Position numbers and translations under genes: made by a program
Notes under the pieces: generated by a model
The model's database searches: none
What the model saw: only the letters and a program-made list of their open reading frames with translations
What the model was told of the DNA's origin: nothing
DNA from: a virus
Reading direction: 5' to 3' (one strand)
Length of the DNA stretch: 64,000 nt
IMG/VR virus record: IMGVR_UViG_3300024312_000003
Coordinates: 116,491 to 180,490 of that record
Part shown: positions 1 to 64,000 of the stretch, one piece after another
Layout: every line of letters begins with the position of its first letter
Position numbering within the stretch: position 1 is the stretch's first letter

Positions 1-217
1 GTCCTCTACCGATTGAAATTGAATCTCCATCAAAATCACCAGCAAATTTCTTAATGAATGTTTGTCCATCCATCGACACTAGCTCACCAGCATTTTGAGG
101 AATGATAACTCCTCCTGCTGATAGTTTCATGATATTGCTGGCTTTTACAATTGCTGGGGCGCAAGCAGCTCCCAAAAGAGCAGACATAAAACCGCGACGT
201 GTAATGTGTTTAGTCAT
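1..217 (-). CDS. Tat-signal-like phage protein (partial, runs off left edge)
   Basis: The ATG is at 217 and the frame stays open to base 1, giving 72 visible residues. The N-terminus MTKHITRRGFMSALLGAA has a twin-arginine (RRGF) motif followed by a small hydrophobic stretch ending near APAIVKA, which is the layout of a Tat export signal. The visible mature part is short and I do not recognise it. Small Tat-like proteins occur in some phage structural regions, but the role here is unknown. The true C-terminus lies outside the window. Confidence 0.75.
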   Translation of the reverse strand, partial: MTKHITRRGFMSALLGAACAPAIVKASNIMKLSAGGVIIPQNAGELVSMDGQTFIKKFAGDFDGDSISIGRG

Positions 218-269
218 GATATTTCTAATATAGTGTTCGTTATTTGAATTGAATAAATCGTTTACACAC

Positions 270-707
270 TCAATTGGAATCAATACAATAATAATCGAAT
301 ACTGAAATATGAATTACTTTTGTCTGAGCTTTCTTTTCACTTCTTGTGGATTTCAATCCAAGTTTTTCCCAGAAATACGAATGTGGTAGACCAACATCAG
401 AGCCTCCAGCTCTAACCACAAGAGCAGATAGATGGGGGCGAGAATGTTTAAATTCCCAATCTGTTATTCTAGCCACGCAATCATGCATCCATTCTTCAAT
501 GTCTTTCTTTTTACAAACATCAGAATAATGGATAAATGTTTGTTTATACTTATTTTCAATAAAAGATGAAATTTCAACCAAATCGGTTGTTAGACACATT
601 ACTGCCTTAGAAACCAAGTAACCAGTAATTTCAGAGATTACTTCGTCTTGAATTCTCAATTGCCAATCAATGAATGCTTTTTCCATTGAAACGAACTTAA
701 TAGTCAT
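270..707 (-). CDS. hypothetical protein, 145 aa
   Basis: I chose the ATG at 707 because a TAAGGAAAG ribosome-binding site lies just upstream. The longer reading that starts at 800 would translate the hairpin at 754-779, so I reject those 31 residues. The protein is soluble, with no signal peptide or clear domain; it has a cluster of His, Cys and Trp around the middle (EEWMHDCVARITDWEF). It lies downstream of the tmRNA and upstream of the Tat-like gene, all on the same strand. Function unknown. Confidence 0.7.
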   Translation of the reverse strand: MTIKFVSMEKAFIDWQLRIQDEVISEITGYLVSKAVMCLTTDLVEISSFIENKYKQTFIHYSDVCKKKDIEEWMHDCVARITDWEFKHSRPHLSALVVRAGGSDVGLPHSYFWEKLGLKSTRSEKKAQTKVIHISVFDYYCIDSN

Positions 708-753
708 TGGACTTTCCTTATGTCGGTGGACACGAAATAATAAACAACATATA

Positions 754-779
754 GAGGAGGGAGATTTCTCTCCCTCCTC
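754..779 (-). terminator. hairpin terminator
   Basis: GAGGAGGGAG and its inverted copy form a near-perfect stem with a tiny loop. It lies between the tmRNA and the gene at 270-707 and so may end the tmRNA transcript. Confidence 0.55.
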
Positions 780-899
780 GCATTCCTGCTCTTTCCTCAA
801 TCAAAGAATTTAACTGTCTTTTTCAAATCCATTACAGATTTGATACTCATCAATTAAATCGGCAGGAATATCAGATTCAATAGGTTCGGATCATTATCA

Positions 900-1207
900 C
901 CTACTTGTTATTAAACCTGATAACTAGGTTTTGCTCAAGCGGCCAGGCGCTGAGCAAACGTGCTGTCGTTTGCGGCAGTTAAATTGAGATTTGTATGTTT
1001 CGATTGATTTCTCAATCTCTAACGGAGTTCTCATACTTACTCCGAGTAGTAATCTCCACTAGCTCACCCTGTCGAAACCAGATCTGGCCCACCTAAACAA
1101 ACACAATATTGAATCTGCTTAGGTGGACCAGGTGGGAATCGAACCCACGTCCAGAATGCATTTGCTTTGATTTTCAGTTTCGGTATTTCTACCTCTACAC
1201 ACTACCA
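900..1207 (-). ncRNA. ssrA: circularly permuted (two-piece) tmRNA
   Basis: Read on the minus strand, the 3' part of a tmRNA comes first: T-arm GTGGG-TTCGATT-CCCAC, then acceptor strand CUGGUCC and A-CC, ending at 1122. A 31-nt spacer (1091-1121) follows. Then comes the usual 5' end, GGGCCAGATCTGGTTTCGAC, from 1090. The two acceptor strands pair over 7 bp and keep the G3-U70 wobble that marks alanine tmRNA. A tag frame at 976-935 reads AANDSTFAQRLAA and then TGA. It begins like the standard AAND tags and ends in LAA. A stem GCUCAGCG/CGCUUGAGC (H5) spans the end of the tag, and a pseudoknot (AACCU/AGGUU with GUUAU/AUAAC) lies at 907-930. GGTAGT near 1205 can pair with ACTACT of the 5' piece (H2). 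The CCA is only partly encoded (ACC then T). Outer ends are approximate. It would rescue stalled ribosomes and tag their products for proteolysis. Confidence 0.9.
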
Positions 1208-1208
1208 T

Positions 1209-1706
1209 TTATACTTCAGTCCAAGTTCTGCCATTTCTAATATCAGAAACAGTTGATTTGGATATGTTGTATTTATCAACATAGTAACTGTATGGTTCTT
1301 TTCCGTATTTGATGTTACTAACCTGCTCTATTGTCAAATGCGAATTATTTCTAACATTAATACCTTTAGCAGATCGACCTTTATTTACCATATCATCCAT
1401 ATTGTCTTGATGAGTGCCTGCAAATAAATGATCAGGAGCAACACATTTACGATTATCACAATGATGACAAATCATAATACTGGGGTCAAGAATCTGACCA
1501 CCAATAAATAATTGAAAAGCCCATCTATGAGCGCGTATTTTAGACTGTTCCTCTCTAGATCCAACTGATATCTGACCGTATCCATCTTGATTGAGTTTAC
1601 CTGTCCACTCTATACAATCATTATTTGGATTAAGTTGAAGTTTGTCTATAAAACGTTTTAAGACTTTTTCATCAAATACGATATCTGGATCTAGAGAATT
1701 TGACAT
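1209..1706 (-). CDS. HNH homing endonuclease
   Basis: The protein (165 aa from the ATG at 1706; a GTG at 1742 is in frame) has an HNH_3-type layout. An N-terminal part contains WTGKLNQDGYGQI and AHRWAFQLFIG. The core HHCDNRKCVAPDHLF follows, with paired Cys and His residues, then GTHQDNMDDMVNKGR. The C-terminus (LTIEQVSNIK to SKSTVSDIRNGRTW) looks like a helix-turn-helix DNA-binding motif of the kind found in phage homing endonucleases. The stop codon falls directly before the first base-paired segment of the tmRNA acceptor piece, so the gene sits at the edge of an RNA gene. It would nick or cut a specific DNA site to spread itself. Confidence 0.85.
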   Translation of the reverse strand: MSNSLDPDIVFDEKVLKRFIDKLQLNPNNDCIEWTGKLNQDGYGQISVGSREEQSKIRAHRWAFQLFIGGQILDPSIMICHHCDNRKCVAPDHLFAGTHQDNMDDMVNKGRSAKGINVRNNSHLTIEQVSNIKYGKEPYSYYVDKYNISKSTVSDIRNGRTWTEV

Positions 1707-1742
1707 GATGCGTCCAAGAATTATTGTACGGAATTGTGCCAC

Positions 1743-1895
1743 CCCCGTACGGGAGGCGCAAGGAGATCGAGGGTTTCTAACTCAATCATCGGCGCCCGCT
1801 AAAGAGTCCTTTCGAGACTCTACCTACCACGACTTTACGACCAACTGCAACATCGACGTAAACTTGTTGATTTCTCTCTACAACAAGTAGTGATG
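1743..1895 (-). ncRNA. GC-rich structured region upstream of HNH gene
   Basis: No gene is seen here. On the minus strand several hairpins follow each other: ACTTGTTG/CAACAAGT, TTACG/CGTAA, AGAGTC/GACTCT, GGCGC/GCGCC enclosing GATTGAG/CTCGATC, and CTCCC/GGGGG. The density of perfect stems is far above the surrounding AT-rich DNA. I find no group I core motifs, T-arm or tRNA fold. It could be a leader RNA, part of the HNH mobile element, or an unknown small RNA. Confidence 0.4.
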
Positions 1896-1905
1896 TTGTA
1901 ATTTA

Positions 1906-2385
1906 TTACCAAAAAGGATGTTGATATCCTGGATGAAACGGCGTGTTATAGAAAGAATGTGGATTAGGAATGTTAAAAATACTACGACTACACAAATTCA
2001 AATAACGATAAAAACCATTTAGCAAATCACGAGATTGTGATGTAAATTGAGTATATGGGTTACCATTGGGTTCAAAAGGTTTATTTAAGAAATTAATAAA
2101 CTCATTGAGAAGTTCAGCGAGTTTATCTTCATTCTCAGTTTTGACACCTACATGAAATCCATAAGTTACAAGTACATTCTGCAGCATATCGACATGTCTG
2201 TATACAATCGATGGGTTTACCCTCATAACGCTGCATCGCTCCACAATACCGTTAATTGTCAATTCATTATCAAGAAGAGATTGATCAATACTTAAATATG
2301 GTCTTTCTCGCATGCTTTGTTCCATCAAGAACAAAACAGCATGAAAAATAGTATTATAGGTGGTTGCATTCTTTACATTAAACAT
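1906..2385 (-). CDS. hypothetical protein, 159 aa
   Basis: The ATG at 2385 follows a TAGGAAAT ribosome-binding site. The C-terminus is rich in Pro, Tyr, His and Phe (NPHSFYNTPFHPGYQHPFW), while the N-terminal two thirds look like a helical soluble domain. No motif is recognised. It is preceded by a strong hairpin and followed by the structured region before the HNH gene. Function unknown. Confidence 0.7.
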   Translation of the reverse strand: MFNVKNATTYNTIFHAVLFLMEQSMRERPYLSIDQSLLDNELTINGIVERCSVMRVNPSIVYRHVDMLQNVLVTYGFHVGVKTENEDKLAELLNEFINFLNKPFEPNGNPYTQFTSQSRDLLNGFYRYLNLCSRSIFNIPNPHSFYNTPFHPGYQHPFW

Positions 2386-2403
2386 TTTAATTTCCTACGA
2401 ATC

Positions 2404-2433
2404 ATAAGAGACAGGCTTAAGCCTGTCTCTTAT
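2404..2433 (-). terminator. perfect palindrome terminator
   Basis: ATAAGAGACAGGCTT and its exact inverse make a 30-nt palindrome 11 bases after the stop of the AAA ATPase gene. It is symmetric, so it could act in both directions. Confidence 0.7.
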
Positions 2434-2444
2434 ATGTTGTTTAC

Positions 2445-3845
2445 TTAATTACCAGTAAAACCAAACGTACGATTGCGATTGTTATTCAACACATCGTCAT
2501 CCTTACACAGTACATCAGCCAGAACTCCACTCTTATCAAAATCGATGAGAGGCAATCCAGAAGCTTTACGCGCAGTAATTGATTCTTCAATGGATAGTTC
2601 TCGGAACTCAATGATGTCGTAGCAGCGACCTTTACGAAGTAGTGCAGGATCAACCTTATTCAGTGATGACAAGTTAGTGGAGATGATCACCTTCTTATCA
2701 GGATCGTTTACAACACCATCGACGAAATTCAACAAACTAGCCAGATCTTTATTTCCTTCTTCACGGCGTGTCAGGAAAGCGTCAGCGTCTTCCAGAACCA
2801 AAAGATCGTGACCAGAACTATAGAAATAATTCATGAGTTCAACCGATCGCATGGTTGGTTCATCGTAAACAGTACAGACTTCTTTACCTGAGTGAATAGC
2901 GAGGCTACGAACAAAAGAAGACTTGCCAGTACCTGCTGGTCCAATCAAGAAAAGAATTCCAGATTTGCTTTTGATATAAGAATCAAAATACTCTTCAGGA
3001 GTTTTATTGAGGAATGGGTAATATTCTTTCTTTGCAACTTCTGCTGTTGATTTACGAATCGAGCGACGAGTGCTTTGAATACCTTGTTGAGTAATATTCA
3101 GAGTAAAAGCGGGATGTTGGTCGTCGTAAATGTGTTCAAGCAATACCTTTTCAATGGTTTCATGGTATTGCTGAATACAGGTAACCGTAGCTTTTGTCTT
3201 ATCAGAAGAAACAGTGACAAGGATAATCGCCACAGTATTGTCACCAGTTTTAACCAGTTTATCACTGATGAAGATATAACAATTAACATCATTCTTACTG
3301 CCAGTGACGTGTGTACGAATATGACACCAGTCACCTAGATTCTTGATGTCTTCAATCATCTTGCGATAATTAAAGTTATCTCGAAGACCGACTTGGGCTT
3401 CGATGAATCGAGTCTCCACACATTGATTCGAGTCAAGAGCTTTGATCTCAAAGATATCTGCAAGACCAATTTGAACATTGGCTTTCAAGTAGTGAGAAAA
3501 CAATTCTTTGGTAGAAATACCGTGAGTTTCATTTTGTTCGATCAAAGACATTTCAGTTTCCTTATTGATGTTAATGTTACTACAAGTAGCAAGTAATTTA
3601 GAAAGAGTATTATGAAATATGAATTCTGTATTAAAAGTTTTAATTCTTATTCTTGTATTTTTAGTTCCAAAATAAGACCTAATAAATTGTCTTTGTTTAA
3701 TTGGTGGGTTTATGGTTTCAAATATATGATAAGCTGAACCTGAAGTATCGTAACATGTTAAAAGGGCAGTCCATTTATAAAGTACTATGGATATATTGTC
3801 TTCTTTTGGAATACTAAACTTATCAAGATTTCTGTAAAGATGCAT
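2445..3845 (-). CDS. AAA+ ATPase, Bcs1-like
   Basis: The C-terminal half carries a Walker A motif (GPAGTGKSS), a Walker B (LLVLEDADAF), sensor 1 (VIISTN) and an arginine finger-like LLRKGRCYD, in the order seen in Bcs1-type AAA ATPases. The frame is open from 3845 (466 aa). A stronger ribosome-binding site (AAGGAAAC) precedes an internal ATG at 3551, which would give 368 aa starting MSLIEQNETHG. The first 98 residues look protein-like, so the long form, overlapping the upstream gene by 23 bases, is kept, but the start is uncertain. Phage homologues are thought to remodel proteins; the target here is unknown. Confidence 0.8.
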   Translation of the reverse strand: MHLYRNLDKFSIPKEDNISIVLYKWTALLTCYDTSGSAYHIFETINPPIKQRQFIRSYFGTKNTRIRIKTFNTEFIFHNTLSKLLATCSNININKETEMSLIEQNETHGISTKELFSHYLKANVQIGLADIFEIKALDSNQCVETRFIEAQVGLRDNFNYRKMIEDIKNLGDWCHIRTHVTGSKNDVNCYIFISDKLVKTGDNTVAIILVTVSSDKTKATVTCIQQYHETIEKVLLEHIYDDQHPAFTLNITQQGIQSTRRSIRKSTAEVAKKEYYPFLNKTPEEYFDSYIKSKSGILFLIGPAGTGKSSFVRSLAIHSGKEVCTVYDEPTMRSVELMNYFYSSGHDLLVLEDADAFLTRREEGNKDLASLLNFVDGVVNDPDKKVIISTNLSSLNKVDPALLRKGRCYDIIEFRELSIEESITARKASGLPLIDFDKSGVLADVLCKDDDVLNNNRNRTFGFTGN

Positions 3846-4137
3846 CGTCCAGTTGATCCTTGTTAAGCATCGGGTATACTCTTACAAGATACGCCATATC
3901 GTAATTCATTGTTCTAAATTTATTAGGTTCTTCTATAAAACCGTGTCTTTTAGTTATTCGCTTTCCGTAACAATCACTCGGAATTGGTGCTAATTTAGTA
4001 CAATTAGAAACCACCCCAAACCTTGCATCCGCATAACGGGCATAGCTGTGTAGTTTATGAATGTTAACTTCCCTAATGGGGCGTCTGAATGATTTAAATA
4101 TCGGAACTTCGTGTTTGTTACTGAATATCATTTTCAA
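3823..4137 (-). CDS. hypothetical protein, 104 aa
   Basis: A basic, Arg- and Lys-rich small protein (IFKSFRRPIREV near the N-terminus). It overlaps the genes on both sides by about 20 bases, which suggests translational coupling in one transcript with the AAA ATPase. No domain is recognised. Confidence 0.6.
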   Translation of the reverse strand: MKMIFSNKHEVPIFKSFRRPIREVNIHKLHSYARYADARFGVVSNCTKLAPIPSDCYGKRITKRHGFIEEPNKFRTMNYDMAYLVRVYPMLNKDQLDDASLQKS

Positions 4138-4450
4138 TTTCTCTGATATGAGTAAAAACTCTGAGAGTTTGATGAGAATATATTGGCAATCTCTCTACCG
4201 GAGTTGGTCTTCTTAACAATTTGGCTTTAATAGATAATTCTCTAAACAACATCGGATCTGTTGTGAGTTTGTATCTGTGAAAGTCAGCATGCTTTATGTT
4301 GAATCTGAATGATTCAGTACAATTCATATCCTCAATACCGTTGTAATAAATCATACTGAGTATACTGAACAAATGAATTTGACTAGCTCTATGATTAGGG
4401 TCCAGTAATGGATTTTCTGAAAACTTTCTCTCTGTTTTAAATAACGCCAT
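4118..4450 (-). CDS. hypothetical protein, 110 aa
   Basis: A small soluble protein that begins MALFKTERKF and ends in an overlap with the next gene. It contains several Arg and His residues and no recognisable motif. It lies two bases after the stop of the 61-residue gene upstream, so the two are probably co-transcribed. Confidence 0.6.
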   Translation of the reverse strand: MALFKTERKFSENPLLDPNHRASQIHLFSILSMIYYNGIEDMNCTESFRFNIKHADFHRYKLTTDPMLFRELSIKAKLLRRPTPVERLPIYSHQTLRVFTHIREIENDIQ

Positions 4451-4452
4451 AT

Positions 4453-4638
4453 TTAATCATCATTCTTCAAAATTGATAAACATGTTTTATGTCTATCAGA
4501 ATTAACTGATACTATTTCAATCTTACTACCTAAATCTAAGATAGTAAATGTTTTATCAGAATCAGGAATGGATATATCCAATCCCTTTGATTCTTTGAGT
4601 GGTTCAATTTTAAAACCATTAATGATAACATTATTCAT
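4453..4638 (-). CDS. hypothetical protein, 61 aa
   Basis: A short acidic, beta-rich looking protein (NNVIINGFKIEPL, then TFTILDLGSKIEIVSV). It is packed with two-base gaps between its neighbours, which supports it as a real gene of this operon. Function unknown. Confidence 0.55.
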   Translation of the reverse strand: MNNVIINGFKIEPLKESKGLDISIPDSDKTFTILDLGSKIEIVSVNSDRHKTCLSILKNDD

Positions 4639-4640
4639 GA

Positions 4641-4997
4641 TTAATTATTAGGATATGGATTATCAAGAGGTTGGTTTGATTCATAGTACCATCTACCAGC
4701 AGCCACTTCTTGAGCACGTTCATCTAGCTCTGCATTTAATTTTTCAGCTAGTTTCTCAAGTAGTAATGGATGATATAGATGATCTACCCAAAGACATGGA
4801 TTTTCTTTGGATTGGTATTGTGAAGCTGTTTCAAAGATAACATCGCTATCAACTGTAGTAACGCCACCATCAGGCATTACCATGTAAACATCGTACCATT
4901 TTGTATAATTCTCCATTGTAATAATTGGTTTGTCTGACGGCTTACCAATATACAAAAGAGAAATATTACGCTTAGATAAATAAATTGTGTTATCCAT
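4641..4997 (-). CDS. hypothetical protein, 118 aa
   Basis: First gene of the minus-strand run that ends with the AAA ATPase. It has an aromatic-rich start (TKWYDVYMVMPDGGVTTVDSDV) and a helical C-terminal half (LLEKLAEKLNAELDERAQEVA). Only 19 bases separate its start from the divergent plus-strand gene, so any promoters would overlap coding sequence. Function unknown. Confidence 0.65.
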   Translation of the reverse strand: MDNTIYLSKRNISLLYIGKPSDKPIITMENYTKWYDVYMVMPDGGVTTVDSDVIFETASQYQSKENPCLWVDHLYHPLLLEKLAEKLNAELDERAQEVAAGRWYYESNQPLDNPYPNN

Positions 4998-5016
4998 AAC
5001 TAGAAAGGTGATTTAA

Positions 5017-5419
5017 ATGAAAATAAAAAAGACTTAAAAGTGATCTTGTAGGCGGATACTCATTTTGGTGCCCGGCTTGCAATGAGCGACATGTCTATTA
5101 TACTGAACGCTATGATGGGAAACAACATCCGATCTGGGGATTCAATAACAACGAAGAATGTCCCACATTCACGCCTAGTTTAAACATGACTTCTATCAGG
5201 CATAAAACAATGACTGATGAAGATTGGATTGAATACGACAAATTAGTAGCTGAACAAGGTGAAAGAGCACCATTAAACCATCCTAAGTTCAGATATGTCT
5301 GCCATCTTTTCATTACTGATGGTAAAATCATTTATTGCGGAGATTGTACGCACGAATATGCTGGTAAAACAATAGACTTACCAGATATTCCTGAGCACAC
5401 TCAAAAAATTAAATCGTGA
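5017..5419 (+). pseudogene. DUF6527-like zinc-site protein, frameshifted near its start
   Basis: An ATG at 5017 with an AGAAAGGTG ribosome-binding site reads MKIKKT and then stops. One base further along the A6 run (5025-5030), the frame is open to 5419. The shifted product would begin MKIKRLKSDLVGGYSFWCPACNER and continue through WGFNNNEECPTF to YVCHLFITDGKI and a CGDCTHEYAG motif. This matches the small DUF6527-type family with CPxC and GDCTH signatures (recognised from memory). The only in-frame ATG is at 5186 and has no ribosome-binding site, so translation from there would lose the first zinc-binding half. Either one A was added (real mutation or sequencing error), or the frame is shifted during translation. 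Confidence 0.7.
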
Positions 5420-5430
5420 TATAAAATAAT

Positions 5431-5462
5431 AAAAGAGGTAGGGATTTCTCCCTACCTCTTTT
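5431..5462. terminator. bidirectional hairpin terminator
   Basis: AAAAGAGGTAGGG and its inverse with a short loop lie between the ends of two convergent genes. A and T flanks would give a U-tract in either direction. Confidence 0.75.
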
Positions 5463-5466
5463 ATGT

Positions 5467-5829
5467 TTACCACATCAACCATTCACGCCACTGACAGGGA
5501 AACTTAGCGATGAAAACAGGATCGTATTCACCACCAGAGTTCACCAACTTCAAAGCTTCACGCACGTTGTGACTCTCGTTCTCACGATTCCACTTCTTGC
5601 GATAGAACTTGGCGGGAGACCAAGCGTTGTAGTGTTTGGACTCACCGTGAATGGTGTGGTACTTCTCATTCTTCTCGCGTTCAGTCATCGGACGATACAC
5701 GCAGTATCCAGCGTGACCGTTACCGGTGTGGATGAACTTGTCGTATTCAGTGTAGAACCCGTTGACCTTCGAACCATACTTGTTCGGGTGTTCGAGTTCC
5801 CAGTTCTTGCGACGGAAAGTGCGACTCAT
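5467..5829 (-). CDS. hypothetical basic protein, 120 aa
   Basis: The ATG at 5829 follows an AGGAGAATC ribosome-binding site. The protein is rich in Arg, Lys, Tyr and Trp (MSRTFRRKNWELEHPNKYG) and looks suited to nucleic-acid binding, but no domain is identified. It ends at the bidirectional hairpin shared with the plus-strand gene. Confidence 0.65.
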   Translation of the reverse strand: MSRTFRRKNWELEHPNKYGSKVNGFYTEYDKFIHTGNGHAGYCVYRPMTEREKNEKYHTIHGESKHYNAWSPAKFYRKKWNRENESHNVREALKLVNSGGEYDPVFIAKFPCQWREWLMW

Positions 5830-5902
5830 CTTTGATTCTCCTATGTGATCTACATAGGCGAGTCGTGACGTATTGTTTCATCAGAAATTTTTTCATACTG
5901 TT

Positions 5903-6562
5903 TTACTTCACAACGATTTGATCTCCACAATAGGAGCGAATGATGTGGTTGCCTTTATCGCGTCCATACGAAATCCCAATTTGCTTGATCCAGTCTTTGT
6001 AAGACCCATCAAACTTTGTAAAGGTGTTATCACCTTTGTAATCTGGATCAGACCAAACAAAATTACCATGAGGAGTTTCAACAAAGAACTTTTGGCCAAA
6101 GTCCCATGAGAAATGACCGACGGAGTTCAAGAGTTGTTCGCGGTTGATTTCAGTTTGAGCTGTTTTGATTTCCATTTCTTTTCCTTCGATTGCTTTAACC
6201 ATCTTAAGAGTGGTCTCGAATATGGGGTTTTCGTAAAGCTTGTCCTGCGCAAACTTTAGAAGAGATAGAACTGCTCTCAATGAACCAGTGGCGTGATCGA
6301 ATGGAATATATCCATCTGTTCGATGATCTAGTTCGCTTAGATTGGCTGGATTATGAAATTCATGATTTTGTGCAAGAACATTCCAACACAGAACCGCATC
6401 TTCCCATAAATCGTAAGACTTAGGATCGGTTATATCAACACCTACCCCAGAAGCTTGGCTTGCTACGCAATCTGCAAGATATGGTAGTTTATGTCCTGTT
6501 GACAAAGCGACGACTACCGTGTTATTCGTGATGTAAACTGAATATGGTTTGATTTCTTTCAT
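5903..6562 (-). CDS. hypothetical protein, 219 aa
   Basis: The ATG at 6562 is preceded by GGAG; a TTG four codons earlier is less likely. The sequence looks like a soluble mixed-fold protein with a Trp- and Tyr-rich C-terminus (HGNFVWSDPDYKGDN, YKDWIKQIGISYG). No catalytic motif is recognised. It is the last gene of a minus-strand run with the small gene and XRE regulator upstream. Confidence 0.7.
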   Translation of the reverse strand: MKEIKPYSVYITNNTVVVALSTGHKLPYLADCVASQASGVGVDITDPKSYDLWEDAVLCWNVLAQNHEFHNPANLSELDHRTDGYIPFDHATGSLRAVLSLLKFAQDKLYENPIFETTLKMVKAIEGKEMEIKTAQTEINREQLLNSVGHFSWDFGQKFFVETPHGNFVWSDPDYKGDNTFTKFDGSYKDWIKQIGISYGRDKGNHIIRSYCGDQIVVK

Positions 6563-6593
6563 CTTTAACTCCAAAAGTAATATACTATTATAA

Positions 6594-6914
6594 TTAAGAT
6601 GTAAGATCAGATTCAGAAATTGGTCTTTTTTGAATCATTATCAGTTTCATTGTTGCAGAATACTTTTCTACATCAAAAACATTTTGACGATAATTTGGAT
6701 GACGGTGTGTTATGATGTTTATAACTGTTTGTCCGAACTCATCTATTTCAACATCCTGATCTTCGAGACTAATGTTCTCATCATTAGCCATTTGAAGAAT
6801 CATTGTTTTATCATCATTACTTGATATTTTACCACGAAATGATTCAACCTCTATATTGTCAATATAGATTTCGTCCGCAACATCGATTGCTTTAAAAAGA
6901 GTGGTTTTAATCAT
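6594..6914 (-). CDS. hypothetical protein, 106 aa
   Basis: An acidic small protein whose start overlaps the end of the XRE-type regulator by eight bases, suggesting coupled translation. The middle is strongly acidic (ENISLEDQDVEIDEFG). This pairing resembles regulator and partner gene pairs, but nothing in the sequence proves a toxin-antitoxin or similar role. Confidence 0.6.
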   Translation of the reverse strand: MIKTTLFKAIDVADEIYIDNIEVESFRGKISSNDDKTMILQMANDENISLEDQDVEIDEFGQTVINIITHRHPNYRQNVFDVEKYSATMKLIMIQKRPISESDLTS

Positions 6915-7257
6915 TTTTAAAAATCATTGTTAATTTTAAACGTCTTCCACTATTAATCAGATTTAATACTTCATCATCTTTAGTGGAAAGATTATCAAGA
7001 ATAAGCCAACCCTTTGAACTCAATCTCAACGAATAGACACTAACTTCTTGCAATAGGTCGCTGGGATTAACTTTCAAACTTTGACATATTTTGATAAAAT
7101 CAGAAAAGCTTAATGATGAGTTTCCATTTTCTATTTTGCAATACGCTGAAGTTTGTTTACCTAGAAACTCAGCAATGTATTTTTGACTTAGCTTTCTAGC
7201 TAACCGGTATTCTCGGATAACTAAAAGAGTTATAGAAGTCATTGATGTTTTAAACAT
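6907..7257 (-). CDS. XRE-family HTH transcriptional regulator
   Basis: Residues of about 12 to 70 form a Cro/CI-type helix-turn-helix: IREYRLARKLSQKYIAEFLG, then TSAYCKIENGNSSLSF and a third part ICQSLKVNPSDLL. This is the classic five-helix XRE pattern with the KIENG turn. The C-terminal 45 residues are unassigned and could mediate dimer formation. It overlaps the downstream small gene and starts four bases after the upstream gene. It probably represses or activates a phage promoter; no operator was identified. Confidence 0.85.
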   Translation of the reverse strand: MFKTSMTSITLLVIREYRLARKLSQKYIAEFLGKQTSAYCKIENGNSSLSFSDFIKICQSLKVNPSDLLQEVSVYSLRLSSKGWLILDNLSTKDDEVLNLINSGRRLKLTMIFKND

Positions 7258-7260
7258 ATG

Positions 7261-7485
7261 TCAAATATTGGAGTCTGGATTGTTATTGCTTTTTACAGTG
7301 TCAGCTGTATGGGTGATTAATTCTTTACCCAGAACAACTCGATACATTTGAATCTTCCGATTTGAATCTTCACTCATTCTATCATTAATAAATTGATTTG
7401 CTTGATCAATTGTATCAAAATCTTTAAAATCAACACCGCCGTCTTCGTAATAACCGTCGTTGTGGAATACAAAAACTTTAGACAT
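7261..7485 (-). CDS. hypothetical protein, 74 aa
   Basis: A short protein with a start rich in aromatic and acidic residues (VFVFHNDGYYEDGGVDF) and a helical segment (TIDQANQFINDRMSED). It sits between the phosphoesterase and the XRE regulator with gaps of a few bases, so it is likely part of the same transcript. Function unknown. Confidence 0.6.
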   Translation of the reverse strand: MSKVFVFHNDGYYEDGGVDFKDFDTIDQANQFINDRMSEDSNRKIQMYRVVLGKELITHTADTVKSNNNPDSNI

Positions 7486-7497
7486 AGTGATTTCAAC

Positions 7498-8070
7498 TCA
7501 TTTGTTTTTAACAACATGTCCGTCATTTGAAATTACTTCACGACCAGACATGAATTGAATAATGTCGTCTTCGGTGAACAATTTGTATTCACCAAAAACA
7601 TTAAGAGAGTTATCTAGACCAACATCAAGGATTCGACCTTGTCCTTGGTATGAACCGTGGCAATGCCCGTGCGCATGGTAACTACCATAATGTTGCCTAT
7701 GCCAAACATGCATTGGAAAATGGAACATGCACAGATGTTGTCCATCTTTTAATTTCATTTCTTTATAGTCTTGAAATGAAATTACTTTATTCGTTTTTAC
7801 TTTCTTCCAAGTAGTATTACTGTCATGATTGCCCTTAATGCAAACCACATGACAATTTATTCTTTCAATTATTTCTACAATTTCATTAGGGTCTTTGCAG
7901 AAAATAAAATCACCCAATTCAAAAAGAAAGTCATTTCGTTTGACTGTTGAATTAATAAGATCAATGACCCAATCGGTATGATCTTCAAGAGTCGTGACTG
8001 TGCTTCTTTTTGTATAGTCGAGAATTCTTTTATGCTCGATGTGTAAATCTGATGTAAAGTAATTAGCCAT
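7498..8070 (-). CDS. calcineurin-like metallophosphoesterase
   Basis: The five metal-site motifs of the family are visible in order: DLHIEH near residue 8, GDFIF near 53, GNHD near 79, MFHFPMH near 115 and HGHCHG near 133. These bind two metal ions and hydrolyse phosphodiester or phosphomonoester bonds. At 190 aa it is a compact single-domain member, like small phage and bacterial YfcE-style enzymes. The substrate cannot be read from sequence. It heads a cluster with a small unknown gene and the XRE regulator. Confidence 0.9.
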   Translation of the reverse strand: MANYFTSDLHIEHKRILDYTKRSTVTTLEDHTDWVIDLINSTVKRNDFLFELGDFIFCKDPNEIVEIIERINCHVVCIKGNHDSNTTWKKVKTNKVISFQDYKEMKLKDGQHLCMFHFPMHVWHRQHYGSYHAHGHCHGSYQGQGRILDVGLDNSLNVFGEYKLFTEDDIIQFMSGREVISNDGHVVKNK

Positions 8071-8098
8071 GATATTTCATTTATTATTTCTAAGACAT

Positions 8099-8125
8099 AA
8101 AAGAGTGGAATTACTCCACTCTTTT
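8099..8125 (-). terminator. hairpin terminator
   Basis: AAAAGAGTGG and its exact inverse with a short loop sit between the stop at 8155 and the start at 8070. They would end transcription of the membrane-anchored gene upstream. Confidence 0.7.
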
Positions 8126-8154
8126 ATACCCTATCTATCCTGATTTGAACTCAG

Positions 8155-8697
8155 TCATGTAACTGGATTCTCAGTACTAAAACTTCTTTCTTCAGCAATC
8201 TTTGTTTGTATTGCAAAATTTGCATATAGCTTAAGATCTTGATGAATTTGTTCTTGAGTACTAATGCCTTGTTCTGACAACGCTAGCTCCCATGTCCAAG
8301 ACTTATCAATTGGTAGATCACTATATAGTTCATGATTCTTGGTAGTGACGTGCAGTCTACCAGACGGAGTTTGAATCATTAGACCAATCGTATCTCCATT
8401 TTGAAGACCGCTAAGTCTCGTAGCTCCATACTCAGCGACCAATAGTGAAATGTAAAAATTATTTAAGGTTTTTGCATCTTCTATTTCTTTATACAGTTTA
8501 TTTCGCAAATCTAAAACATGATTCAGTAAATCATTTTTACAACAAAGCTGTTCGAATAGTTTATGGTTTTCTTTTTCTAATCTTGCTTCTTTGTCTGATT
8601 GAGTCTTATTTTTATTTGAATTAATGATCAAATAATGACCCAGTAATCCAGCTAAGAACATCAAAAATGCAAAAATCAAAAAGCTGTCGGTATTCAT
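8155..8697 (-). CDS. membrane-anchored coiled-coil protein
   Basis: One N-terminal membrane helix (FLIFAFLMFLAGLLGHYLII) is followed by a charged helical stretch (residues about 30 to 75) that looks like a coiled coil, and then a more globular part with a Trp pair (SWTW). The layout resembles Rz-type spanins or other phage inner-membrane proteins, but there is no overlapping outer-membrane partner gene, so I do not call it a spanin. Confidence 0.65.
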   Translation of the reverse strand: MNTDSFLIFAFLMFLAGLLGHYLIINSNKNKTQSDKEARLEKENHKLFEQLCCKNDLLNHVLDLRNKLYKEIEDAKTLNNFYISLLVAEYGATRLSGLQNGDTIGLMIQTPSGRLHVTTKNHELYSDLPIDKSWTWELALSEQGISTQEQIHQDLKLYANFAIQTKIAEERSFSTENPVT

Positions 8698-8714
8698 TTT
8701 ATCTCCAATGCATA

Positions 8715-8758
8715 TTTGCGCTAAGAACAGTCTGATAAATAGACCGTCTTAGCACAAA
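8715..8758 (-). terminator. imperfect hairpin terminator
   Basis: TTTGCGCTAAGA pairs with TCTTAGCACAAA around an inner AGTCT/AGAC stem, just after the cyclophilin stop. Confidence 0.55.
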
Positions 8759-8761
8759 TAA

Positions 8762-9265
8762 TCAGATAACAATAGCTTTGTTAATAACCACATCCTCGAC
8801 AGGAACATCCATATGCATTCCACGCCGACCTGTCTTGACTTTTTCAATTTGGTCAACAACTTCGAAACCGCTGATGACTTTACCGAAAACAGCGTAACCC
8901 CATCCTTGCTGTGTCTCAGACTTGAAGTTCAGAAAATCATTATTGGCTGTATTAATGAAAAACTGAGCCGAAGCAGAATGTGGGTCTGAAGTACGAGCCA
9001 TTGAAATGGTGTACTTTTCATTTCCCAAACCATTGTTTGCTTCGTTCTTAATAGGTTCTTTAGATGGAAGTTTATCCTTCATTCCAGAAAGAAAACCACC
9101 TGCCTGAATCATGAAACCTTTGATGACTCGATGAAAGGTGACTCCTTCATAGAATCCCTTTTCCACATAATCGATGAAATTAGAAACAGAACTAGGAGCT
9201 GCTTCTTCATTCAGTTCAATTTGGATGTTACCAACATTGGTTTGCAATTCTACAATCTTTGTCAT
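8762..9265 (-). CDS. ppiB: cyclophilin-type peptidyl-prolyl cis-trans isomerase
   Basis: The whole 167-residue length matches bacterial PpiB. Visible signatures are [14 protein letters not shown] (catalytic Arg and the FMIQ/G stretch), [18 protein letters not shown] (the substrate pocket with Gln and Phe) and the C-terminal [15 protein letters not shown]. It catalyses proline isomerisation in the cytoplasm. Cyclophilins are uncommon in phages and may help fold virion proteins. Its downstream neighbour ends at a hairpin and its upstream side is a long non-coding stretch. Confidence 0.95.
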
Positions 9266-9269
9266 TACT

Positions 9270-9560
9270 ATCTTTCAGTGAAAAGGAAACGGTTCTCGGA
9301 TTGACACCACGAGGCCAATCTTGACATCAACCCGGCAACCGTCGACTGTTACTTCTATTTGCAAAGATAGGTGATAACTCACCTGTTGTATATAAGGTCA
9401 CATCTCTTTACTGATGCTTCTCCGCTACCTGCAGATAAAGGGCTATTCTAGCTTCTAAGGGAACTGGCATTATTCCCTCCACCGTCAACCAATCACAAGG
9501 TAAGTCAACCACTAGGGTGTCTCAAAACCAAGCGACCAATTAACACGAATAATCGCATTG
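9270..9560 (-). ncRNA. candidate structured RNA
   Basis: This is most of a 557-base gene-free gap. On the minus strand many local stems are visible: GGGAA/TTCCC, GCTA/TAGC, GCATC/GATGT, a perfect GGTGA/TCACC hairpin, and nested helices CGGTT/AACCG enclosing GGGTTGA/TCAATCC. No tRNA T-arm, group I core or RNase P signature is seen. Large ornate phage RNAs such as GOLLD or ROOL are possible comparisons but I see no specific match. Confidence 0.45.
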
Positions 9561-9822
9561 CTAATATAAATCAGTATAAGTCAAAATGCGACAAATGACT
9601 TTACTTTACAGGTCGTTTACCATACTAATGTTTCTTCAACATATTCTGGCCTGTGTGACTACGACTCCACTCATATCTCTTATTCCTTTCGTTCCTTATT
9701 ATGTTGTATCAGGGAAAATCAGAGCACCAGGAGTAATGGTGGGCTTTTCAAATTAAACAGTTACCTTGTAAAAAGTAACTATCTTGTTCAAGTTAGTAAT
9801 ATGTTACTGTAATGTTTTTTAA
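9561..9822. other. gene-free remainder of the intergenic gap
   Basis: AT-rich sequence with no open frame of useful length. It holds a short repeat of the AGTAAC / GTTACT kind near 9765-9812 that can form weak stems. A promoter for the gene-free RNA could lie here but I cannot place one. Confidence 0.3.
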
Positions 9823-10278
9823 TCAGCTCACTGTTGGTGAACCCGACATTTTGTTAGCAATAGATCGACACAAATCAAATTCTGAACGATCGTTCTTTGA
9901 TTGAATAACATGAATCATCCAATCTCGAATAATGTCGATTTCAGTTAGTTGAGTAATATGGATAATCGGAATATTCAAACGCTCACAAATCTGAATTTCT
10001 GCTTCAATTCCTTTTGATTCTTTCCAACCATCCATTTGATAGACAAGCATATACTTACAACTAGAAAGCATTGCTTCATCCAATCTACCCCAATTCTTCC
10101 AACCGCCTTCCATGGCATTTGGTGAGTGTTGAATTAGACCAACATTGTGTACAATTGGAGAGATGACGGGAATACCAGCATTAATTAGCTCAACTGCTTT
10201 TTCTGCAACTTGTTTAACTCTGGCTTCTTGAACAGACTTATCTGGATGAGAATATGGTGAAGCTAGATAACCCAACAT
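9823..10278 (-). CDS. DUF1937 protein (nucleoside deoxyribosyltransferase-like fold)
   Basis: The start MLGYLASPYSHPD, the segment GIPVISPIVHNV and the C-terminal ESKGIEAEIQICERLNIPI match the DUF1937 family, which is related to nucleoside 2-deoxyribosyltransferases. The acidic residues in KGIEAEI correspond to the active-site region of the related enzymes. It may act on nucleotides or modified bases, but the reaction is not established. It is followed by the long non-coding gap and preceded by a hairpin. Confidence 0.8.
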   Translation of the reverse strand: MLGYLASPYSHPDKSVQEARVKQVAEKAVELINAGIPVISPIVHNVGLIQHSPNAMEGGWKNWGRLDEAMLSSCKYMLVYQMDGWKESKGIEAEIQICERLNIPIIHITQLTEIDIIRDWMIHVIQSKNDRSEFDLCRSIANKMSGSPTVS

Positions 10279-10327
10279 TACAGTTTCCTTTTAAGTGGTT
10301 GTTAACTAAAAAATATAGATAGCGTGT

Positions 10328-10359
10328 AAAAAAGGATAGTCGAAAGACTATCCTTTTTT
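10328..10359 (-). terminator. strong hairpin terminator
   Basis: AAAAAAGGATAGTC pairs with GACTATCCTTTTTT around a GAAA-type tetraloop. It is a textbook intrinsic terminator five bases after the stop at 10365. Confidence 0.85.
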
Positions 10360-10364
10360 TGTTT

Positions 10365-10790
10365 TTAACAAGAAGCCATGGTTGCTTCGGTATTCCATTT
10401 CTCCTTTACCAGAGAATAAATATCGTCAATATTAACTTGCAGATATTCTACGTTATTCGGATTACCTTCTTTATAACGCATGGCCACTGCGTTTCCAGTA
10501 CAATATCTACGGGCTTGTCTCCCGGATTCTTGAAGAATCAAAACTTCACCATCTTCAAGGAATGGGATCAGTCCTTCGATCTTAATTGATTCATCAGTAT
10601 CTGGATCCATGTCTGAAAACAGATTATGACTTTTAGGAATAAGTGCGTACCTGGTATGATCGGGTTTATTTCCATCTGGAGGAGTTACTTCAACAACTTC
10701 AGCTTCTAGTTTTTCAGCATAAGCCATAAAACCATCAACATCTTTGACTTTGACAAAATTAGTTCGTTGAAATCCGTAATAGTCTGACAT
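10365..10790 (-). CDS. hypothetical protein, 141 aa
   Basis: The ATG follows TAGGAAATC. The protein is acidic in the middle (FSDMDPDTDESIKIEG) and has a paired Arg segment (SGRQARRYCTGN). No family is recognised. It is a single-gene unit between two hairpins. Confidence 0.65.
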   Translation of the reverse strand: MSDYYGFQRTNFVKVKDVDGFMAYAEKLEAEVVEVTPPDGNKPDHTRYALIPKSHNLFSDMDPDTDESIKIEGLIPFLEDGEVLILQESGRQARRYCTGNAVAMRYKEGNPNNVEYLQVNIDDIYSLVKEKWNTEATMASC

Positions 10791-10809
10791 TTTGATTTCC
10801 TAGGTCATA

Positions 10810-10839
10810 TATAGGTAGCGATAATTATCGCTACCTATA
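10810..10839 (-). terminator. palindromic terminator
   Basis: TATAGGTAGCGATAA and its inverse form a long perfect stem directly after the stop at 10843. Confidence 0.75.
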
Positions 10840-10842
10840 GGT

Positions 10843-11148
10843 TTAGTATCTTTGTTTGATATCGTTAATCTGATTAATCAACTCTAGTCGATCACCAGAA
10901 TTACTCAAAAGAAATTCATGGACTAAAGAACAAGCTTCTTTCAAATTAGAAGTCTGCTCATTGGTTCCTTGGATTGCGTCAAGTTCCAACTTAATCAACT
11001 CTATGATCTCTTGAATCAGATCTTGATTATCTTGTTCATCAAGTAATTCTATCTGATGAACAAAATTAAGAATAGTAAGAGTGATAGATCCAGCAATATG
11101 GATCTTGCCTAAATCCTCTATGAATTGTTTACATATGTCTTTAAACAT
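10843..11148 (-). CDS. hypothetical helical protein, 101 aa
   Basis: Almost entirely helix-forming and acidic (LLDEQDNQDLIQEIIELIKL). It is the last gene of a tight minus-strand cluster of small genes that reaches up to the TilS-like gene. No domain is recognised. Confidence 0.6.
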   Translation of the reverse strand: MFKDICKQFIEDLGKIHIAGSITLTILNFVHQIELLDEQDNQDLIQEIIELIKLELDAIQGTNEQTSNLKEACSLVHEFLLSNSGDRLELINQINDIKQRY

Positions 11149-11172
11149 GATTTCCTCTAAAGGTTTAACATA

Positions 11173-11451
11173 TCATTTTACTTGATTCCTAATTGAATCA
11201 AGTAAAACCATCTTGTCTTCGGGAATAAGAATACTCATTTCTAGATCCGCGTGAAAATTAATGTACGAGTAATTTATTCGATGATCCCATTCAACAATAA
11301 TTAGCAATTCATCGCCACGCATAAGAGATACGTCTCTTATGTAACCGGTTGCTTTTGTAATTGGAGCAATTGCTTTGCATCCAATCAACAACTTAGAAAT
11401 ATTATCTAAGTCATAAGGGTATTTTGCTTTAAGATTCTTAATCCAAGGCAT
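11173..11451 (-). CDS. hypothetical protein, 92 aa
   Basis: A small mixed-fold protein (MPWIKNLKAKYPYDLD at the start, ELLIIVEWDHRINYSYINFH in the middle). It sits seven bases after its upstream neighbour in the same small-gene cluster. Function unknown. Confidence 0.6.
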   Translation of the reverse strand: MPWIKNLKAKYPYDLDNISKLLIGCKAIAPITKATGYIRDVSLMRGDELLIIVEWDHRINYSYINFHADLEMSILIPEDKMVLLDSIRNQVK

Positions 11452-11457
11452 GATTCT

Positions 11458-11922
11458 TCACTTAATGCTAAATGTTTCATCACTAAAGGATGCATTTTCA
11501 GGAATTGTGTAATAAAACATTCCTGTATTCAGATATTGATTAAATAAATTTCCCTGCATGAAATCATTCACATCATCAATGTATGTTTTAAGACAATTCA
11601 ATGATTCTGTATAAATTGAATTCAAAGGGCATCCGGCTTTACTGATCTTAATCTGAACATCGGCAGGATAAACGGTATCTCCATGCATACTGATCTGCAC
11701 GGTAATCACATCATCAAAAATGTAAGTTGTGGAAAAGATTTTACGTTTTGAATGGTAATGAATGATTACTTTCGTATTTTTAAAAGTAATCACTCGCTTG
11801 AAAGTAGTCATTCGATGAGACGGGTGAAATTCTACACCAACGTCTCCTTTATCATTCTCACTAAATGGCATTGTGAGAATATATTTACGAATAGCAAGCA
11901 AAGTCGAGTTAATTAATTGCAT
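11458..11922 (-). CDS. hypothetical protein, 154 aa
   Basis: A beta-rich looking soluble protein (VIIHYHSKRKIFSTTYIF, then VITVQISMHGDTVYPADVQ). Gaps to both neighbours are only a few bases, so it belongs to the 10.8-13.3 kb transcript. Function unknown. Confidence 0.6.
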   Translation of the reverse strand: MQLINSTLLAIRKYILTMPFSENDKGDVGVEFHPSHRMTTFKRVITFKNTKVIIHYHSKRKIFSTTYIFDDVITVQISMHGDTVYPADVQIKISKAGCPLNSIYTESLNCLKTYIDDVNDFMQGNLFNQYLNTGMFYYTIPENASFSDETFSIK

Positions 11923-11924
11923 TT

Positions 11925-12215
11925 TTAACCTTCAATTACGAGAATGCCATTACCATGATTAATCATGACTGCTTTTCCTGGTTGATCAAATTGAAAACCA
12001 ATCTCTTCAATCTTCAAAATTCTACTCTTAATAATCGAAGAGTTGTTTACTTTTTCTTTTATGACGTCAACCAAATTGTCATAAGAAGAACTAGAGTTGA
12101 AAACTCTAGAGTTAAATTTAGAAGCCAAACCAATAGAAATCGCATAACTACTAATCAATTGGGTTAGCTCATTAAACAATTCTGGACAATTAATTTGCTT
12201 GATGAATTGATCCAT
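11925..12215 (-). CDS. hypothetical protein, 96 aa
   Basis: A small protein with Asn- and Ser-rich middle (KFNSRVFNSSSSYDNLV) and a Gly-Ile end. Its start overlaps the upstream gene by 26 bases. Function unknown. Confidence 0.6.
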   Translation of the reverse strand: MDQFIKQINCPELFNELTQLISSYAISIGLASKFNSRVFNSSSSYDNLVDVIKEKVNNSSIIKSRILKIEEIGFQFDQPGKAVMINHGNGILVIEG

Positions 12216-12441
12216 GATCTTTAAAATGTTTGAGTTCGTTATATACTTTTTGAATCAAACTATCATGCTTCCTAGATAAAGAATTCTCTAAAGCATCGAT
12301 GTGTTTAATAAGTTCTGAACGGATGTGATCTTCTGGAAAACCGGCTCTTAGAAGATGAATGAAGAGATCCACTGTTTTTCTTGTTTCAGTGTGATTTATA
12401 TTTTCAAGTTCTAGCAGCAATGTATGTGGTTCAAGAGACAT
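12190..12441 (-). CDS. small helical protein, paralogue of its upstream neighbour
   Basis: 83 residues. The pattern LLLELENINHTETRKTV, then LLRAGFPEDHIRSELIKHI and ALENSL, repeats the layout of the next gene upstream (LLLEIKKIDNLQTRQSL, LLKSGFPEWQIKDQIKKHI, GLESLL). The two are a tandem duplicate pair whose ends overlap by 11 bases. Function unknown. Confidence 0.65.
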   Translation of the reverse strand: MSLEPHTLLLELENINHTETRKTVDLFIHLLRAGFPEDHIRSELIKHIDALENSLSRKHDSLIQKVYNELKHFKDHGSIHQAN

Positions 12442-12655
12442 AAGCTTTTAGATCAATTAGGCTTTCAAGAACACCCATTAATTCTTCATCTTTTGGTTTA
12501 GAATCAAGAAGAGATTCTAAACCAAGAATATGTTTTTTAATTTGATCTTTTATCTGCCACTCAGGAAACCCAGATTTTAGAAGACAAACGTATGGTGATA
12601 GACTTTGACGGGTTTGTAGATTGTCAATTTTTTTAATTTCTAACAGGAGGCTCAT
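12431..12655 (-). CDS. small helical protein, tandem paralogue
   Basis: I chose the ATG at 12655 (74 aa, MSLLLEIKKID) because AGGAAAGAC precedes it; the frame extends upstream to 12682 without support. It shares the LLxxGFPxxxI core with the downstream gene, so the pair arose by duplication. It overlaps the end of the TilS-like gene by 23 bases. Confidence 0.65.
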   Translation of the reverse strand: MSLLLEIKKIDNLQTRQSLSPYVCLLKSGFPEWQIKDQIKKHILGLESLLDSKPKDEELMGVLESLIDLKAYVS

Positions 12656-13268
12656 TGTCTTTCCTATTCTCTTCTTTTTCACGAATCAATCTACAGACAG
12701 TAGTTCTGAGTCCCGGATAACACTCATGAACACTACCCATCAGCTTAATTCGAGTTTTATTTCTCAATCCAGAATTTGGATCACTGTTACTGGGATCACT
12801 CAGATGCTCAAGATTTCTGTTCTGAGCATATTCGTAAATCTTTGATTTTGGAGTGCAAATCAGCGGGCGAATAACGTTGTTATTTTGATATTCCAGAATT
12901 TTAGGAGTACCTTGGAAAGTACTCATGATGTACCATTCGACAGCATCATCAAGATGGTGACCTGTGAGTACCATCCTGTCCATGGCTTGAAAGATCTTGT
13001 ATCTTTCACGACTCCAATAAGCTTCCTTTGAACCCGGTCCTTTGAATGCTTCGATTTGTTTAACAAGCAATTCAATACCTAGTTCCTTAGAAAGATTTTC
13101 AGCAAACAACTGTTCCTCATCGCAGAAATTGCCCCTGTGATGAATAAACAACAACTTAACGTCTACTTTTCTCTTTACTAGCAAATGAAGCAATACAGCA
13201 GAATCCACACCTCCAGAGAAAGCCAGGTACACTGGTGTATTGATTCGCTTAAAGAAACTAATTTTCAT
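12633..13268 (-). CDS. tilS-like: TilS-like PP-loop ATPase
   Basis: 211 residues from the ATG at 13268. The PP-loop AFSGGVDSAVLLHLL lies near residue 15, followed by FIHHRGNF, then LTGHHLDDAVEWYIM (the HxxDD motif of tRNA lysidine synthases) and RPLI near residue 135. It is about the length of the N-terminal catalytic domain only, lacking the C-terminal domains of full TilS. TilS converts the CAU-anticodon tRNA to an isoleucine tRNA. A tRNA with anticodon CAT lies 2.6 kb away at 15863, so a functional pair is possible but not shown. Confidence 0.8.
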   Translation of the reverse strand: MKISFFKRINTPVYLAFSGGVDSAVLLHLLVKRKVDVKLLFIHHRGNFCDEEQLFAENLSKELGIELLVKQIEAFKGPGSKEAYWSRERYKIFQAMDRMVLTGHHLDDAVEWYIMSTFQGTPKILEYQNNNVIRPLICTPKSKIYEYAQNRNLEHLSDPSNSDPNSGLRNKTRIKLMGSVHECYPGLRTTVCRLIREKEENRKDNEPPVRN

Positions 13269-13314
13269 TTTACAATTATTGTTTATCAATTAGAACAAAC
13301 TCAAGTCTTTGAAA

Positions 13315-13656
13315 TTAAAGTAAATGAGTTCTGGGACCTAATTCGTAATGATATTTGTAATTACGACATTTGTATAACTTACCAATTTCTTTTTTCCTAA
13401 CGCGGATAACTTCTTTAACACTAACCCAACCAGTGTAATCAGGAATCTTTTTGATTCTGATATTTTTAACTTCTGTACAAACAGATTTTGCACTTTGGGA
13501 AATCGGCTCAATAAATGCTGAGTACGGAATACCGTAGGTTTTATCTTTCTCAACAGTTATTTTAAATCCCTTGTGAATAACTGATTTGATTGTCTTAATT
13601 GTTCGCTTATGTTTAAAGCGATATTTCCAATATCTTGCTATTTTGGTATTCTTCAT
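13315..13656 (-). CDS. hypothetical basic protein, 113 aa
   Basis: A strongly basic protein with Lys and Arg runs at the N-terminus (WKYRFKHKRTIKTIKSV) and again in the centre (VIRVRKKEIGKLYKC). It probably binds nucleic acid, which is an inference from charge only. It precedes the TilS-like gene in the same direction. Confidence 0.6.
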   Translation of the reverse strand: MKNTKIARYWKYRFKHKRTIKTIKSVIHKGFKITVEKDKTYGIPYSAFIEPISQSAKSVCTEVKNIRIKKIPDYTGWVSVKEVIRVRKKEIGKLYKCRNYKYHYELGPRTHLL

Positions 13657-13707
13657 TTTCAATATATTGAGTTGGTTGATAAAAAATAAATTAAAGTTTA
13701 GGGCATA

Positions 13708-13740
13708 TTTAGGTAGGTAGCTTATCGCTACCTACCTAAA
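13708..13740 (-). terminator. hairpin terminator
   Basis: TTTAGGTAGGTAGC pairs exactly with its inverse around TTATC, just downstream of tRNA-Pro. It may end the tRNA transcript. Confidence 0.75.
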
Positions 13741-13746
13741 TTATGT

Positions 13747-13823
13747 TGGTCGGAGTGGAGAGATTTGAACTCCCGACCATCTGCTCCCAAAGCAGATGCG
13801 CTACCAGACTGCGCTACACTCCG
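13747..13823 (-). tRNA. tRNA-Pro (TGG)
   Basis: All four arms fold: acceptor CGGAGTG/CACTCCG, anticodon stem TCTGC-TTTGGGA-GCAGA, T-arm GGGAG-TTCAAAT. The anticodon is TGG and the CCA end is encoded (77 nt). Confidence 0.95.
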
Positions 13824-14036
13824 TCATTCTTCAAACAACTCTTTTTGATTTGCACCGATCTCTTTGAGAGACTTACCGTAAATCTTCCGAGCATTACCAC
13901 ACATCCAACAAGAACAAATCTTAGGAGTATCGATAACCATTCCGTTATGTTTATCGGAAAGATTACCACCCCAATACTTTTTACGATTCTTCTTCAAACG
14001 TTCACGATGATGAATGCGAGTTGCACGTCTTGACAT
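13824..14036 (-). CDS. small CxxC protein common in phages and bacteria
   Basis: 70 residues starting MSRRATRIHHRERLKKNR, with a CSCWMCGNARK motif that holds three Cys near residue 44. Short proteins with this basic start and CxCxxCGNxRK signature are widespread and uncharacterised. It could bind zinc. It abuts the 5' end of tRNA-Pro with no gap. Confidence 0.75.
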   Translation of the reverse strand: MSRRATRIHHRERLKKNRKKYWGGNLSDKHNGMVIDTPKICSCWMCGNARKIYGKSLKEIGANQKELFEE

Positions 14037-14108
14037 TTTGTTCTCCAGGAGGTCCTGACCCGGAACAGGTCAGTATCTTGGAGTAAAAATACCAATTAGT
14101 AGTTTTCT

Positions 14109-14702
14109 TCATTTAAAATATCCATCTGCCATTTTGGCAATTGAATCGATGTGCGGAATCCAAATAGCTCGAAGAACTGGATCTGTCCAAACATTGGCAG
14201 TCAAATTCTGAGCAAGGAATTCATTGCTTTGAGATGTAGTCTTTGTAATTTGACCAGCCGCAACACCAGCTACAAAAGAACCAATTGTAGCAAGATTACA
14301 TTTTGCAGGAGTACCAACCAAAAGTACTGGATAATCTTTATCCTGACAATACCAAGCAGCGATACAGCCAGTGGAGTCCTTCATGAAAAATCCCTTACTA
14401 CCAGTACCGCCAGGTACCTGTGAGGGATAACATGCGAGTACGTCTTTAACTTCCTTGCAAGATTTAGAAACTCCGGGATTCGGATCAGTTCCAAAAGTGG
14501 TATTGTTACAAATGTATGTGCCTGGAGTAAAATCTTTACTAACCCACTTTGAACCAGCGCCATAAGTTACTCTGGTATCTTTCAGAATGGTCATGGTTTT
14601 ACCACCAGACACATTAACAACTTGAGTTTGTGCTTGGACTGAACCCAACATTAGAAATGTTGAAAAAACAAAAAATAAAAAGCTTTTCAAAGAATATTTC
14701 AT
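14109..14702 (-). CDS. secreted protein, 197 aa
   Basis: A clear Sec signal peptide (LKSFLFFVFSTFLMLGSVQA) is followed by a mature domain with several Cys residues (TYICNNTT, KSCKEVKDVLACYPS, CIAAWYCQDK), which suggests disulfides in the periplasm. No family is recognised. It lies next to tRNA-Gly. Secreted phage proteins of this kind may act at the host envelope. Confidence 0.7.
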   Translation of the reverse strand: MKYSLKSFLFFVFSTFLMLGSVQAQTQVVNVSGGKTMTILKDTRVTYGAGSKWVSKDFTPGTYICNNTTFGTDPNPGVSKSCKEVKDVLACYPSQVPGGTGSKGFFMKDSTGCIAAWYCQDKDYPVLLVGTPAKCNLATIGSFVAGVAAGQITKTTSQSNEFLAQNLTANVWTDPVLRAIWIPHIDSIAKMADGYFK

Positions 14703-14716
14703 GATTTTCTCATTGG

Positions 14717-14790
14717 TGGAGCGGGCGACGGGGATCGAACCCGCGTCATTAGCTTGGAAGGCTAAGGTTCTACCATTGAACTACACCCGC
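14717..14790 (-). tRNA. tRNA-Gly (TCC)
   Basis: Acceptor GCGGGTG/CGCCCGC with one G-U pair, anticodon stem TTAGC-CTTCCAA-GCTAA, T-arm GCGGG-TTCGATC. The anticodon is TCC. The 3' end is encoded as T-CCA and followed by another CCA. Confidence 0.95.
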
Positions 14791-14823
14791 AGATTAAGAA
14801 GAAGTTCTTCTTAAGATATTGCT

Positions 14824-15033
14824 TTATTTGGAAGAAATACAAGAGTACGGATTAGCATATCCATCATTCTTTTCAGGATCATAAATCAACGTACCCTTTT
14901 GAGCAATGCAAGAATTGATTGTTGCTCGGAATTTGTATTGTGTCGAATTAAAATACAAAATAGACACAATTGAAAGAGCCAAAATAATGGCTGCGACATA
15001 AATAGAAATCGGAGTATCTTTATACGAACTCAT
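14824..15033 (-). CDS. single-pass membrane protein, 69 aa
   Basis: One membrane helix (IYVAAIILALSIVSILYF) near the N-terminus, then about 40 residues with two Cys (NSCIAQKGTLIYDPEKND, PYSCISSK). It lies between tRNA-Gly and a tRNA half-gene. Function unknown. Confidence 0.65.
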   Translation of the reverse strand: MSSYKDTPISIYVAAIILALSIVSILYFNSTQYKFRATINSCIAQKGTLIYDPEKNDGYANPYSCISSK

Positions 15034-15058
15034 GATTTATAGTAATTTAGTGGATGGA

Positions 15059-15093
15059 TGGTGCCGGTTGACAGTCTCGAACTGCCGACCTAT
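15059..15093 (-). pseudogene. 3' half of a tRNA gene
   Basis: GGTCGGCAG-TTCGAGA-CTGTC forms a T-arm, followed by AACCGGC-A-CCA. The acceptor strand is the exact complement of GCCGGTT at 15810-15804, about 740 bases away. The 5' side runs into the end of the HNH gene, whose stop codon falls inside it. No anticodon arm is present here, so it is either a remnant or one part of a split gene. Confidence 0.7.
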
Positions 15094-15662
15094 TCAATAA
15101 TTATTGGTTTCACCCAATAACCCCTTGGCGGTTTTTCTATTGAATATATTTTACACCATTTTTCAATTGTCTTATCGGAAACACCATAATCCTTAGAAAT
15201 ATGGGTAGTGGGTTTCGACCAGACTAACTTCTCAAGAGTCTCTTTAGAAGGTCTATCTTTAACTATCCGTGCTCCAATTTTTGAACAGTTTGCTGAGCAA
15301 TATTTAAATTCAGGATAAATAGGGTATTCGCAAACGATACACCGTATACACCCCAATTTAATTCTTTCAGAAAATTCTTTGTTTGGTTCAAAAGAATATT
15401 TATTCATCCAACCATGCAGTTTAGCATGCATTGGATTTGAAAGAATCAACAAATTGTCAGGAGAATTATTTTGTCTATTTTGATCCAGATGATGAACTAC
15501 TTCTCCTTCTAGAAGCGATCTTCCCATCAGATTCTCAGCAACAACAATATGTTCGTAAACATATCCTTCGTAAGATCCCGAAGCTATAGCTCTCGGATGA
15601 TATGGCATCTTGACCAAAACATATCCGTTGGTATCAATTGTTCGTCTAAAAAGTTTGTACAT
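15090..15662 (-). CDS. HNH endonuclease inserted between tRNA halves
   Basis: 190 residues from the ATG at 15662, just after the CCA of tRNA-Thr. Key features are an AVxENLMGRSLLEGE-type start, the core VVHHLDQNRQNNSPDNLLIL with conserved His and Asn, and HAKLHGW. A possible zinc cluster (CIRCIVCEYPIYPEFKYCSA) and a C-terminal helix-turn-helix (HISKDYGVSDKTIEKWCKIY) follow. This is the usual make-up of phage HNH homing enzymes. The gene ends inside the tRNA 3' half, so its insertion probably disrupted that tRNA. Confidence 0.85.
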   Translation of the reverse strand: MYKLFRRTIDTNGYVLVKMPYHPRAIASGSYEGYVYEHIVVAENLMGRSLLEGEVVHHLDQNRQNNSPDNLLILSNPMHAKLHGWMNKYSFEPNKEFSERIKLGCIRCIVCEYPIYPEFKYCSANCSKIGARIVKDRPSKETLEKLVWSKPTTHISKDYGVSDKTIEKWCKIYSIEKPPRGYWVKPIIIE

Positions 15663-15675
15663 GATTTTGATTGGA

Positions 15676-15750
15676 TGGTGCCCTGTCTGTGAATCGAACA
15701 CAGATCGCCGCCTTACAAGGGCGGTGCTAAGACCTTCCAGCTAACAGGGC
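15676..15750 (-). tRNA. tRNA-Thr (TGT)
   Basis: Acceptor GCCCTGT/ACAGGGC, anticodon stem CCGCC-CTTGTAA-GGCGG, T-arm CTGTG-TTCGATT-CACAG, encoded A-CCA. The anticodon is TGT. It is complete although it lies between two halves of another tRNA. Confidence 0.93.
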
Positions 15751-15770
15751 ACTATGAAACAGAAACAAAT

Positions 15771-15810
15771 ACAGATTTAGAAAGAACTCTACCAACTGAG
15801 CTAAACCGGC
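15771..15810 (-). pseudogene. 5' half of a tRNA gene
   Basis: GCCGGTT-TA-GCTC-AGTTGGTA-GAGT is a standard acceptor strand and D-arm. After it the sequence becomes AT-rich and no anticodon stem or T-arm follows before tRNA-Thr. Its acceptor strand pairs perfectly with the half-gene ending at 15059. The amino acid cannot be assigned. Confidence 0.7.
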
Positions 15811-15830
15811 GACTTAGATAACAAACCAAG

Positions 15831-15858
15831 AGTCAGGAGATATTTCTATCTCCTGACT
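15831..15858 (-). terminator. hairpin between tRNA genes
   Basis: AGTCAGGAGATA pairs with its inverse; it lies just after the CAT-anticodon tRNA. Confidence 0.6.
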
Positions 15859-15862
15859 GAAA

Positions 15863-15939
<77 letters not shown>

Positions 15940-16057
15940 GTTATCTACTAAACCATGGAAGCGTGTGCTTCTTTCCAAATCATAGATGATTGTGGTAAAA
16001 AAGTATTTGTTTTTCCATATCTATCAATATTGTAATATGGTTCTGAAATACTTTTGA

Positions 16058-16546
16058 TTACAACTCTGTTTTAAATCCGTACTTAACAATGGACTCAATC
16101 AGATATTGACTTGAGTCTGGTTCAAAATACATGTTCTTTCTATCAAAGATTAAACACTGATTAGAACCTCTATCGTGAGCGACTAAATCTAGAAACAAAA
16201 ATACATCCTCACCATTTGAGGTAAGAATCCATTTCATGTCATCATGTTTATTTGTCTTGTCGCGAATGAGTCCAGTAATGGGTCTTTCTCTTAGTTTCCT
16301 ACAGTAATTCTTATAAATTACCAAACTGACACAATGATTTTCAAGATAATCAGATGCCACCTGACCAGCATTGTTATAAATCTTGTTGTAAGATATACTG
16401 TTTGCGTTTAACTTATTCCAAATATGATTAAACGCAACTCTGCTCATTTCTTTCAAAAGTGTTCTGACTGAGTCAGTTCTCTCGATGCTTCTTAGAAAAA
16501 GAAGATATTGTCGAAGCGTAACGTCTTGGTAATTTTGAACAATCAT
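16058..16546 (-). CDS. hypothetical protein, 162 aa
   Basis: A soluble protein that begins MIVQNYQDVTLRQYLLFLRS; Asn-rich in the middle, with LTSNGEDVFLFLDLVAHDRG later on. It starts one base before the stop of the upstream gene, suggesting co-expression. Function unknown. Confidence 0.65.
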   Translation of the reverse strand: MIVQNYQDVTLRQYLLFLRSIERTDSVRTLLKEMSRVAFNHIWNKLNANSISYNKIYNNAGQVASDYLENHCVSLVIYKNYCRKLRERPITGLIRDKTNKHDDMKWILTSNGEDVFLFLDLVAHDRGSNQCLIFDRKNMYFEPDSSQYLIESIVKYGFKTEL

Positions 16547-16547
16547 T

Positions 16548-17042
16548 TTATTTATGTTTAATTGTAATCTTTTTATCTTTAAGCCAATTTGGAATATTTA
16601 TTTTCTCTACAGTTAGATACTTTATTTTAGTTTTATCGGTTTTCCATTCAGTCTTGATGTTGTTTACATCATTGTTATTTTTAATCCACTTATCTGAATC
16701 ATTAAAAACAATTGTGTATACATATACTTCTAGTTTATGTAAATCTTCTAAACTAAAAGATGTATTACTTGTAAGTATATCTATCACATTCTCGTCTAAA
16801 GATATTTTATCAAGAGTGTGCTTATGTTCTATAGAACTTGCAAATCCTAAGGATATTGCTTCTTGCCTACTGGAGGTGGCGTATAGAAACAAATTACTCT
16901 CACCATCATCCCACTCTACTAATTCTTTAGAACGATAATAACCCGGCATCAGTTCCTCATGATGAAATGATGATCCGTGAAATAAATACTTAGGATTGGT
17001 ATTATCAATACCGTTTGGGTGAGTTATGTTTAAATGTTTCAT
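16548..17042 (-). CDS. possible ADP-ribosyltransferase-like protein
   Basis: I chose the ATG at 17042 (164 aa, MKHLNITHPNG). YLFHGSSFHHEELMPGYYRS followed by NLFLYATSSRQEAISLGFA resembles the YHGT...G...vyat...A arrangement of small Arr/RolB-type ADP-ribosyltransferases. The match is by pattern only and a catalytic acid is not clearly placed. Phages use such enzymes to modify host proteins. Treat as a low-confidence suggestion. Confidence 0.5.
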   Translation of the reverse strand: MKHLNITHPNGIDNTNPKYLFHGSSFHHEELMPGYYRSKELVEWDDGESNLFLYATSSRQEAISLGFASSIEHKHTLDKISLDENVIDILTSNTSFSLEDLHKLEVYVYTIVFNDSDKWIKNNNDVNNIKTEWKTDKTKIKYLTVEKINIPNWLKDKKITIKHK

Positions 17043-17071
17043 AATTACAAAAAAAAAAATCCTATACACAA

Positions 17072-17104
17072 CATAAGACAGAGGGACCATCCCTCTGTCT
17101 TATG
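17072..17104 (-). terminator. hairpin terminator
   Basis: CATAAGACAGAGGG pairs with its inverse around ACCAT, just after the stop of the SPFH-like lipoprotein gene. Confidence 0.75.
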
Positions 17105-17112
17105 TCTTTCAA

Positions 17113-17838
17113 TTATTTCTTATTGCTAGAAATGTCAGTACTATTAATCTCAATCTTAGCAGCACCAGCTCGTGCTTTGATGATGTTAATACCTTCCGAT
17201 TCCAAACCCGCTGCTCGATAAACCTTCACAGCAGTAACAACATCTACCGCTTCTTGAGTTTGAGGCGAGGGATCAATCACCAAAGTAATGTCTTGTAGAT
17301 TAATTCCTTTTTCCTTCAGTTTGTCGCGAGCTTCTTTAAAAAGGAAATCTTCAGAATCTTCCACAGTTACATCAGTGATATCCTTATCATCAGAGTATTC
17401 CGTATAAATACCGCGAATAAGTTTATCGATGAGAAGGTTCTCCGCCATCTCATATTTACCTGCTACATCATCAGCGCTGATTTCAAGACTACCGCCAGCT
17501 TTACCAAGATACTTAGCGTATTTGATATATGCAATCGGGTTCTCAATTTCGTAAACATACGAAACTCGAATGATTGCTGTGACTTTGTCTTTGAAAGGAG
17601 ATTTAAATGAAACATCGCCAGTCATTGCAAAAGCAGGTAGCGCGACATTGTACTTACAGACCTGTCCTTTTGCTGTTGAGACAGATTTACCTGTATCAAT
17701 CTTAGTCCAAGTTGCACCACAGTCATTTGTAGTGATAACGTGGATGTTTGCCGGCGCATAAGAGCAAGCCTGAATTGCGATTGTAAAAATGCTCAGCAGC
17801 AGAAGCTTAATGTAGTTTTTCACGTTAATTACTTTCAT
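17113..17838 (-). CDS. SPFH/band 7-like lipoprotein
   Basis: From the ATG at 17838 (241 aa) a lipoprotein signal is visible: YIKLLLLSIFTIAIQAC with Cys as the lipid site. The mature part has KVTAIIRVSYVYEIENPI and later EARDKLKEKGINLQDITLVI and VYRAAGLESEGINIIKARAG, similar in layout to the band 7/prohibitin (HflC-like) fold. It should sit on the periplasmic side of a membrane. Its start overlaps the upstream 2-TM gene by 14 bases, so the two are probably made together. Confidence 0.65.
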   Translation of the reverse strand: MKVINVKNYIKLLLLSIFTIAIQACSYAPANIHVITTNDCGATWTKIDTGKSVSTAKGQVCKYNVALPAFAMTGDVSFKSPFKDKVTAIIRVSYVYEIENPIAYIKYAKYLGKAGGSLEISADDVAGKYEMAENLLIDKLIRGIYTEYSDDKDITDVTVEDSEDFLFKEARDKLKEKGINLQDITLVIDPSPQTQEAVDVVTAVKVYRAAGLESEGINIIKARAGAAKIEINSTDISSNKK

Positions 17839-18109
17839 TAGAAATTTGTTGTTGAATTTGTTGAATGTTTTTCTTAATAGAATTTCTATATTCTCTAAGT
17901 TTGAGGAAAACAAACTTATAAACGATTAGAACAAATCCTTGAATACCGGTCATTAGAAAAATACCCATGACAGACATGCTTTCCCAAGCAGATGTCTTGA
18001 AAATATGCATAACGCCATAAGCGTTTAACATAATGACCAATGCGAGTGATAAAAACATCCACTCATTCAGAGTCAAAACTAACTTTTCAATTTTTAATCG
18101 TTCATTCAT
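17825..18109 (-). CDS. two-helix membrane protein, 94 aa
   Basis: Two hydrophobic helices (EWMFLSLALVIMLNAYGV and GIFLMTGIQGFVLIVYKFVF) followed by a charged, Gln-rich cytoplasmic tail (NIQQIQQQISNESN). It overlaps the SPFH-like lipoprotein gene. Function unknown. Confidence 0.7.
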   Translation of the reverse strand: MNERLKIEKLVLTLNEWMFLSLALVIMLNAYGVMHIFKTSAWESMSVMGIFLMTGIQGFVLIVYKFVFLKLREYRNSIKKNIQQIQQQISNESN

Positions 18110-18157
18110 GATTGTTGCGTGAGTTATTTGATTGGTTGATGATTTTAAAGATTTTGG

Positions 18158-18436
18158 TTAGTCTCTAAGTTTATATTCGCTTATGAGTTGTGATATTCTT
18201 CCAGCAGAAAGATTTAATTTTTTAGCAATATCGTTTTGCGATATTCCAAGAACTAAACATTTTCTTATAAAAAGATACTTTAATTGTCTTACTGATTCTT
18301 GCAATAATTTCAAGTTTTCAACAAAATGCTCATCGCTGTTATTTTGTTGTAATTCAATCAATGCTTCTTTCAACAACTCTATCGATTCCTGAAGGATGTC
18401 TTTAGAAACATTGACTTCAACCTTATTTAATTGCAT
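18158..18436 (-). CDS. helix-turn-helix protein, 92 aa
   Basis: An N-terminal helical region rich in Leu and Glu (possible dimer helix) is followed by FIRKCLVLGISQNDIAKKLN and SAGRISQLISEYKL, a sigma-region-4 or MarR-like helix-turn-helix. It may regulate the adjoining envelope genes. The role is inferred from position only. Confidence 0.7.
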   Translation of the reverse strand: MQLNKVEVNVSKDILQESIELLKEALIELQQNNSDEHFVENLKLLQESVRQLKYLFIRKCLVLGISQNDIAKKLNLSAGRISQLISEYKLRD

Positions 18437-18453
18437 AAAAGTTTCTCACAAAA

Positions 18454-18479
18454 AGAAAAGGGAGTTACCTCCCTTTTCT
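18454..18479 (-). terminator. hairpin terminator
   Basis: AGAAAAGGGAG pairs with its inverse around TTAC just after the stop of the TAXI-like gene. Confidence 0.75.
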
Positions 18480-18489
18480 AGTCTAAGAA

Positions 18490-19515
18490 TTACTTCTTAG
18501 ACTTTGGTGCGATTGTTGAGGTGTATCGAGTAAATCCAAAAGACTCAGTCGGGTTCTTGATTTCATTCCAACCGGGCTGAGGAGCAATCTTCCAATCCGA
18601 ACCACCCTCTTGCAACTTATCTAGATTGCGAGTCATACATGCTTGAAGAGCACTGACCTTTTTACCCAATTCGCCAGTTTGTTTAAACGGACGAGTAACC
18701 AGCATGCTAGGGGCAGCCAGGAAAGGGTTATTGATCACACCCATGTTGCTGTAGTTCTTGCGAACCAAAACGTACGGCGCAGAGGGTTGCAGGTCATACG
18801 GAACCAAGGCAAAACCAGAGCGAGAATTGAACGACATGATCTTACCGTTCGGATAACCCGAGATAGTCATGTATGCGTCAACCTTGTTATCCTTGACCAA
18901 CTGTTGAGCTTGTTCGTCTTTATCGACGTCAACAAACTTCATACCGTAGGCCAGAGACCGCTCTAGCATAGGACCGACAATCCGAGCAGAACCCACCAGT
19001 GCAATTGTTTTGCCTTTTAGTTCGGAGAACTTTGTGATTTGGCTACGAACAATTTGAGTCTTGGTGTCGCCTTTGACGAGCCCCATGAATTTGTCTTCAC
19101 CCTTTACGGCCACGGATGTCTCACGACCACCTGCCTTGACCACAATGTGAACCAAGTTGTAATTCAGAGGAAACACCGACTGAAGATTCGCAATTGCATC
19201 GTCGGTGTTTCGAAGAGTCGTCAAGATGTCAACCGTAGCCATCCCGATGTCTGCTTGATTTTGAGCAAGCAGATTTACAGTGGTGAACGATCCATCAGTC
19301 TCAACTGGACAAAGATTGACTTCATCAGAGCAGACTTGATTGATATCTCGCAGAAGATTTGAAAAGCCTTTACCCTTTTCACCAGCTGCAATTCGAAGAT
19401 CGCACTTGCGAGCTTCTTGCAATTCATCTGAAGCTTGAGCGTAAGGCGTCGCGCAGACAACAACAGCCATGGCGAGGACCTTACCAAAGATCCAGCCGAA
19501 ATAACGATTTTTCAT
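18490..19515 (-). CDS. TAXI-type TRAP solute-binding protein-like
   Basis: I chose the ATG at 19515 (341 aa), seven bases after AAGGAA. A Sec signal peptide (FGKVLAMAVVVCATPYAQA) leads to RIAAGEKGKGFSNLLRDI, then TVNLLAQNQADIGMATVDIL and a second lobe containing ELKGKTIALVGSARIVGP. These are the features of TAXI solute-binding proteins, which deliver substrates to TRAP transporters. No transporter membrane subunits are nearby. Such a gene is unusual in a phage, and the GC content looks higher than in neighbours, so it may have been taken from a bacterium. Confidence 0.75.
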   Translation of the reverse strand: MKNRYFGWIFGKVLAMAVVVCATPYAQASDELQEARKCDLRIAAGEKGKGFSNLLRDINQVCSDEVNLCPVETDGSFTTVNLLAQNQADIGMATVDILTTLRNTDDAIANLQSVFPLNYNLVHIVVKAGGRETSVAVKGEDKFMGLVKGDTKTQIVRSQITKFSELKGKTIALVGSARIVGPMLERSLAYGMKFVDVDKDEQAQQLVKDNKVDAYMTISGYPNGKIMSFNSRSGFALVPYDLQPSAPYVLVRKNYSNMGVINNPFLAAPSMLVTRPFKQTGELGKKVSALQACMTRNLDKLQEGGSDWKIAPQPGWNEIKNPTESFGFTRYTSTIAPKSKK

Positions 19516-19542
19516 TTTCATTTCCTTTTAAAGTTAAGTATG

Positions 19543-19764
19543 TTAAGGCAGATTGAGTTGTTTGTTGGGTTGACCAACCGCAGGATCTGCTTGCGTGGGA
19601 ACTTCTACGTTATCCTGTTGTACTTCTTGAATGCCGCTTGGTTCGGATTTCTCACCCGAAGAAACAGCAAATGCAACAATGATACCGATGATGAAAAATG
19701 CGGTGACGACCGCATTAACAATACTGATAAACTTAGAGTTTCCAGTTTGCTCTTTGTTTTCCAT
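19543..19764 (-). CDS. single-pass membrane protein, 73 aa
   Basis: One membrane helix (IVNAVVTAFFIIGIIVAFAV) after a short polar start, then a Glu-, Pro- and Gln-rich tail (EPSGIQEVQQDNVEVPTQAD). It is directly followed by the TAXI-like gene and directly preceded by the coiled-coil membrane gene. Confidence 0.65.
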   Translation of the reverse strand: MENKEQTGNSKFISIVNAVVTAFFIIGIIVAFAVSSGEKSEPSGIQEVQQDNVEVPTQADPAVGQPNKQLNLP

Positions 19765-20553
19765 TTAAGACACCTTCGTTTTAGAAATGACAGATTGTCC
19801 GGAGATAGAGGAAGAAGGATTGTTTTCAAGACTAGGGGTTACTTCCTCTACCATACCCATGTCTAGATTTTTAACACCAAAATTTGTAGCTGTAAAAGCT
19901 GCTTCGAGTTCTGCAAAACTTTGATTATACTGAATCGAAATTTCATCAGAAGCGGTGTTGTCAAGGAGCATATCGGTGACTGCATCGCCTTGAGTTTTAC
20001 GAATTGCTTCGCGAGTGGTTCGTGAAGCTTGAGCCCAGCTGTAGCGGAAACGCTCGTGTTCAATGTGTTTGAGATATTCTTCTTGCTTCTTTGCAAAATC
20101 AGCAAGTTGAATTCGCTTCATCTCAATGCCGCGCTCCATGAGTTCGAGATCTTTGAAGAGATCAAGCAGATCTTCACCTGTCTTCTTCTTTCGATTCTCA
20201 AGCATCTCACGCATGCGGCGAGTGCTGGCAATCAAATTAGTAAGTTCTTGATTGCGAAGCTCATAGATTTGTTCGCCTCGACGATACATGTTTTCTTTTT
20301 GAGCAATTGGATTCTTTCGAGCTTCTGCTTTTTGAAGTTCCAATACTTCATTATCAAGTTTTTGCATGAACCATGGAATGAGTTTCCACATTCCAAACAA
20401 TGCCGCAATTGCAACTGCCAGAACGTTCAATGCAATGACTCCGGATGCTGCGAGCCATAGAACTTTACTGAGAATTGCCAGTACTGCAATTGCGGCAGCG
20501 ATTGTTCCATACTTAACACCCTGTGGTGTTTTTAGAAAGTCAAAGATTTTCAC
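19765..20553 (-). CDS. membrane protein with long coiled coil, 262 aa
   Basis: Two hydrophobic helices (GTIAAAIAVLAILSKVLWLA and GVIALNVLAVAIAALFGMWK) precede a long charged helix from about residue 70 to 180 rich in Glu, Arg and Lys. The layout resembles PspA/TelA-type envelope proteins, but no signature is decisive. It is the first of three contiguous envelope genes that end with the TAXI-like protein. Confidence 0.7.
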   Translation of the reverse strand: MKIFDFLKTPQGVKYGTIAAAIAVLAILSKVLWLAASGVIALNVLAVAIAALFGMWKLIPWFMQKLDNEVLELQKAEARKNPIAQKENMYRRGEQIYELRNQELTNLIASTRRMREMLENRKKKTGEDLLDLFKDLELMERGIEMKRIQLADFAKKQEEYLKHIEHERFRYSWAQASRTTREAIRKTQGDAVTDMLLDNTASDEISIQYNQSFAELEAAFTATNFGVKNLDMGMVEEVTPSLENNPSSSISGQSVISKTKVS

Positions 20554-20592
20554 TTAGTTTCCTTTATTAAACTTAATACAACAAAATCAGAA

Positions 20593-20799
20593 TTAATGAA
20601 CGATGGTTCCGCGTTCTTGAAGATATTCGTCGATTCTCTTTTTCAATTCATCAACTGTACACTCGCCATCCATTGGTTCAGAATAATGTTCCGAATATAG
20701 GACATTTGCCGTACAATTTACACTCAACGATATTTTCACATTTTCAAATTGAAAGATATCGTCTTCGATTTCTTTCTTAGAATATGTTTTATCACTCAT
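20593..20799 (-). CDS. hypothetical protein, 68 aa
   Basis: A short acidic protein (MSDKTYSKKEIEDDIFQFEN) overlapping its upstream neighbour by eight bases. No motif is recognised. Confidence 0.55.
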   Translation of the reverse strand: MSDKTYSKKEIEDDIFQFENVKISLSVNCTANVLYSEHYSEPMDGECTVDELKKRIDEYLQERGTIVH

Positions 20800-21169
20800 C
20801 TAACTCTCCAAGAAGTTTAGTAATGTATTGGGTTGTTGGAAGAACGCAATCTTCCATTATTTGTTCATATTGAGCAAATAGAGCTAAGTGATAACTCTTA
20901 TCAATCTTGTTCATTCTGAGAAAACAGATGAACAACTCGGAGGCGTCATCCGTATAAATTGGTACTTCTCTCTGAAACACCATTACCGGAGGATCTTCAT
21001 TGGTTGGAGCTTTAGCATACATTTCCGAACATTCAGTCATGCGATGAGAAAGCTTTACCAATTGCCAATTACAAAGGAATGTGAAGTGTCGACTAAGTTG
21101 GGATTTAAAATAGTCCCTCATGAAGCTTTTGATTTTGATATCTGCTTCATTCATTTCTCTATTAGACAT
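20792..21169 (-). CDS. hypothetical protein, 125 aa
   Basis: A helical soluble protein with Trp, Arg and Cys residues near the middle (HFTFLCNWQLVKLSHRM). It overlaps the downstream 68-residue gene, so the pair is likely co-translated. Function unknown. Confidence 0.6.
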   Translation of the reverse strand: MSNREMNEADIKIKSFMRDYFKSQLSRHFTFLCNWQLVKLSHRMTECSEMYAKAPTNEDPPVMVFQREVPIYTDDASELFICFLRMNKIDKSYHLALFAQYEQIMEDCVLPTTQYITKLLGELDE

Positions 21170-21236
21170 GATTGCCCTTATTTAAATAAATGAGAAACTG
21201 ACGCCAGTCATTACACTTCAGTGATATATGCTTAAA

Positions 21237-21584
21237 TTATTTTTGATTCAGTAAAATGTTTAAAGAATGTTTTACTGAATTAAGATATCTAGCCTTAGCT
21301 TCTTGATTTAATTCATTACTCTTGGAGATATCTTTATACAACTGATCCAACACCAATACATGATCTTTTAATTCTTGAGGAAGTGAATTAAAGATGGTAA
21401 CTTGATGATCTATCTCATTGATAAGGGTATCTATTGGATTTTCTGGACCTAACGGGAATCCTCTAGTAACTTGCAATTCTCTAATAAGATGCGATGGACC
21501 GTTTATAGCTGTTAATACCTGAATCAACGCTCCACGACTAACAACAATGTGTTTTCTAGAAAAATCAGATTCTGGATTATTCAC
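21237..21584 (-). CDS. hypothetical helical protein, 115 aa
   Basis: Starts at GTG 21584, which follows AAGGATGAATC at the right distance. The C-terminal half is helical (DQLYKDISKSNELNQEAKAR). No family recognised. Confidence 0.6.
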   Translation of the reverse strand: MNNPESDFSRKHIVVSRGALIQVLTAINGPSHLIRELQVTRGFPLGPENPIDTLINEIDHQVTIFNSLPQELKDHVLVLDQLYKDISKSNELNQEAKARYLNSVKHSLNILLNQK

Positions 21585-21593
21585 GATTCATCC

Positions 21594-21698
21594 TTATGTA
21601 CTGCGTTTGATGCAATTGGTATGATGCTCGCTTGTCTTTTTCAACGAATCAAAATAAGAAGAATAATGTATTGCTTCTTTAATAAGTTCTTTGGACAT
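21594..21698 (-). CDS. possible 34-aa peptide
   Basis: An ATG at 21698 (a second ATG lies at 21704) reads MSKELIKEAIHYSSYFDSL and ends at a TAA just before the next gene's ribosome-binding site. Its position at the head of the 21237 gene supports it, but a good ribosome-binding site is missing. Confidence 0.35.
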   Translation of the reverse strand: MSKELIKEAIHYSSYFDSLKKTSEHHTNCIKRST

Positions 21699-21755
21699 AT
21701 TCATTCTGGTAGGTTAATCTATCTGATTTGGTAAACTAGTAAATAACAACTAATT

Positions 21756-22190
21756 ATGACAAATCCTAATCTTCAAAAAACAGAACTTGAAAACTTTATT
21801 GATTTAATCAATCTTTGTTCACAAGTAACATTTACTCAACAACACATTCAATTAAGCATACCTCAAGGACTTGCCGTCATTGAGGGGCGTTTTGAGAATA
21901 CATATATAACTATAACCGCAACACCACAGTCTCCAATACAAGGAGATAAGTTGGTCAAATACAGAAGAATTGATTTATCTACTGATTTTGGATCTATTCA
22001 ATCCACATTTACATATCCGACAGGTACTCCAGCATCAACAATTGTTAACGATGTAAAGAATCTATACGGAATACTACCCGATTCAAATATTCTGTCTGAA
22101 TCAATAACTCAAAATAGATTCAAGATCAAAGCCGATCCTCTGAGTCTCATTTATACTGGCGAAAAAGAACTATACATTAACTACGTCTAA
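21756..22190 (+). CDS. hypothetical protein, 144 aa (plus strand)
   Basis: One of the few plus-strand genes. The protein looks soluble and beta-rich in the centre (FENTYITITATPQSPIQG, TFTYPTGTPASTIVNDV). The ATG has no strong ribosome-binding site. A stable hairpin follows it. It is isolated from other plus-strand genes, so it may have its own promoter in the AT-rich 21700-21755 stretch. Confidence 0.65.
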   Translation: MTNPNLQKTELENFIDLINLCSQVTFTQQHIQLSIPQGLAVIEGRFENTYITITATPQSPIQGDKLVKYRRIDLSTDFGSIQSTFTYPTGTPASTIVNDVKNLYGILPDSNILSESITQNRFKIKADPLSLIYTGEKELYINYV

Positions 22191-22219
22191 AGACAAAAAA
22201 AAATGTATTAGCAGAATAA

Positions 22220-22235
22220 GGGGGGCATAGCCCCC
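22220..22235. terminator. GC-rich hairpin between convergent genes
   Basis: GGGGGCATAGCCCCC-type hairpin after the plus-strand gene and before the end of the minus-strand gene at 22241. Confidence 0.65.
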
Positions 22236-22240
22236 TCTTG

Positions 22241-22744
22241 TCAAAAGCCTAAAAGATGATCGTAAAAAGTTTCGATATTTTCGTGTTTTTCGAGAATGGC
22301 ATCGCCGTTCCCAGTGAAGCTGTGGAATTGATATGGAAGGTAGCGGCCCACGAGTCTCATCCTGTATTGCTCTACTTTATCATAAATCATTAGGCATGCT
22401 GTTTCCAGTATGATTCCTGATTCGATATTGTTGACTCTTCCGATATCATAAGACCATTGAAGTCTTGCAATCTCGTCCGAGGTTTGTTCGATCAATTTCT
22501 TTATCCTCTGTACTGCAATCAATCGATCAACAATGCAATCGAAAAATTGAGATACAAAAGGAGCCACATCGCTAATAGACCCTTTATCATAAGGTGTGTT
22601 TCTACTAGGATTGGTTTCGTCTAACGAAAAGACAAACGATGTAATTATCTTATTGATTTCCTGACCGCAAGGAACAATGAAGTAACGAGGCATTTGATTG
22701 AACAAATGTAATTCCTCAGTAGAAAGAAACTGATCGATGTACAT
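22241..22744 (-). CDS. hypothetical protein, 167 aa
   Basis: A soluble helical protein starting MYIDQFLSTEELHLFNQMPR. It is the last gene before the fibre cluster. It shows no signal peptide and no recognised motif. Confidence 0.65.
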   Translation of the reverse strand: MYIDQFLSTEELHLFNQMPRYFIVPCGQEINKIITSFVFSLDETNPSRNTPYDKGSISDVAPFVSQFFDCIVDRLIAVQRIKKLIEQTSDEIARLQWSYDIGRVNNIESGIILETACLMIYDKVEQYRMRLVGRYLPYQFHSFTGNGDAILEKHENIETFYDHLLGF

Positions 22745-22807
22745 AAGACCTTAGTAGTCCTGTTATACTGATTATGTAATATGTATTTGTTATTTTTTTC
22801 ATTACAG

Positions 22808-22835
22808 CATAAAGAGGGGAATTCCCCTCTTTATG
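22808..22835 (-). terminator. CATAAAGAGGGG-type terminator
   Basis: CATAAAGAGGGGAA and its exact inverse, directly after the stop at 22836. The same hairpin recurs at 29413 and 52691. Confidence 0.8.
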
Positions 22836-23492
22836 TCACAATGCTTCAGCTTCACGCCAGTCTACTTTGACAGATAACTGCCATGTACCAGCAGCATCCA
22901 TTGCAACAGGGTTTCTTATTGTTAAGTATTGATCGGCATTCAAAACCAATTCAGAACATTCGGTTGCGCTGAATTCAAACACTTGTTCAAGATAGTTACC
23001 CGCTGTTCCAACATGAGCTAAAGATATGGTTGCTACAGGCTCTGACTCAAGGACCGCACTAGTTAACGTCAGTGCACCAGTTGTTGCTAATCTAACATCA
23101 CCACCATTTGACGGATCACAAACTGAGTTTGCAGAAATAGAGGTGTCTTTCTTACTTACTGCACCAGACGCAACACCGGTACCGCCGGAGCTAGCCGTTA
23201 TTGATGATCCTCTATGAATTGTCAGTCGTCTACCGGCAGTTAGTGCTGTGGTAAATGTAACTAAGCAAGTATACTGGATTCTAATTCTATCTATGTATAC
23301 TTTTTTGGTAACGCCAGTACCTGACCGCATTACAAATAGGTTTGATCCCACAGCCAAAGCTGCAGCTATAGTTCCTGTTGTTCCTGAGTAAACATATCCG
23401 TCACCTCTTGGAACTATAACTGATCTTAATGCTTTTAAAGAACTCTCTATTTTTAAAGGTGTCGATGTAAGTGCATCTTCTATTACAGCCAT
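22836..23492 (-). CDS. virion or fibre structural protein, 218 aa
   Basis: A Ser-, Thr-, Ala- and Gly-rich beta protein (GTTGTIAAALAVGSNLFVMR, then SSITASSGGTGVASG) ending LSVKVDWREAEAL. Composition and position with adhesin genes suggest a surface-decoration or fibre component. Its ATG is directly after the stop of the upstream gene, whose end supplies the ribosome-binding site (AAAGGAAG). Confidence 0.65.
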   Translation of the reverse strand: MAVIEDALTSTPLKIESSLKALRSVIVPRGDGYVYSGTTGTIAAALAVGSNLFVMRSGTGVTKKVYIDRIRIQYTCLVTFTTALTAGRRLTIHRGSSITASSGGTGVASGAVSKKDTSISANSVCDPSNGGDVRLATTGALTLTSAVLESEPVATISLAHVGTAGNYLEQVFEFSATECSELVLNADQYLTIRNPVAMDAAGTWQLSVKVDWREAEAL

Positions 23493-24536
23493 TTAACTTC
23501 CTTTCACGATTAATGATATTCCTGATATTGCTGTACCGTCTGGACTGGTTATGTATGGATCGTAGTTTCCTATCGATGTAACTTGTTTACCAACAGCAAT
23601 AATTTGATCCACCTGACCATTACCGTCGTTGAAACCTTCAATCTTTGGCCACTCTGGATCAATAGTCATAATGACTGAACTACTGTACCATCCAAAGAAA
23701 CCAATAACCAAAGCATTGGTCGTAGTGGTTGATGGATTATCGATTGTTTTCACACCAGCGCCACTGCTGGTCATTTCCGAATAGATGGAAGGATTATCAA
23801 AAGGAGTTACTTGGTTGTGATTTTTAATCACAACAACTACCAATGATGAGAATCTGTCCTGATCAAATTTTATTCGTCTTGTAGCAGAATTTCTATTTGA
23901 TATACTGTAAAAAGCATTAAACAGAAAATCATTACCCAAATTATGACTAGATGGCATAACTTTAGTAAAGGTTTGACCATCGGTATAACTACCATCATCG
24001 GAATCTCTTACAGTCATTCCGCCTTCGCCATTGATGACGTTATATTTAGCAGCATACGCCAATATTAGATCACCAGAAGCGATGTCTGTCAATACTACCT
24101 CAGGATAAACATCCCAATCACCAGAAACACTAGATTTACCTGTTTTGTAAACAACAGGTAAAGAACCAGAAGGTTGAGTTGGTGCTTTAGTTACTTTATA
24201 ACTTAAATTAAAGTAACCTTTTTGTAAATATGGAGAATTCCAATAAACATGAATCTCACCCGTCCTAGCAATTGCCGTAAAAGTAACAGGACCCATTAAT
24301 TCATATTCATCCGGATTTGTGCCTTTATCGGTATATGGTCCGGGCATTGGAACTATATCGATTCTATCACCGATTGCAACTGTGTTATCTGTTATTGTTA
24401 TTTTTCCAGATTTCCTAGCTGTTGAGCTAAGTATTACCTGCACATCGGTGTAGGTTGTTGAGGCACCCGAACCCCCACTACTATCGAAAGCTCCAATACT
24501 GTTTCTTACAATATTACTAAGTGCCTCAATTGCCAT
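23493..24536 (-). CDS. fibre protein sharing a C-terminal domain with the large collagen-like protein
   Basis: 347 residues. The C-terminal part has [20 protein letters not shown] and IEGFNDGNGQVDQIIAVGK, nearly the same as the end of the 800-residue protein at 27009-29411 ([37 protein letters not shown]). The shared region covers about the last 150 residues and is probably a receptor-binding or trimerisation head. The N-terminal half is beta-rich and unlike the collagen genes. Confidence 0.7.
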   Translation of the reverse strand: MAIEALSNIVRNSIGAFDSSGGSGASTTYTDVQVILSSTARKSGKITITDNTVAIGDRIDIVPMPGPYTDKGTNPDEYELMGPVTFTAIARTGEIHVYWNSPYLQKGYFNLSYKVTKAPTQPSGSLPVVYKTGKSSVSGDWDVYPEVVLTDIASGDLILAYAAKYNVINGEGGMTVRDSDDGSYTDGQTFTKVMPSSHNLGNDFLFNAFYSISNRNSATRRIKFDQDRFSSLVVVVIKNHNQVTPFDNPSIYSEMTSSGAGVKTIDNPSTTTTNALVIGFFGWYSSSVIMTIDPEWPKIEGFNDGNGQVDQIIAVGKQVTSIGNYDPYITSPDGTAISGISLIVKGS

Positions 24537-24546
24537 TTTTTAACCT

Positions 24547-25338
24547 TTAATCAGTGATCTTAACTCTCAATGCATTGTTTCCTGGAGCAGCATCCACAAC
24601 AATGCGAATCATGTTTACTGTAGGTCTTTGTATTTCTACCAGAACCTCATCATAATTACCAGAGTTTCTGTAAACAGTTACATCAACATCTCTTGTATTG
24701 AGATTATGAGTTATGTCGTAAGAAGTAGTTGTGGTATCTCCAAAAGTTTGAGTAAACTTTCGAGAAGCAAACTTAGAGGCAGATAAAGTAGACGGAGTGA
24801 TTGCTTTGTTAGCGTTCGTGCCTGTATCTACTTCAGCCAGAGTGGCTAATTGAATCTTACCTTCAACAGAGGTCGATGCCGGAGGAACGCTTGATCCGAA
24901 AGAAGTCCAAGTAATGGGATCTGTTCCAACAACGGCAACTGTTGCTGACTGTCTGTAAGCGGTGCCTGCGCTTGTACCTAATTCAACAGGAACGACGGCT
25001 TGGGTCAAATCATCTGCCGAATTAGCGTCTAGTGCTCTGGTCATTGCGGTCGAAGGACCGTTCCAGATATAAATGCCGTTTTCAGAAGTAGTTGTTTGAT
25101 TAGGTAAGAGAACTCTATCGTTTACAGACATAGCTTGTCCGTCAATAGATGCTCCTGGACTGGAAATATTGATATTATTAGGTGCTGCTACCTTTACGGT
25201 ATCTTTCCAAGCAAGACCCTCAATAGCTTGTCTTAACTGCGCAATGGTTGCTGGTTCTTGAGGATCAACACCGTCAGGCAGTCCTATAATTCTAGCAACA
25301 TTATTAAAATTAAGTGAACGTAAGACGTCTAAACTCAT
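24547..25338 (-). CDS. tail-fibre protein with phage fibre repeat
   Basis: 263 residues. The segment VNDRVLLPNQTTTSENGIYI with a following MTRALDANSADDLTQAV is a widely seen tail-fibre motif. Later VEGKIQLATLAEVDTGTN resembles the short phage tail-fibre repeats. This fits host-receptor recognition at the virion surface. It has a good AAGGAATAATC ribosome-binding site. Confidence 0.8.
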   Translation of the reverse strand: MSLDVLRSLNFNNVARIIGLPDGVDPQEPATIAQLRQAIEGLAWKDTVKVAAPNNINISSPGASIDGQAMSVNDRVLLPNQTTTSENGIYIWNGPSTAMTRALDANSADDLTQAVVPVELGTSAGTAYRQSATVAVVGTDPITWTSFGSSVPPASTSVEGKIQLATLAEVDTGTNANKAITPSTLSASKFASRKFTQTFGDTTTTSYDITHNLNTRDVDVTVYRNSGNYDEVLVEIQRPTVNMIRIVVDAAPGNNALRVKITD

Positions 25339-25353
25339 GATTATTCCTTGTGA

Positions 25354-25953
25354 TTATGAACATATAACTCTACCTTGCATTGGTGTATCGAAATATATAA
25401 AGAAATGATTAACAGTTGTGTTAACGATTTCCGCCATCATCTCTTTACCACCAACTGACAATATAGTTACGTTTGGATTTCGCCCTAAATTGTGATTTAT
25501 GCTCCATGTATCTGAAGCTGTATTTATGATGAACTCAATGGGTTGTGGAATTAATCCAGGCTCACCCTGAGGACCTGCAGGTCCGGTATCACCTTGATCA
25601 CCTTTAGGTCCAATCGGACCCTGAATACCCTGAGGACCTGCAGGTCCCATTAAACCATCTGATCCCGCAGGTCCTCTTGTACCTTGTAAACCCTGAGGAC
25701 CTTGTATGCCTTGCGGACCTTGGATACCCTGGGGTCCAGCGGGACCTTGTGGTCCTTGAGGACCTTTTAAAGATTCTAACCATTCATCCTCAGTACCTAT
25801 GAATCCATTAACCTTGGCTATCTCATAAGCATTAAGAACAAGAAATCTAAGTTGTTCAATGGTTAATTTTTTATTTGTACCACCTTGTACAATTTCCAGT
25901 AGCTCACTACCAGATATACTAGTGGCTTGCTGCATTGTAGAAATCTTAGACAT
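25354..25953 (-). CDS. collagen-like fibre protein (1 module)
   Basis: 199 residues: start [20 protein letters not shown], one [20 protein letters not shown] module, then a Gly-X-Y collagen run of about 70 residues ([19 protein letters not shown]), then a C-terminal beta domain. Gly-X-Y stretches form triple helices in phage fibres. It belongs to a series with the genes at 26030, 27009 and 29449. Confidence 0.9.
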
Positions 25954-25997
25954 AGCGGCAACTTTACTTTAATATAACATATGATTCATTATTAAAC

Positions 25998-26029
25998 AGC
26001 ATAAAGAGGATGTTAATCCTCTTTATGCT
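25998..26029 (-). terminator. AGCATAAAGAGG-type terminator
   Basis: AGCATAAAGAGGAT pairs with its inverse, right after the stop at 26030. Confidence 0.75.
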
Positions 26030-26875
26030 TTAGAATGTACCGCCGTCAAATACCTGATCACCAGGGGTAGCTGTCCCTCTTGGTTCCCAAACAGATCCAT
26101 TACAATCGTAGAATAGATATGGTGCAGCAGTACCAACTAAAGCGTAATTAGCTTTATTAGTGGCCGGGGGTCTGTTTTGAGTCAAATTTTCAACCGTAGT
26201 ATATTCACCTACATATTTGTTAGCAGCGGATACCAATTGATTCAAAACATAACCTTGTCTAGCTGATAGCGCTGAAGTTGTGCTCTGATCTGTTAGTGAG
26301 TCCGAAACTATAGCACCAGGACCTGCAGGACCCTGTAAGCCCTGAATACCCTGAGGACCTGCAGGTCCTTGTGGTCCTTGAGGACCTGCTGGACCTGCAG
26401 GTCCTGTATTTCCAGTATCACCTTTTGGTCCCGCTGGACCAACATTACCAGCTGGACCAGCTGGACCTTGTAAACCCTGAGGGCCAGTTGCTCCAGTAAG
26501 TCCTTGAATACCTTGAGGTCCTATTGGACCTGGATCTCCCTGAGGACCTACGGGTCCTCTGATTGATAATAGCCAGTCTGCTTGAGTTCCTACAAAACCA
26601 CCTTCGACTGCTACCTGGTAAGCAGACTTACCAATAGATCCTGTAGGACCTGTAGGACCTTGTATGCCTTGCGGACCACGAATAGATTGTAACCACTGAG
26701 CTTCTGTGCCTACAAAACCATTCTGCACTGCTACTTCATAAGCAGATTTACCGTTTGGTCCCTGCGATTGTAAACTAGTTAATGGTATCTTTTTATTTGT
26801 ACCATTTTGAATAACCTCAACCACTTCAGTGCCGTTTAGCGCACCAGCGGAAGGCATTGTAGAAATCTTAGACAT
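26030..26875 (-). CDS. collagen-like fibre protein (2 modules)
   Basis: 281 residues with the same [20 protein letters not shown] start, two YEVAVxxGFxGTxAxWL modules, Gly-X-Y runs, and a C-terminal domain with [19 protein letters not shown] and a [10 protein letters not shown] end. Its start faces that of the plus-strand collagen gene, with 133 bases between the two ATGs. Confidence 0.9.
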
Positions 26876-27008
26876 AATTAACTCCTATTGGAGATTTGAT
26901 AATTGATTTAGCACATTTAGCGCATGTCATACAATCTCGTATTTTCTATATCTTAGTCAGTAATTAGCTTAATAATTTGAATTATACATTTCTTGCCAAG
27001 GAGAAATA
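26876..27008. promoter_or_regulatory. divergent promoter region of two collagen-like genes
   Basis: AT-rich spacer between the minus-strand start at 26875 and the plus-strand start at 27009. AAGGAGAAATA precedes the plus ATG and AATAGGAGTTAATT precedes the minus ATG. A TATACAT -10-like hexamer lies about 25 bases before the plus ATG; no strong -35 is clear. Confidence 0.45.
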
Positions 27009-29411
27009 ATGAGTAAAATAAGTGAAATGGGTCTTGCTGGTCCATTATCAGGTAATGAATTATTAGAAATAATTCAGAATGGTCAAAACAAAAGAATTAG
27101 ATTAAGTGACTTAGATCTAACCGCAGCATCAGCATATGAGATTGCTGTTAATAACGGATTCGTAGGTACTGAGGCAGATTGGCTGCTATCTCTTAAAGGG
27201 GAGAATGGACTAGATGGTGCTCCGGGCACACCTGGAGCAATAGGTCCTGTTGGTCCTCAAGGTCTGTCCGGTCCATCCGCTTATCAAATAGCTATTTTAG
27301 CTGGATTTAATGGCACTCAAGCCGAATGGTTAAACAGTCTAAAAGGAGCCGATGGTGCACCCGGACCACAGGGACCACAAGGGGTCCCTGGATTAAATGG
27401 TGGTGCTGACGGATTGTCAGCTTACGAAGTAGCTGTACAAGACGGATTCATTGGTACTCAGTCGGAATGGCTGCAATCATTAAGAGGACCTCAAGGTGAA
27501 GTCGGACCTCAAGGTATACCTGGTCCGACTGGTATTCAAGGACCTGCGGGTCCGCAGGGACCACAAGGTCCCGCAGGTCCAGTTGGTCCAGCCGGAGACG
27601 CTGGCCCCCAAGGACCAATTGGATTAGCTGGACCCCAGGGTCCACAAGGTCCTCAGGGTATCCAGGGTAAATCCAATTATGATTTAGCTGTAGATTCTGG
27701 TTTTCAAGGAACACTCCAGGATTTTGTAGCCACGATGAATGGTGTCAAAGGCGACACTGGAGATTCTGCCTATCAACTAGCAGTCAACGCTGGATTTATA
27801 GGAACTGAATTACAATGGCTACAATCGCTAACTGGTCCAATAGGACCACAAGGGTTACAAGGACCAGTAGGACCACAAGGACCTACTGGTCCTAAAGGTG
27901 ATCAAGGTGATACCGGACCACAAGGACCGGCTGGTCCTCAAGGTCCTCAAGGTATAAAAGGAGATGAAGGCATTCAGGGTCCTCAAGGACCTGCAGGTCC
28001 TCAAGGACTGCAAGGTATACAAGGTATACAAGGGGAAGTGGGTCCTCAAGGACCGGTTGGAACAACCGGTCCAGCTGGTCCTAAGGGTGATACAGGTAAT
28101 CAAGGACCGATAGGTAAATCGGCCTACCAGATAGCTCTGGATACTGGATACGTCGGTACGGAAAATCAATGGTTACAAACATTGATAGGTAGTCAAGGAC
28201 CACAGGGTCCACAAGGACCAGTGGGTCCTCAAGGAGCAGCTGGTAGTAACCTACTCGGAACTTTTGCAAATACAGCTACATTACAAACTTCACATCCGGC
28301 CGCGACCAATACAGGATCTGTTGCCGTAGTTGGTTCGTCAAGTCCTTTTAAAATAAGAATAGCAAATCAAAACGCATGGGTACCTGCTAGCTCGATAGTA
28401 AAGAATGTATCGGCATCCAGAACTATAACCGAGCATGATGATGGCGATATTCTCAATATCACCAATCCAAACGTGACTTTGACAATAGCTGAATCCATAT
28501 ACAATCACAAAGATCTAAAAATAAAGATACTTGTAAATGACAATACTGTTTTTGCGCCAGAATCAGCAAATGTGAAAATTAACGGACAAAGTAGTTCAAT
28601 TACTGTTAATAAGTCTTCTGGTTTAATTGCTGAATTATTTGGAACTGGTAATTTAAATAATGAATTTACCATAGCTCATAGTGGTAGCGGTGGGTCTGGT
28701 GGAACTGGTTCTGGAGGTTTTGTCTCTACAGCTCCAACTATAGTTGATACTGATAAATTCTCTGCCAGATATGATTCAGCTTCAACAACTCTTGGGAATG
28801 CTCAAGCTGGAGACATGATTGTGGTCTTCTTATCAAAGTGGGCCAGTGATTCTGAAGCAGTAATGACAATCAGCGATAACCAAGGTAATGTATATACTAA
28901 AATAGATTCAAGCATTAACTTAGATGGTGCTGGTTTCCGTTATACTGCGTTCTATACTTTCTGCACTCAAGGAGCGGTTTCTACAACAATAACCACTCCT
29001 TTAGTCGACTATAACAGCATGATATCTCTTCTCATAAGAGGAGTTGATTCTCAAAATCCATTTGATGACGGCGGTACAAGGAAAAGAGCCTACCTAGATG
29101 GAAGTGGTTCTCTTACCATAGATAATTCAGTTACCACATTCAGTGATGATTTGGTACTGGCTTTAATAGGTTGGTACAATAGTTCGATGGTTATGACTAT
29201 TGATCCAGAGTGGCCGGTTATAGATGGGTTTAACGATGGATCGAGCCAAACCAATCAAATGGTTGCTATAGGTAAAAGAGTAGATGCTGTTGGTAATTAT
29301 GACCCTACCATAAGCACTGGGTCTAATTCGACTAGAATTAGTGGAATATCTTTGGTTCTTAAAGGTATGTCAGATTCATCACAATCTGTCATCGATCCTG
29401 GTACGTTCTAA
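27009..29411 (+). CDS. large collagen-like fibre protein (6 modules, plus strand)
   Basis: 800 residues. Start [20 protein letters not shown], then six copies of the (S)AYxxAVxxGFxGTxxxWL module separated by Gly-X-Y collagen runs, to about residue 420. A middle part follows with a Gly/Ser linker ([14 protein letters not shown]), and a C-terminal domain matching that of the 23493 gene ([20 protein letters not shown]). It is the only plus-strand member of the series. It ends at a hairpin shared with the convergent gene at 29449. Confidence 0.92.
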
Positions 29412-29412
29412 G

Positions 29413-29442
29413 GCATAAAGAGGGGAATTCCCCTCTTTATGC
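29413..29442. terminator. bidirectional GCATAAAGAGGGG terminator
   Basis: GCATAAAGAGGGGAA and its exact inverse sit between the convergent stops at 29411 and 29449. Confidence 0.85.
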
Positions 29443-29448
29443 TGTTAT

Positions 29449-31041
29449 TTATTTTGTTATAAATATTTTATTATTTAAAGAGGTACCAACTGTTCTTGTA
29501 AATCTTAGATTGGTTATTGCTGTTTCTGAGGGCAAGGGCGCCCATCTGAATGATCCATAATCCGTATATGTATCATAAACAGTATATGCACCACCATTAT
29601 TGGTAGAATATTCAACAAGAATTGTTACCGCTCCAGCAGTCAAATCCGGAACAATATCGACATCAAAAGGTACTGAATTATAGCTTGACGTATTAATAAC
29701 AACAGGATTATTACCCAACAGTGTAACTTCAGGTTTCTGAATAGAATTATCTGCTTTAGTACCCTGAGCAGCGGTAGCGAAGTCTGCAATATTTGAATAC
29801 AGGACATCACCTAAAGTAGCTTGATAATCGATGAAAAATTGTTCATCTAATTTTGAATCTACTTGCTGTTTTAATAATCTGCCTTGATTAGCTGATAAAG
29901 CTTCAGTGCTCGATGTACTGGATAGCGTATCATTGATTACTGATGGTCCTGCGGGGCCTTGTTCACCAGTATCGCCTTTAGGACCAGCAGGACCCTGTAA
30001 GCCTTGAATACCCTGAGGACCTGCAGGTCCTTGTGGACCAATAGGTCCAGATATACCTTGTTCGCCTTGCGGACCTATTGGTCCAGCTGGTCCAGTTAAT
30101 CCAGCTGGACCCTGGGGTCCAGTGTCACCCTGATCACCCTTAAGAGTTAGTAACCATTGAGTTTCATCTCCTCCAAATCCAGCCAATACCGCTACTTCAT
30201 AAGCTGACAATCCATCGGTTCCGGCTGGACCCTGAATTCCCTGTGGACCTTGGATTCCCGCAGGTCCTTGAGGACCCTGTGGACCCGCTGGTCCTTGAGG
30301 ACCAGTATTACCAATACTACCTTGCGGACCTGCTGGCCCAACGGCGCCAGTATCTCCTTTGGGTCCTATTGGGCCTGGATCACCTTGATCACCTTTTAAT
30401 CCTTGAGGACCCGCTGGTCCTATTGGACCTTGTGGTCCTATTAAACTAGCTAACCACTGCGTTTCGGTACCAATAAATCCATTATCTAAAGCATGCTGAT
30501 ATGATGTTTTACCAGGTGAACCTTGTGGACCTATAGACCCTTGTGGACCCTGGGGTCCGGAAGTTCCTTGAGGACCTTGTGGACCAATAGGACCAGCTAA
30601 CGATTGTAACCACTCGGCTTGAGTACCTGTAAATCCACTATCAACAGCGTGTTGGTAAGACGATTTTCCTGGGTTACCTTGTGGTCCTTGTGGACCAACG
30701 GGTCCTATATCACCAGTGTCTCCCTTTAATCCTTTTAGACTGTTTAACCAATCATTCTGAGTTCCTACGAAACCAGACATTAGCGCTATTTCATAAGCAG
30801 ACTGTCCAGTAGGTCCTTGTTGACCTTCTGGACCTCTCTGTCCAATTAGACTGGCTAACCATTGCGTCTCTGTACCAACGAAACCATTTTGAATCGCGAC
30901 ATCGTAAGCGGACTTACCGTTAGGAATAAGAGACAAAAGAGAAGATACCGTTATTCTCCTATTGTATCCTTCTTGTACTATTTCAATTAACTCTATACCT
31001 GATAATGGACTAGCAAGGTCCATTGTAGAAATCTTAGACAT
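29449..31041 (-). CDS. collagen-like fibre protein (5 modules)
   Basis: 530 residues from the ATG at 31041, which has a GGAGAAC ribosome-binding site; the frame extends upstream but that part overlaps nrdB and a hairpin. Start [20 protein letters not shown], five YxxAxxxGFxGTxxxWLxSL modules and long Gly-X-Y runs, ending in a beta-rich domain ([19 protein letters not shown]). The C-terminus differs from that of the 27009 gene. Confidence 0.92.
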
Positions 31042-31083
31042 ACTTGTTCTCCATTTAAAGACAGTACTGCATATAAATCCAGC

Positions 31084-31112
31084 ATAAAGAGAGGGGAATC
31101 CCCTCTCTTTAT
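31084..31112 (-). terminator. hairpin terminator after nrdB
   Basis: ATAAAGAGAGGGGA and its inverse overlap the last base of the nrdB frame. Confidence 0.75.
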
Positions 31113-32266
31113 TACTTACCCAATATCCGACTATTGGAAGGTCTATCAAACTGATAAATTTTAGAAGATAGAACTTGATTAACAATGCCTACCTTATATT
31201 GGTTACTGTCTTGTTCTTGAGGAGAGCGCTGCGTATCAGAGATACGAATCCACTCGTTCATGAACGACAGGGGATTTTTCTGAACCAAAGTATGTTGACT
31301 TTGATTTTCCAAACCCAAAAGATAGTAAACAGGATAAGCTACAAAACGAGTCCAATTCTGGAACGTTTGCAGGGTACCACCAGGCAATTGCTTACCATCT
31401 GGTAGAATTGTTTCAAGCCAGGTTAGCTCGGATGTTACAATCTCATCAAGAAGACTGATGATTGTTGGTCTGAGATTTTCAAGAGCTTTCTTTCCGCGTT
31501 CGGTTGCCAATTCTACTTTGAGAATTTCTTGACCAAACTTAGCATGGATCTCGTATTCATCCTGAGCAATCTTCTGGACAGCCATACCGATTGGTTGGAA
31601 CAAACCAGTGTTGCAAATTGAGAAAGTTACTGCAAAAGATGCCATGAATTGGATTCTCTCCAAAGCATAGTTCGCAATCAATCCGAGGATCACATATTCG
31701 TAAAGTTCTTGAGAGTATGAAATCTGACCAAGTGCATATTTATGACTAAGCTCGTACAGCTTAGAAAAAATAGATCCCACTACACGCATGCGTTCGTGAG
31801 CTTCTTTGACTTTTGTGATTTCTTTGAAAACATCACTGGGATCATCAAAGGAGAGTCGTACAATTTCTGAATAAGTCAGAGCATGTAGATTCTCATTATC
31901 CATGATTCGACCATATCCAGTCCATACTTCACTAGAAGTAACAAACGGAGCCATGATAGGTACAAAACACCTGGATGCTACTGTGTCTGCTTCCCATTGC
32001 CACGCAATGGTTTTTATCATTGCATCGTAGATATCGCGACTACATGTCTTAAATTCAGTATTACAAGTACTGAAATCAAATTCAATTTCATCCCAATCAA
32101 GAGTCTTTAGAGTCTTATAGATTTTCCAAAGTTCTGGATGAACTCGATTGATGGAATCGTAAAACCCAGGTTGTTCTCCAAAGAAGATGGGTGTCTTCTC
32201 GTATGTCGATTTTTCAGTATTGAAAATCTTATTAGATACTTCAGAATCAATAACGATGTCAGTCAT
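31112..32266 (-). CDS. nrdB: class I ribonucleotide reductase, small subunit
   Basis: 384 residues with the di-iron ligands of the R2 subunit: WEADTVAS (first acid), [11 protein letters not shown] (ExxH and the radical Tyr four residues after the His), [12 protein letters not shown] (third acid), [10 protein letters not shown] (ExxH). It makes the tyrosyl radical that NrdA uses to reduce ribonucleotides to deoxyribonucleotides. The ATG follows TAGGAAACTAAA. It lies directly downstream of nrdA, separated by a hairpin. Confidence 0.95.
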
Positions 32267-32279
32267 TTTAGTTTCCTAC

Positions 32280-32303
32280 AGGAGGGAGTTTTATCTCCCT
32301 CCT
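32280..32303 (-). terminator. hairpin between nrdA and nrdB
   Basis: AGGAGGGAG pairs with its inverse around a six-base loop after the nrdA stop. It could lower nrdB expression relative to nrdA or end the transcript. Confidence 0.65.
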
Positions 32304-32313
32304 GCTAAATTGT

Positions 32314-34620
32314 TTACAAACTACAAGCCCCACCAGCACATCCGCGTTCCTCTCCAGCATTTGCCAGATCTGAAGCAGACATATCTGACGAACCTCTTTG
32401 GACTGCGTCCAATTCGTCTCCGTCAGCAGTATAGCTATTAACGTAATAACGAGTCTTAAGACCTCTGCGAATACCGTGTAGATAGATATCCATGATTTCT
32501 TCTTCATCAATCTTATTGTCTTTACTGATCTTCTTGTATAGGTCAGCACTGATCGATTGATCTGTAAACTTTTGGAATATTGAGTAAATGTCAATCAGAC
32601 GTTTAGTCGGAATATCCCAGGCAATTTCGTAATCATGACCCATCGTATCGCCTTCAGGCGCTGCCCAGCGGATAACGATGTTATTGTCAGATTTGTTAAT
32701 GGTTAATGCTCTGATAGGGTATAAGCTATTTGCCCCACCAAGAGCCTTAGAAGAGGCTTCTCCAGGCATGTAGGCCACCAGAGAGCTGTGCCCAATACCG
32801 CCATTTTCAATGATCTGTTTCCTAAGGGTTTCCCAGTCATAGCGATATTCGAACTTACCTAATTCATCGACACCGCGATTATAAGTGTCAATAGGAAGCC
32901 AACCTTGAGGCCACTTCGTTTTATGTATCCAAGGAGCAAGACCGCGTTCCTTGGAATGTCTCAGAGATGCCTTGATGGCAAAATACATGTGACGCTCAGC
33001 CACCCGGTGAGCAAATCTCAGGCCAGTTTGATCTGAATATTTGACACCAGATCTAGCCATTAGAGTAGCCAGTCCCATGATACCGACTGCAGCATTGCGG
33101 CGACGCTTAGCAGTATATCCAACGTGAGGCAGAATGTAGTCAGCCATATCCGTTGTTCGGTCGATCATGTAGTAGGCATAGTACATTGCTTTTTCATATT
33201 CAGCGTCGTCTTTGACGTTGGATACTTCAATGGCTGCCAAGTTACAAGTAGAGACTTCACCTTGACCGTGATCTTCTTCCATGTAGAGATACTTAACGGA
33301 AGGGTAATCAATGGTAGGTTGAGTGATCTCGACACAAAGATTAGATGACCAAATCGTCTCCAGATAAGGAGTGTGACGATTAATTTCATCCATGTTAGCT
33401 TGATACGAAACTCCTGTTTCGAAAGCCTCGTTAAACGACGAGACAATCAACTTCTTGGCTGAGACGTATGTCTTTTTGAAACCAGGATCATTTTCATATT
33501 TTTCGTAGAGATCGATGAAATTATCAATATCTCCACTATAGAAGGCACGATCAAGATCTGGAGCGTTAAAGCAATTGAATACAAAGATATCTTCGTTTCT
33601 AGCTGCCTTGTAAGCAAGCCATGCATTACCCATCATGGTGTAATGTAGATCTCGATTCTTTTTATCTTCTGTCGAGCGCGGATTACTTAGCTTTGAGATA
33701 ACCAATGCTTCAGGATCAAATGCACTGAAGAAAATATTACCAGCACCGCCTCGACCATTTTGCAAATTGGCTCTAGTTGCCTTACCAACCGAGTTCAGAT
33801 AAGGAAGACGTCCTTGGTGCTGAATCAAACCACCTCTGACAGGATCACCAATTGAGCGAGTACGAATATTACCACCAATACCAGCAGACGCAACTGTCTG
33901 CATGTAGGCAATGTGGTCACCGGCAGCTAAAGAGCCAGCGCTATCAGAAGAAGTGAACAGACAGCAAGATGCATAGCTATTCAGATAAGTGCCTAGATTC
34001 ACGTAATTGGGAGTAGGCGCAGATAGAATCTTTCTAGAAAACAAATCGTAAAGATCTTTAACCTTTACCATTCGCACTTCTTTGTCTGTTTCTGCTTCAG
34101 CCAAAGCCATGGCCATTCGCATGTAAACAAATTGTTGAGATTCGTATTCTTTCTTCGTCACTCGATTGCGAAGAGAATACTTGTATCGAATATGATGAAG
34201 TGCGAAATGAGGACACTCAAGATCACGATTGTGATTAATTACTTTTTCTAGCTCTGCATATTCTTCATCAGAATACTTAAGAGTCCGCATGAGTCCAGCG
34301 TCTGCTAGTGCTCTTTGAACAGACTTAATCGAGGGAGGTACATCACTTCCAAAGATATCCTTGTAGATCATTGAAGTGTAGAGACGCCCAGCCATCAAAT
34401 AGTGGGACCAGGATCGACCTTCTAGTGTCGATTCAATCAAGTTATTCTGGAAGTCTCTAGATGTAATTTCCTTTGGACTTTTGTAAATTGCCTTTAGCAA
34501 AACTGAAGGCCAATCGATTCTATCACCAACAAGTTCGGCAGCCCATTGTGCCCAGCGATTTGGTTTTTCAGCAATGAATGGCTCACGCTGACCATTTCTC
34601 TTGATTATGGTTTCGATCAT
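32314..34620 (-). CDS. nrdA: class I ribonucleotide reductase, large subunit
   Basis: 768 residues. Visible signatures are SYASCCLFTSSDSAGSL (active-site Cys region), SSNLCVEITQPT (NxCxE catalytic motif), QGEVSTCNLAAI (redox Cys), and the C-terminal GCAGGACSL redox pair (CxxxC). An N-terminal ATP-cone domain is indicated by KRNGQREPFI and TSRDFQNNLIE. It reduces ribonucleoside diphosphates together with NrdB. The gene has a 5' leader with a 19-nt block shared with the 58477 gene. Confidence 0.96.
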   Translation of the reverse strand: MIETIIKRNGQREPFIAEKPNRWAQWAAELVGDRIDWPSVLLKAIYKSPKEITSRDFQNNLIESTLEGRSWSHYLMAGRLYTSMIYKDIFGSDVPPSIKSVQRALADAGLMRTLKYSDEEYAELEKVINHNRDLECPHFALHHIRYKYSLRNRVTKKEYESQQFVYMRMAMALAEAETDKEVRMVKVKDLYDLFSRKILSAPTPNYVNLGTYLNSYASCCLFTSSDSAGSLAAGDHIAYMQTVASAGIGGNIRTRSIGDPVRGGLIQHQGRLPYLNSVGKATRANLQNGRGGAGNIFFSAFDPEALVISKLSNPRSTEDKKNRDLHYTMMGNAWLAYKAARNEDIFVFNCFNAPDLDRAFYSGDIDNFIDLYEKYENDPGFKKTYVSAKKLIVSSFNEAFETGVSYQANMDEINRHTPYLETIWSSNLCVEITQPTIDYPSVKYLYMEEDHGQGEVSTCNLAAIEVSNVKDDAEYEKAMYYAYYMIDRTTDMADYILPHVGYTAKRRRNAAVGIMGLATLMARSGVKYSDQTGLRFAHRVAERHMYFAIKASLRHSKERGLAPWIHKTKWPQGWLPIDTYNRGVDELGKFEYRYDWETLRKQIIENGGIGHSSLVAYMPGEASSKALGGANSLYPIRALTINKSDNNIVIRWAAPEGDTMGHDYEIAWDIPTKRLIDIYSIFQKFTDQSISADLYKKISKDNKIDEEEIMDIYLHGIRRGLKTRYYVNSYTADGDELDAVQRGSSDMSASDLANAGEERGCAGGACSL

Positions 34621-34647
34621 TTCCTAGTCTTTCGCAACTGCTTTGAA

Positions 34648-34666
34648 AATGGTTTTTGATTGTTAA
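34648..34666 (-). promoter_or_regulatory. 19-nt leader element shared with the 58477 gene
   Basis: On the minus strand TTAACAATCAAAAACCATT lies 28 bases before the nrdA ATG. The identical 19 bases occur at 58495-58513, 18 bases before another ATG. It may be a 5' UTR or promoter element. Confidence 0.5.
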
Positions 34667-34688
34667 TTTAGCAGACGACTGAGTTACA

Positions 34689-34714
34689 ATTATACATTCT
34701 CACCCTTACGTCAA
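34689..34714 (-). promoter_or_regulatory. candidate sigma70-like promoter of nrdA
   Basis: TTGACG and TATAAT occur with TG before the -10, but the spacing is only 14 bases, so an extended -10 promoter is the safer reading. Confidence 0.4.
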
Positions 34715-34798
34715 CATATTAAAACAGGCAAAAAAATAAACTTTTATTCACGCAATATCATATTACAATTTATGCTTTTTTAGATAAATTAGGGGCAA

Positions 34799-34826
34799 AT
34801 AAAAGGAGGGAATTCCCTCCTTTTAT
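34799..34826 (-). terminator. hairpin terminator
   Basis: ATAAAAGGAGGGAA and its exact inverse, just after the stop of the gene at 34826. Confidence 0.75.
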
Positions 34827-35365
34827 TATCCTAGTAAACTCTCCATTAATCTTGGAGAACCGTCTTCCATGAGACGAACTGAACCATCTTCCATCAAACG
34901 CACATTCTGATGTTGTGCTTGGAAATAGAATTCACTTTCAAGCCAAGCAAATGATGCAGAGTTATCTCTTATCTTTATTCGATAAGAGTCAACCATCGAT
35001 GTATGTAGCTCATTGAGTATTTCTGAAGGATCAAGATTTAAACCCAAAGCTTCATTGATTTCAGGAAGAACTTCATGGGTAAAAAATGGAACTCTTTGAA
35101 TTACTACTTTCTGAATTTCTTCAGCAGGTAATGTGTTCAAAACAGCGAGGCTTAATCGCTTGTATTGGATGTTTTGATTATTGTAGAATTGAAATTGTCT
35201 GGGTGTGAATGTTAGTTGTGTATTTCTACCATTCGTTCCTACGACAGGGGTTAAATTTGTTAATGTGAAATCTGTGTTGTAATTTAAATTAAGCCCGTTA
35301 TTCAGGTTAATAAGGCTAACTAATCTATCCAGACTTCTTCCGGAATAAGGTTTGGTTCTGGCCAT
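34826..35365 (-). CDS. virion-type protein with C-terminal RLMEDGS repeats
   Basis: 179 residues. The N-terminal part LVSLINLNNGLNLNYN and NTQLTFTPRQFQFY resembles small jumbo-phage structural proteins. The C-terminus repeats RLMEDGSVRLMEDGSPRLME, three copies of a seven-residue unit. The repeat may be a binding or polymerising tail. No ligand is known. Confidence 0.6.
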   Translation of the reverse strand: MARTKPYSGRSLDRLVSLINLNNGLNLNYNTDFTLTNLTPVVGTNGRNTQLTFTPRQFQFYNNQNIQYKRLSLAVLNTLPAEEIQKVVIQRVPFFTHEVLPEINEALGLNLDPSEILNELHTSMVDSYRIKIRDNSASFAWLESEFYFQAQHQNVRLMEDGSVRLMEDGSPRLMESLLG

Positions 35366-35379
35366 TTCTTTATCCTATC

Positions 35380-37464
35380 TTACCAATCGAGCCAACCGGG
35401 TCGATTTTCGTTTTTAATGTTGGGAATGAGTTCGCTAGTATCACAAACATCAGAGATGCTCTCCAAAGCAGCAACATCAGATACTTCCATATTCATAATT
35501 GCTGCAACTTGTTCTCTACTCCACTTAATAATGTCGTTAGAACGAGTAGAGATATTAGATTCTTTACCTGTGTCGAGAAAGACATTGACAACCCTAACTA
35601 TCTCTGTTTGTCCCAATCGATCTACTCTTGATACTGTTTGATCATATTCGTGCGCTCTAAATGGCGAATTCATGAGTATAACAGTATTAGCCATTATTAA
35701 TGGTACTGCTGTTGATAATGAGTCAAACGTAGCAATTAAGGGATTTATATCCTCGTCTTTTTCAAACGATTTAATTATTTCTGATAAGTTCTTATTTGTA
35801 TCGGCATAAACTTTCATTGGTTTATATCCGTTTTCTTCTAGGAAAGAGAACATCTCATCAACCACAGCGACATAGCTTGTAAATATGATTGTTTTCTTCT
35901 CGGAAGAGTCAATTAAATCAAATATACTAACTTCGTCTTCAGTTTCTTTATTAGATCCTGATCCCCAAGACAATTTCATCTTCGTGGTATTTCTAACGAT
36001 ATCTACATTACACTGTTCTCTTTGTTTTCCTAATATTCTACCCAATGCTTCGCCTTGTACTTTTAAATAATAATACTTATAAACAGACTTACTGTTTCTA
36101 AAATCTTTAACCATGTTAGATGGTAGATTTGGTATTATTACTTTATTTTCGTAATTATTACAAAAGGCTACTTCTTCTTTATTATTCATCGGGTCTAAAC
36201 CGCCGTGTAGAGCGTTTGCGTATTTTTCATAGCGCAGATATTCATCATGCTCTTCTCGCGTCTTTATCGTCTTTTTAAAAGCTTCTAGGCATGTTTTATA
36301 AATGGAAACATAATGACCCATGTTGTTTTTATAGTATCGAAGTCTCTCATCTATAAACTTCGACATTTTAACTCTTATCTCGGCCAAAGTATATTCTTGC
36401 CCATTAGACATCCTTACGTCAGCTCTTTTTACTTCAACAACATTACCGACAACTTTGGCTTTTTCAATTTTGAAACTCATAAAGCCAATTCGGTTTGCTA
36501 GTATATCGAGACCTCTTGCAACACTTACACCAAAGATCTTTTTGAATCTATCGGCAACATCTTTATTAAAGAATGAGTCTATGGTTGTCATTAAAGATAT
36601 TACTTCGGAACCCATTGCTTTAACGGGAGTTCCAGACATCCAAAGTACGTGATTGCAATTAAGTATAGAACAAAGTTGTATAAAGTATTGTGTTCTGGCT
36701 GAACTCATGTCGTTGAAATTATGACATTCATCCAATACCACAAATGGTTTCTTATAAAGCTGTTTTACTTTGTCAAAGAAAATAACAGCTTTTTCCAAAG
36801 ATTCGTAGTGGAAAACATAATGAGTGTAACCATACTCAAGAGGATCATTCGATCTAGAATCCCAAACTTTAAATCCCGGTCTTAAACAATCGTTAAGAGT
36901 AGTTCTCCAAACTCTATCAATTGAATTAGGCGGAACAACAGCCACAAATACATCAGCTTCTAAGGAATGTGATAGGAATATGGATGTTAGAGTCTTACCG
37001 CTTCCAGGAGCTGCGGCTAAAAGATAACCTTTTAGCTTAAATTTCTGGACCATTTGATCGTAAGTCTTTATAAATTCTTCCTGATGATCCAACGGACTGA
37101 AAAGGATATCTGATAACTTACCCTTATTCATCATTGAATTATACTCAGTCTGAGTCGACTTAAGCCAAGTGTCAGTATATATTCTGTCTATTATTTTAGT
37201 TATTATTCTCGGACCGACTCTGTATGCTTTTTTATGACTTAATAAAGTTCTAAGAACATAAACAAAATCAGGTAAAAAGAAGGAATGCATAATAAGATGA
37301 TTTCTACCAACTTCGTTGAAGAAATTCAATCCTATCCTACTGGTTCCCCAGACTTTTTCCATGTCCCTTAATAATTTCTCTCCAGGTATACCTTTTATCT
37401 TAACAATGTTATTAGATTCCTCCACACTGATGGAGCTTAGTAGTCTCATTATCTTTTCTAACAT
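35380..37464 (-). CDS. superfamily 2 (SNF2/DEAD-like) helicase
   Basis: 694 residues from the ATG at 37464; a TTG at 37491 is also in frame. N-terminal RecA lobe: AAAPGSGKTLTSIFL (motif I) near residue 155, VVLDECHNFND (DECH, motif II), LWMSGTPVKAMG (motif III). C-terminal lobe: TIIFTSYVAVVDEMF (motif IV), then PLIATFDSLSTAVPL and QTVSRVDRLGQTE (motif VI, QxxxRxxRxGQ). This is the SWI2/SNF2-type arrangement. It would move on duplex DNA; the exact job in replication or transcription is unknown. Confidence 0.9.
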   Translation of the reverse strand: MLEKIMRLLSSISVEESNNIVKIKGIPGEKLLRDMEKVWGTSRIGLNFFNEVGRNHLIMHSFFLPDFVYVLRTLLSHKKAYRVGPRIITKIIDRIYTDTWLKSTQTEYNSMMNKGKLSDILFSPLDHQEEFIKTYDQMVQKFKLKGYLLAAAPGSGKTLTSIFLSHSLEADVFVAVVPPNSIDRVWRTTLNDCLRPGFKVWDSRSNDPLEYGYTHYVFHYESLEKAVIFFDKVKQLYKKPFVVLDECHNFNDMSSARTQYFIQLCSILNCNHVLWMSGTPVKAMGSEVISLMTTIDSFFNKDVADRFKKIFGVSVARGLDILANRIGFMSFKIEKAKVVGNVVEVKRADVRMSNGQEYTLAEIRVKMSKFIDERLRYYKNNMGHYVSIYKTCLEAFKKTIKTREEHDEYLRYEKYANALHGGLDPMNNKEEVAFCNNYENKVIIPNLPSNMVKDFRNSKSVYKYYYLKVQGEALGRILGKQREQCNVDIVRNTTKMKLSWGSGSNKETEDEVSIFDLIDSSEKKTIIFTSYVAVVDEMFSFLEENGYKPMKVYADTNKNLSEIIKSFEKDEDINPLIATFDSLSTAVPLIMANTVILMNSPFRAHEYDQTVSRVDRLGQTEIVRVVNVFLDTGKESNISTRSNDIIKWSREQVAAIMNMEVSDVAALESISDVCDTSELIPNIKNENRPGWLDW

Positions 37465-37510
37465 AACTATCTCGTAAGTTATTTTAATCAAATGATTTCG
37501 ATAAATAACA

Positions 37511-37548
37511 GCATAAAAGAGAAGGATTTCATACCTTCTCTTTTATGC
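37511..37548 (-). terminator. long hairpin terminator after folA
   Basis: GCATAAAAGAGAAGG pairs with its inverse around ATTTCAT, directly after the folA stop. Confidence 0.8.
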
Positions 37549-37549
37549 C

Positions 37550-38056
37550 TTATTCATTTAACCTATAAACATAAGTTCTAACTTTATTACCTTCCGGTAA
37601 TTGTCCCAGTTCATGGATTTGTTCTACTCGGTACTTATGCAGATGCGAGAAGTTAAAGAAAGCATCTCCTTCGTATGCTTTTTCCACAATGGTGATGTGG
37701 ATCTCTTCAACTCTGTGATTCTTAAGAACTTCTTCATAAATAGAAGCTCCTCCAATTACCCAAACAACTCCAGGATTGGAAAAGTTAATTGCTTGTTCAA
37801 TTGATTGACAAACAAGAGCGCCTTTTGCATCGTAATTGTGATGTCGACTGATAACAGTATTTACTCTATTTGGAAGTGGTTTAAATTTCTCAGGAATGGA
37901 TTCCCAAGTCTTTCTTCCCATTATAACTGAGTGACCTTCTGTTACCTGTTTAAAGTAACGCATGTCTTCAGGAATTCTCCATGGTAAAGTATTGTCTTTA
38001 CCTATCACTCCGTTTATGGAGCACGCTAAAATTAGCTTTAGTTTTTTATCGTACAT
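37550..38056 (-). CDS. folA: dihydrofolate reductase
   Basis: 168 residues, the normal length for bacterial DHFR. LILACSINGVIGKDNTLPWR carries the NADPH/folate loop, followed by MRYFKQVTEG (acidic active-site residue is the E/D in EDMRYF), VIMGRKTWESIP, and WVIGGASIYEEVL. It regenerates tetrahydrofolate for the thymidylate synthase encoded immediately upstream on the same strand. Confidence 0.96.
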   Translation of the reverse strand: MYDKKLKLILACSINGVIGKDNTLPWRIPEDMRYFKQVTEGHSVIMGRKTWESIPEKFKPLPNRVNTVISRHHNYDAKGALVCQSIEQAINFSNPGVVWVIGGASIYEEVLKNHRVEEIHITIVEKAYEGDAFFNFSHLHKYRVEQIHELGQLPEGNKVRTYVYRLNE

Positions 38057-38082
38057 AATTTAAAAAAAAAGATGTGGATAAA

Positions 38083-38108
38083 TAGATAGGGGGTGATCCC
38101 CCTATCTA
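38083..38108 (-). terminator. hairpin terminator after thyA
   Basis: TAGATAGGGGG pairs with its inverse just after the thyA stop at 38119. Confidence 0.75.
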
Positions 38109-38118
38109 TGTTTAGTTA

Positions 38119-39706
38119 TCAAACCGCCGCAGCCGGAAACTTAATCGCTGGATGAGATTCGTAATTTTCAATCTTGATATCTTCGATTTTAAAATCTTCG
38201 ATATTTTTGATATCCGGGTTAAGAACCAATGTTGGCAGAGGCTTAGGCTCTCTCTCAACTTGTTCGACAATAAGATCAATTTGATTTTTGTAGATGTGGG
38301 TATTTCCACCCGTCCAAATAAAATCACCAACTTTCGTATTAGTGACCTGAGCAACCATATGCGTGAGAATAGCATAACTTGCAATGTTAAAAGGAACGCC
38401 CAAAGGAACGTCGGCTGATGTTGAGTTCAATATGGTTCGTTAATCCATACCCGCACCATGACGTGCAGCTGCATGTTTCCATGCATGACCAGACTATATC
38501 ATCTTTCCTATTTGGAAAGCTTTCTGTTTCGAACCACTTGGTTCTACTCTACTTACTTCCAGCGTTTGCTGTGTTTTCGATAGTCGTTGAACGTGCCTCC
38601 AATCATTGGAGGATTCGCTGCTGGTTGTCCAATCCATCTCGTTTTCAAACCATGGCTTTGCTTTGCAGCTCGCAGTGGTGAAATGGCTCTAAGGAGTTTC
38701 TAGCAATTAAGAAAGTTTTCTAATGAGATTACTCTCAAAAGGCGCTCAGTAATTAACGCTGATACAGAAGGCATGAAAGTCTACCACTAGGAATTCCAAT
38801 TTCCTTAGCAATCTTAGCAGCGATTTTGAAACCACTCTCTCCAGATTCTACAGCTTGAGTAATTTCGATTATTCGAGACTCATGACCAGCAGTAATGATA
38901 TCTGCGGTGATTTCTTCCAAAGGAATTGGTTCCACGTCAAACTGGAACAAGCAATGACATGCTGCCAAAGCCATTTTACCTTGAATAACATTATCTTGAG
39001 GACTAATGGTTTCGTCAGGCAGATCGGCAGGATTCCAGGCAGTAACAATGATGCGTCTAGAATAAGGACGATTCTTAATCGTATCAATTGCTTCTTGAAG
39101 CTGATCGATAACTAGACCTGATGGAGTTTTCCAATTGCGCCATTGTGCACCATATACTGGACCGAGATCACCGGATTTAGCAATCGTATATTCAACAAAT
39201 GGATTAACACCACCGTCAAGTAGAAACTTCATGGTTCCTTTAGTAAAACCATTCTTAAGTCCATCTTGCATGTATTCGTTTACTTTGGTACGAATAACAT
39301 CTAGTGGTTCTCCGATATTGTAAATACCAGATTCGATATCTGCTTTTTTCAGATAACCAATTACCTGTTCCTCATGCAGATTATGAGCTTTAGAATATTC
39401 TGAGATCAATTCATTAAAAGGACGAATTCTTTTAATGACAGCGTCTTCTTTAAGAGCCCAGCTGTCCCAGATGTGTACGTCTTTTTCAAGAAGATAATTG
39501 ATGTTGGTATCACCTTTGATGAACCAAATCAGCTCTTCAATGATTCCTCTGGTAAATACCTTCTTAGTCGTCAAAAGAGGAAAACCTTCTCGGAGATTAA
39601 AACGCATCATTGCACCAAAAATAGCAATCGTTCCAGTGTTGGTTCGATCGTCTCTCTCAGTGCCGTTTTCCAAAATATTCTTAACAAGATCTGTGTATTG
39701 TTTCAT
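38119..39706 (-). CDS. thyA: thymidylate synthase, interrupted by a group I intron
   Basis: Exon 1 (39706-38756) runs from MKQYTDLVKNILENGTERDD through PLLTTKKVFTRGI, GDLGPVYGAQWRNW, SRRIIVTAWNPADLP and the active-site Cys segment ALAACHCLFQFDV, to LSCLLYQR. A stop follows at once. Exon 2 resumes after 38428 with SADVPLGVPFNIASYAILTH, THIYKNQI and ESHPAIKFPAA. The break falls in the phosphate-binding QRS motif that every ThyA needs, so the two parts must be joined. The spliced protein would be about 416 to 419 residues, much longer than the 264 of E. coli, with extra segments after WDSWALKED and between FQFDVEPI and IPSGRLSC. It makes dTMP from dUMP. Confidence 0.93.
38428..38755 (-). ncRNA. 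group I self-splicing intron in thyA
   Basis: About 328 bases with no open frame. The core is visible on the minus strand: a Q-like segment GACAACCAGCAGCG (38629-38611 region), a P6-type hairpin CCTCCAATGATTGGAGG, the R element GTTCAACGACTA (38592-38581) and S element AAGATGATATAGTCT (38505-38491), whose GACTAT/ATAGTC form P7. P1 forms between exon GCGU and intron AGCGC, with the splice-site U paired to G. The 5' site is therefore after CGT at 38756. The 3' site is less sure: after the G at 38428 (adds three residues), or before TCAGCC at 38418 (gives consensus QRSADV, and TCAG pairs with CTGA for P10, but leaves no terminal G). Confidence 0.92.
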
Positions 39707-39717
39707 TTTAGTTTCCT

Positions 39718-40383
39718 TTAAAAATTGTTGATTTTCTGAAGAGCTTGAATAATCTTTAGACTTGTTTCTAAAGCCAGCAAATCTGATTCCTCAAATGTCA
39801 CCTCATTGTTAATTTCTTCAATAACCAAATCAAATTCAGTCATATTCTCAAGATGATGGTTTCTACATTCTTGAAATTGATTAGCTACTAGGTGATGGTG
39901 TGCCTCAGGTTTATGATCAAAAAAATCAAACTTACCACGAGATTCCAGTCTCTGTAGGGAAACCCCTACAGAGACTGTGATGTAATAACGCATTTTGTAG
40001 AATTGCTCACCATTCAAGATGTAGTCTTGAATGTGATTTACCAATTTCTTATCGAAGTCAGTTTTACCCTGAATAGCGTATGCTGAATCCATATATCGAT
40101 CCAACAAAATTACTTTTCCAGTTTTTAACTGAGGTACTAGAATTTTCTTGGTAAATTCAGCGTGGGATGATAACATACCCAATAGCATTGCCTCATTGCT
40201 TGGTTCCTCACCGCTTTGAAACAACGCTGTTCTTGCCATTTCGCCGTAAGGAGTACCTCCAGGCGCCCGATATGACTCACAATCCACGCCCGCCTTTATC
40301 AGACACTCTTTAACTTTTTTGACAAATGTGGTTTTGCCACTTCCGTCAATACCTTCAAAAATGACAGCAATTCCTTTACTCAT
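39718..40383 (-). CDS. tmk: thymidylate (dTMP) kinase
   Basis: 221 residues. P-loop FEGIDGSGKTTFVKKV near residue 9, RAPGGTPYGEMAR (dTMP-binding loop), LLDRYMDSAYAIQG (DR(Y/F) motif), and the QFQECR and LESRGKFD segments near the lid. It phosphorylates dTMP to dTDP and follows thymidylate synthase on the pathway. The start overlaps the end of the upstream gene by four bases. Confidence 0.95.
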   Translation of the reverse strand: MSKGIAVIFEGIDGSGKTTFVKKVKECLIKAGVDCESYRAPGGTPYGEMARTALFQSGEEPSNEAMLLGMLSSHAEFTKKILVPQLKTGKVILLDRYMDSAYAIQGKTDFDKKLVNHIQDYILNGEQFYKMRYYITVSVGVSLQRLESRGKFDFFDHKPEAHHHLVANQFQECRNHHLENMTEFDLVIEEINNEVTFEESDLLALETSLKIIQALQKINNF

Positions 40384-40706
40384 TGCGCTTCCATATTCTC
40401 AAGAGTAGATCGATAAGTATCGGGTTGGAATACCCGATACCCGTTCTTGGTTTTGATCTTCAGAGAAACAGGAACCATACCTTCACCGATCTTTGCGATT
40501 TGTCGAAATACGCGACGGTGGGTAAACCAGTTCATACCTTTTTCGATAAGGAAGGGTTTGTTGATCCAAACATTTCGATTGACAGTGGCTGTCAACTTTC
40601 CTTCTGAATCCAAGACTTGAAAACTAACGACTCCGTCGGGAGGTTTGTTACTGTTTCGGACATCAGGTCGATCACTGATATTTACTGGACGTTCTTGAAT
40701 ATGCAT
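40380..40706 (-). CDS. hypothetical protein, 108 aa
   Basis: I chose the ATG at 40706 after AAGGATATATAACC; an in-frame TTG at 40742 has less support. Basic and beta-rich (PVSLKIKTKNGYRVFQPDTY). Stop and tmk start overlap, so it is co-translated with tmk. It has a long hairpin upstream. Function unknown. Confidence 0.6.
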   Translation of the reverse strand: MHIQERPVNISDRPDVRNSNKPPDGVVSFQVLDSEGKLTATVNRNVWINKPFLIEKGMNWFTHRRVFRQIAKIGEGMVPVSLKIKTKNGYRVFQPDTYRSTLENMEAQ

Positions 40707-40741
40707 GGTTATATATCCTTGCTTTTCTTGAAGACGCTCCA

Positions 40742-40784
40742 ATAAGTTGGGTATCTGAATAAAAATAAACAGATACCCAACTTA
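40742..40784 (-). terminator. long inverted repeat upstream of the 40706 gene
   Basis: ATAAGTTGGGTATCTG pairs with its inverse over about 16 bases. It lies ahead of the 40706 gene, so it could be a leader hairpin or a terminator of the gene upstream. Confidence 0.55.
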
Positions 40785-40856
40785 TCACAGGTCTTCCAAA
40801 CAAATGTTCTGTCATTTGCTTGTTGAAATTAAAATGGTTTAAAAAAGATAGAGCAT

Positions 40857-40882
40857 AAATGGAGAGATTTCTCTCTCCATTT
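40857..40882 (-). terminator. hairpin terminator
   Basis: AAATGGAGAGA and its inverse, about 50 bases downstream of the stop at 40934. Confidence 0.7.
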
Positions 40883-40933
40883 AAAACTCAGTTAGTGAGT
40901 AGAATTCCTGTTGATCCTCCGTAAGGAATGATT

Positions 40934-42004
40934 TTAAATCCGGTAATGTTTGTCGATGAAACCCAAATCGACGTTGCCGACCAGCATCCAGTTGATCCAA
41001 ATCTTCTTATCAGCATCAATAACGCGCCAATGCCCTCGCCTCCAATGCAGTCTGGGTGACTTGCGTTCACCAGAAGCAATGGCTTCGGAATTACTCTTCT
41101 TATCCTTGAACTGTTGGGCCAAGTCAACGATGTGGTAATTCTTCAAGGGAGTTTTACCTGCCTTGATTCGCTTCTTGTTGATCTGAGAACCAGCGGTGAT
41201 CTTGACGGATTCGGCAATCTTTGCATCCAGAGCAATACAGATAGCCAAAGCCTGACGTTCGGCCAATGCGATCGCCTTTTGCATCATCTCGTCTCGATTG
41301 TTCAGTCTGAACCATTTGTCTTTCTCAAACTCAACAAAATGCGTGAATTCGATTTCATGACAAACACCTTCTTCCTGTTCTTGGCTGGCGAGTGTTGTAA
41401 CGCTTTTGCCATGCATGCGGAATTCAAAAACAGTGATCGGGTACGGAAGACGAACATCGCTTGTGAGATACTGGAGCATGTTACCCAAGGCATTGTACCA
41501 ATCGTGTTTGACGACAATGGTATTGCTGTGCCTGATCATCCTTTCCAAAAGATCCAGATTGGAGTATCGATCAGCGTCGCTAACTTTGGAGAAATCCGGA
41601 GCAAGGGGATAAAGCCCCTTGTGAATGATTCGAGATTCCTTTTGATTGATCACGACTTCAGAAAGCTTGTGACTGCGAGTGTGCTCGTTCGATTCGATTT
41701 GCTCAAACGCATTTGCTTTCATCCAATTGTCCAGAATTTGCACAGATCGTGCATCTTCCATACGACACTCCAGAATCATCTTGTGGTACTGAAGCAAAAC
41801 AAAGAACTGACGAGAATATTCATCCCCCAATTGCGTCTTGACTTCATTGACGACCTTAGACTGATACTTCTTAAAGTCTTGACCTTTCTCGTAGTACTTA
41901 CCAAACAGCTGAGCGAGCTTTGCAGTCAGAATGGGGTTCGTGCCGACATTGATGCATTCGTCAACAGTTGTTTTAATTTCTAGAATTTCTTGTTGAGTAA
42001 ACAT
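40934..42004 (-). CDS. hypothetical protein, 356 aa
   Basis: A soluble protein whose C-terminus (SPRLHWRRGHWRVIDADKKI, then INWMLVGNVDLGFIDKHYRI) resembles a conserved but uncharacterised phage family. The N-terminal half is helical (VVNEVKTQLGDEYSRQFFVL). It opens a stretch that looks GC-richer than the flanking genes. It could have come from another source together with the genes up to 46.4 kb. Confidence 0.7.
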   Translation of the reverse strand: MFTQQEILEIKTTVDECINVGTNPILTAKLAQLFGKYYEKGQDFKKYQSKVVNEVKTQLGDEYSRQFFVLLQYHKMILECRMEDARSVQILDNWMKANAFEQIESNEHTRSHKLSEVVINQKESRIIHKGLYPLAPDFSKVSDADRYSNLDLLERMIRHSNTIVVKHDWYNALGNMLQYLTSDVRLPYPITVFEFRMHGKSVTTLASQEQEEGVCHEIEFTHFVEFEKDKWFRLNNRDEMMQKAIALAERQALAICIALDAKIAESVKITAGSQINKKRIKAGKTPLKNYHIVDLAQQFKDKKSNSEAIASGERKSPRLHWRRGHWRVIDADKKIWINWMLVGNVDLGFIDKHYRI

Positions 42005-42040
42005 GATTGCGAGCTTGAAAGAAAAAAATGAGTAGTGAAC

Positions 42041-42072
42041 ATAAATGAGAGGGTTTAAACCCTCTCATTTAT
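42041..42072 (-). terminator. palindromic terminator
   Basis: ATAAATGAGAGGGTTT and its exact inverse, just after the stop at 42084. Confidence 0.75.
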
Positions 42073-42083
42073 AATCGAATTGA

Positions 42084-42368
42084 TCACGATTGAAGGCGCT
42101 TGAGTCCGAATTGGACAGGCTTGTACAGAAGGACAAGCGATGTTGCAAAAGACAGAACCCCGGCGATGCCGCCGAGCTTGTCCATGGTGAAAACGCTCAC
42201 GTTGGCCGCCACGATGAATGCAGCAATGATGACTGTCCAACCGGAAAAGAACTTGAAGAGTTCCATGTTAGTGTTGTCATTCATGATTTTCTTGCATTGG
42301 AGGTTGGAGTTTACTGCATTCGGGTTGTAATGCGAACGGCCAATTTGATTAGACACAGACTTCTTCAT
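42084..42368 (-). CDS. two-helix membrane protein, 94 aa
   Basis: The ATG follows AGGAGCTTTTAAA. Two membrane helices (WTVIIAAFIVAANVSVF and GIAGVLSFATSLVLLYKPV) come after a charged cytoplasmic start. It is the last of five contiguous membrane-protein genes. Confidence 0.7.
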   Translation of the reverse strand: MKKSVSNQIGRSHYNPNAVNSNLQCKKIMNDNTNMELFKFFSGWTVIIAAFIVAANVSVFTMDKLGGIAGVLSFATSLVLLYKPVQFGLKRLQS

Positions 42369-42369
42369 T

Positions 42370-42597
42370 TTAAAAGCTCCTAAGGTCGAGTTCTTCGGAA
42401 AAGCACTGAATCAACTTATAGAGACAGTACATGAAAAGGACAACCGCGAAACCAAGCAATGCCAACGTGGCCAGCGCACCAATGGCAAGCATGATTTCAT
42501 AAATTATCAACAGGATGAAACCGACAATCATCTTGACAACTGGCCAGATGATGATTGCAAGGATACCCAGGGCAATGAGTGTTGTGATTTCTTCCAT
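42370..42597 (-). CDS. small membrane protein, 75 aa
   Basis: Almost entirely hydrophobic: LIALGILAIIIWPVVKMIVG, then LAIGALATLALLGFAVVLFM, probably two membrane helices, ending with a short acidic tail. It abuts neighbours by one to two bases. Confidence 0.7.
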   Translation of the reverse strand: MEEITTLIALGILAIIIWPVVKMIVGFILLIIYEIMLAIGALATLALLGFAVVLFMYCLYKLIQCFSEELDLRSF

Positions 42598-42598
42598 A

Positions 42599-42874
42599 TT
42601 AAAAAATGGAGATGAGGTCAGAGATCAAATTCTTGATCTTCTTTTGAACAGGAACAATCCAATTCCTGTTCATGTGGTCGTAACCATTGTAAACGCAGAT
42701 GCCGTAAATGGAGGCGACTACGGTGGTGACTTCAGAGCCGAGATTGGTCTGACTCACTCCCTCGATCACAACAGGGACTGAAGTCAGGTAGAGGCTGTAA
42801 AAGAAACCATAGGCGAGGACCTTCGAAACGATTTCCGAGGTCGATTGATTCTGAATGCTGAAAGCGGTGTTCAT
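42599..42874 (-). CDS. small membrane protein, 91 aa
   Basis: The ATG follows GAGGATAAACAATC. Two likely membrane helices (VLAYGFFYSLYLTSVPVVI and TTVVASIYGICVYNGYDHM) and a basic C-terminus (PVQKKIKNLI). Part of the five-gene membrane block. Confidence 0.65.
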   Translation of the reverse strand: MNTAFSIQNQSTSEIVSKVLAYGFFYSLYLTSVPVVIEGVSQTNLGSEVTTVVASIYGICVYNGYDHMNRNWIVPVQKKIKNLISDLISIF

Positions 42875-42964
42875 GATTGTTTATCCTCTGTGATTTGTTA
42901 GATGGTGAACCTTCTTCATACTGAAAGGTCCGTTATAAATTATTATTTTAACGATTAGAAAAAA

Positions 42965-42987
42965 GGGGGAGTGGCGACCACTCCCCC
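42965..42987 (-). terminator. GC-rich hairpin terminator
   Basis: GGGGGAGTGG pairs with its inverse around CGA, between the 43007 stop and the 42874 start. Confidence 0.75.
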
Positions 42988-43006
42988 TCGACGCCTAATT
43001 TATTGC

Positions 43007-43618
43007 TTAGGCGGCAGCACCTGCAGCGTCACCCAGGTCAGGACCAGTAGTGGGTTGTTGCTGTTCAGCAGATTGTTGTTCTGCTGCGGTTTGAGTCTCA
43101 CCGGCCTTTTCTTCGAACTTGTTCTTGCGATTCATCAGAACGTAGAAGAAGTTGTTCACACCAGCCATGCCCTTGAGGACCTTGTTGGTCAGCCAGCCCG
43201 TGAAGCGCATCAGTTGGGGGACGATCCACTTCATGAAAGCAAACATGAAGCCTGCAAGCATGAGAATCATAGCGATGGCTGCCAGGATCGGGTAGCCGGC
43301 GGCGACGATCAAATTGGCGATCAGACCAATCAGATAACCGACGGCGAAACCGGTCGAGAAAGCCAGCAGGAAAAGCAGTGCGTAGAAAACTCCTTCTGCC
43401 AAGTTGGCGACAGTCTTCTCGCCACGACCGTAGAAAATGGCTGCCTTAGTTTCAGCACCCATCTCATTCATGGCAATCAGATGCTCGCGATCAGTGATGA
43501 TTTCTTCACCAGTGACAAAACGCAAATTTTCGTTGATGTGATCAACGTCAACGCGAACTGCAGCGGCGACGGTGACCTTGGGGAAAGCTTCGTGAGTGGG
43601 GAAAAAGGAATCAAACAT
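43007..43618 (-). CDS. multi-helix membrane protein, 203 aa
   Basis: From the ATG at 43618 (an upstream TTG is in frame). The start MFDSFFPTHEAFPKVTVA and following VRVDVDHINENL match the N-terminus of the 43931 gene (FFSGHEAFP, VRVVEIDN). Three or four membrane helices follow (YALLFLLAFSTGFAVGYLIG, ILAAIAMILMLAGFMFAFMK). The C-terminus is Gln- and Ala-rich. A paralogue pair in the membrane block. Confidence 0.7.
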   Translation of the reverse strand: MFDSFFPTHEAFPKVTVAAAVRVDVDHINENLRFVTGEEIITDREHLIAMNEMGAETKAAIFYGRGEKTVANLAEGVFYALLFLLAFSTGFAVGYLIGLIANLIVAAGYPILAAIAMILMLAGFMFAFMKWIVPQLMRFTGWLTNKVLKGMAGVNNFFYVLMNRKNKFEEKAGETQTAAEQQSAEQQQPTTGPDLGDAAGAAA

Positions 43619-43644
43619 GATGGTTTCTTTCAAGTGGAAAGTTG

Positions 43645-43920
43645 TTAAGCGAATTGAACGGTTTCAACAAAATCACCGAGGTGATTGGCGATAGCCATCC
43701 AAAAATTGAAAGCCTTCATGAAAAGGCCGGAATGCAGGAGGTAGATGAATGCGATGCCCGCAGCGATCCAGCCCATTGCGATCACACCGGTTGCCGAGAC
43801 TACCAAGGCAATGATGTAACCTGCAAAGATGCTGCATCCAATCGAGAACAGCACGAAGAAGAGCGCTTGGATCAACTTACGTGTTGTCGATGCATTACCG
43901 CCTTCGACGTTGGTAGTCAT
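43645..43920 (-). CDS. membrane protein, 91 aa
   Basis: The ATG at 43920 has AAGGAAAAAACA upstream. Two membrane helices (ALFFVLFSIGCSIFAGYIIA and GVIAMGWIAAGIAFIYLLHS). It lies between the two HEAFP paralogues. Confidence 0.68.
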   Translation of the reverse strand: MTTNVEGGNASTTRKLIQALFFVLFSIGCSIFAGYIIALVVSATGVIAMGWIAAGIAFIYLLHSGLFMKAFNFWMAIANHLGDFVETVQFA

Positions 43921-43930
43921 TGTTTTTTCC

Positions 43931-44401
43931 TTACTCTTCCTTCTTTTGGAAGATGTTGCGGATGCCATTGTTGACGTAAGAGCACAAGGTCAACGAGAGG
44001 TTCGTCAGACCGTTGCGCAGCGGATTGAGGAAGTTCTGAGGCCACAGCAGGAAGTAAGCCCAGAAGATGAACTCGACCAAGACAGCGATGAAGCCGCCAG
44101 TCAGTCCAAGTGCGGAAAGAATCATGAAGATCACCACGATGCCAACCACTGCAAACGCAATATTGACAAAAACCGCACAGATGAAATACATGAACCTGGC
44201 AAAGTTCTGAGTGGAGTTCATCGACCAGCCGTTGAACTTTGCGTAAGTGTGAATGTCGTTCGATTCCGGGTTGGTGACGGTATCTTTGTCGACGACTTGA
44301 ATCACAGCCGTGTTGTCGATTTCAACAACACGAACATAAGTGCCTGCTTGACGGTCCGGGAAGGCTTCGTGACCGGAAAAGAAGGTGGCGAAGGAGGACA
44401 T
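43931..44401 (-). CDS. membrane protein with HEAFP start, 156 aa
   Basis: The start FFSGHEAFPDRQAGTYVRVV is shared with the 43007 gene. Three likely membrane helices (MYFICAVFVNIAFAVVGIVV, LTGGFIAVLVEFIFWAYFLL). It is the first gene of the membrane block, read from the promoter-like palindrome at 44447. Confidence 0.7.
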   Translation of the reverse strand: MSSFATFFSGHEAFPDRQAGTYVRVVEIDNTAVIQVVDKDTVTNPESNDIHTYAKFNGWSMNSTQNFARFMYFICAVFVNIAFAVVGIVVIFMILSALGLTGGFIAVLVEFIFWAYFLLWPQNFLNPLRNGLTNLSLTLCSYVNNGIRNIFQKKEE

Positions 44402-44446
44402 TCTTTTTTCCTTTAGTACAAAAAGAAACTGCTTTAGAAGCAGATT

Positions 44447-44493
44447 GGAATAAGTATAGCACCTATTCCAAGATTGTTATATGTATCTGAAAC
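44447..44493 (-). promoter_or_regulatory. palindromic promoter-like element, copy 1
   Basis: On the minus strand GTTTCAGATACATATAAC is followed by GGAATAGG-TGCTATACT-TATTCC, a palindrome enclosing an extended -10 (TGnTATACT). It lies 46 bases before the 44401 start. An almost identical copy is at 46506-46552. Confidence 0.6.
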
Positions 44494-44517
44494 TTTTTTC
44501 ATTACAATTTCAGATAC
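44483..44517 (-). terminator. inverted repeat after the 44529 gene
   Basis: GTATCTGAAA and its inverse, spaced by a 15-base loop, end 12 bases past the 44529 stop and overlap the promoter-like element. Confidence 0.45.
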
Positions 44518-44528
44518 TCTACTGCGTA

Positions 44529-44897
44529 TCAACCTCGACGTTCGATTTCTTTTAGATAGTCATTCATTGTTTGTTCAACCTTAGAAGACAGAATCTCATC
44601 TGCAAATTGGTTGAACACAGTCAATTTTCTTTCACAATCAGGCATTGTGCCGGACTGCGAAAACTCGACAATGTCTTGAATTTGAAAATGCTCAGAGCAC
44701 TTTTGAAAAATCTCCGAAGTTGCCTCTTGAACAAATTCCGTCATAAAAGAGATCCCAACATCTTTCGGGATCTTTTGGACGACCATGTCGTAGGACATTT
44801 TATCCAACAACACCTGGCTGTGTTGTTTGATCTTGGCATCCAGTCCGGAACGAAACGAAAACTGGACAATTGCGTGAACGATGGTGGGATCAATCAT
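44529..44897 (-). CDS. hypothetical protein, 122 aa
   Basis: Helical soluble protein (HSQVLLDKMSYDMVVQKIP). Part of a run of small soluble genes between the two promoter-like copies. No domain assigned. Confidence 0.6.
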   Translation of the reverse strand: MIDPTIVHAIVQFSFRSGLDAKIKQHSQVLLDKMSYDMVVQKIPKDVGISFMTEFVQEATSEIFQKCSEHFQIQDIVEFSQSGTMPDCERKLTVFNQFADEILSSKVEQTMNDYLKEIERRG

Positions 44898-44900
44898 GAT

Positions 44901-45218
44901 TTAGATGAATTTGTTTTCTTCGGAACACCAGATCAAGGTGCTTTTGATTTGTTCTTCGGTGAGGTTCGAGTAAAAGTCCTTGTAGTCAAAAACTCGCACG
45001 CGCTCACCATTGGAGTAGATGGCCTTGATTCGACACATCGTTCCGACACGAATCATTTTGCCAGGCATCATCTTACTCAACTCACGAGCCTCGATGTCCG
45101 CCCTTTTGTTGCTGACATAAACCAGAACATTGTTGAGAGGATTCACAGATGGGATTTCCATTTCCATCATGTGTTCGGCATAATCCTGGTTTTCAGAATC
45201 AATCATCAACTTGGTCAT
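44901..45218 (-). CDS. hypothetical protein, 105 aa
   Basis: The segment RADIEARELSKMMPGKMIRV and GTMCRIKAIYSNGERVRVFD look like a small beta domain. It is three bases from its downstream neighbour. Function unknown. Confidence 0.6.
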   Translation of the reverse strand: MTKLMIDSENQDYAEHMMEMEIPSVNPLNNVLVYVSNKRADIEARELSKMMPGKMIRVGTMCRIKAIYSNGERVRVFDYKDFYSNLTEEQIKSTLIWCSEENKFI

Positions 45219-45263
45219 TTTGTTTCCTTGTTTATTAATGTAATGAACTCAACAGATGGAAGT

Positions 45264-45299
45264 ACAAAAAGAGGGTGGAATTAACCACCCTCTTTTTGT
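45264..45299 (-). terminator. hairpin terminator
   Basis: ACAAAAAGAGGGTGG and its inverse, ending at the stop at 45300. Confidence 0.8.
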
Positions 45300-45755
45300 T
45301 TACAGGTCGTACTTCGAAGTCATCTCATCGATGAAATCGGTGCTGAGTTTTTCCAGTTTTTCTCGGGTGGTTTGTGAGATCATTCCACCGTAACCCTTGA
45401 GCTTCTGACCCAACTGGCTGTTGTGAAAATCAATCAACTCAATGATGGTTTCGGATTCGAGGTGATCAGACAAATCAACAGCGAGGGTGTGTGTCATCTT
45501 GCGAAGATGATCGCTGGTGTGCTGGTCCAGAGCTTTCGAATTATCTTCACCATTAGCACTACTCCAGAGTATGTTCTCATACTTCAGGCGAAACGAGTCG
45601 ATGTAATGCAGCATGCCACTGACATGAATCAGAAGCAAAGCCTTGTTGTAGTCATCCATCATTTCGATCGCCATCGATTTGTGGATGTCAGCCTCATCGT
45701 CCAGACCAAGATTTGCGTAGATGTTGGTCTTGATCTTTTTGTAATGCTGTTTCAT
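45300..45755 (-). CDS. DUF2059-like helical protein, 151 aa
   Basis: The segment ELIDFHNSQLGQKLKGYGG resembles the LIxFYxSPxGxK core of DUF2059. Overall helical. It lacks a signal peptide, unlike many bacterial DUF2059 proteins. The match is a pattern call. Confidence 0.5.
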   Translation of the reverse strand: MKQHYKKIKTNIYANLGLDDEADIHKSMAIEMMDDYNKALLLIHVSGMLHYIDSFRLKYENILWSSANGEDNSKALDQHTSDHLRKMTHTLAVDLSDHLESETIIELIDFHNSQLGQKLKGYGGMISQTTREKLEKLSTDFIDEMTSKYDL

Positions 45756-45769
45756 GTTGTCTTCCTTAT

Positions 45770-46192
45770 TTAGAAGTTATCATCTTGAGAGTCATAGTAG
45801 TCCATTTCAGACTCGTAGTCTTCTCGGTCTTTCCTGACTCGCTCCCGATGCTTCTCTTTACCCCAGCATTCTTTGCAGATTATCAGAGGCTCATCGCCTT
45901 GGGGTGCGTAGAAATCATACCACTTCCAAGAGATCGCATCTTTCATCAAAACTGTTTTCGAACAGTCGTGGCAGACTTCAGATTGCTGGCCTTCGTGTTC
46001 TTCGCATTTTTCATCACATTCCCTGCAACAAACAAAAGACGAAACAATGCCGAAGCTGTCCATTTCACGACGAAGAACCTGAGCCAGATTCAGATCAGAC
46101 CGAGCATGTTCACAAGCACCATCATCTTCAATGAGTGCCTTCTTCTGTTCTTCAGTCTTACCTTCAATCCCGACGTTGGTAAACCAATTCAT
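45770..46192 (-). CDS. Cys-rich, zinc-finger-like protein, 140 aa
   Basis: Several Cys pairs are visible: FVCCRECDEKCEEHEGQQSE, VCHDCSK and IICKECWGKE, which look like zinc sites. The C-terminus is acidic. It may bind nucleic acid or protein partners. Part of the small-gene run of the 42-46 kb block. Confidence 0.6.
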   Translation of the reverse strand: MNWFTNVGIEGKTEEQKKALIEDDGACEHARSDLNLAQVLRREMDSFGIVSSFVCCRECDEKCEEHEGQQSEVCHDCSKTVLMKDAISWKWYDFYAPQGDEPLIICKECWGKEKHRERVRKDREDYESEMDYYDSQDDNF

Positions 46193-46206
46193 GTTGATTC
46201 TCCGAG

Positions 46207-46431
46207 TTACTTATTTCGATTCAAAACGAATTTCTTGACAAAACGCTCCATGTCCGTGAGTTCTGAGTCCGGAAGATTCATCAGCGGGTACAAAACTTCA
46301 GAAATGGAAATACCAGGCATACCAGCTTCGTTGAGAAGCTGGTCAACGTATTGACTGACATCCGGGTTTGGATGGGTCTTGAGTTGGAAAAGACCGTTCA
46401 GCCAGAAAACACAAAGTTCGGTGTTCTTCAT
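46207..46431 (-). CDS. hypothetical protein, 74 aa
   Basis: Short helical protein (MKNTELCVFWLNGLFQL start) directly after the second promoter-like palindrome. Probably the first gene of the transcript that starts there. Confidence 0.6.
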   Translation of the reverse strand: MKNTELCVFWLNGLFQLKTHPNPDVSQYVDQLLNEAGMPGISISEVLYPLMNLPDSELTDMERFVKKFVLNRNK

Positions 46432-46505
46432 TTGGTATTTAAAAGAATTGTCTTTGGTCTATGTTTATAATTTTAACCAAAAGAAAATCAATTAAGTTAA
46501 GAATT

Positions 46506-46552
46506 GGAATAAGTATAGCACTTATTCCAATTTAGTTATATGTATCTGAAAA
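46506..46552 (-). promoter_or_regulatory. palindromic promoter-like element, copy 2
   Basis: Same arrangement as the copy at 44447: ATACATATAACT then GGAATAAG-TGCTATACT-TATTCC (palindrome enclosing an extended -10). It lies 75 bases before the 46431 start. The two copies differ by only a few bases. Confidence 0.6.
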
Positions 46553-46566
46553 TTATTTCATTGTAT

Positions 46567-46800
46567 TTAATAGTTTGGTTTAAAAGTATCTTTCTTAATG
46601 TAAGCGCGATCTTTGTGACTGTACTTTACATTATCTGGAAACATTTCGGAATACATTTTCAAGTCAATGCTGGCTTGAGGTTGAGATATTCCAAAATAAT
46701 ACATCAATGCATTTCGGTCAGCTTTACCGTTAAACATGATGAAACATTCAATGAAACGCAAGCGTTGAGTTACTGCGTATGTGACTGTGTTTTTAGACAT
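46567..46800 (-). CDS. small WYL-type HTH DNA-binding protein
   Basis: 77 residues. RLRFIECFIMFNGKADRNAL then YYFGISQPQASIDLKMYSEM match the winged-helix start of WYL-domain regulators (RxxFIExxLxFxGxxxRxxLxxxFGIS). The WYL sensor part is absent. It is next to the duplicated promoter elements, so it is a good candidate for their regulator; this is inference. Confidence 0.7.
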   Translation of the reverse strand: MSKNTVTYAVTQRLRFIECFIMFNGKADRNALMYYFGISQPQASIDLKMYSEMFPDNVKYSHKDRAYIKKDTFKPNY

Positions 46801-46827
46801 GTTGATTTATATTGGTGTTTATTCGAG

Positions 46828-46848
46828 TTAGTCATATGTATCTAAAAA
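46828..46848 (-). promoter_or_regulatory. partial copy of the ATACATATgAC motif
   Basis: The minus strand carries TTTTAGATACATATGACTAA, similar to the upstream half of the two full elements, 28 bases before the HTH gene start. The palindrome half is missing. Confidence 0.35.
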
Positions 46849-46856
46849 TATTTAGA

Positions 46857-46889
46857 ACATAAAAGAGAGGTTTACCCTCTCTTTTATGT
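46857..46889 (-). terminator. hairpin terminator
   Basis: ACATAAAAGAGAGG pairs with its inverse around TTTA, right after the stop of the DUF1353 gene. Confidence 0.75.
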
Positions 46890-46890
46890 C

Positions 46891-47352
46891 TTAGAATAGA
46901 AATGATTGTTTCGGGTCTGGATATTTCTTAAACTTACTAAGTATAAAGTAAAAGTATCGTCTATGCATCGGTACTTTTAATTCTTTCATTATTTTTAAGA
47001 ATACATCATCAGCCACGGATCTATTTATTTTTTCTACTTCACCATTGACTCTAAGTTTTAGCTTATAGCAAAGATAGTCGTGAAATATTCCAGCTTTAAA
47101 AACCGGATCATTCATAGCCATGTTTCTTGATAAGTTAAAAGGAATGATTGGACCAATCGTAACAAAGTAGTTTGGTATATTTACGTCTATTCGATTTCCA
47201 TTTTGTTTAAATGAAAAACTTATACCGCCTACCACTCTCCAAGATTCGTATCCATCTTTCATTCTGGAATTATCAACGTATGGCTCTAGTCTCTTTACTG
47301 AATCAAATCTTGAGACATGAGTCATGTTGTGATATTGTCTATTATTTTTCAT
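46891..47352 (-). CDS. DUF1353-like protein
   Basis: 153 residues. IPNYFVTIGPIIPFNLSRNM and DPVFKAGIFHDYLCYKL match the DUF1353 family (VPxGFxTDGASIPR, HDYLY), with conserved His-Asp. DUF1353 proteins are found in many phages and their role is unsettled. It leads into the structural gene block. Confidence 0.75.
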   Translation of the reverse strand: MKNNRQYHNMTHVSRFDSVKRLEPYVDNSRMKDGYESWRVVGGISFSFKQNGNRIDVNIPNYFVTIGPIIPFNLSRNMAMNDPVFKAGIFHDYLCYKLKLRVNGEVEKINRSVADDVFLKIMKELKVPMHRRYFYFILSKFKKYPDPKQSFLF

Positions 47353-47362
47353 GATTCTCTCA

Positions 47363-47515
47363 TTAAGAATAATCCGCTATTCCTAATCCAATGTAAGTTG
47401 GATTTTCATTAGAATTTAGCTTCTTCTTTTCTTCCTCGGTCAGTTCTTTAACCAATCCATTTTCAGATATTTCTTTTAAAATATCATCTTCAGTCAACTC
47501 GATAGGATCGCTCAT
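47363..47515 (-). CDS. small acidic protein, 50 aa
   Basis: ATG at 47515 with AAGGATTATGA ahead of it, inside the end of the upstream gene. It reads MSDPIELTEDDILKEISENG and ends IGLGIADYS. Translational coupling with the upstream structural gene supports it. Function unknown. Confidence 0.6.
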   Translation of the reverse strand: MSDPIELTEDDILKEISENGLVKELTEEEKKKLNSNENPTYIGLGIADYS

Positions 47516-48874
47516 TCATAATCCTTTAAAAACTTGACGTTTCACAAATATAGCAAAATTAGTAGTCGATATATATCTGTTATTTAAAAGACCATCTCCG
47601 ACCATTTGAACATAGTGGTGTGCTTTCAAAATAACGCCTTCTACTTCTTTTAGTACGTCGTCTTTAAGAAATCTAAACTTAACGGGCATTCCTGGATAGA
47701 TTAAACTCATATCTGAATTTTCCCAAGACAGACTGATCATTACTCCGTCTCTGGCTGCTAGTTTTGACAACTCAAATTTAGCATTGGAAGATATTCTCTC
47801 GGAACTCAATGCTGCATTATTAAGACCATTTGGTCTATTAAGAGTAACAAACTCACTGTTGTTTTTACCACGACTAACAACTGCTTTGTTATCGGAAATA
47901 TCTACAAAACTTTCCATGTACTTATTTGCATCTGAAAAGCGCAATCCATTACCCATGTTTAGCAATTGAGGTTCACTGACATCGGTGAACTTTGTATCCC
48001 CAGTTGCCAAAATGATTGTGTGTGAACCTTCGGTTATAAACGATTTCTCATTACCAGGCAATCTTCTAGATGGCACATTAATGATTGTCATTATTTTATC
48101 TGTGGTATTGAAACGCTCAGTATTGTACGTCGGATAAACGAACCAATAGTCATCTTGAAAGTAATAACTAAATCCAGTAGAATATACACCGCCACATTTC
48201 TTGTGAATGTATCCTGGTACATCCACCACCCTCGTTCCTTGCGGAATGACAAAATGCTCTCTTTTCTCAAGATTATCAACCGGAATCATATTGACTCCAA
48301 GCGGCATCATTTCTGAAGAAATTTCAACCTTACCAGAATGAAGAGTCAGCATCGATTTAATAAGATCGTCACAGCTGGTATTTCTGAAAACACCACCAAC
48401 AGTCATCATTCTCAATTGATCTATTGTTGTAGGAATAAGTTGAACGTCAATAGTCAATAATTGAGTTATATTCAGATTCTTTTCAGTTGACTCGTTCTTT
48501 GTATTTTGCTCTACCGCCATTGCTGGCGGTTTTATGACGCTTGCTACATATCTGTGACTCCAGCTGGCTTTGCTTGGAATCAATCTTTCAGCGCTATTTT
48601 TAGTAGAGGAGAATTTATACAAAGTCGCTTCTAAGTTATCGAGGTGTGGGTAGAGTTTAAACATCCAATCGCCACCAGGAATCACCACACTTACCAATAA
48701 CTCATCACCAAAGTTATCTTCATAATCTCTGGTTACATCTATCGATACTAATTTGAAAATATCGACATCTTCTGCTGGTGTGTGAAATTGAAGCAACCAT
48801 GCTTCGTATTTTGGATTGGCATTATTGAGTATGTTCTTAATGTCCAGTCCAAGAACAGAATCCAATATATCCAT
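47516..48874 (-). CDS. virion structural protein, 452 aa
   Basis: A beta-rich protein (SIDVTRDYEDNFGDELLVSV, VVIPGGDWMFKLYPHLDNLE) in a run of genes of similar kind up to 64 kb. The tail-hub-like feel comes from the beta content and position only. No enzymatic motif. It overlaps the next gene by one base. Confidence 0.65.
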   Translation of the reverse strand: MDILDSVLGLDIKNILNNANPKYEAWLLQFHTPAEDVDIFKLVSIDVTRDYEDNFGDELLVSVVIPGGDWMFKLYPHLDNLEATLYKFSSTKNSAERLIPSKASWSHRYVASVIKPPAMAVEQNTKNESTEKNLNITQLLTIDVQLIPTTIDQLRMMTVGGVFRNTSCDDLIKSMLTLHSGKVEISSEMMPLGVNMIPVDNLEKREHFVIPQGTRVVDVPGYIHKKCGGVYSTGFSYYFQDDYWFVYPTYNTERFNTTDKIMTIINVPSRRLPGNEKSFITEGSHTIILATGDTKFTDVSEPQLLNMGNGLRFSDANKYMESFVDISDNKAVVSRGKNNSEFVTLNRPNGLNNAALSSERISSNAKFELSKLAARDGVMISLSWENSDMSLIYPGMPVKFRFLKDDVLKEVEGVILKAHHYVQMVGDGLLNNRYISTTNFAIFVKRQVFKGL

Positions 48875-49635
48875 TACTGACCTCTCTTGACAAGACTACT
48901 GTACGACAGTTTTTGACCACCGAGAAATTTTCCTCTTGACGTTTTGTCTTGGACATTAGAGGATGCGTCATCGTGAAAACCGTATGGTCTCTGCCCTTGT
49001 GACTTTTCCTCAGTAACAAAACTCGTAAAATTATTTCTTTTAGGAAATACTCTTTCTGGTTCAGGTTCTGGTTGTGTGGGTGCAGAACTTTTATCAGATA
49101 CGAATCTTATACTTCCTTTGTACTCTTGTGGTTTTGTGGAAACTGGAGTGCTGAAAATTTTGGATATTCCATTTAGCTTCTTCATGGAATCTGGCATTAC
49201 TGCTTGTAATTCACTGAAGAATTCTTCAGTGATGTGATATTTTGCATGTTCGTAAATTGAATTGGCAAAGTCATCTAGTTTCTTTAGGTCTTCTATCGGG
49301 GCTATAGAAAGATTACGAGTATGTCTAATTTCTGACATCCAGACATTAAGATGGTTTGTGATTCTATTATAGATTTCAAGAACTGTTTCTTCTGAAGGAA
49401 TGTAAATTTGTCCACCAGAATGATAACACTCAACCATCTTATCGATTGTCCACATGACCGTTATCTTTTCATACGGGTCATCATATTCACGCATACCTGA
49501 AGTCGGTACTCCAAAATATTGAATATCCTCAGTTGTGCGAGTGTGAATCAAAGGCACTCTTATTAAAAATATTTCTTTGAATATTCCGTATCTTGAATCA
49601 CTAATAGGGATGTTGAGATCTTGGGAATTGCTCAT
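48874..49635 (-). CDS. virion-region protein, 253 aa
   Basis: From the ATG at 49635 (GAAAGAGTAACC before it). N-terminal half is a mixed fold (FLIRVPLIHTRTTEDIQYFG); the C-terminal third is charged and disorder-like (PEPERVFPKRNNF, GQRPYGFHDDASSN). Part of the structural operon. Confidence 0.6.
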   Translation of the reverse strand: MSNSQDLNIPISDSRYGIFKEIFLIRVPLIHTRTTEDIQYFGVPTSGMREYDDPYEKITVMWTIDKMVECYHSGGQIYIPSEETVLEIYNRITNHLNVWMSEIRHTRNLSIAPIEDLKKLDDFANSIYEHAKYHITEEFFSELQAVMPDSMKKLNGISKIFSTPVSTKPQEYKGSIRFVSDKSSAPTQPEPEPERVFPKRNNFTSFVTEEKSQGQRPYGFHDDASSNVQDKTSRGKFLGGQKLSYSSLVKRGQ

Positions 49636-49654
49636 GGTTACTCTTTCTTTAAGA

Positions 49655-49683
49655 CAGAGTGTGGGAGCAATTCCCACACTCTG
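49655..49683 (-). terminator. hairpin terminator
   Basis: CAGAGTGTGGGA pairs with its inverse around GCAA, directly after the stop at 49684. Confidence 0.75.
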
Positions 49684-51102
49684 TTATATGCTTCTTATCA
49701 ATGACTTTATTAAAAACAGAACAATTGGAACGTAATAGAACTGATCAAGAGGATTCCATTCTGGGATAGAGTCTGCAATTTTCTTAACAGACTTTAAGTC
49801 CAGTGATTCGTCTTTTATGTATCTTCTAATCATTACTTCCAGTAGGCTTTGTTTGCCAGGTTCTGAATCGTTTTCATAAAAGGCTTGAGATAAAACGTAA
49901 TAACCATCTTTAAAAGACGGATGTATAACTGGCGGTTCATTATCGATAGATGGCTTACCTGGTAAAGTAAACCCAGACAACACATCATCTACGACATCGG
50001 AGAGAGTTTTTGGACGAAGTTGTGATAAGTAACCACCTATTGATCTCAATGAAGTCTCTGGAGAAGTGACATCACCAGTTATTGTCTTTGGCACTCTTGT
50101 ATATGTATAGTCTACATTAACAGAGGGATCGGCCGGATAAATTACTTCTTTTATGCCGCTGAATCTAATACTCTCGTGCAGCGGTTCGTAAGAAAACATA
50201 TTGCTGTAGACTTTACCAGCTTTTGTAAAGCTGTGTTTTAACAATACTTCATTCTTAGTGAACATTGCGTCCCAGAAAGAGGTGGCTCTCAGAGTATTGT
50301 CGTCGTCTACATTTAGTTTTCTGATGTATCTTATTTCATCAGAATCCCAGGTGGAGAAATTCTTCAAAATAGCGGTGGTATGATAGTGATCATACGTTGG
50401 AGTATTTTGAAGAGGCACCAGCATAACACTGTATTCTCTACTGAAGAAAGATTTGAAATAACTATCAGCAATGTTTCTGTAGCTATTTTGGAGTTGTTTA
50501 AGAACAACGTAATCTTCTTCAAAAAGAAGTGGATTCTGTCCATGTATCAGAAAATCTTTTTGATAAAAGAAAGTCTGTATTACCTTAGAGTTAAGATCGT
50601 TTCTTCTCTGATTAGACGAGTAGTCAATAAGAGAATAATCTATAACGTGACACGTTTGAGTCATGATGCTCATTCTGGTCACGTTTGTTATTTGGAATAC
50701 ACCCTCTCTTCCAGAACCAATGTCTGCTAAAAATACATCACCTTCGTTAGGGATAACAAAAGGATAGACAGTAGCGCTACCTGTGGTAGTCATTGTTTTG
50801 GAATCAGAATCCTGACTGGTTACCAAGGGACTGGTAACCTTTAATTCCATTCCATTTATTAATTTATATTGCTGGTGAACTGGATTCGTACCCAGACCTT
50901 GTCCAGCAGAGGCATTATCTTTATTTAGAATTTGACTATAGTAGTTAACACTCCAAGAACTACCTTCAACGTGAGATAACAATGAACTAACCGGAATTAG
51001 TTTGGTATCAACAGTGACACCTTTGTATTCTGGTTTTGCTATTGCTACTGTGATTGGTTTTGGAGCATCAACAATGTCATTTTTTGGATTAACTAATGGC
51101 AT
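49684..51102 (-). CDS. virion structural protein, 472 aa
   Basis: The ATG at 51102 follows AGGAATTAAA. Beta-rich with segments such as INGMELKVTSPLVTSQDSDS and PFVIPNEGDVFLADIGSGRE; the extreme C-terminus is hydrophobic (VPIVLFLIKSLIRSI). Probably a baseplate or tail component by position. Overlaps the end of the upstream gene. Confidence 0.65.
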   Translation of the reverse strand: MPLVNPKNDIVDAPKPITVAIAKPEYKGVTVDTKLIPVSSLLSHVEGSSWSVNYYSQILNKDNASAGQGLGTNPVHQQYKLINGMELKVTSPLVTSQDSDSKTMTTTGSATVYPFVIPNEGDVFLADIGSGREGVFQITNVTRMSIMTQTCHVIDYSLIDYSSNQRRNDLNSKVIQTFFYQKDFLIHGQNPLLFEEDYVVLKQLQNSYRNIADSYFKSFFSREYSVMLVPLQNTPTYDHYHTTAILKNFSTWDSDEIRYIRKLNVDDDNTLRATSFWDAMFTKNEVLLKHSFTKAGKVYSNMFSYEPLHESIRFSGIKEVIYPADPSVNVDYTYTRVPKTITGDVTSPETSLRSIGGYLSQLRPKTLSDVVDDVLSGFTLPGKPSIDNEPPVIHPSFKDGYYVLSQAFYENDSEPGKQSLLEVMIRRYIKDESLDLKSVKKIADSIPEWNPLDQFYYVPIVLFLIKSLIRSI

Positions 51103-51103
51103 T

Positions 51104-52639
51104 TTAATTCCTATTACCGGCACCAATCAATAATGACATCACTGTATTAAACTGATATACTGAATTAGTTTTATTTCTGGTGATTTCATCATCGATTAAT
51201 TCCAGAGCATTGTTGAAATCTTTTCTAGTCATGACATTACCTGGTAGAGGAGGTCCAATAACTAGTCTAGTATGTATGTCTGGTTTAAGAGCTTCAATAA
51301 CTTGTTTTGCAACAGTGTAGTTATTTCTAAGCCTATCTTTGGCTTCTTGATTTAACATCACTGGGTTCTTGTGCACAGATAGTCTGACATGATACACGTC
51401 TCTAAGACTAGGTGTGTACTTTAATCTAACCATTAGACTAGAATCTACTTCGACTCTATCGAAATCTAGTAAATTCTCAAATCTATAAACACAAACGTTG
51501 AATATAGATCTATCTAATTTACAGAGATATGGATACTCTGTATTTAAAAAAGAAAGTACTTCAGGAGTTAACTTGTAATCGTCAAAATCCGTCAGAGTCA
51601 TTAACGCTAATGGATTATCTTGATCGATTGAAGTTAAGGCAGTGACAAGTCTTAAAGTGTTTGGTGGTATTTCAGCCGGGATGAACTCGTCAAAACTAGG
51701 TATTGAGATTCCAGGTAAGCCGTGTTTGCTGGGAGATCTTGTCGATCTCATGGATGCTAGTGCTCTGGAAGATATGGAGTAATTAGACTGATAGTTGTTG
51801 ACTTGAGCTGGTGCTTCAGTCGGCCTGTACTTCGATGATAGCAGTTGATTGTGTATCATCAACGGATATTCTATCTCACAACTCTCAGGTCTATCATACT
51901 TGAATAAGAAACTAAAATTCACATTCCATCCACTGTGATCGGAATCTTTGGTTCCTTTTTCCGGTTCACCTTCTATCTCAAAATAACCAACTACTTCACC
52001 TTGAGTTTCAGCTATAGCCCACTCTGGATTATTACCTATGGCATTGGTAACTATTGTGGCTTTCTTTGTAAACTTTTCTTTTATATAAGTATCAAGATCT
52101 TGACCATACCCCGCCACATTCTCACGAAGTCTGTGCAATTCTTTCACAAGAGCCATGCATTCTTTTGGAATCAAATAACTATAAGTTACCGTAAACAGTC
52201 TTGATTCTCTGTTTGCTGAGATCATAGTTCTCATTCCATCTATCCAGCGCTGTGCTGAATCGTGGTCTGTGAATCTATGTGTTATACTTAATCGAGCATC
52301 TACCGGAACATAAACTGGTTTAATGTATGCTCTGATTTTATCATCGTAGTAAACATGCGGATTGTCGTCGTAGTAAACAGCTGTAGACAATATTCTAGTG
52401 GCTTGTGCCGTTTCATCTAATTCGACATACCACTTTGGATCTGTTCCGAAAGCATTGAAATCTTCATCGACGCCAACACTTGAGCCCGGTTGTTTGTTTC
52501 TGTCGGTCTCACCGTCGTATTGTATTTTTGTTGTATTTGGTATACCTGACCATTCCATCACTTGCCTGACAATGTCAAACACGACGGGTCTGGTAACACT
52601 TTCTCGCAAACTTGCGATTGGAAATATAACCTTAGGCAC
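51104..52639 (-). CDS. virion structural protein, 511 aa
   Basis: A large soluble protein with mixed fold (YVPVDARLSITHRFTDHDSA, GWNVNFSFLFKYDRPESCEI). The stop overlaps the start of the downstream structural gene, so they share a transcript. The role (tail, baseplate) is unresolved. Confidence 0.65.
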   Translation of the reverse strand: MPKVIFPIASLRESVTRPVVFDIVRQVMEWSGIPNTTKIQYDGETDRNKQPGSSVGVDEDFNAFGTDPKWYVELDETAQATRILSTAVYYDDNPHVYYDDKIRAYIKPVYVPVDARLSITHRFTDHDSAQRWIDGMRTMISANRESRLFTVTYSYLIPKECMALVKELHRLRENVAGYGQDLDTYIKEKFTKKATIVTNAIGNNPEWAIAETQGEVVGYFEIEGEPEKGTKDSDHSGWNVNFSFLFKYDRPESCEIEYPLMIHNQLLSSKYRPTEAPAQVNNYQSNYSISSRALASMRSTRSPSKHGLPGISIPSFDEFIPAEIPPNTLRLVTALTSIDQDNPLALMTLTDFDDYKLTPEVLSFLNTEYPYLCKLDRSIFNVCVYRFENLLDFDRVEVDSSLMVRLKYTPSLRDVYHVRLSVHKNPVMLNQEAKDRLRNNYTVAKQVIEALKPDIHTRLVIGPPLPGNVMTRKDFNNALELIDDEITRNKTNSVYQFNTVMSLLIGAGNRN

Positions 52640-52690
52640 TTTTGCCTCCTAATTGTTCATCACACGATAAGAACAAGACATACCAAAAGG

Positions 52691-52718
52691 CATAAAGAGG
52701 GGAGATCCCCTCTTTATG
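52691..52718 (-). terminator. CATAAAGAGGGG-type terminator
   Basis: CATAAAGAGGGGAG and its inverse at the stop of the gene at 52720. Same hairpin class as at 22808 and 29413. Confidence 0.8.
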
Positions 52719-52719
52719 T

Positions 52720-53829
52720 TTATTGCTCTGATTCAGCTTTCTTTTTAGAATCAAATTCCTTAAAAGCTCTAATAGAACGCTTACAATAATCCAAGATATC
52801 CTTAGTTGTGTCTATTGTGGTGTCCATTGCAGAATACTGAATACCCTTGACAGCGATCGGATATATGGCGGTTGCAGTTATTGCCTTGATTGATTTGGCA
52901 TCCTTACCTATGTCTCTAGCTGACTCTGCAATTTTCTTCAATTCGGAATGCAATCTTCCAAACTCAATGATTTCGTGTGCAAAGCTTTCAGCTATCTTAC
53001 TTATTTCCCAAATCTCACTTGCAGATAGGGCGGGCAATCTTTCCCTATCCGGTATGACTTCCATATTTCTAGCAACACCGATTTTATAGCCAGAAATATT
53101 TTTATCACTATTTGGAATTATTGCATAGATATATCTTTCTCCAGGATGTGGTCCTGTTTGATAAATCTTGTAATCTGAATCCGAATACATGTCCTTTAGG
53201 AATACGGGTACTCCATTAGGTGTCATGATTTTTTCAATTGGAGTAAGTAGTTCTTTTTTAATTTCGGAAACAACAGAATCCACCTGAGAATCTTCGGCTG
53301 TCTTTAGTTTATCGAGTAACGTTGCCAAGGCAGCGTAATTCATACCGTGATATGCGGCACCAGACAAATTGACCAATCTTCTATATGCTTCTTGAAGATT
53401 TCCGCCACCTTTACTCATGTATAAAGATGAAGCCAGTCTTTGACTGATTATTGTAACGTCTCTTCTTCTTATTGAGGTTATACCGGCTAGTCTTCCTTGA
53501 ATAACTTGTAATTCAGAGAGAATAGACTCTGCTGCAAAACGATAGTAATTAAAGTTAGCCAGTATCTTATCTATGGTGTTTAGAATAGCTTGAATTATTG
53601 CTTTGGCTATTCTTTTTATTTTATCTGTGAAAGTTTCGTTAGATTCCAAACCTAAACTATCGACAGAATTGTATTTGGAATACATGGATTCAAAAGCAAC
53701 AAATACAATATTCATTGCTTCAGTCGATAAATTATTTTGTTCACAAAGTTCCATTAACTCAGATAAGTTACATGCATCTTCCAAACACATTTGTAACTTA
53801 TCATTAATTTGTTTGTTTGTTAAATTCAT
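52720..53829 (-). CDS. candidate internal head protein, family member 1
   Basis: 369 residues. A segment near residue 60 to 110 (GLESNETFTDKIKRIAKAII then AILNTIDKILANFNYYRFAA) parallels the other three genes up to 58477: a short acidic start, a long amphipathic helix, then a Lys/Arg-rich mature part. Family-wide layout suggests processed internal head proteins, as known for phiKZ-like phages; the cleavage sites are inferred. Confidence 0.55.
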   Translation of the reverse strand: MNLTNKQINDKLQMCLEDACNLSELMELCEQNNLSTEAMNIVFVAFESMYSKYNSVDSLGLESNETFTDKIKRIAKAIIQAILNTIDKILANFNYYRFAAESILSELQVIQGRLAGITSIRRRDVTIISQRLASSLYMSKGGGNLQEAYRRLVNLSGAAYHGMNYAALATLLDKLKTAEDSQVDSVVSEIKKELLTPIEKIMTPNGVPVFLKDMYSDSDYKIYQTGPHPGERYIYAIIPNSDKNISGYKIGVARNMEVIPDRERLPALSASEIWEISKIAESFAHEIIEFGRLHSELKKIAESARDIGKDAKSIKAITATAIYPIAVKGIQYSAMDTTIDTTKDILDYCKRSIRAFKEFDSKKKAESEQ

Positions 53830-53841
53830 AAAGGATTCCTC

Positions 53842-53874
53842 TTTAAACAGAGAGGAAAATCCTCTCTGTTTAAA
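53842..53874 (-). terminator. hairpin terminator
   Basis: TTTAAACAGAGAGG pairs with its inverse just after the stop at 53875. Confidence 0.75.
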
Positions 53875-55185
53875 TTACGCAGTTTTAGTGTCTAGACAAA
53901 CGTTAATATAATCTAGTCCTGCATTGATAACTTTGTAAGATTCTGCTAATGGAATAGATAGCATCACACTAGTTGTTGTAATGATATTTTTAACTAGGTG
54001 ATAAATATCATTATTTATTCTTTTTCTTTCCGCAAGTGATCCCCAAAAATTAACACTATTATTATCATTATCAATAAAGTTAATCAGATACTGTTCAGCA
54101 TTTTCTAATTTTTTAATTAAATCTATCGAGTCTTCTTTAGCTTTATTGTATTTGGTAATAAAGCTATTAGCAACATCTAAGATTTCTAATAATGAATTAA
54201 AAGGTAATTTTGACCATTCTAAATTTGATAGGTCTGTATCTTCTATATTCTTTTTGATTATAAATTTTGCATATCTTAATCCCTCGGTTGTTTCCGGAAC
54301 AAGACAGCTCATATTTATTCCACCAGGTAATGATTCTGGATAGCTATAAGGGGTAACATGCTCTTTGGGTAACTCATTGATTTCATTAGAATGAGTTAAT
54401 TTTTTGCTGCATGTTTTAATAAGGGATTGTTTAAAAGATTCTAACAATTCGCTAGTTGTGGGTTTTCCTTCAAAGTTTTTATCAGTTAATAGTTTATTAA
54501 AACTATTATTTAATTTGATACCAAAATCTACCCGCATGAAATATGCGGCAGACTCAAATGTTAGCATATATGCCTTCCAGGCTTTAGTAATTTGCTGTGG
54601 AATATCGGTGTATGTTTTACGACCATCGATGTACAGTGCATTACTTATGCGTTCGTTTTTAAAGACACCATTAGGATTGTAGTCTTTTTTAGATTTATTT
54701 AAGAGTTCTGTCAAATTCTTCACTCTAGATTCAACAGTATTTAATTTATTAAAAATACTTTTTATTAAATTCTTTATAAAAAGTATTGCATTCTTTATAA
54801 ACGATTTAATCATTTCTGGAATCTTGGATAAAGTATCCGATATAGATTCCATTGCTTGTGCTGCCGTCTTATTCTTAAAATCAGTATTCGTTATAAGTTT
54901 AAATTCTAGCGATTCGTTAATTGATTCTAAAGAAGCCCTAAGCAACTTAGCTTCAAGTTGAGTTATATTATCGGTTCTTGTACCGATGGAATCTCTAATT
55001 GATTCCAATGAATGACCGATGTCCCCAATGACATCAGATGTCATTTCCAAATCAATGATGAGTTCTGTAATTTCTTCTAAACTGATACTTTCAGCTTGAG
55101 CTATATCGGCTTCGAGCTTTTTTATTTCGTTCTCTTTGTTTTGCATTTGTACAACAGTCATTAATGGAAGTGATTTATTTTTCAT
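53875..55185 (-). CDS. candidate internal head protein, family member 2
   Basis: 436 residues. The AMESISDTLSKIPEMIKSFI segment and FIKNLIKSIFNKLNTVESRV match the AMEx plus amphipathic-helix pattern of its neighbours. The N-terminal 100 residues are helical (KNKSLPLMTVVQMQNKENEI). Probably packed within the capsid; inference. Confidence 0.55.
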   Translation of the reverse strand: MKNKSLPLMTVVQMQNKENEIKKLEADIAQAESISLEEITELIIDLEMTSDVIGDIGHSLESIRDSIGTRTDNITQLEAKLLRASLESINESLEFKLITNTDFKNKTAAQAMESISDTLSKIPEMIKSFIKNAILFIKNLIKSIFNKLNTVESRVKNLTELLNKSKKDYNPNGVFKNERISNALYIDGRKTYTDIPQQITKAWKAYMLTFESAAYFMRVDFGIKLNNSFNKLLTDKNFEGKPTTSELLESFKQSLIKTCSKKLTHSNEINELPKEHVTPYSYPESLPGGINMSCLVPETTEGLRYAKFIIKKNIEDTDLSNLEWSKLPFNSLLEILDVANSFITKYNKAKEDSIDLIKKLENAEQYLINFIDNDNNSVNFWGSLAERKRINNDIYHLVKNIITTTSVMLSIPLAESYKVINAGLDYINVCLDTKTA

Positions 55186-55217
55186 GGTTAACTCACAATT
55201 TGTTTAAGCTATCATAA

Positions 55218-55249
55218 AATAGGAAAGGAGGTAACCCTCCTTTCCTATT
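55218..55249 (-). terminator. hairpin terminator
   Basis: AATAGGAAAGGAGG and its exact inverse, after the stop at 55258. Confidence 0.75.
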
Positions 55250-55257
55250 ATGTTCTG

Positions 55258-56520
55258 TTACTTCCAGGCAGCCATCGAATAATCGATGTGCTTGAGTATC
55301 GTTCTGCTATTGTTGAGCGAGAAAGCAAAAGCTCTATGATGGATACCTTGAATGATTTTCGGCAGAGTTGAAGCTATTACTCTGAGCAGTTTTGTTTGTT
55401 CTGCTTGAGTTATCTTTTCTGCTCTTTCATTCAAAGCGTTAGCGATTTTCTTAGAATCTAGATAACGATTCTTTATATCATTGAAAATGCTAATGTCTTT
55501 TTGGAACTTACGAATTTGACCGCAGTTCTGAATCACCATCTTTAACAACTGGTCTTGCTCTCTCAGATCCGAAATAGGAATGTCCTTATTGATTTCAGAC
55601 TCTTCTGAATCAGAATCGACAGGGATAATCTTAAATCCGAAACTAGATATTGAATCAATGCCTTTAGGAACCATTAAAACGGCCGCCATTGAACCCATTA
55701 ACTCTGGAGACATCAAGACATCAACTCCATCCGGAACGCCGTACGAGCTTAAATTGGTATCTCCGTTCGTAACCTTTAAAAAGTTAGCAGAATAAGACTT
55801 CTGGACAACAGCCATTAATTCTTCAGAGAATTTATCCGCTGAAATTTCAGACTCTGACCCATCTAAGAGCTGAGATACCAATTTCTCAATCTTCTTAGCA
55901 GGCTCCATGTATGCTGCGCGAGTTGCAATTTCTGTTAGATCTAATGTTCTATCAAACAGATATATCAGACCAACTGAGGGATCTCCAGACAAAGCACGAG
56001 CCATGTCTTTGTTTCTGTAAGTTGTCTTCTTTGGAGCGCCGGTGAGTTTACGACTCTCTCTAAGCTTATCAACTGCTGCTTTTTCAATTCTAGCGGCTGC
56101 ATTGAACGACATTGCCAAATAATCACTTATGAAATCATAGGCACGATTAAATGCATCTATGATCATTTCCCACAAGCGCTTGACAAACTTCTTTGCTTTT
56201 TCTAGAGTTGTATCTCCGTCTTCTTCCATCGAGATAGATTGACTTGAGATACCCAATTTGATACAAGCTTGTTCAACAGCAACAGCCAACACTCTTTGAG
56301 TGGTTTCAGGAACTTTATCTTCAGGATTGGTAGGAGTTGCCGCAACCAAAATATCTTCAAGTGAACTAGCTGTCTCAATTGCTTGATCTATTTGACCAAC
56401 ACAATCTTGTTGGTAGCCTTGTTCAAAATTAAGATCGGAAACTATATCGATAGCTTCTTCGGTATTTTGTTGAGTTTGCTCTACTATGGCGTTTTCTAAA
56501 GCTGCTTTTAATTTACGCAT
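55258..56520 (-). CDS. candidate internal head protein, family member 3
   Basis: 420 residues. ISMEEDGDTTLEKAKKFVKR followed by LWEMIIDAFNRAYDFISDYL matches the family pattern (SME motif then an amphipathic helix). A helical N-terminus of about 100 residues precedes it and could be removed by a prohead protease. Confidence 0.55.
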   Translation of the reverse strand: MRKLKAALENAIVEQTQQNTEEAIDIVSDLNFEQGYQQDCVGQIDQAIETASSLEDILVAATPTNPEDKVPETTQRVLAVAVEQACIKLGISSQSISMEEDGDTTLEKAKKFVKRLWEMIIDAFNRAYDFISDYLAMSFNAAARIEKAAVDKLRESRKLTGAPKKTTYRNKDMARALSGDPSVGLIYLFDRTLDLTEIATRAAYMEPAKKIEKLVSQLLDGSESEISADKFSEELMAVVQKSYSANFLKVTNGDTNLSSYGVPDGVDVLMSPELMGSMAAVLMVPKGIDSISSFGFKIIPVDSDSEESEINKDIPISDLREQDQLLKMVIQNCGQIRKFQKDISIFNDIKNRYLDSKKIANALNERAEKITQAEQTKLLRVIASTLPKIIQGIHHRAFAFSLNNSRTILKHIDYSMAAWK

Positions 56521-56542
56521 TTTACTTCTCCTAGTAAAAAGA

Positions 56543-56572
56543 ATAAAAGAGGAGCCGAAGCTCCTCTTTTAT
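56543..56572 (-). terminator. hairpin terminator
   Basis: ATAAAAGAGGAGC pairs with its inverse around CGAA, just after the stop at 56579. Confidence 0.8.
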
Positions 56573-56578
56573 AATTGC

Positions 56579-58477
56579 TTAAGCAGCAGCTAATTGCTTA
56601 GGAGCTTCCTTACTCTTAGTGCCTGAGGCCAGAGCAAGTTGAGCGTAATCCAGAGCAGCGTTATGTACTCTGGTGGCTTCAGAAATCGAGATGAATGAGA
56701 AACCTTTAGCGACGTTAGTTATGAATCGATTAGTGGACTTGATTACGCTAAATAACTTACCAAGAGTAGCATCACCATCCTCGTAAGATTTGTCAATTCC
56801 TTTATCAGAAGCGACCAGAGAAATTTCCAAAATTGCTTTCTCAATTTTCTTATAGTTTTCTTCAAAACCTCTACGAATCTCGACAAATCTGATAGCTTCT
56901 TGAGCTATCTTTTCGATTTGTGAAGAATTCAGATTAGGAAGTTTACCAGATCCTTCGTGATTATAACTACCGACACCAATATTAAAATTAAAAGGGTTAG
57001 ATCCTTCAACAGGAATGTGTGCCCAAATCATTCTGTTACCAGGTAAAATTGGAGAGCTTACTAAGGTAGTTCCTTCCGGACCTTCCTCTATACCGAATTC
57101 AGCAGCCTTACCTGTATTGCCGGCTTTTAAGATTGAAAGGTTCAGCAGCTCAGCAACTTTGTTGAATTCTCTAAATTCACTCCTGTCATTGACGAGTTGA
57201 TTGATGTTCTTACGCAGATCAGATAACTTATCTGCCAGATCAACCAATTTTTGCGATTTAGCAGGAGATGTAGCCTCAGCAACGAAATCGTTAATCAGCT
57301 TCATTCCACCAGCTAGATCGGCAGGAACAGAAGTACCGACAACCAGCTTCTTGAACAGACCAGGAGAAGTCAGTTCCGAAGAAGAATTACCCTTGAAAGT
57401 CTTAACAGCTTCCAGAATCTTCTTAGCACGAGCTTCAATGCGTCCGGTGGCAGTAAAGATACTCTTGAAGAAGTTAGACAGGAATTCCAAGAACTTCTTA
57501 GCACCTTCAACAATGGCAGCGCCAAAGCTCTTGAGCTTACCAGCAATATCTTCCATGGCAATGGTGGTTGCACCAACGCGCGAATGCTTACCTTGGAAGG
57601 ATTCCATCGAAGGAATACCACAATAGCCAGCAAGACCAACGCGCTCGTAAGCAGCCTCAACAGCAACAGTCAGAATACGAGCAGCGTCATCGCTCAGACC
57701 ACCATTTTGAGCAGCGTCAGAAGCGATTTGACCGTATTGAGCGATTTCAGCACCAGTATCCAGCAGAGTAGACATTTCACCGCAAACTTCTTCAGCTTCG
57801 GTAGCAGCTTGAGTAGCTTGTTCCAGATCGCTTTCGATCTCTTCACCTTGATCGGCCAGCTCATTCTGTTCGTCTTCCGACAGAGCAGGCTCAACAACAG
57901 TGACGACCACGCGGGTTTCTTCAGGAACACCAGCTTCAGCCAGGGCAGCGGCGGCAGCTTGAGCGGCAACTTCAGCAGCAGGAGCTTGGGGTGTGGGTTC
58001 CGAAGCAGGGACTTCGGCGGCAGGAGCTTCGGCGGCAGGAGCTTCGGCGGCAGGAGTTTCTTCCGAAGGAACTTCAGCTCCAACTTCAGGAGATGCGTCA
58101 GAAACTACTGTTTCATCAGCAGCGGGAGCAGATGTAGTTTCCATCTCAGAAACTTCTCTTTGTAGTTGTTCGATGAGGGCCTTCTTCTGTTCGACAGTTT
58201 GGACTTCACCGGCTTCGGTTGCAGGAGCAACAGGTTCACCTTCAGGAGTAGCCACCGGGGTTTCAGCAGTAACAGGTACTTCGGCCGAAGCGGTGGTAAC
58301 CACGACTTCAGCAGCGGTCTGAACTTCAGGAGGAGTTTCAGAGGTAGCAGGAGGCGTGGTCGAAGCAGGAGTTTCAACAACTGCATCTGCAGGCAGTTGT
58401 TCAGAAGGATCACGCACTTCTTCGTTTTCCATCGAGGCTGCCAGGTTAGAGATAAGAGTTCTAGAAATACGACGCAT
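56579..58477 (-). CDS. candidate internal head protein, family member 4, with Ala/Pro/Glu-rich region
   Basis: 632 residues. The start MRRISRTLISNLAASMENEE holds an SME site. Residues about 20 to 210 are Ala-, Pro-, Glu- and Thr-rich low complexity (EAPAAEAPAAEAPAAEVPA), followed by a helical part, then the family helix at IAMEDIAGKLKSFGAAIVEG and FLEFLSNFFKSIFTATGRIE. A GC-rich, repeat-laden coding segment. The leader carries the 19-nt element shared with nrdA, which hints at common expression. Confidence 0.6.
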   Translation of the reverse strand: MRRISRTLISNLAASMENEEVRDPSEQLPADAVVETPASTTPPATSETPPEVQTAAEVVVTTASAEVPVTAETPVATPEGEPVAPATEAGEVQTVEQKKALIEQLQREVSEMETTSAPAADETVVSDASPEVGAEVPSEETPAAEAPAAEAPAAEVPASEPTPQAPAAEVAAQAAAAALAEAGVPEETRVVVTVVEPALSEDEQNELADQGEEIESDLEQATQAATEAEEVCGEMSTLLDTGAEIAQYGQIASDAAQNGGLSDDAARILTVAVEAAYERVGLAGYCGIPSMESFQGKHSRVGATTIAMEDIAGKLKSFGAAIVEGAKKFLEFLSNFFKSIFTATGRIEARAKKILEAVKTFKGNSSSELTSPGLFKKLVVGTSVPADLAGGMKLINDFVAEATSPAKSQKLVDLADKLSDLRKNINQLVNDRSEFREFNKVAELLNLSILKAGNTGKAAEFGIEEGPEGTTLVSSPILPGNRMIWAHIPVEGSNPFNFNIGVGSYNHEGSGKLPNLNSSQIEKIAQEAIRFVEIRRGFEENYKKIEKAILEISLVASDKGIDKSYEDGDATLGKLFSVIKSTNRFITNVAKGFSFISISEATRVHNAALDYAQLALASGTKSKEAPKQLAAA

Positions 58478-58494
58478 TTTTAATGCTCCATTGC

Positions 58495-58513
58495 AATGGT
58501 TTTTGATTGTTAA
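58495..58513 (-). promoter_or_regulatory. 19-nt leader element shared with nrdA
   Basis: TTAACAATCAAAAACCATT on the minus strand, 18 bases upstream of the 58477 ATG and identical to the block at 34648-34666. It is followed by GGAGCATTAAAA as ribosome-binding site. Confidence 0.5.
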
Positions 58514-58576
58514 ATATCGCGCGACACGATACAGTAGGACTAGAGTCGCGTCCAGTCCAACCTATAGGATGTGTTA

Positions 58577-59188
58577 TCAGTTCTCACTTATGCCAAACAG
58601 GATGTGTACTGTCATGGCAAAATCATTGAATCCGCCTTCTTGGGATAACCATTTCTGAGTTATCTCAACAATGCTTGGTCTATAGTCTGGGTTTTTATTT
58701 CCAGAATATTGGAACAACTTAGAAGCGTTAGGTCCATGTGTTATTTTAGAAGAATTATCTTCCTCTGGACCAACTAAAACATTCCAAGTCGAAAGAGGAA
58801 TATCTCTCTTACCGGTGAGTATGAACTTGAATGTATCTTCTAAGAATCTTTGATGAATGTCACCAAAAGAAGGGGATTGAAATTGTGCAAGGTACCATGT
58901 ATGAAAATTGATAGATCCAAAAGCAAACAATGCTGCTTTTAGAAATCTTTCTCTTCTTTCGAAAGAACCAGATCCATGCATTTGGATTTCTTTAAAGATA
59001 CCATCAACCATCAGGTTGGCTGTTATCTTTTCAGATCTGCCTTGACTGAATAAAGATAAATCTACAGTTAATCGAGTATTAGGTCTAGCGTTATCGGTTT
59101 TCACAATTGTGGTGCTTTGTAGACCACCTAGAAAACCTCTTGGATGAACCTTAAAGCCTCGATCAAGACTGGTCGAGAGCTTACCCAT
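58577..59188 (-). CDS. virion structural protein, 203 aa
   Basis: A soluble protein (LTVDLSLFSQGRSEKITANL, GSINFHTWYLAQFQSPSFGD) overlapping the start of the next gene by eight bases. It belongs to the structural transcript up to 61230. Fold and role unassigned. Confidence 0.6.
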   Translation of the reverse strand: MGKLSTSLDRGFKVHPRGFLGGLQSTTIVKTDNARPNTRLTVDLSLFSQGRSEKITANLMVDGIFKEIQMHGSGSFERRERFLKAALFAFGSINFHTWYLAQFQSPSFGDIHQRFLEDTFKFILTGKRDIPLSTWNVLVGPEEDNSSKITHGPNASKLFQYSGNKNPDYRPSIVEITQKWLSQEGGFNDFAMTVHILFGISEN

Positions 59189-60098
59189 AGTTCTTCTCCA
59201 TTTCGTTTATATCGTACTGCTTCTTTTGAACAAGCTTTTCATAGTACTGAATTTCCTGTTCGAGCTTAGGATTTTCCTTACCAGCTTTTTCTTGCTGAAG
59301 CTTTAGAATACGAAGGCGAAGAACTTGGACTTCATCCTTTGCTGCCTGATATCGCGCAACCTGCCATTCAGCGATTGACATGCGAATGAAATAGATAGGA
59401 TTCATCCAATGGCCAGAAAAACCCAGCTTAAAAGGATCAATCTTATTAATGCCAACGGTGGCGGTTAAAGTCTTATTTGAAGATTCTGTTACTTGCGCTT
59501 CAGGTATATCGTTTATCTTTTTAGTCAGCTCATCCTTTTTCATGATGGCTGTCTTGAACGCATAACAGAAGTTTTGAAAGTCCTTCTCTAAAGATTCACG
59601 GTCAGGCTTAGATATAGCCAACAGCGCTTCTTCAGGATCTGCTTGATATTGACTCGATTCAGTTACAAACACAAAGTGTAGGAACTTACGAGCCATACGG
59701 TTAACATAGTGAATGTTGTCCGTAAATTGAATGATGTTAGCTTGTTTGTAATTGATTCCGGATGCGGCGACAGAAGTGCCGATGTAATCAGTTACTAGCT
59801 TCTCACAGAAATCAAGATTATCAATGATCGTCTTGATATTCTTACTGATGTAGACGATGGCGTTGTCTGAACCCGTACCGACGGTACTGCGGAACATTTC
59901 CATCTTCTTAGTTACTTCTTTATGCTTGAAGTTGGTTCTTCCAAGCAGTTTAGCGGCTTCGTCATAAATGTCTTGAAGCTCACTGATTTCACCACGAGTA
60001 ATCCGGATATCTTCCAGAATACGATCTCTGCCAAAAGAAGGCAGCATCTTTGATACAAATTTGATGATGTCCATTTTATTAACAGGCCCAGCGCTCAC
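59181..60098 (-). CDS. virion structural coiled-coil protein, 305 aa
   Basis: Start at GTG 60098, preceded by AAAGGACTGG; an ATG at 60074 is an alternative. The C-terminal third is a long coiled coil (DEVQVLRLRILKLQQEKAGK then LEQEIQYYEKLVQKKQYDIN). Middle part soluble. Possibly a tail or head-scaffold component. Confidence 0.6.
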   Translation of the reverse strand: MSAGPVNKMDIIKFVSKMLPSFGRDRILEDIRITRGEISELQDIYDEAAKLLGRTNFKHKEVTKKMEMFRSTVGTGSDNAIVYISKNIKTIIDNLDFCEKLVTDYIGTSVAASGINYKQANIIQFTDNIHYVNRMARKFLHFVFVTESSQYQADPEEALLAISKPDRESLEKDFQNFCYAFKTAIMKKDELTKKINDIPEAQVTESSNKTLTATVGINKIDPFKLGFSGHWMNPIYFIRMSIAEWQVARYQAAKDEVQVLRLRILKLQQEKAGKENPKLEQEIQYYEKLVQKKQYDINEMEKNYG

Positions 60099-60120
60099 GC
60101 CAGGCCAGTCCTTTTAGTTG

Positions 60121-61230
60121 TTAGAGAGCCAGGGACTTGCCTTCACGGAAGGCATTGAGAATCGCCATGATGTCGGTGCCGCCATCTTTACCAGAAGATT
60201 TAAGTTCACGAGCACCAACTGTTGTTGCTTCAGGAATACCACGGAAGTAGAACGTTACTCTATCCCATTCTTGGTCAACAACAGCCAATATCATCAGATA
60301 CGTTTCTTCAAACAGTTTCTGACGTATTTGATACTTATTGAGCGAACCCATTAAAGCATCTTCCATCTTTCTGGCTGTAGCTGTAGAAACAACGCACAGA
60401 TTAGACGCACTACCAACAGAAGGTTGACCGCTCAAAATAGAAGCAACGGCATTCTTTGTTCTGCGAGCAAGTATGTGCTGATAAACACCAGACTTGTCTT
60501 GTACCAAGTTCTTCTTATGTGCGTCAATCAAATCCTGACAGAGGATAAGGTCTCGAACAAATTCAAGACGACCGGATCTCCATCCGTGCCATCTCTCCAT
60601 GAAAGAAGTATCTTTTCTACTGGCGGAGGTAAGAATATGAGCCAGGTTCTCTGAAGGAATCGTGTTAGCCATCAATCTGATTGAGATTGGAATGCTGGCT
60701 TTTCTCTCACCCTCTTGGAACTCAACATTTACAATTTTACCAACAGCCAGATTGGCTGCTTCCGTAATTGTTTTAGCCGGATCCTTAATGGACGAATAAG
60801 TTGATTTCTTATCGGGATCAATTATATACTTGGCGTCTTCAATTGCTTCCATTGCAAAGCTAGGAAGTTTGAAACTATATGAGGCGCTTTCAGCACCAAT
60901 TCCAAATCTTGTCAGGTCACCGACTGGTAGTTCATCCACACCGATGCGGTTTGGATTGAGTTTATCCAAATGACCGACAACATTGATTGATCCTATGTTG
61001 ATAGATAAGCTAAAAGCTTGCAAATAGTAAGCTGTGAACATCGATAGCAGTGTCTGCATCGTGTCCGGCAAAATAGGAGAATATAAAACCTCCGAGTCAA
61101 TCAGAGTAATTGGCTCAACTCTAGCAGGCTTAGTGTATGAAATATACGAATCAGCTGCGCGTTCTGACTGGAGTCTATTAATAACTTTGGACAAACTAGT
61201 TAGTCCAGCTTCAACGGTCGTGTCTAGCAT
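60121..61230 (-). CDS. virion structural protein, 369 aa
   Basis: Starts MLDTTVEAGLTSLSKVINRL. A mixed fold with GKIVNVEFQEGERKASIPIS and a helical middle. First minus-strand gene of the structural run; it faces the plus-strand gene at 61260 with 29 bases between the starts. Confidence 0.62.
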   Translation of the reverse strand: MLDTTVEAGLTSLSKVINRLQSERAADSYISYTKPARVEPITLIDSEVLYSPILPDTMQTLLSMFTAYYLQAFSLSINIGSINVVGHLDKLNPNRIGVDELPVGDLTRFGIGAESASYSFKLPSFAMEAIEDAKYIIDPDKKSTYSSIKDPAKTITEAANLAVGKIVNVEFQEGERKASIPISIRLMANTIPSENLAHILTSASRKDTSFMERWHGWRSGRLEFVRDLILCQDLIDAHKKNLVQDKSGVYQHILARRTKNAVASILSGQPSVGSASNLCVVSTATARKMEDALMGSLNKYQIRQKLFEETYLMILAVVDQEWDRVTFYFRGIPEATTVGARELKSSGKDGGTDIMAILNAFREGKSLAL

Positions 61231-61259
61231 TTTCTATTCCTTTTCCAGGATTCTTAATT

Positions 61260-62372
61260 ATGTCATTATTACAATATTCAGATCTACTGTCAGGTGATCC
61301 GTCCAACGAAAAAATAAAAGATGTGGTTGATCGAGTTTTCTCGAATACATCTACAGGTTCAATTTCATCCGCAATTACAGATACCATCATTGGTCTAAAC
61401 CACAGACAGCAGCCTAACTCTGTTCAAATTAATAGAGATTATTACGGTCTTACTTTTTTCACAAGACCCAGAATGAACATGAGTAGTGATAACTTGAGAC
61501 AAGTAAGAGAGTTTTCTCCATTACTTACCACTGTGGATAAATCACTACCCAGAGCAATTAGAGCCATTCTTGACACTGAATGTCGCAACACCGAATTACA
61601 TAAATTTGATCACGGTTGTTCGCTTGTGGACGATAACCAATCATTCATACCGATATTGACAAATCAATTGATTAGTATGTCTGGTTGGCCCGATATCGAT
61701 GTTCCGACATACACGTCAAAACCAGGAGCATACAAAGAGGAATACGGTCACGTAGACGGTATTACCCGGATATACTCTTCATACGATATCACTGCTAATT
61801 TCAGAAATCTAAGCGGAGATCCAATAATACCATTGTTTTTGACATGGGTGCATTATGCATCTTTAGCATTTACTGGAATATTGGTTCCATACTACGATTC
61901 CTTAATTGAAAATGAAATAGATTCAGTTACCAGAATTTATAGACTGGTATTGGACCCCAGTAAGAAGTATGTTCAAAAGATAGCGGCTTGCGGCTATGGT
62001 TTCCCTGTGAACTGTCCTATAGGAAACGTATTCAATTTCGAAAGTGGTGAGCCTTTAAACAGAGCCAATGATCAAATTACAATTAGATTCAGATGTTTTG
62101 GAGCCATCTATAATGATCCGATTCTAATTGACGAATTCAATAAAACAGTACAAATAACTAATTCAGACATGTCTGATGGTTTTCGAGAGAAGACTCATGT
62201 TAAACTAAATGCTGATACTGCTGTTCTGTTTAATCATCAAGGCTACCCTCGAATTCACCCTGATACCTGGGAATTAGAATGGTGGGTTAGAAAAGAAAAA
62301 TATCAACAACTATTAGGAAGTTCTACTTCCGCAGAATCTGATGATTCAGATTACTTTGTTATCAAGGATTAA
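61260..62372 (+). CDS. virion structural protein, 370 aa (plus strand)
   Basis: Begins MSLLQYSDLLSGDPSNEKIK after a CCAGGATTCTTAATT leader. Contains YYGLTFFTRPRMNMSSDNLR and GYPRIHPDTWELEWWVRKEK. Position beside the baseplate-like gene suggests a tail or baseplate role. No motif is decisive. Confidence 0.62.
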   Translation: MSLLQYSDLLSGDPSNEKIKDVVDRVFSNTSTGSISSAITDTIIGLNHRQQPNSVQINRDYYGLTFFTRPRMNMSSDNLRQVREFSPLLTTVDKSLPRAIRAILDTECRNTELHKFDHGCSLVDDNQSFIPILTNQLISMSGWPDIDVPTYTSKPGAYKEEYGHVDGITRIYSSYDITANFRNLSGDPIIPLFLTWVHYASLAFTGILVPYYDSLIENEIDSVTRIYRLVLDPSKKYVQKIAACGYGFPVNCPIGNVFNFESGEPLNRANDQITIRFRCFGAIYNDPILIDEFNKTVQITNSDMSDGFREKTHVKLNADTAVLFNHQGYPRIHPDTWELEWWVRKEKYQQLLGSSTSAESDDSDYFVIKD

Positions 62373-62375
62373 AAA

Positions 62376-64000
62376 TGACAACCAGTGTTCAGAAGTTATC
62401 TTCGGAAGTAATAAAGTACAAGAACGATCCAGCGGCAATACAAAGAGCAGTTTCTAACATGCTTGTTGAATTGACAAACGGAACGATAGATATTGTTGAT
62501 CCTAGTAATCCTTTTGTTTTCTGTCTTGAATCTTCAGCTATTTTAACAGCAAGTTTCATGTCTGAAAACGAAATTCAGAATAGAAAACAGTATCCTCTTT
62601 CAGCACAAACATCCGAAGATCTTTATCCACACATGAGTGATAAAGATTTTGCAGATATATTTGCGCTGCCTACCTCCGGTAAGTTTGTTTTCTTAATTGA
62701 AAAAAATGAACTAATTAATAAACTGGTGACTGATCCCGATACTGGAGTTAGGAAGATTGTTATTCCTAGAAATACAACAATCACTGTATCTGGTACAAAA
62801 TTCTCGCTGCAGTATCCTGTTGAAATTCGGCAGATGACTCACGGCGGTATTCAAATCGTCTACGATGGATCACAAGCATCACCACTGCATGTTCTTACCA
62901 GTAATTTGATTGACTGGATACCCATTGCATCGGACGACGGTACTGAATACATTGGTTTTCAGTTAGAGATGCATCAATTTGACATCATAACCAGAACAGC
63001 ACCAATTACTCAGGCTTCGGCTTTTGTTCTCAACGTAGACATTACCGATTACTATTACTACACGCGGGTGTGGATTAATAATGGTGATGGGACGTATACT
63101 GAGATCAAGACGACTCACACTGACGACATCTATGATCCAAGAACTGTTACTGCTGTCTTAAAAGTAACTGATAAAAGAGTAACCATTAAGATTCCTCAAG
63201 TCTACATTAACACCGGGCTTGTTAGTAAGACTATTCGAGTTGATGTTTACCAAACTAAAGGCGCCATCAACATGAATCTTGGTAATTACTTGAATACTCA
63301 ATATCAAGTTGACTTTATTGCACTGAATAAATCTGAAGAGAATGCCTTTGTAGCGCCTCTTAAGAGTTTAAGAAACATTCAAGCAACTTCTAACTCGATA
63401 GTTCAAGGCGGTAAAGCCGAGATGTCTTTTGAAGAGTTAAGACAGAGAGTTGTCAAAAATGCGATTGGTTCTCCAGACTTACCGATTACTCCTGTTCAAA
63501 TTGAATCGGCACTGCAAAGACGAGGCTATAAAGTTGTCAAAAACATAGACAACATAACGAACAGAATTTTCCTAGCGACAAGAGGAATGCCTGCACCTGC
63601 TGAATCCGATTTATTAACAGCAGCGAACTCAGGAATAGCTACTCTTTCCATAACAGCTAAAAAAGCAATAACGTACGATACGATTGTTGATAACATAACA
63701 ACAATCACCATAACTCCGGATACAATATTCAAATTAAAATCCGGAATATTGGATATCGTTCCTCAGTCTGAAATAGACGTTATTAAGAGCCTTCCAGTTG
63801 ATCAACAAGCTACAGTTATCACGAGTGGAAACTATCTATACACGCCCTTTCACTATGTAATGGATTTCTCAAATAACGAATTTGATCTTCGCGCCTATTA
63901 TCTTGATAATCCGGAGATTGTTAATAGATCATTCGTTTCTGAGAACGACACAACTTTATTGCAAGTGGGAACTGGCTCTAGCACAATAAGCAGGAATCCG
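62376..64000 (+). CDS. baseplate-wedge-like protein (partial, runs off right edge)
   Basis: The ATG at 62376 follows AAGGATTAAAA; the frame stays open to base 64000 (541 residues visible). The segment MSFEELRQRVVKNAIGSPDL followed by QIESALQRRGYKVVKNIDN resembles T4 gp6/gpJ-type baseplate proteins, where a conserved Ala/Arg-rich region precedes a repeated beta fold. The first part is beta-rich. It starts three bases after the stop of the 61260 gene, so the two form a plus-strand operon. Confidence 0.62.

Follow-up and report, generated by a model that had tools for sequence, protein, structure and literature searches.

A permuted two-piece tmRNA gene of betaproteobacterial type in a phiKZ-like jumbo phage contig

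An intact, circularly permuted tmRNA gene was identified on the minus strand, at about 1207-870, of the window, that is, the whole stretch of 64,000 nucleotides analysed here (bases 116,491-180,490 of a 180,490-bp IMG/VR virus record). It very probably encodes a functional two-piece tmRNA of the betaproteobacterial structural type, which would take part in ordinary trans-translation with host factors during infection. A tmRNA releases stalled ribosomes and marks the incomplete protein for degradation. An earlier note, made from the letters alone, had proposed such a gene in a phage and had set beforehand, as its test, a covariance-model match on the minus strand. Both relevant families gave one: tmRNA_permuted (RF04321) matched at 1193-935 (76.3 bits against a cut-off of 47; E 7.6e-13 for the 64 kb searched), and beta_tmRNA (RF01850) matched the tRNA-like core at 1159-1060 (91.4 bits against a cut-off of 84; E 2.7e-26), the latter over model positions 75-172 of 331 only. 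The mRNA-like part, from P2 to the tag and the 3' end, fitted the family models poorly. ARAGORN also reported a permuted tmRNA, at 1213-844 on the same strand, with the tag AANDSTFAQRLAA.

The permuted order was as proposed: the 3' tRNA-like part (1159-1122) is followed by a spacer of 31 nt (1121-1091), the 5' part (1090-1064) and the tag ORF (976-935). All features are listed in Table 1. Near the 5' end of the precursor, GUAG pairs with CUAC (about 1049-1046), which differs by one double change from the GUUG/CAAC of Rhodocyclales. As in beta tmRNA of the Rhodocyclales type, CCA is incompletely encoded (ACC is followed by T). Within the intervening sequence, ACCUAAGC/GUUUAGGU lengthen the acceptor stem of the precursor.

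Table 1. Features of the tmRNA gene and its surroundings (positions in the window)
Feature	Position	Strand	Evidence
Terminator-like hairpin GAGGAGGGAGA-GAAA-TCTCCCTCCTC, between tmRNA and next gene	754..779	-	consensus scan only
3' structured end: candidate H5 and competing stem	869..931	-	fold
Tag reading frame GCC...TGA, AANDSTFAQRLAA	935..976	-	ARAGORN; resume codon register
Structured region before tag	1002..1044	-	fold, alignment
5' tRNA-like part: acceptor GGGCCAG, D-like ATCTGGTTTCGA, P2 5' strand CAGGGTG	1064..1090	-	Rfam, ARAGORN
Intervening sequence TAAGC...TTTAGGT, 31 nt, expected to be removed	1091..1121	-	ARAGORN, fold
Acceptor stem 3' strand CTGGTCC + ACC	1122..1131	-	ARAGORN, pair counts
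T-arm GTGGG-TTCGATT-CCCAC	1132..1148	-	ARAGORN, pair counts
Precursor 5' part and P2 3' strand (acceptor piece)	1152..1193	-	RF04321 start at 1193, P2 7/7 pairs, alignment
Free-standing HNH homing endonuclease gene	1209..1706	-	PF13392, phrog_59

All 19 pairs of the tRNA-like domain can form (acceptor stem 7/7, T-arm 5/5, P2 7/7), and the acceptor stem GGGCCAG/CUGGUCC keeps its G3-U70 (U-G) pair, in agreement with the earlier note. In five pairs, three of them in the acceptor stem and one each in the T-arm and P2, both bases depart from the bacterial consensus. When 23 sequences from phages and bacteria were aligned, 99.3% of the cells were paired and 14 of the 19 pairs varied on both sides; none of 500 shuffles reached this level, and shifting the partners by 1-3 columns lowered it to only 44-53%. 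Because the pair changes are compensated, they point to selection for structure. The fold of the 348-nt RNA is also far more stable than those of shuffled sequences (z = -6.2, with no equally stable fold among 100 shuffles).

Outside this core the predicted fold is less simple. The structured region before the tag holds a CGGAGU/ACUCCG hairpin, a possible pk1 stem, and a GAUUGA-GAAA-UCAAUC hairpin that is extra, being absent from the bacterial and phage relatives compared; the region is longer here. The H5 stem described before (AAACCU/AGGUUU, 931-913) can form, but it is rivalled by a more stable stem of 11 bp (922-912/879-869), which encloses CAAGUAGGU/ACCUAUUG. For the pseudoknot proposed at the same time, a partner is available (GUAUG/CAUAC), though the fold analysis leaves it a candidate only.

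The HNH gene lies directly upstream of the tmRNA, with its stop at 1209, about 16 nt or less from the tmRNA core; its start is an ATG at 1706, and a longer ORF with a GTG start reaches 1742. The closeness of the two genes could suggest a decaying tmRNA copy, acquired by gene transfer, into whose 5' region the HNH gene was inserted. The 5' flank indeed differs from that of the beta relatives, and the RF04321 score of 76 is weaker than in phage isolates (112-137) or bacteria (115-174). We nevertheless consider decay highly improbable, as broken pairs would then be expected, whereas all helices of the tRNA-like domain are intact with compensatory changes and the tag frame is open. No clear promoter of the tmRNA's own was found, and a TATAAA overlaps the HNH stop codon. 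phiKZ-like phages rely on their own polymerases. The downstream ORF at 270-800 gave no match in a search of the phage collection.

The tag frame ending in LAA was read correctly in the earlier note: it is open and encodes AANDSTFAQRLAA. Its resume codon, GCC, is in register with the TAANN-GCC context of the beta relatives. Compared with tags of the ANDERFALAA type, it has one more alanine codon and a QR insertion. A different use of the RNA might be considered, in which a tmRNA-derived inhibitor or decoy occupies host SmpB or AlaRS with no tagging. Mycobacteriophage DS6A carries a tmRNA reduced to the tRNA-like domain, and a similar molecule inhibits tmRNA (PMC4131195, PMC11915505); the mRNA-like part is also divergent here. 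However, the AAND start and LAA end of the tag, the resume context and the stop are all kept, and a decoy would need none of them, which makes this explanation very unlikely.

Several further observations were made on viral tags and permuted genes. Among the matches listed, ARAGORN gave 42 distinct viral tags, the window's included, of which 31 end in LAA and 39 in AA. The ending RLAA is common to several phage tags of 12-13 codons (L003, L014, L034, L052, L083, L252 and the window); none of the 18 betaproteobacterial genes compared has it. In some viral permuted tmRNAs (contigs L012, L023, L041, L045, L056, L058, L070, L075, L097, L106 and L112) the predicted tag is very long, with 25-30 residues, for example ANDDSFDFAALSFTGNTVGGRVALAA and AKTSTFKFMQVNVDVASNDSAFALAA. 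Three permuted phage tmRNAs (L095, L098 and L099) have a spacer of ~120 nt whose start resembles a coding stretch (ATGCCAGTAGATATG...). The permuted tmRNA of Herbaspirillum sp. CF444 (L204) has an atypical predicted tag, ANQPQYIAYGT, and its genome contains a second weak match.

Protein homologies identify the contig as a genome fragment from a phiKZ-like jumbo phage. Homologues of dozens of phiKZ proteins were detected by blastp, with much phiKZ synteny, among them gp120 (the major head protein), gp123, gp149, gp152, a gp180 end and the gp87-gp101 head block; homologues of RNA polymerase subunits and tail proteins are also present. Internal head proteins were identified via PHROGs, and the RNR is 60% identical to that of Pseudomonas phage PS119XW. 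Neither chimallin (gp54, which forms the shell of the phage nucleus) nor the early nvRNAP subunits were matched in the contig. Since it ends at the homologues of gp87 and gp180, and no homologues of the gp54-gp86 region were found within it, the part of the genome with these genes is probably missing from the contig. No SmpB gene was found in the contig either, so the tmRNA would have to depend on the host.

Together with the Rfam and ARAGORN matches, this identity upholds the claim of a permuted tmRNA in a phage, and among the phiKZ-like phages checked it is the only tmRNA. No permuted tmRNA could be found in 7 phiKZ-like isolates and 50 IMG/VR relatives, several of these records being fragments. 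A search of the same 57, several of them fragmentary, for standard tmRNA (RF00023) gave only weak matches below the cut-off, probably tRNAs. Such an isolated occurrence in a single contig might raise the suspicion of an assembly chimera, with a bacterial tmRNA fused into a phage contig. We give this almost no weight: the gene lies 117 kb into the 180-kb contig and is flanked on either side by phage genes, and its acceptor-stem form, searched as one exact pattern, occurs in other phages but in none of about 85,000 genomes of bacteria and archaea.

The evidence on this form came from one exact pattern for the GGGCCAG acceptor, which occurred in five viral contigs and in none of the ~85,000 GTDB prokaryote genomes. 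These contigs carry genes for endolysin, tail proteins and tryptophan halogenase and so belong to a different phage group; they are 83-84% identical to the window tmRNA over 119 nt. The best bacterial match was 74% over 93 nt (in a sample of 399 genomes from the order to which Sulfurisoma belongs). In a tree of 69 short sequences, which has little resolution, the window tmRNA fell in a viral-only group of seven with 94% bootstrap. Thus, judged by sequence similarity, the closest relatives of the window tmRNA are those of other phages, not of bacteria. Contigs L025, L046, L089, L109 and L110 (84% identity over 119 nt), which are in the same viral-only group of the tree, share its acceptor stem, but they encode CCA, have a 10-codon tag (ANDERYALAA) and belong to a different phage with halogenase and endolysin genes.

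With the betaproteobacterial two-piece tmRNA (RF01850; for example in the Rhodocyclales Accumulibacter and Sulfurisoma) the gene shares the permuted order and the tRNA-like core and, with the Rhodocyclales type, ACC without an encoded A, the spacer TAAG...TTTAGGT and a tag of the form AAND...LAA. It differs in the acceptor GGGCCAG, a tag of 13 rather than 10 codons (the extra Ala and QR), a longer region before the tag and a different 3' end. All 19 bacterial matches to a core pattern were from Betaproteobacteria.

The idea that permuted tmRNA might be new to phages is rejected by the literature, the IMG/VR scan and the isolates. Of 133 unique phage tmRNA structures, ARAGORN classed 53 as two-piece, 50 of these from marine or aquatic samples, and the OM43 phage Melnitz carries a two-piece form (PMC9004378, 2022). 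The 2025 tmRNA database, whose authors also built RF04321, holds 79 phage sequences (PMC11915505). The two-piece ssrA of Melnitz and of pelagimyophages (PMC9004378) resembles the present gene in being phage-borne and permuted with a complete tag, but it is reported to be of the alphaproteobacterial (SAR11) type with a link to a glutamine riboswitch, whereas the window gene is of the beta type; Rfam gave no riboswitch match in the window.

One generic pattern scan gave at least 119 IMG/VR contigs with a permuted core, and ARAGORN called a permuted tmRNA in about 90 of the matches listed. Related IMG/VR loci were obtained with an alignment as query (55), and none with a single structural protein. 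At G000:97837-108564 (L126), three very large ORFs of 1095-1223 aa are adjacent; the one tested has cadherin/Ig-like domains and is possibly a surface or tail protein. A first DNA similarity search of the phage collection with the window gene returned Streptomyces tRNA-Lys genes only, and the isolates that bear tmRNA were reached by using other phage tmRNAs as queries. Beta-type permuted tmRNA, mostly unannotated, was found in this way in Pseudomonas phages SM1 and PA_L9, Stenotrophomonas phages DLP_6, Marzo and Mendera, Xanthomonas phage XacN1, Acinetobacter phage BUCT628 and Synechococcus phage BUCT-ZZ01. The genes of SM1, DLP_6, Marzo/Mendera, XacN1 and BUCT628 are like that of the window in type (RF04321, 112-137 bits; RF01850, 92-111 bits) and their tags end in AA, for example ANDTSFDVRLAA; these phages differ in not being phiKZ-like and in having Pseudomonas, Stenotrophomonas, Xanthomonas and Acinetobacter hosts. 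Such hosts have one-piece tmRNA, so the form of the gene is no guide to the host. A beta-type tmRNA as proof of a betaproteobacterial host was rejected, as gammaproteobacterial phages carry the beta type.

For a functional two-piece tmRNA, the reading that we prefer, we infer transcription, tagging and a benefit to the phage and, by analogy with the family, processing, charging, use of SmpB and proteolysis. The gene would give a single precursor transcript, from which host RNase P and 3'-processing enzymes would excise the 31-nt spacer. The host would add the remaining CCA, and AlaRS would charge the molecule with alanine via G3-U70, while P2 and adjacent helices would hold the two RNA pieces together. 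With host SmpB, the tmRNA could then rescue ribosomes stalled on broken mRNAs in the infected cell, adding a tag ending in AANDSTFAQRLAA, whose LAA end should be recognised by host proteases of the ClpXP type. The need for rescue may rise if mRNAs are broken by host takeover or by an RNase-type defence.

The novelty is modest: the range of phage tmRNAs now includes phiKZ-like jumbo phages, and an acceptor-stem variant is so far known from phages only (one exact pattern searched). It is possible, though we put it at somewhat below an even chance, that beta-type permuted tmRNA forms a phage-borne lineage that moves between unrelated lytic phages whatever the form of the host's tmRNA, and that this lineage spans phiKZ-like, Samunavirus, Menderavirus, XacN1-like and freshwater groups. 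If so, the infected cell would gain a second tmRNA, one that is built differently and adds a degradation tag belonging to the phage. As SM1 and Mendera share the gene form, they would allow laboratory tests of why a ribosome rescue RNA is brought along by lytic phages, and of whether the two-piece form undergoes processing where the host's tmRNA is one-piece.

Some minor observations concern the rest of the window and related phages. A second homing endonuclease ORF (HNH_3, 15090-15701, minus strand) abuts and overlaps a tRNA-Thr (15676-15750), comparable to the HNH gene beside the tmRNA, and in Stenotrophomonas phage Marzo an HNH gene adjoins a tRNA-Pro/tRNA-Leu/tmRNA cluster. The GC-rich stretch 1705-1906 showed no significant fold (z -1.2) and no Rfam match. 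Strong hairpins at 741-779 and 2404-2443, on opposite strands, are each followed by an identical TATATGTTGTTTA. Finally, a group I intron (38765-38469, minus strand) apparently interrupts a thymidylate synthase gene (38119-39706), as in the T4 td gene, the exon 1 ORF (38753-39706) corresponding to profile positions 1-155 and the exon 2 ORF (38119-38430) to positions 168-265.

What the first reader, a model, noticed from the sequence alone, without database searches (positions are those of the whole stretch)
15059..15810. Two complementary tRNA halves separated by an intact tRNA-Thr and an HNH gene
GCCGGTT (5' half, with D-arm) and AACCGGC-ACCA (3' half, with T-arm) pair perfectly but lie about 740 bases apart, each lacking the anticodon arm. 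The HNH gene ends inside the 3' half. The likeliest story is disruption of one tRNA gene by a homing element plus rearrangement; a split, trans-joined tRNA is a remote alternative.
Basis: partly seen in the sequence, partly recalled or inferred. Interest (0 to 1): 0.65.

Follow-up and report, generated by a model that had tools for sequence, protein, structure and literature searches.

The report
tRNA gene split by tRNA-plus-nuclease cassette
In a large phiKZ-like virus of bacteria, a selfish DNA-cutting (HNH) gene has landed inside a threonine tRNA gene and brought a second, intact threonine tRNA gene with it; phiKZ and its relatives show the same trick with asparagine tRNA, and close relatives still carry the unbroken gene.

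Summary
On the minus strand lie a 24-nt tRNA 5' half (15810-15787), an intact tRNA-Thr(TGT), an HNH endonuclease gene and a 34-nt tRNA 3' half (15092-15059). The HNH stop codon TAG is nt 43-45 of the 3' half. The halves form a perfect 7-bp acceptor and, joined, match phage tRNA-Thr genes, so they come from one broken tRNA-Thr gene.

The closest evidence is elsewhere. phiKZ, PA1C and relatives have the same order: tRNA-Asn 5' half, intact tRNA-Asn(GTT) of different sequence, HNH relative, 3' half. Sister phages (SL2, Churi and others; about 24 records) carry the intact tRNA-Asn at that locus, which shows the event to be an insertion between nt 37 and 38. A third case (L134) splits tRNA-Asn with HNH plus tRNA-Asn. 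In all three the cargo tRNA has the isotype of the tRNA it broke.

Best explanation: an HNH homing cassette that inserts into tRNA anticodon arms and carries a replacement isoacceptor; the halves are debris. A trans-joined tRNA is excluded here (no anticodon arm). Homing itself is inferred. I found no published description. New variant of a known kind.

The parts
15787..15810 (-). 5' half of the broken resident tRNA-Thr gene (nt 1-24: acceptor 5' strand, D-arm)
   Evidence: sequence; 24/24 identical to the same part of intact tRNA-Thr(TGT) of Variovorax phage V45v66 and Stenotrophomonas phage RAS14
15093..15786 (-). inserted cassette, 694 nt, in place of nt 25-42 (the anticodon arm)
   Evidence: sequence; by analogy with the empty and filled tRNA-Asn alleles of phiKZ-group phages
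15676..15750 (-). cargo: intact tRNA-Thr(TGT), the only tRNA-Thr in the 180-kb record
   Evidence: ARAGORN; Rfam; tRNA list of the record
15090..15662 (-). HNH endonuclease, 190 aa: HNH_3 domain, cysteine-rich (zinc-ribbon-like) stretch and C-terminal helix-turn-helix-like domain; stop codon TAG supplied by tRNA nt 43-45
   Evidence: motif residues invariant in alignment A1
15059..15092 (-). 3' half of the broken resident tRNA-Thr gene (nt 43-76: variable loop, T-arm, acceptor 3' strand, ACCA)
   Evidence: sequence; joined-half search

Best explanation
A phage tRNA-Thr gene was interrupted in its anticodon arm by a two-gene cassette: a complete, very different tRNA-Thr(TGT) followed by an HNH homing endonuclease. 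The flanking halves are remnants of the interrupted gene; the cargo tRNA supplies the lost isotype. Likely working (inferred): the HNH protein, through its zinc-ribbon/HTH domain, recognises intact tRNA genes around the anticodon loop of co-infecting phages and nicks or cuts them; repair copies the cassette in; the cargo tRNA differs from the target and so is spared, and it keeps the invaded phage supplied with that tRNA. Shown: the anatomy, the single-gene origin of the halves, the same architecture in phiKZ-group phages, the empty alleles there, and same-isotype cargo in three cases. Inferred: cleavage, target site, mobility by homing, and charging of the cargo.
For: (1) The halves pair perfectly and jointly match tRNA-Thr genes in register. 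(2) phiKZ, Brmt, 6B, 124.01, PA1C, phiHQ, phiLBG22, BRkr: tRNA-Asn 5' half - intact tRNA-Asn(GTT), 87 nt - HNH relative (about 43-44% identical to the window's) - 3' half. (3) Empty alleles at the same locus with the intact 76-nt tRNA-Asn: SL2, Churi, PA02, 30-1 read directly; about 24 records hold the uninterrupted 251-bp stretch against 14 filled ones. Insert 774 nt, exactly between A37 and A38. (4) L134, the closest HNH relative (50%): tRNA-Asn 5' half - HNH - tRNA-Asn(GTT) - 3' half; resident called Asn. (5) L038 (tRNA-Lys) and L054 (tRNA-Pro, here a PD-(D/E)XK nuclease with the same C-terminal domain): insertions in the anticodon loop without cargo, and no other Lys or Pro tRNA found in those records. 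(6) PA1C's only tRNA-Asn, and the window record's only tRNA-Thr, is the cargo. (7) T2P: 5' half plus cargo at the second tRNA-Asn locus, without HNH or 3' half, where fnug has the intact gene. (8) Full-length relatives of the gene mostly lie in tRNA clusters.
Against: No close relative of the window phage with an empty tRNA-Thr site was found. The window insertion is not clean: 18 nt are missing, where the phiKZ one is exact. No cleavage or homing was tested. phiKZ has a second tRNA-Asn, so cargo is not always needed. In L257 the resident's isotype is only probable, and in L002 it is unresolved. Cassette and flanks diverge about equally between phiKZ and PA1C (82% and 76% DNA), so recent transfer between these two is not shown.
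Confidence: 0.8

Rival explanations
1. Remnants of two different tRNA genes: ordinary erosion of a tRNA cluster left a 5' piece and a 3' piece whose acceptors match by chance or shared ancestry, with an unrelated HNH gene and tRNA between them.
For: Phage tRNA clusters lose genes often; no empty site is known for this very locus.
Against: Perfect acceptor match and joint match to one isotype; 0/300 shuffles; the same layout in phiKZ-group phages is shown to be an insertion by empty alleles.
Confidence: 0.1
2. A split tRNA: the halves are transcribed and joined (spliced, or sealed by an RNA ligase) into a working tRNA.
For: Acceptor, D- and T-arms are well kept; T5-A68 in phiKZ is C5-G68 in PA1C, a paired change across the insert; HEG insertions into protein genes can leave function intact (phage Aeh1 nrdA, PMC2988022).
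Against: The window halves lack nt 25-42; PA1C-type halves have lost the anticodon and keep only 3 of 5 anticodon-stem pairs; 6B and phiKZ keep 4; phiLBG22 has a broken acceptor pair. No intron core found. The 3' half of 6B differs from phiKZ at 3/33 nt with identical flanks, which points to gene conversion.
Confidence: 0.03
3. A degenerate group I intron with HNH ORF in the tRNA gene, into which a tRNA-Thr later moved.
For: Relatives of this HNH sit in group I introns in tRNA-CAT genes (L032 by Rfam; L003, L135, L282 by inspection).
Against: No group I match at E<=1 in the window locus or 6B, though Rfam also missed L003. The window insert has only 36+13+0 nt of non-coding DNA besides tRNA and ORF, too little for a ribozyme core.
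Confidence: 0.07

Closest known systems
PHIKZ296 and its tRNA-Asn locus (phiKZ, PA1C and relatives); HNH annotated, the split not remarked on as far as I could find
   Same: Order 5' half - same-isotype tRNA - HNH relative - 3' half, in phiKZ-like phages, inside a tRNA cluster downstream of the ribonucleotide reductase genes
   Different: tRNA-Asn instead of tRNA-Thr; insertion exact at 37/38; cargo tRNA has a long variable arm; phiKZ's HNH start is frameshifted
SegB of T-even phages (GIY-YIG, tRNA gene region; PMC2988022, PMC13096335)
   Same: Homing endonuclease gene in a phage tRNA cluster; drives inheritance or amplification of linked tRNA genes
   Different: SegB lies between tRNA genes (tRNA-Arg/tRNA-Ile), breaks none, other nuclease family
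HEG insertions that split phage protein genes (mobE in Aeh1 nrdA; PMC2988022)
   Same: HNH gene inserted into a conserved gene, leaving two pieces
   Different: There both pieces are made and assemble into a working enzyme; here an RNA gene is broken and replaced by a cargo copy
Group I introns with HNH ORF in tRNA genes; PhiPA3 gp210 (PMC11620839) for an intron-borne HNH enzyme in phiKZ-like phages
   Same: Related HNH proteins, anticodon-loop insertion (L003, L032)
   Different: No ribozyme; the damage is made good by cargo, not by splicing

Membership tests
HNH homing endonuclease (Pfam HNH_3, phrog_15471) | HNH_3 domain with motif histidines and asparagine | tested here: met
   H57, H58, N66, N70, H79, H83 invariant in A1
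HNH homing endonuclease (Pfam HNH_3, phrog_15471) | Present/absent alleles at one site in related genomes | tested here: inconclusive
   Met for the phiKZ-group relative; for the window itself no near relative was found
HNH homing endonuclease (Pfam HNH_3, phrog_15471) | Nicks or cuts the uninterrupted site and is copied into it | not testable with these tools
   needs biochemistry and co-infection
Group I intron-borne HEG | Group I ribozyme core around the ORF | tested here: not met
   no match at E<=1 and too little non-coding sequence; caveat: Rfam missed L003 too
Split / trans-spliced tRNA | The two pieces together hold a complete tRNA | tested here: not met
   nt 25-42 missing from both
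SegB-type tRNA-locus HEG | GIY-YIG domain, intergenic position | tested here: not met
   HNH_3 only; inside a tRNA gene
Integrase-driven element at a tRNA attachment site | Integrase gene and regenerated tRNA 3' end (direct repeat) | tested here: not met
   insert holds only tRNA-Thr and HNH; the tRNA is not regenerated

The most novel reading that the evidence does not exclude
A class of phage mobile element, 'tRNA-replacing homing cassettes': a nuclease (HNH, or PD-(D/E)XK in L054) with a shared zinc-ribbon/HTH domain targets the anticodon loop of tRNA genes and, in its full form, carries a different-bodied tRNA of the same anticodon, so that it destroys competitors' tRNA genes while its carrier keeps the isotype.
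Probability: 0.5. Interest if true: 0.78.

Novelty: new variant of a known kind. Interest (0 to 1): 0.66.

Why it matters
Phage tRNAs are now seen as weapons against host nucleases, and homing endonucleases as weapons between phages. A cassette that breaks a tRNA gene and replaces it with a differently built tRNA of the same anticodon joins the two, gives a reason for odd, divergent phage tRNAs, and makes a testable system in well-known phages, where filled (PA1C, phiHQ) and empty (SL2, Churi) alleles both exist as isolates. It also warns that tRNA finders miss broken and intron-bearing tRNA genes in phage clusters.

Tried and rejected
Exact patterns for the junction and for the intact tRNA-Thr in IMG/VR and in GTDB genomes: no hits. 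Neighbour proteins 16061-16546 and 60124-61230 as bait for near relatives: none. The window RNR in 12 HNH-bearing contigs: only one match, L030's record. Nucleotide matches to the window locus in phages are to tRNAs. Insert ends as an inverted repeat, a sign of an intron-like helix: not in the window (z -0.6), phiKZ type (z -0.3) or L134 (z -0.3), but strong in L054 (z -5.3). The hairpin TTATTGG-GTGAAA-CCAATAA near the 3' half, at first taken for an anticodon-arm relic, is coding for the C-terminal PPRGYW motif that HNH relatives share. HNH tree: window and L134 pair (82/81), but the split cases are not clustered beyond chance. Solved structures: only a weak HTH match. An assembly artefact is unlikely, since isolate genomes show the same layout.

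Full report
What is there. The window is the last 64 kb of a 180-kb IMG/VR record. Its ribonucleotide reductase is closest to phiKZ-like jumbo phages (60% to PS119XW), which also keep their tRNA genes downstream of that gene. On the minus strand, in order: tRNA-Met(CAT) 15939-15863, tRNA 5' half 15810-15787, tRNA-Thr(TGT) 15750-15676, HNH gene 15662-15090, tRNA 3' half 15092-15059, tRNA-Gly, tRNA-Pro. The halves hold nt 1-24 and 43-76; nt 25-42 are gone. The HNH stop codon is nt 43-45 of the tRNA.

One gene, not two. The acceptors pair 7/7. A query made of both halves and a 19-nt blank matches phage tRNA-Thr genes from end to end; the 5' half is identical to the same part of tRNA-Thr(TGT) of Variovorax phage V45v66 and Stenotrophomonas phage RAS14. 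G1-C72, C2-G71 and A73 agree with a threonine tRNA (own knowledge). A blind search for such pairs gives none in 300 shuffles, and in 1.6 Mb of fetched loci only pairs next to relatives of this HNH gene.

The same thing in phiKZ, with its empty site. tblastn with the HNH protein led to PHIKZ296 and relatives. Reading phiKZ, Brmt, 6B, 124.01, PA1C, phiHQ, BRkr and phiLBG22 shows tRNA-Asn 5' half, an intact tRNA-Asn(GTT) of 87 nt with a long variable arm, the HNH gene, and the tRNA-Asn 3' half. SL2, Churi, PA02 and 30-1 carry at that locus the intact 76-nt tRNA-Asn. The insert is 774 nt and lies exactly between A37 and A38. About 24 records hold the uninterrupted stretch and 14 the insert, duplicates included. 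T2P has 5' half and cargo tRNA, but no HNH and no 3' half, at a second tRNA-Asn locus that is intact in fnug: the cargo has taken over there. Psa21 keeps a worn 5' half, cargo and HNH.

A third case, and cases without cargo. The closest HNH relative (50%) lies on a 3-kb contig binned as Bathyarchaeota, probably a stray phage contig (inference): tRNA-Asn 5' half, HNH, tRNA-Asn(GTT), tRNA-Asn 3' half. Here the HNH precedes the cargo, so the association of cargo and nuclease arose more than once or was reshuffled. L257 has 5' half, tRNA-Met(CAT), HNH, 3' half with a probably CAT-type resident; L002 has HNH and tRNA-Thr between halves of unresolved type. L038 splits tRNA-Lys and L054 tRNA-Pro in the anticodon loop without cargo; no other tRNA of that isotype was found in those records. 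In L054 the nuclease domain is PD-(D/E)XK (PDDEXK_5, E=1e-25) while the zinc-ribbon/HTH domain is that of the HNH proteins, which suggests that this domain does the aiming. Other relatives sit in group I introns in tRNA-CAT genes or free beside tRNAs.

The halves are debris, with a caveat. In the window the anticodon arm is absent. In PA1C, phiHQ, BRkr and phiLBG22 the anticodon is lost and 3 of 5 stem pairs remain; phiKZ and 6B keep 4, Brmt 5; phiLBG22 has broken pair 1-72; every intact allele read in full keeps 5 of 5 and 7 of 7, PaZh_1 (unverified record) having a deletion in the 3' part. But acceptor, D- and T-arms are kept better than the anticodon arm, and pair 5-68 is T-A in phiKZ and C-G in PA1C. 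Gene conversion from intact tRNA genes can explain this: 6B differs from phiKZ at 3 of 33 nt in the 3' half while both flanks are identical over 100-150 nt. A residual role of the halves as RNA ends is not excluded.

How it probably works. Inferred: the HNH protein cuts intact tRNA genes at the anticodon loop in co-infecting phages, repair copies the cassette in, and the cargo, of other sequence, escapes. In PA1C the cargo is the only tRNA-Asn, in the window record the only tRNA-Thr. PhiPA3 gp210 shows that an HNH homing endonuclease can be a weapon among phiKZ-like phages (PMC11620839), and SegB shows selection on HEG-linked tRNA genes (PMC13096335; PMC2988022).

Novelty. Ten full-text searches gave HEGs beside tRNA genes, but nothing on a cassette that breaks a tRNA gene and brings a replacement of the same isotype. 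Only open-licence papers were searched, so absence is not proof.

Noticed in passing
L054 2579-3460; L038 2943-3603: tRNA-Pro and tRNA-Lys genes with both halves complete, anticodon stems included, split by a nuclease ORF that fills nearly the whole insert; the insert ends pair with each other (L054 z -5.3; L038 8-bp perfect ends), like an intron without a known ribozyme.
   Followed up: partly
loci L002, L022, L023, L027, L039, L134, L215, L232, L243, L246, L253, L264, L270, L278: tRNAs next to these nuclease genes often have a long variable arm although their anticodon is Asn, Thr, Gly, His, Pro or Trp: 21 of 83 against 24 of 319 other tRNAs (Fisher p=4e-5; rows not independent).
   Followed up: partly
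L215, L220, L232, L246, L253, L256, L265, L268, L269, L270, L278, L279, L283, L291: Nuclease ORFs with the shared C-terminal domain stop 0-6 nt before a tRNA gene.
   Followed up: no
L032 2787-3790; L282 1977-2978: A tRNA gene split by about 35-nt inverted repeats that enclose a second tRNA-CAT gene, itself interrupted by a group I intron with HNH ORF: a tRNA inside a tRNA.
   Followed up: partly
L290/L291 3355-3503: A small tRNA-like gene (ARAGORN: 'Pyl', CTA) nested between complementary tRNA halves only 125 nt apart, without a nuclease; perhaps an end stage.
   Followed up: no
window 12636-13280: PP-loop ATPase like TilS (PF01171, E=1e-25), in the same cluster as tRNA-CAT at 15863-15939; possible phage lysidine synthetase.
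   Followed up: no
window 844-1213: Permuted tmRNA (RF04321, 76 bits) in a phage genome; L002, another phage with a split tRNA, has one too.
   Followed up: no
window 38469-38765: Group I intron (RF00028, 94 bits).
   Followed up: no
L010 3430-3712; L011 4038-4315: Apparent ORF-less group I introns of about 200 nt in phage tRNA genes, seen by inspection, missed by ARAGORN and not listed by Rfam in L011.
   Followed up: no
phiKZ AF399011 269398-269480 (L017): PHIKZ296 has a frameshift near its start compared with PA1C, so the annotated protein is N-terminally truncated.
   Followed up: partly
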